From: Bacilli bacterium
GTDB taxonomy: Bacteria; Bacillota_I; Bacilli_A; RFN20; CAG-826
Direction: 5' to 3'
NCBI GenBank assembly: GCA_017531065.1
Contig: JAFXLR010000004.1
Coordinates: 1-10,776 of the forward strand
DNA: 10,776 nt
Part shown: positions 1 through 10,776 of the stretch, one piece after another
Numbering within the stretch: position 1 is the first letter of the stretch
Layout of the letters: each line of letters starts with the position of its first letter
The notes under the pieces: generated by a model
What the model was told of the DNA's origin: nothing
Databases searched by the model: none
Seen by the model: only the letters and a program-made list of their open reading frames with translations
Made by a program: the position numbers and the translations under genes

Positions 1-2
1 AC

Positions 3-1082
3 TGCAATGAGCAATGGAGAATCTGCCGCCCAAAGAACGATTTCAAAGGCTGGCTCCCCTACTGGAAGAAACAAGTCGAATCTTCTAGGAAGGTCGCTAG
101 AAAGATGATGAAGGAAGGGCAGACCCCTTATGACACCTGCCTCGATTCCTATGAGCCAGGGAATAACGAGGCCTTCATCGATTCCATCTTCAACCCATTG
201 AAGGAAACCCTCATCCCATTACTCAAAAAAGCCAAGGAAAAACAAAAATCCTATGCAATTCCTGCTTTAAAGAGCTACGACAAGATCAAACAGAAAGAGA
301 TGTCCTTAAGGATGCTTAAGGCTATCCACTATGATTTGAACAAAGGCGCTCTCATGGAATCCGCCCACCCATTTAGCGACGCTTTGGCGAAGAATGACGC
401 CAGAGTCACCACGAAATTCCTCATCGAAGACTGGAGAAGCAATGTCTTCACTTGCCTCCACGAAGGCGGCCACGCCCTCGAGTTCCAGAATTGGAGTGAA
501 GAGATGTTCGAGAACCATGTCGAGAATATGGCCACAAGCGCAATCTGCGAGACCCATAGCCGTTTCTTCGAGAACATCATCGGAAGAAGCAAAGCCTTCA
601 TGCCAATCCTTCAGAAAGAAGCCGCTCTGGCTCTCGATTCAGAGTTAGGAAAGATTCCTGCCGATGACTTCTACCACCTCATGAATGAGATCCAGCCATG
701 GCTCATTAGATGTGAGGCGGATGAGCTCTCATATTGCCTCCACATCATCATCCGTTACGAGATCGAGAAAGACCTCATCAACGGCAAGATCGAATGCGAG
801 GACGTCCCTGCTATCTGGAAGCAGAAATACCACGATTACCTTGGTGTTGAAGTTACTAGTGACAAAGACGGCTGCATGCAAGATACCCACTGGTCCGAGG
901 CCTTATGGGGCTACTTCCCTTCGTACGCGTTAGGAAACCTCTATGGCGCGATGATCAAAGAGAAGATTGAAAGCGAGATGGACTTCGAAGGTGCGATAAA
1001 AGATAACCGCATCGATAAGATTGTTAAGTGGATGAGAGAGAAGGACTCTACGACTATCTCAAACCTAACGATTGGATCATGA
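3..1082 (+). CDS. M32 family (Taq-type) metallocarboxypeptidase, 5'-truncated and frameshifted near its 3' end
   Basis: Zinc carboxypeptidase of family M32, a cytosolic enzyme that trims single residues from peptide C-termini. The frame is open to the left edge; residues before the first internal ATG (105) read WRICRPKNDF, matching the conserved NDF region near the N-terminus of M32 enzymes, so the true start lies outside the window. Numbering from the ATG at 105: HPF at 98-100, the NDARVTT element near 97-103, zinc motif HEGGH at 119-123, third ligand E149 in CETHSR (26 residues after the second His, as in M32), then IRYEIEKDLING (216-227) and QDTHW (259-263). The family is about 500 residues. 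This frame stops at 1080-1082 with a non-homologous end (KDSTTISNLTIGS), while the expected C-terminus continues in another frame to 1147. No signal peptide is visible. Family assignment is very secure; whether the gene is intact is not. Confidence 0.93.
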   Translation, partial: CNEQWRICRPKNDFKGWLPYWKKQVESSRKVARKMMKEGQTPYDTCLDSYEPGNNEAFIDSIFNPLKETLIPLLKKAKEKQKSYAIPALKSYDKIKQKEMSLRMLKAIHYDLNKGALMESAHPFSDALAKNDARVTTKFLIEDWRSNVFTCLHEGGHALEFQNWSEEMFENHVENMATSAICETHSRFFENIIGRSKAFMPILQKEAALALDSELGKIPADDFYHLMNEIQPWLIRCEADELSYCLHIIIRYEIEKDLINGKIECEDVPAIWKQKYHDYLGVEVTSDKDGCMQDTHWSEALWGYFPSYALGNLYGAMIKEKIESEMDFEGAIKDNRIDKIVKWMREKDSTTISNLTIGS

Positions 1083-1147
1083 AGGTCGTTGGCAAACCAT
1101 TAAGCGCTGAACCATATATCAAATACCTCAAAGAAAAGTTTGAGTAA
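1037..1147 (+). other. Out-of-frame C-terminal end of the M32 carboxypeptidase gene
   Basis: In the frame one base back from the main M32 frame, the DNA reads REGLYDYLKPNDWIMKVVGK, then PLSAEPYIKYLKEKFE and TAA at 1145-1147. This is the usual M32 ending (basic segment, G-x-PL, then a tyrosine/lysine-rich final helix). The shift must occur around 1035-1043 in the GA-rich run gatgagagagaagg. There is no X-XXY-YYZ slippery heptamer, so a one-base deletion (real, or a sequencing/assembly error) is more likely than programmed frameshifting. The stop lies 4 nt before the terminator hairpin, which supports 1147 as the original gene end. Confidence 0.82.
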
Positions 1148-1151
1148 AAAG

Positions 1152-1180
1152 AAAGAGGACTGCAAATCGCAGTCCTCTTT
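1152..1180. terminator. Intrinsic terminator between convergent genes
   Basis: Perfect 12-bp inverted repeat, AAAGAGGACTGC and GCAGTCCTCTTT, with a 5-nt loop (aaatc). On the minus strand it is followed by a T-rich tail (ctttcttttt), so it should end the secreted peptidase transcript. On the plus strand the stem's own TTT gives a weaker tail just after the M32 gene. Probably bidirectional. Confidence 0.85.
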
Positions 1181-1183
1181 GTT

Positions 1184-1217
1184 GAGAACCTCCCAAGAAT
1201 AGTCATGAGAGGTTTTC
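1184..1217 (-). terminator. Second, weaker hairpin downstream of the secreted peptidase gene
   Basis: GAGAACCTC and GAGGTTTTC can form a 9-bp stem with one G-U pair around a 16-nt loop, directly between the peptidase stop codon (1229-1231) and the strong hairpin at 1152-1180. No good T-tract follows on either strand. It may be an accessory terminator or 3'-end stabiliser. Confidence 0.35.
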
Positions 1218-1228
1218 TTTAAAAACGA

Positions 1229-3904
1229 TTAATGTTTCCACATATGGACTTCGACATTGTCGTTGTCGATTTCCTCGGTAGGGCTGTATTGTGTGAACGC
1301 TACTAGATATGTTCTTCCGGCGACCATGTCAGAGATTGTTACCTTGGCGTCCATATTTCCTGCGCTATCATCATCCTTATACATAGTTCCTGTGTAAGTA
1401 TCAATGACATATAGATAGGAATCAAAATCGCTTGATAGTTCGATGGAATGCCTTCCGCTCGTGGATGGGCTGTAGTTAAACATTGAGAGCTTATATCTTT
1501 CACACCATAATCCGTAGTAGAAGTTGTCAGATACAACTTTCTCTAAGGACATTGCAGTGTTATATGGATTCCAGTTCGTCGTGAACGCAAGCGGTCGAGA
1601 TACAATTAATTTGTTATCCGTCAAAGAAACACCTCCCATAGCCTTCACTTTTAATTTATAGGGAACATTTGCTTGCAGGTTATATCTAAGGAAACCATTG
1701 TAGTAGTACCCATGCGCCTGGTAACCAGAACGAAGGGACGATTGGGCTAACAATGAATTGCTGTCATTATAAAGGTACAGATAAGTTCCCTCTGGTCCAA
1801 CCGTTTGGAAAACCACTTCTCCCGACCTTGAAGAGGTAATCGTGTATGCAATTGATTGTTCGACTCCAAGATAGATCGGCCTAAACACAATTCTTGAGCT
1901 TGCAGAAAAAGATACAGACTCTGTCAAATCGGCTAGTTTTGGTTTTTTAATCAAAAGCAAGTCTGAGTTATAACCTCCAGTGTTCCTATCTCCATTGTTC
2001 TGAAAGCTCGTGACCCTTATGTAATAGGAGCTTGAATACGAAGCGAGCAATGTATCCCACTTCGCGTGATCATAAGTACTTAACCTAATGGATTCGTTGT
2101 TTGTGGGAATAGTAAACAAAGGGGTCCGATATCCATCATAAAACGTGATCTCGTAGTTGTTTGAGTAAAAGGCCGGCTTTCCTGTATCTAACGTCCCGTT
2201 ATTGTCGTAGACAGCATTGGTCTTTCTCCAATGAATCAACGGAGATTCATTAAAAGTACCGACTCCATCCACTATAGGATTTGGCGAAAAACCATATTCA
2301 GACATTAACCTGCCGAAGAAATTTATTTCATCAAACGAGTGAGTCGAATAGAAATAATGAGCGAAATCGTCAAAAGTGCTCAGAGATCCGTTCTGAGCAG
2401 CGCCCATCATCAAATCCCAGAGGCCTTGGTGGCCTAAACTAAATGAATCATGTTGTTCGTTGTAAGGATCATATAAATCGTAAAGAACTGCTATAGCAGC
2501 CCATTCATACCCCTCGCCATATTTATATGAACAAGTCTCCAAATCAATAGGGCTACCTTCGTGGTCATAAAAATGATCGATTCCCGAATAGTTGTTAAAC
2601 TCGCCAGAAAAATACTGACCAACCATATTTCCGAAAACAGTAGGCCAAGCTTCACCCCACGTTAACTTAAGGCCATCCAGTTTTTTCCCTTCCTGAAGGG
2701 CGTATTGCCCAGCTTCGTGCGAACCGCCAAAATCGTTACTGGCAAATTGGAAGAAATGTTGGACATGATGGCCATACTCATGAAGCACTGGATCTGGGTA
2801 ATCATTAGCGGTGTCACCTAAGCGAAGAATTTTTGTACCGGGCAAATACGAACTGCCAAAACCATAAGGGTATACCGCGCTAGCAAAAGACGGATAATTG
2901 CCAGACAAATCATGGACATACTTGGCTCCAAATATTAGAGGCCTCAAGACGAGAAGAGCGCGGCCAAAAGAAGCAGGGATTCCGTCCTTTTCTTCGTTAA
3001 TTGTTATTGTTTTTCCGTACCCTGCTTGGACCAAACTTATATCTTGGTAGTAATATGAGTCGGCATAATCATGGGTCTTTTCAACTCGTATGATCTCATT
3101 GGACGTTCCGAGTTTGCTAAAAGAATAAAGTCTCAAGTGATCCGTTCCTGACGGCAGAGAGGTTTTTAGAATTCTTCCGTTGAGATCGGTTTGAAGAGTT
3201 GTTAACACGTTGCCTTGCTCGTTAAGGCACCCAACGGCAACATATTTAAGTGGTTTTGGGGCAGAATCAGTTTCCTTGAGTTGGAAAGTATAATACGCAT
3301 TCCCAGAAGTGGAAATTGAATAGTCGATAAATGGCGAGTTTCTTTCGTTATTCCTACGGTCAAACTCTTGCATGGTCAGCCTGTTGTTAGCTCTCTCATT
3401 CAACTCAATATACATGTCAGCCTGTTCTTGAGAGATTGTGCTAGCAGAAAATGAGCCATTAAGCCTCGAAACATAAACATCTCTCGACGACATAACATTC
3501 TCGCCTCGATACTTCCCAAGCACGTGAGCGACAAAAGAAAACTTATCCTCTTGTATGAAGTCTTTGAGTTTTATTCCAACTCTGATTCTAGTTTCCGTGT
3601 TTTCTATGACGTAATAGCTTTCAAGATATTTATATGAGTCGTCAATTACTGTGACATCCGTTAACGGTCCGTAATCAATCGGAGCTTCCAATATGAGATA
3701 ATCACGATCGTCGTGGGCAACAGGGGCAAAGAGTTTACCCGCATGCTTTTCATAATTGTATTCAAAACATAGCTCCTCCTGAACTAATGATTCCCTGATA
3801 TCTATATCACCTTTTGGCGCGACTATTGAGTCGTTGCTTGGTTTACCTAAAAGACCGATTACAGGGTTCATTAAAAGAGCTACCAAACCTAGTAGTATTT
3901 TCAT
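1229..3904 (-). CDS. Secreted HExxH zinc metallopeptidase (gluzincin-like) with PPC-like C-terminal domains
   Basis: An 891-residue predicted exported protein. Residues 1-20 (MKILLGLVALLMNPVIGLLG) look like a signal peptide without a lipobox; no LPXTG, SLH or terminal membrane anchor is seen, so it should be released. Residues ~218-262 (GNVLTTLQTDLNGRILKTSL and around) resemble a carboxypeptidase-regulatory-like beta sandwich. The catalytic core has HEYGH at 375-379 and a probable third zinc ligand E418 in WGEAWP, the gluzincin layout, then EWAAIAVLYDLYD (467-479). Residues ~675-755 and ~800-885 are two beta-rich modules; the second (SDFDSYLYVIDTYTG, then DDDSAGNMDAKV) fits the pre-peptidase C-terminal pattern. 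The ATG at 3904 is preceded by GAAAGG at 6-nt spacing. It is monocistronic, with its own promoter and terminator. The exact MEROPS family and substrate are not recognisable; peptidase function is inferred from the motifs. Confidence 0.8.
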   Translation of the reverse strand: MKILLGLVALLMNPVIGLLGKPSNDSIVAPKGDIDIRESLVQEELCFEYNYEKHAGKLFAPVAHDDRDYLILEAPIDYGPLTDVTVIDDSYKYLESYYVIENTETRIRVGIKLKDFIQEDKFSFVAHVLGKYRGENVMSSRDVYVSRLNGSFSASTISQEQADMYIELNERANNRLTMQEFDRRNNERNSPFIDYSISTSGNAYYTFQLKETDSAPKPLKYVAVGCLNEQGNVLTTLQTDLNGRILKTSLPSGTDHLRLYSFSKLGTSNEIIRVEKTHDYADSYYYQDISLVQAGYGKTITINEEKDGIPASFGRALLVLRPLIFGAKYVHDLSGNYPSFASAVYPYGFGSSYLPGTKILRLGDTANDYPDPVLHEYGHHVQHFFQFASNDFGGSHEAGQYALQEGKKLDGLKLTWGEAWPTVFGNMVGQYFSGEFNNYSGIDHFYDHEGSPIDLETCSYKYGEGYEWAAIAVLYDLYDPYNEQHDSFSLGHQGLWDLMMGAAQNGSLSTFDDFAHYFYSTHSFDEINFFGRLMSEYGFSPNPIVDGVGTFNESPLIHWRKTNAVYDNNGTLDTGKPAFYSNNYEITFYDGYRTPLFTIPTNNESIRLSTYDHAKWDTLLASYSSSYYIRVTSFQNNGDRNTGGYNSDLLLIKKPKLADLTESVSFSASSRIVFRPIYLGVEQSIAYTITSSRSGEVVFQTVGPEGTYLYLYNDSNSLLAQSSLRSGYQAHGYYYNGFLRYNLQANVPYKLKVKAMGGVSLTDNKLIVSRPLAFTTNWNPYNTAMSLEKVVSDNFYYGLWCERYKLSMFNYSPSTSGRHSIELSSDFDSYLYVIDTYTGTMYKDDDSAGNMDAKVTISDMVAGRTYLVAFTQYSPTEEIDNDNVEVHMWKH

Positions 3905-3930
3905 ATAATTCCTTTCTTTTTTGTTTTGCT

Positions 3931-3950
3931 GTAAGAAGGCCTTCAGTTAC
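3931..3950. repeat. Palindrome in the leader of the secreted peptidase gene
   Basis: GAAGGCCTTC (3935-3944) is a perfect 10-bp palindrome flanked by GTAA and TTAC, offset by two bases. It lies between the predicted transcription start and the ribosome binding site of the 891-residue peptidase. It could be a repressor operator or a small 5'-UTR hairpin. No known operator was recognised. Confidence 0.35.
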
Positions 3951-3963
3951 ATCAACGAGAATG

Positions 3964-3993
3964 ATTATAGAAAAAATGAACTAGTAAAAACAA
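3964..3993 (-). promoter_or_regulatory. Candidate sigma-A promoter of the secreted peptidase gene
   Basis: On the minus strand a perfect TATAAT (3964-3969) lies 18 nt downstream of TTGTTT (3988-3993), which matches half of the TTGACA consensus. This predicts a leader of about 50 nt before the ATG at 3904. The only other structure between this gene and the next one upstream is that gene's terminator. Confidence 0.55.
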
Positions 3994-4025
3994 GGTTTAT
4001 AGTAAAATTTACAAACAAAATAAAA

Positions 4026-4054
4026 AATGGCTGTTGCACGAATGAACAGCCATT
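4026..4054 (-). terminator. Intrinsic terminator of the nucleoside transporter operon
   Basis: AATGGCTGTT and AACAGCCATT form a perfect 10-bp stem with a 9-nt loop. On the minus strand it is followed by a run of T residues (ttttttatttt including stem bases). It lies 30 nt after the stop of the second permease gene. Confidence 0.88.
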
Positions 4055-4083
4055 CATTGTAAGTGGAATTTTTTCGACTAAAA

Positions 4084-5151
4084 CTAACGTTCCTCCCGGA
4101 AGTAGTTAACACCAAGCGATCCTGGCGGCAAGACGTTTTTCTTTCCGAATATCGAGGTGAAAATAAGAACAACAACCGTAACGAGGTATGGAATAAGTTC
4201 AAGGAATTTGCCAGTAACCATATCTACCTTGAGATAGCTAGGAATCGAATAGAGGAAAGCAAACAAGATTGAGCCGGCAATAGCGATAAGCGGATTCCAG
4301 ACCGTGAAGATGACAAGAGCGAGGGTCATCCAGCCATATTTCTGAAGGTCAAACGTGCTATCCCAGCTTCCTTGGGACTTGATAAGGTAGAATAAACCGC
4401 CGATACCAGCAATACCGCAACCAATGATGGTCGCGAGGTATCTGTATTTGTCAGTGTTGATGCCAGCAGCATCTGCAGTAGCAGGGTTCTCACCAACAGA
4501 CCTTAAGGATAAGCCAATCCTCGTCTTGTTAAGGACAATGAAAACGACAATGGCCAGAACAAAACAAATATAAACAAGGGAAGGTTGGAAGAAAATATTC
4601 GCTACCGGATTGTTGCTAGAGATGAAACCCATATGCCAATTAGAGTCGTCGTAAACCAAGCCACCAGGGCCAAGTGTTGCGTTGGTTAGGTGGAAGCCGT
4701 AGATTTTACCTACTCTCTCACAGAGATCCGCCCCGTCGCCTTTACGCAAAAGCGACATGAAGAAGTCACCAATGCCAGCACCGAAAGTCGTAATCGCCAA
4801 ACCAGTGACGTTTTGGTTGGCCTTTAGAGTCGTGGTGAGGAACGAGTAAATCAACCCGCCGATAGCACCAAACGCAAAGGAAAAGACAATTCCAAATAGC
4901 AATAACAAAAGATAAGAGATGAATTCAACGAATCCGAACGCATTCGCTGTAACAGGCATCGATGGATAGATGAGATTCATATAGATCAAAGAGCCGAGAG
5001 TGCCGCCAACGACGCCAAAACACATAACGCCTGGAATGCCTAAGTTGAGGTTTCCGGCCTTCTCGCTAATGGTCTCGCCGATACAGCCAAAGAGGAAGAC
5101 AACGCTGAGAGTGATAATGCCCGGAAGTGAACTACCTAAAATATCCAACAT
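4084..5151 (-). CDS. Nucleoside ABC importer, permease 2 (NupQ/BPD_transp_2-like)
   Basis: Inner-membrane permease of 355 residues, one half of the translocation channel of a BMP-type nucleoside importer; the B. subtilis counterpart is NupQ (YufQ). About 8-9 hydrophobic segments are visible, e.g. 10-24, 39-57, 76-104, 192-207, 238-257, 274-301 and 318-335. The cytoplasmic loop RIGLSLRSVGENPATADAAG (211-230) is the conserved ATPase-contacting element of this family, and the N-terminal ETISEKAGNLNLGIPG block is also typical. The ATG at 5151 has AAGGAGGA 8 nt upstream, inside the end of the permease 1 gene, and the two genes are separated by a single base, so they are translationally linked. It is the last gene of the operon. 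The substrate (purine nucleosides) is inferred from the family and the upstream purine riboswitch. Confidence 0.93.
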   Translation of the reverse strand: MLDILGSSLPGIITLSVVFLFGCIGETISEKAGNLNLGIPGVMCFGVVGGTLGSLIYMNLIYPSMPVTANAFGFVEFISYLLLLLFGIVFSFAFGAIGGLIYSFLTTTLKANQNVTGLAITTFGAGIGDFFMSLLRKGDGADLCERVGKIYGFHLTNATLGPGGLVYDDSNWHMGFISSNNPVANIFFQPSLVYICFVLAIVVFIVLNKTRIGLSLRSVGENPATADAAGINTDKYRYLATIIGCGIAGIGGLFYLIKSQGSWDSTFDLQKYGWMTLALVIFTVWNPLIAIAGSILFAFLYSIPSYLKVDMVTGKFLELIPYLVTVVVLIFTSIFGKKNVLPPGSLGVNYFREER

Positions 5152-5152
5152 T

Positions 5153-6481
5153 TTATTTGTCCTCCTTCGCAGATGCGTTTCCTTTATTCATTCTTGGCTT
5201 TTCTTTCTTCGCCGAAATTCTAAAAAGCTTTCTAAAGAAAAGTCCGATTGATTTGAATACCTTTGCGAAAAAGCGACCGACAGGAACGAAGATTTTTTTG
5301 AAGAAATTGGCTACAGGTTTTAAGAAGTTGCCAATGATTTCAAAGACATCAGTCTCTTTTCCGTTCTTGTTATACATGATCTTGTATTCAACCAAGAACT
5401 CGGAAGCGATAACAAAGAGGAAGATAAGACCCATGACGATGTTTGTCGCAGAATCGCCAGTGATGTATCTCGAATTCGACATCTGAACCTGGCTCATGCC
5501 TTTTGTGATAAAGGTAATGAACATGGCGGTCCCTATGGAGATAATCGGGTTAAATTTTGCAAGCCAAACAGCCATGATTGCCGTAAAACCCATGCCTCTA
5601 TGGGTATTTTCTGCGGTAATTGAGAAATCAACGCCGGAAGCGATTAAAAAACCCACGAAACCGCAAAGGGCACCAGAAAGGATAAGCGTACGAATAATGA
5701 CTTTTTTACTATTGATGCCGACATAACGAGCGGTGTTGATAGACTCGCCAACGACACTGAGTTCATATCCGTGCTTGCTGTATTTCAGATAGAAGAATAG
5801 GCCAACAAAAAGGGCAGCAATGAGGATGACAATCAAAACCTTCCCGTTAAAGAGGACTGGAAGTCTACCATATGACTGCGACGGAACGATATTTGATTCG
5901 TCTGGGAATCTCCAATAGATGTAGATACCAACTAAACCAGTCGCAATATAGTTCATCATAAGAGTGAAAAGTGACTCATTAGTGTTAAATAAAGCCTTGA
6001 AAATAGCTGGTATCGCTGCCCAAATAGCGCCAATGATGACAGCGACTACGCCAGAAACAAGCACAATAACAATATCTGGTACCTTGCCGCCAAGCTCAAC
6101 CATAAGCATGATGCAGGCAAGCGCGCCAATAGCGATTTGACCGTTGCCTCCAAGGTTCCAGAATTTCATTTTAAAGGCCGGAATGAGAGCTAGACCCACA
6201 CCAAGGAGGAGTGCGCTATCTCTAAAGAATTCCCAGAACTTGTCCCAGTTGCCAAAAGCGCCTTTGAATAAGTTTCCGAATGAGGCAAACGGATCGATTC
6301 CATAGGCCATTGTCAAAACAAGGAGGCCAAAGAAAATGGCAATGAGGATGAAGGCAAAACGAATGAGGATCGATTGCCAAGTAGCCATGTTGAAACGCTT
6401 CTCAACATGGAAGAGTTTTTTCTTTTCTTTTGTACTTTTCTCGGAAGGAAGCGTTTTAACCGAATTGTTTTTATTAAGCAT
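5153..6481 (-). CDS. Nucleoside ABC importer, permease 1 (NupP-like), with unusual repetitive cationic C-terminal tail
   Basis: First channel subunit, 442 residues from the ATG at 6481; NupP-type proteins are about 350. An ATG at 6496 is also in frame, but the 6481 start has GGAGG at proper spacing, and the 6496 ATG overlaps that same GGAGG and has no good site of its own. With this start the gene overlaps the ATPase stop by 8 bp. The body has a ~35-residue basic N-terminal extension, then 9-10 hydrophobic segments between ~38 and 361, and the conserved KHGYELSVVGESINTARYVG loop (236-255). From ~365 a soluble tail follows, with 11-residue-periodic repeats (ANFFKKIFVPV, GRFFAKVFKSI, GLFFRKLFRIS) and a charged end. 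It would pair with permease 2 in the membrane. Permease assignment is secure; the tail's role is unknown. Confidence 0.93.
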   Translation of the reverse strand: MLNKNNSVKTLPSEKSTKEKKKLFHVEKRFNMATWQSILIRFAFILIAIFFGLLVLTMAYGIDPFASFGNLFKGAFGNWDKFWEFFRDSALLLGVGLALIPAFKMKFWNLGGNGQIAIGALACIMLMVELGGKVPDIVIVLVSGVVAVIIGAIWAAIPAIFKALFNTNESLFTLMMNYIATGLVGIYIYWRFPDESNIVPSQSYGRLPVLFNGKVLIVILIAALFVGLFFYLKYSKHGYELSVVGESINTARYVGINSKKVIIRTLILSGALCGFVGFLIASGVDFSITAENTHRGMGFTAIMAVWLAKFNPIISIGTAMFITFITKGMSQVQMSNSRYITGDSATNIVMGLIFLFVIASEFLVEYKIMYNKNGKETDVFEIIGNFLKPVANFFKKIFVPVGRFFAKVFKSIGLFFRKLFRISAKKEKPRMNKGNASAKEDK

Positions 6482-8207
6482 TGTTTTCGCCTCCATTTGT
6501 TTCTTCTTCCTCTTCTTTTTTCTTGGTCATGAGCAGACCAACTTCCTCTTTCGTCGCGCTTCTAGCATCGACAATGCCAGAAACCCTTCCTTCGCACATG
6601 ACTAGAATGCGGTCGCAAAGGGCAAGAAGAACATCAAGGTCTTCGCCAACGAAGATAACTGCGCTGCCCTCCTGCTTCTCTTTGTCGAGCAAATTATAGA
6701 TAAGGTATGAGGAATTGATATCAAGCCCACGGACCGGATAAGCGGCCATAAGGACTTTTGGAGAAGAGGCGATTTCTCTTCCGACAAGAACCTTTTGAAC
6801 GTTGCCGCCCGAGAGTTTTCGGACTGGGGTATGGAGGTTTGGCGTCACAACATCAAGCTCGTGAACGATTTCTTCAGCAAGAGCCTCAGGCTTCTTCCTG
6901 TTAACCGCGATACCTTTGCCCTTACGGTAGCTACGAAGCATCATGTTATCGATTAAATCCATGTTTCCGACAAGCCCCATGCCCAAACGATCTTCCGGGA
7001 CGAAAGAAAGGCGGACTCCAAGTTCACGAATGGTTCTTGGGTTGAGGTTGCGGAGGTTATAGATTTCGTTCTCATTAAAGATAACTTTCTCTTTGTTGAC
7101 GAGTTCTTTGATTTTCTTACTGCTCATGCCAGTGAAATCAACAGGTGTTCCATCTTCATAATGGAAAGCGCCGTTTTTGGCCATATTCACGACTTCACGG
7201 TAGGTCTTATGGAAGAAAGAGACGGGAAGATTCTTTTTTGGGCGATTGAAGATGACGTCGCCTTTATAGCCTGGCTTGACGCCAGCGATGGCTTCAAGCA
7301 ACTCACGCTGACCGCTTCCAGCGATACCTGCGATTCCAAGGATCTCTCCAGAACGAGCAATGAAATTTATATCATCAAGCACTTTCGTGCCGTCTTTATT
7401 TGTTAATGAAAGGTGCTCGACAAAGAGACGGTCTTCCATGTCTTTTGGTTCGGTACGTTTGATATTGAGAACAATCTTTTTGCCAACCATCATTTCCGTG
7501 AGTTGGGCTTCGTTGGTCTCACTTGTTTTGACCGTATCGATGTACTGCCCTTTACGGAGGACGGCAACCCTGTCTGAAATCTCCATAACCTCATTAAGCT
7601 TATGGGTGATGATTATGATTGTCTTGCCGTCTTTTCTCATGTTTGTGAGAACGGAGAAAAGCTTTTTGATTTCAATTGGGGTCAAAACTGCAGTCGGTTC
7701 ATCAAGGATAAGTATTTCCGCCTCGCGGTAGAGAGTCTTCAGGATTTCGAGTGTTTGTTTTTCTGAAACGGAAAGGTCGTAAACTTTTTTATCAAGGTTG
7801 ATTTCAAAACCATAACGGTCACAAAGGTTCATGACAGCTTTTCTGGCGTTGCTCTTGTTTGCTTTTTCTTTGTTGGTAATTCCAAGAATGATGTTCTCTA
7901 GACAAGTGAAGACATCAATAAGCTTGAAGTGTTGATGGACCATGCCGATCTTAAGCCGGAAAGCATCCATCGGCGAAGCGATCGTCACTTTTTCCCCATT
8001 GACATAGATTTGTCCTTCGTCAGGGAAATAGATGCCGGAAAGCATGTTCATGAGAGTGGTCTTACCACTGCCGTTCTCTCCTAAGAGGGAAAGGATTTCG
8101 CCTTTGTAAACATCAAAAGTAATCTTTTCATTCGCTACAACTGAGCCGAATGTTTTGGTGATGTTTTCGAATCTTATGCTTATGTCTTGCTGAACAGTGT
8201 TTTCCAT
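6474..8207 (-). CDS. Nucleoside ABC importer, tandem ATPase (NupO/RbsA-type, two nucleotide-binding domains)
   Basis: Cytoplasmic energy subunit with two fused ABC domains, 577 residues from the ATG at 8207. Domain 1: Walker A GENGSGKT (43-50), Q-loop in MVHQHF, signature LSVSEKQ (145-151), Walker B ILILDEP (165-171), H-loop THK (H202). Domain 2: the family's usual degenerate Walker A (GIAGSGQ, ~294-300), canonical signature LSGGNVQK (465-472), degenerate Walker B VLMAAYPVRG and a GEDL switch region. A ~58-residue insertion (about 322-389) makes it longer than the ~510 usual for NupO. The tail is acidic (EEEEE). An in-frame TTG at 8225 is possible but lacks a ribosome binding site; the ATG has GAGG about 12 nt upstream, rather far, which may mean weak initiation. 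The gene lies 101 nt after the binding-protein gene, with a hairpin between them. Confidence 0.95.
   Translation of the reverse strand: MENTVQQDISIRFENITKTFGSVVANEKITFDVYKGEILSLLGENGSGKTTLMNMLSGIYFPDEGQIYVNGEKVTIASPMDAFRLKIGMVHQHFKLIDVFTCLENIILGITNKEKANKSNARKAVMNLCDRYGFEINLDKKVYDLSVSEKQTLEILKTLYREAEILILDEPTAVLTPIEIKKLFSVLTNMRKDGKTIIIITHKLNEVMEISDRVAVLRKGQYIDTVKTSETNEAQLTEMMVGKKIVLNIKRTEPKDMEDRLFVEHLSLTNKDGTKVLDDINFIARSGEILGIAGIAGSGQRELLEAIAGVKPGYKGDVIFNRPKKNLPVSFFHKTYREVVNMAKNGAFHYEDGTPVDFTGMSSKKIKELVNKEKVIFNENEIYNLRNLNPRTIRELGVRLSFVPEDRLGMGLVGNMDLIDNMMLRSYRKGKGIAVNRKKPEALAEEIVHELDVVTPNLHTPVRKLSGGNVQKVLVGREIASSPKVLMAAYPVRGLDINSSYLIYNLLDKEKQEGSAVIFVGEDLDVLLALCDRILVMCEGRVSGIVDARSATKEEVGLLMTKKKEEEEETNGGENNA
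7041..7244 (-). other. Insertion within the second ATPase domain
   Basis: Between GDVIFN and the conserved PEDR block, members of this family normally have roughly 33 residues; here there are about 92. The extra part is lysine-rich and mixed helical (for example KTYREVVNMAK and SSKKIKELVNKEK). One stretch, DGTPVDFTGMSSKKIKEL, itself resembles the normal G-x-DITGLSPRKIREL element, so the extra sequence may be inserted on both sides of it. The reading frame is continuous. Confidence 0.6.
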
Positions 8208-8235
8208 AGGAGTATTATGCCTCAAAAACGAGAAA

Positions 8236-8263
8236 TTCCCAAGGGCTTTATGGCCCTTGGGAA
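8236..8263 (-). terminator. Intergenic hairpin between binding-protein and ATPase genes (attenuator or mRNA stabiliser)
   Basis: TTCCCAAGGGC and GCCCTTGGGAA form a perfect 11-bp GC-rich stem with a 6-nt loop. On the minus strand it is followed by aatttctcgttttt, an interrupted T-tract, so termination would be partial. It lies after the binding-protein stop and about 30 nt before the ATPase start. In many importer operons such a hairpin raises the ratio of binding protein to membrane components. Confidence 0.7.
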
Positions 8264-8308
8264 AGATTAACCTTCAACGGTTTTTTGACTAAATAGCGAT
8301 AGGGCTAA

Positions 8309-9517
8309 TTAGAAAGCGGTGTTGAGGAAGGTGATGCCGTCGATGGTGAGATCGAAGTAAGGAGCGGACTGGATTTCGCTCTCAGAGAAATAGGACTTGC
8401 CATCTTTGGTTTTGATGACGTTGGTGCCATTAACGCTGTAGCTCTTGATATGGCCATCGGCGTCGAGGTCAAGTTTCTTGTCTTCGGCAAGGGCGGCATT
8501 GGCGGTGTTGAGGGTAAAGGTGGAGGTGTCGAAAACGTGAGTGGTGCCAGCTTCAAGAGCGGCTTTGACTTCGTTGATCTTGGCCTCGGTGCCTTCGGCA
8601 GCGGCTGGGCCGATCTTGCCTAATTCGACGGAACCATCTTTGAGGGAACCAGTGTAGTTGGTCTCGATGGCTTTGCCTTTTTTGACGGCTTCAATGCAAT
8701 GCTCGAAGTATGGCTGCCAGTTGATTCTGCTGGAGATGACGTAGGTCTCTTTGGCGGTTGGGCCGTTGTAGGTGATGTTTGGAACGCCTTTGGCTTCGCA
8801 AGCATTTGGAGCACCCATGGAGTCGGCGTGTTGAGAGATGATGGAGCAGCCACCTTCGATAAGGGCGGTAGCGGAATCTCTCTCTTTGTCGACGTGATAC
8901 CACTCACCGGTGAATCTGACGTCCATGGTGACATCGGAGACGATGGATTTGACACCGAGGTAGTAGGAGGTAAGACCAGAGATGACTTCGGCGTAGGTGA
9001 AAGCACCAACATAACCGATCTTCTTGGAAGTTTCTGGGTTGGCAGCAAGCATGGACTGGAGCTTTAAGCCAGCAGCGACACCGGCAAGGTAACGGCCCTC
9101 ATAGATGGAAGCGAAGGCATTGTGGAAGTTGGTGTTGCCAGCAGCAGCATATTCAGCAGCGTGAACGCCAGTGGCGTGGCAGAACTGAACATCTTTAGCG
9201 TTTTTGGCAGATTCGTAGAGGTGGGTTTCGTGACCGAAGGAATCAGCAAAGATTAACTTAGCGCCTTCCTGAACCATCTTGTCGGCGGCAGCGGTGCAAG
9301 TGGCATCCTCGCCAACGCCAGACTGGAGGAGTGGCTCAACGCCTTTGGCTTCGCAAGCGGCGTTGAAAGCATCGATGAAGTTCTTATCGTAGGTGGAATC
9401 TTCACCGTGAAGGGTTAAAAGACCGACCTTCATCTTTTCGGTGGTGCTGTTGCCACCACAGCTGGAAAGACCAGCGATGGCAAGCATGGCGGTGAGTGCT
9501 AAGATTTGTTTTTTCAT
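8309..9517 (-). CDS. BMP-family nucleoside-binding lipoprotein of an ABC importer
   Basis: Extracellular, membrane-anchored receptor that captures nucleosides for the importer (PF02608 family; B. subtilis NupN is the model). It has 402 residues from the ATG at 9517. The lipoprotein signal MKKQILALTAMLAIAGLSSC has lipobox LSSC, so cleavage precedes Cys20. Family landmarks: KVGLLTLHGEDSTYDKNF (30-47), SFGHETHLYESA (93-104), GRYLAGVAAG (141-150), KIGYVGAFTYAEVISG (166-181), VRFTGEW (200-206) and SAPYFDLTIDGI (384-395). An in-frame TTG at 9556 would extend the protein, but it lies in the regulatory leader and would spoil the signal peptide. AGGAG sits 11 nt before the ATG. Codon choice is strongly biased and GC-richer than in the neighbours, as in abundantly made proteins. 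First gene of the operon, under the purine riboswitch. Confidence 0.96.
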   Translation of the reverse strand: MKKQILALTAMLAIAGLSSCGGNSTTEKMKVGLLTLHGEDSTYDKNFIDAFNAACEAKGVEPLLQSGVGEDATCTAAADKMVQEGAKLIFADSFGHETHLYESAKNAKDVQFCHATGVHAAEYAAAGNTNFHNAFASIYEGRYLAGVAAGLKLQSMLAANPETSKKIGYVGAFTYAEVISGLTSYYLGVKSIVSDVTMDVRFTGEWYHVDKERDSATALIEGGCSIISQHADSMGAPNACEAKGVPNITYNGPTAKETYVISSRINWQPYFEHCIEAVKKGKAIETNYTGSLKDGSVELGKIGPAAAEGTEAKINEVKAALEAGTTHVFDTSTFTLNTANAALAEDKKLDLDADGHIKSYSVNGTNVIKTKDGKSYFSESEIQSAPYFDLTIDGITFLNTAF

Positions 9518-9521
9518 GTTT

Positions 9522-9570
9522 CTTTTTTCTCCTAAATGGATTCGATAATTGCTCAAACAGGAGAAACAAG
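9522..9570 (-). promoter_or_regulatory. Predicted Shine-Dalgarno-sequestering hairpin (riboswitch expression platform)
   Basis: On the minus strand CTTGTTTCTCCT (9570-9559) is complementary to AGGAGAAAAAAG (9533-9522): 11 pairs with one G-A mismatch, including 8 perfect pairs over the AGGAG ribosome binding site. The loop is 25 nt. No U-tract follows, so it does not look like a terminator. A competing pairing exists: AGACTT (9573-9568) is complementary to AAGTCT (9644-9639) in the J2/3 region of the aptamer, and TCGTA (9599-9595) to TACGA (9614-9610) in P1. Ligand binding would block these and leave the sequestering strand free, an OFF switch. The pairings are visible; the mechanism is inferred. 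Confidence 0.6.
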
Positions 9571-9606
9571 TCTAAACATCAAAGCACAAATCTTTACGAT
9601 CTTGTG

Positions 9607-9672
9607 ATTTCGTAGTGTTGGATTAAGGTCCAACGTAGAGACTTCCCACCGATTAGGGCAATTATACGAAAT
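9607..9672 (-). promoter_or_regulatory. Purine riboswitch aptamer, guanine/hypoxanthine class
   Basis: On the minus strand P1 is ATTTCGT/ACGAAAT (9672-9666 with 9613-9607, perfect). J1/2 begins ATAAT. P2 is short (CCC/GGG, with a G-A mismatch and a U-A pair outside), and its loop carries the conserved GG (9650-9649). J2/3 reads AAGTCTCTAC, with the U47 and U51 equivalents. P3 is GTTGGA/TCCAAC, with loop CCTTAA whose CC can pair with the GG of L2. J3/1 is ACT, whose C (9615 on the plus strand is g) corresponds to C74, the guanine-class specificity base. It is placed 90 nt upstream of the nucleoside-binding lipoprotein gene, a fitting target. Confidence 0.92.
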
Positions 9673-9692
9673 GTCGATTTAGCGATTCGACA
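9672..9692 (-). repeat. Small 5' hairpin next to the riboswitch
   Basis: TGTCGA and TCGACA form a 6-bp stem around a 9-nt loop immediately upstream of P1, sharing one base with it. It lies at the expected 5' end of the transcript and could protect the leader from degradation or help the aptamer fold. Confidence 0.4.
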
Positions 9693-9697
9693 CATTG

Positions 9698-9726
9698 AAT
9701 ATAAACCACCCTAAATGAAAAAACTA
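9698..9726 (-). promoter_or_regulatory. Weak candidate promoter of the nucleoside transporter operon
   Basis: TATATT (9703-9698 on the minus strand) is well placed to start transcription just before the leader hairpin and riboswitch. The -35 position at 17-nt spacing (TAGTTT) is a poor match. An alternative -10, TATGAT, lies at about 9738-9733, also without a good -35. A promoter must exist between 9672 and 9960, but its exact site is uncertain. Confidence 0.35.
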
Positions 9727-9749
9727 CAGAATCATATCATTTATTTTCA

Positions 9750-9763
9750 TGAAAACGGTTACA
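9750..9763. promoter_or_regulatory. Catabolite-responsive element (cre, CcpA site)
   Basis: TGAAAACGGTTACA fits every defined position of the TGWAANCGNTNWCA consensus. It lies about 60 bp upstream of the predicted transcription start of the nucleoside operon, overlapping neither the promoter candidate nor a gene. CcpA would be expected to act here; position upstream of -35 could allow activation or repression. Confidence 0.65.
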
Positions 9764-9961
9764 TTTCCAAAAATTCGAGATATTTTCGTAAAGAAATCTT
9801 CTCAGTGCAGAATGGGGCAAAAAATGGAGTTATAAATACTTTGTATTTGTTTCATCGAAAATGCCTCTGAAAATTGAATGTCGCTAATGAAATACTGATA
9901 TATTTTTGAAAAACTGAAAATCACTTTCATAAACAGCCGATTTTTAACGAATTTTAGTAAG
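9764..9961. other. AT-rich intergenic stretch without recognised features
   Basis: About 200 bp between the cre site and the peptidase terminator. It is AT-rich, with no convincing open frame, RNA gene or long repeat. A short AAATAC/GTATTT inverted repeat (9834-9848) is within chance expectation. It may hold upstream promoter elements of the operon. Confidence 0.5.
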
Positions 9962-9984
9962 AAAAAAGCCCCTTTTTCAGGGGC
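9962..9984 (-). terminator. Intrinsic terminator of the M3 oligoendopeptidase gene
   Basis: On the minus strand GCCCCT-gaaaa-AGGGGC is followed by TTTTTT, a classic terminator, 6 nt after the peptidase stop codon. It separates this gene from the nucleoside operon downstream. Confidence 0.92.
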
Positions 9985-9990
9985 GTTTCC

Positions 9991-10776
9991 TTAGAAGTTT
10001 TCTGGGTGATAATCGCGGAGGACTTTCTCTAAAGGCTTGATCGTTTTGGCGAGGACGCCTTCATCGAATGGAACCTCAAGACCAACTTTCTTCACAAGCT
10101 CACAGAAGGTGTATTTGCCACCGAGCTTGCAGAGTTTGATGTACTTCTTCCACGCGTTTTCGTGTGAACGTCTGTCCTTATTGAAGAACATGAACGCGCA
10201 TACCTGTGCGAGAGTGTAATCGATGTAATAGAACGGCAACTCGAAAATGTGGAGCTGGGTGAGCCAACGGTGACCGGTGTAAAGGTACTCGCAGTTTCTT
10301 TCCGCCTCAACCTTCCATGGGGTGTATTTCTCTTCGATCTTGTGCCACTGCTCATCTCTTTCCGCTGGTGTGGCCTCTGGGTGAGCGTAGACCCAATGCT
10401 GGAACTCATCGACGGAGACGCCATATGGGAGGAAGCAAATCGAATCGGCAAGATGAACGTAACGGTATTTGTCAGGTTCATCAAAGAAGAGATCCATGTA
10501 TGGCTCAGCGAAGAATTCCATCGACATGGAGTGGATTTCGCAGCTCTCAGCAGTTGGAGAACGATACGCTGGAACCTTGATGTCGGCAGACTCGAAAGCC
10601 TGGAAGGAATGTCCGAACTCATGGGTAAGGACATCGACGTCACCAGAGGTGCCGTTGAAGTTCGAGAAGATGATTGGGGTTCTCTGAACTGGGAAGTAGG
10701 TCATATAACCACCGCTTTGTTTGCCAGGTTTGGCATCGAGAAAGAGGAGGTTATGGTCGTTCATGTAACGGAAGTA
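9991..10776 (-). CDS. M3-family oligoendopeptidase (PepF-like), 5' end outside the window
   Basis: C-terminal part of a zinc oligoendopeptidase that cleaves short peptides in the cytosol. The frame is open through the right edge (YFRY precedes the internal ATG at 10764), so at least the N-terminal half is missing; full M3B enzymes are about 560-600 residues. Numbering from that internal Met: GGYMTYFP (18-25), IIFSNFNGTSGDVDVLTHEF (31-50), zinc motif HEFGH at 48-52 and third ligand E76 in CEIHS, at the standard spacing for the family. The C-terminal helical region (LPFYYIDYTLAQVCAFMFFN) is also typical of pepF/M3 enzymes. A terminator follows the stop closely. Nothing suggests damage in the visible part. 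Family assignment is secure; specificity and exact subgroup are not. Confidence 0.93.
   Translation of the reverse strand, partial: YFRYMNDHNLLFLDAKPGKQSGGYMTYFPVQRTPIIFSNFNGTSGDVDVLTHEFGHSFQAFESADIKVPAYRSPTAESCEIHSMSMEFFAEPYMDLFFDEPDKYRYVHLADSICFLPYGVSVDEFQHWVYAHPEATPAERDEQWHKIEEKYTPWKVEAERNCEYLYTGHRWLTQLHIFELPFYYIDYTLAQVCAFMFFNKDRRSHENAWKKYIKLCKLGGKYTFCELVKKVGLEVPFDEGVLAKTIKPLEKVLRDYHPENF

Follow-up and report, generated by a model that had tools for sequence, protein, structure and literature searches.

The window, that is the whole stretch of 10,776 nucleotides that was analysed, carries on its minus strand a guanine-type riboswitch followed by the genes of an ABC importer (Table 1). A nucleoside importer had been proposed here from the sequence, and the Pfam matches to Bmp, ABC_tran and, twice, BPD_transp_2 agree with that assignment. 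Genes for an M32 carboxypeptidase (3-1082, plus strand) and an M3 peptidase (9991-10776, minus strand), both open-ended, lie at the flanks, with a terminator-like hairpin downstream of the M3 peptidase gene (9984-9968). An 891-aa secreted-looking protein (1229-3904, minus strand) has a HEYGH metallopeptidase-like motif and gave no Pfam match at E 0.001. Elsewhere in the genome two PNP_UDP_1 matches and seven phosphoribosyltransferase-domain matches above the cut-off were found; such enzymes might convert guanosine taken up by the importer to guanine, which would then act back on the riboswitch. PurE is also present, which leaves de novo synthesis possible.

Table 1. Features of the importer locus and of its leader, in window coordinates.
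Feature	Position	Strand	Evidence
Permease	4084..5151	-	Pfam BPD_transp_2, E 1.4e-28
Permease	5153..6496	-	Pfam BPD_transp_2, E 3.1e-25
ABC ATPase, two ABC_tran domains	6474..8225	-	Pfam E 2.3e-41, two stretches; coordinates of a mechanical ORF beginning at TTG; the actual start could lie further in
BMP/PnrA-type lipoprotein, substrate-binding protein, 402 aa	8309..9517	-	Pfam Bmp, E 9.6e-20
Shine-Dalgarno (SD) AGGAGAAA, 3' arm of predicted sequestering hairpin	9526..9533	-	Local fold
GCAAUUAUCGAA, complement of UUCG(U)AUAAUUGC (P1 5' strand, J1/2, P2 5' strand)	9541..9552	-	RNAduplex -12.3 kcal/mol, fold, shuffles
UUUCUCCU, 5' arm of predicted SD-hiding hairpin; alternatively inside anti-aptamer fold	9559..9566	-	Folds
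AGACUU, complement of AAGUCU (P2 3' end and J2/3)	9568..9573	-	Fold of pre-SD transcript
Small hairpin CACAAGAUC/GAUUUGUG, directly 3' of P1	9585..9606	-	Pre-SD folds with and without aptamer enforced
Guanine riboswitch aptamer, P1 to P1, 66 nt	9607..9672	-	cmscan, 50.4 bits against cut-off 37
C74 equivalent, expected guanine partner	9615..9615	-	Sequence, RF00167 alignment
P3-L3 arm: 6-bp P3, 6-nt L3 CCUUAA (9623-9628)	9617..9634	-	Sequence
J2/3 GUCUCUAC with U47 (9641) and U51 (9637)	9635..9642	-	Sequence, RF00167 alignment
P2-L2 arm: weak P2, 6-nt L2 AAUCGG (9649-9654)	9643..9661	-	Sequence, RF00167 alignment
P0 hairpin UGUCGA/UCGACA, abuts P1, likely mRNA 5' end	9672..9692	-	Fold of 27-nt upstream window
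Possible -10 box TATATT	9698..9703	-	Sequence, conservation in near relatives; transcript start expected ~5-8 nt further on

The window was searched against Rfam with cmscan at the gathering threshold, yielding one match, RF00167 (purine riboswitch), at 9689-9593 on the minus strand (50.4 bits, E 2.5e-6, full length; gathering score 37 bits). This is also the single RF00167 match in assembly GCA_017531065.1 (955,899 bases, 83.5% complete). The earlier note had placed a guanine-class purine riboswitch here and had suggested this covariance-model search on the minus strand as the check; the match lies above the cut-off, and the interval that the note gave runs exactly from P1 to P1. The aptamer is almost certainly guanine-class. 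P1 is a 7-bp helix (AUUUCGU/ACGAAAU) and J1/2 is UAUAAU. P2 consists of two U-A and three G-C pairs (UU, bulged G, CCC with GGG, AA), and a U-U mismatch of P2 closes L2. P3 is GUUGGA/UCCAAC. J2/3 has a single change, U48 to C; U48 is solvent-exposed in xpt. L2 retains its GG and L3 its CC, each loop being one residue short of the 7-nt RF00167 consensus in the alignment. U22, U47, U51 and C74 are all canonical by sequence and alignment, including U47, which we take to be a ligand-contact position. The first description of the core, with six-base loops and three G-C pairs in P2, was thus accurate. Ligand contacts of purine riboswitches are made by U22, U51 and C74 (PMC9295807, in excerpt). The aptamer is an ordinary member of its class; what departs from the usual is its expression platform.

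Relatives were gathered for comparison. In the window's genus the riboswitch occurs in 19 of 37 genomes; a Bmp-family gene occurs in 17 of the 37, all 17 among the 19 carriers, and by phmmer the riboswitch lies upstream of a BMP lipoprotein in 17 of the 19 loci. The other two (L024 and L029; riboswitch match at 1501-1599/1600) have an amidohydrolase-type gene behind the riboswitch, assigned by Pfam in L024 and by similar sequence in L029. This protein is perhaps a guanine deaminase, and the P1 3' strand seemingly lies within a terminator there, which would make an ON switch. Across the order, whose relatives are titled Bacilli, several of them from rumen, 98 of 279 genomes gave an RF00167 match. 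The sample comprised 116 loci, 115 of which were parsed (L125 was cut short by its contig), and 67 of the 115 aptamers precede close BMP homologues by phmmer. U47 was found in all 115; U51 and C74 are also in all 115 as a requirement of the parser. All 28 BMP-linked leaders classed as terminator-less (15 from the window's genus, 13 from other genera) were used for the shuffle, segment-complementarity and swap tests. A further 38 BMP-linked leaders were classed as terminator-bearing, partly by eye: a pattern gave 36, and L059 and L063 were added. Controls from the same order were 14 permease-linked and 13 secreted-protein-linked loci. L125 and L026 were left out of the tests. The L026 locus (~1501-1640) contains Ns and lacks, between P1 and a GAACAAUUAUCGAAUCC stretch, the greater part of the platform, possibly through a natural deletion or an assembly fault.

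The secreted-protein-linked group is an observation in its own right: canonical-pocket purine riboswitches precede large secreted or lipoprotein-like proteins at 13 loci of the order (L008, L030, L052, L055, L062, L065, L067, L079, L082, L096, L102, L104 and L119). Pfam searches of three of the 13 gave a Listeria-Bacteroides repeat (L062) and sub-threshold OB-fold matches (L030, L008), and these riboswitches possibly serve nucleic-acid scavenging.

The association with BMP genes extends further. BMP homologues at 89-90% identity come from MAGs titled Bacillales (L129, L130) or Bacilli (L139), and among those at 54-67% some are titled Bacilli or Erysipelotrichaceae, with L132 and L133 titled as rumen samples. 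A simple parser found a purine-like aptamer upstream in 29 of 80 BMP-homologue loci, 16 of the 29 being titled Clostridia, Clostridiales, Ruminococcaceae, Bacillota or Firmicutes. An Rfam scan of 20 BMP-homologue loci gave RF00167 in 6, the match in L177 lying ~800 nt upstream.

Upstream of the aptamer, P0 recurs in relatives at the identical place with differing sequence. By a lax criterion it is present in all 38 terminator-type leaders (median z -2.1), in 20 of the remaining 28 BMP leaders (-1.5) and in 5/14 permease-linked controls (z 0.2), but also in 11/13 secreted-protein-linked controls (z -0.6). The -10 box is a weak candidate: a hexamer with a 4/6 match lies upstream in all groups including the controls, and a sigma-70 scan did not return this site. 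Initial folds of L001 and L013 showed a long pairing of sequence before the -10 box with P2; this pairing was rejected, since the stretch is not expected to be transcribed and the folds of L012 and L016 lack it.

The platform was folded with and without the SD. In the transcript cut before the SD, the minimum-energy fold joins the aptamer 5' half to the platform with 27 expected pairs and lies 9.9 kcal/mol below the aptamer-enforced fold, P3 and the small hairpin surviving inside it. All 16 leaders in the pre-SD folding gave such an anti-aptamer fold; these 16, like the groups in the RNAduplex comparison, had been chosen after the complementarity had been seen. In the local fold the SD of the window is paired at 1.00, against 0.76 in shuffles, of which 0/40 reach 1.00. 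A terminator scan returned no terminator-like site in the window leader (the 9585-9606 hairpin did not score as a terminator), and an intrinsic terminator was ruled out there on that ground.

Folding was also followed over transcript length without ligand, in the window leader and in L014. In the window leader the aptamer is favoured at 89-125 nt (P1 0.51-0.84). The anti-aptamer helix starts to grow at 131 nt and has 27 pairs over the range 155-179 nt; as the start codon is transcribed, at 173-179 nt, SD pairing stands at roughly one half (0.46-0.47). Once the transcript is 185 nt long, with some two codons of the gene transcribed, the SD-sequestering fold prevails in any case. An SD hairpin and an alternative fold are both predicted, and the full leader at equilibrium shows no switch, the SD being paired in both states in the window and likewise in its nearest relatives. 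Equilibrium ensembles of nine leaders gave a clear change of SD pairing in L014, small changes in L023 and L027, and none in the other six. In the length series of L014 the anti-aptamer helix is lost by the time the SD emerges, and the SD is paired at 0.83 at 175 nt. Since the full leader shows no switch at equilibrium and the sequestering fold wins from 185 nt, the proposed mechanism needs kinetic control; kinetic trapping would be the simplest reading of the three phases in the modelled series.

We propose, at a probability of about 0.65, that a guanine-I riboswitch represses the nucleoside ABC importer when guanine is plentiful, by a cotranscriptional strand exchange that acts on translation. 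This model draws on predicted folds. The OFF logic is very probable, and translational switching through a strand that pairs with the aptamer 5' half is probable on the modelled structures. The aptamer, to which the covariance-model match and the canonical pocket point, would form once P1 has been made and could then bind guanine. With no guanine, the next ~70 nt would pair antiparallel with the aptamer 5' half, as the predicted fold, shuffles and swaps suggest, AGACUU first engaging J2/3 and GCAAUUAUCGAA then taking P2 and J1/2. The pocket would thereby dissolve, and the anti-SD strand UUUCUCCU would be trapped before the SD is transcribed. The SD would then emerge at least partly free, and the importer would be made. 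With guanine bound, the aptamer should resist invasion, and free UUUCUCCU would pair with AGGAGAAA and turn translation off.

Complementarity of aptamer segments to the platform was compared between groups. The 5' half pairs with the platform at p<=0.05 in 12/15 leaders of the window's genus, 10/13 of other genera and 23/38 of the terminator group, against 2/14 permease-linked and 2/13 secreted-protein-linked controls. For the P1 3' strand the counts are 1/15, 1/13 and 5/38, with 6/14 and 5/13 in the same controls, and for the 3' half they are 1/15, 0/13, 12/38, 2/14 and 4/13. All these counts overstate the evidence because the relatives are not independent, and several windows and groups were tried, with p values uncorrected for multiple tests. 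Within this one order, the sequence comparison suggests that which of the two switching strands is used tends to follow the class of the gene. These counts bear on the alternative of a conventional guanine OFF riboswitch with switching through P1 as in xpt or yxjA, the 9585-9606 hairpin with CUUUGAUGUUU being a weak terminator and the 5'-half complementarity idle. Most riboswitches do switch through P1 (PMC2258182, in excerpt), and the P1 3'-strand complementarity expected of such a platform is seen in 6/14 permease-linked purine riboswitches of the order; in the window's genus, however, it is found in 1/15 leaders, whereas the 5' half is complementary in 12/15. The nearest relatives retain the hairpin and a U-rich stretch, yet the scan returned no terminator-like site in the leader, and L014, L023 and L027 do not have the hairpin but do have the SD hairpin and an anti-aptamer stretch, in other sequence. 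Switching through P1 is on balance unlikely.

Shuffles and swaps address a second alternative, that the SD hairpin is fixed, or responds to some other signal, and that the complementarity is a by-product of biased leader composition. Dinucleotide shuffles of the window platform gave 4.0 aptamer-platform pairs against the native 27. Over the 28 leaders, at most 5 of 100 dinucleotide shuffles reach the native folding energy in 25 (median z -3.2; L061, L064 and L100 lie within the shuffles), and the number of aptamer-platform pairs exceeds the shuffles in 21. A static hairpin would fit the hidden SD of the window, which is paired at equilibrium with or without the aptamer, the SD hiding beyond shuffles in only 9/28 leaders, and the 7/28 whose pair number falls within the shuffles (L014, L023, L025, L027, L054, L060 and L098). 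It does not account for the weakening of the pairing on exchange of platforms among 17 lineages, in which own pairs averaged -23.3 and swapped pairs -20.4 kcal/mol (permutation p 2e-4, computed after row and column means had been removed). Own platforms are not favoured equally: on its own platform the window's group ranks 6/17, group B 11, L126 13 and L098 15. The same-order controls, which gave no 5'-half signal (2/14 and 2/13), also speak against mere composition, and this second alternative is decidedly improbable.

The complementarity of the 5' half to the platform was located with 12-nt windows. In the window's genus the enrichment is solely at P1-5'/J1-2 (7/15), with J2/3 at 2/15. In terminator-bearing BMP leaders the J2/3 window stands out (27/36 at p<=0.05, median z -3.47), followed by P1-5'/J1-2 (9/36); J2/3 gave 0/14 in the permease-linked controls. 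The prominence of J2/3 indicates that the aptamer core is targeted in the terminator-bearing leaders too. Many of these terminators have next to them the motif GUAGAGGC, which can form 8 pairs, including one G-U, with J2/3 GUCUCUAC. As J1/2 and J2/3 hardly vary, covariation is possible only in P1 and P2. Clostridial BMP-linked aptamers (16 loci, the Erysipelotrichaceae MAG L195 excluded) gave 3/16 for the 5' half, 2/16 for J2/3 and 1/16 for the P1 3' strand, and by these sequence counts they do not share the 5'-half complementarity.

Guanine is by far the likeliest ligand, judged from the pocket. A specificity for nucleosides had been suggested from the compact loops and weak P2, and altered specificity is not supported: the pocket is canonical, and loop length varies across the lineage with no change of pocket. 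In excerpts of PMC8872408, C51 is critical for nucleoside over base in 2'-dG-I and 2'-dG-II, and 2'-dG-II has two extra bases in J3/1 (U75-C76). The window sequence has U51 at 9637 in place of C51, and its RF00167 alignment shows no two-nucleotide insertion in J3/1. The window aptamer shares its architecture and C74 with 2'-dG-I and -II, and altered loops with 2'-dG-I, and differs in lacking their C51 and the J3/1 insertion of 2'-dG-II. Guanine-II and xanthine-II carry insertions in J2/3 and also in J3/1, and in 2'-dG-III each of the three junctions deviates (PMC9295807, in excerpt). Such guanine-II and xanthine-II insertions are absent from the alignment, in which J2/3 and J3/1 have canonical length. 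A permissive search over 311 bases gave RF03165 (2dG-II) a score of 37.7 bits (E 6.3e-8), under its cut-off of 60; RF03165 was the clan member kept there, the lower-ranked clan match being dropped. A 2'-dG or other variant class was rejected on the RF00167 score above its own cut-off, U51 and the RF03165 score below cut-off. The importer gene gives no hint of a nucleoside ligand, because the guanine OFF switch of B. subtilis yxjA also controls a nucleoside transporter (PMC9756952, in excerpt).

A variant that senses a nucleoside (2'-deoxyguanosine or guanosine), at which the compact loops and the nucleoside importer could hint, is therefore very improbable: the changed kissing loops of 2'-dG-I (4 nt against 7; PMC8872408, in excerpt) and the retention of RF03165 as clan member in the permissive search would favour it, but RF03165 stays below its cut-off where RF00167 passes its own, U replaces the critical C51 with no U75-C76 in J3/1, the junctions do not depart as in 2'-dG-III (PMC9295807, in excerpt), and in the order the identical pocket is also found ahead of proteins resembling purine permeases, PurE and amidohydrolases (names assigned by eye, except L024 by Pfam). 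Guanine aptamers given loops like those of 2'-dG-I lost guanine binding more than 50-fold (PMC8872408, in excerpt), and by analogy the 6-nt loops may alter affinity.

The loops and P2 were compared across the 67 BMP-linked aptamers. By automatic parse, L2 is at most 6 nt in 57/67 against 6/48 others, the parse being heuristic with some hand-read 6-nt loops scored as 5 nt, and L3 is 6 nt in 27/67. The P2 5' strand starts (A)UU in 52/67. The last five bases of the P2 3' strand vary (GGGAA 18, GGGUU 13, GGAAA 7, GGGUA 7, others), so that many members have hardly more than three G-C pairs in P2. In sequence terms, a short L2 characterises the BMP-linked aptamers as a group, and a weak P2 occurs commonly among them; neither is confined to the window copy. 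Both are best read as suited to strand exchange and dual coding, rather than as a change of specificity.

Among known systems, the aptamer resembles that of xpt-pbuX (B. subtilis, RF00167 guanine-I) in its three-way junction, ligand contacts and loop GG/CC, and probably in its OFF logic. It differs in the 6-nt L2 and L3 and in a P2 with bulge and mismatch, and its platform is predicted to pair with the aptamer 5' half, not the P1 3' strand, and would control translation instead of termination. For purine riboswitches, the P1, terminator and antiterminator stems have support from covariation (PMC3723493, in excerpt). The yxjA riboswitch, as described in excerpts of PMC9756952, is close to the mechanism proposed here: guanine turns off a nucleoside transporter, strands are exchanged during transcription, and there are natural mismatches and an anti-state helix as intermediate. 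The central helix of yxjA competes with lower P1, the platform staying clear of the junction, and xpt appears similar in leaving the junction untouched (PMC9756952, in excerpt), whereas the predicted alternative helix of the window takes P1 5', J1/2, P2 and J2/3, with SD hiding as its output. The platform of the pbuE adenine riboswitch (B. subtilis) likewise overlaps the ligand-binding core, but with ON logic and through P3 (PMC9756952, in excerpt); in the predicted fold of the window P3 is kept and it is the 5' half that enters the alternative helix. Among openly licensed papers, represented mostly by titles and abstract openings, no purine riboswitch platform pairing with J1/2-P2-J2/3 was found, and none capturing the aptamer 5' half with OFF logic.

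We regard it as an even chance that these leaders represent a separate kind of purine-riboswitch platform across one order, in which an antisense-like strand captures the aptamer 5' half (P1 5', J1/2, P2, J2/3). It would come in two forms, a translational one, as in the window, and one with a terminator, in which mainly J2/3 is captured, the aptamer having been reshaped (weak P2, compact L2) as its bases serve two structures. One aptamer class in one order then seems to use two switching strands depending on the controlled gene, which would offer a natural comparison for how platform and aptamer shape each other. The weak P2 and short L2 would be explicable with no change of ligand, a caution against calling specificity variants from aptamer sequence alone.
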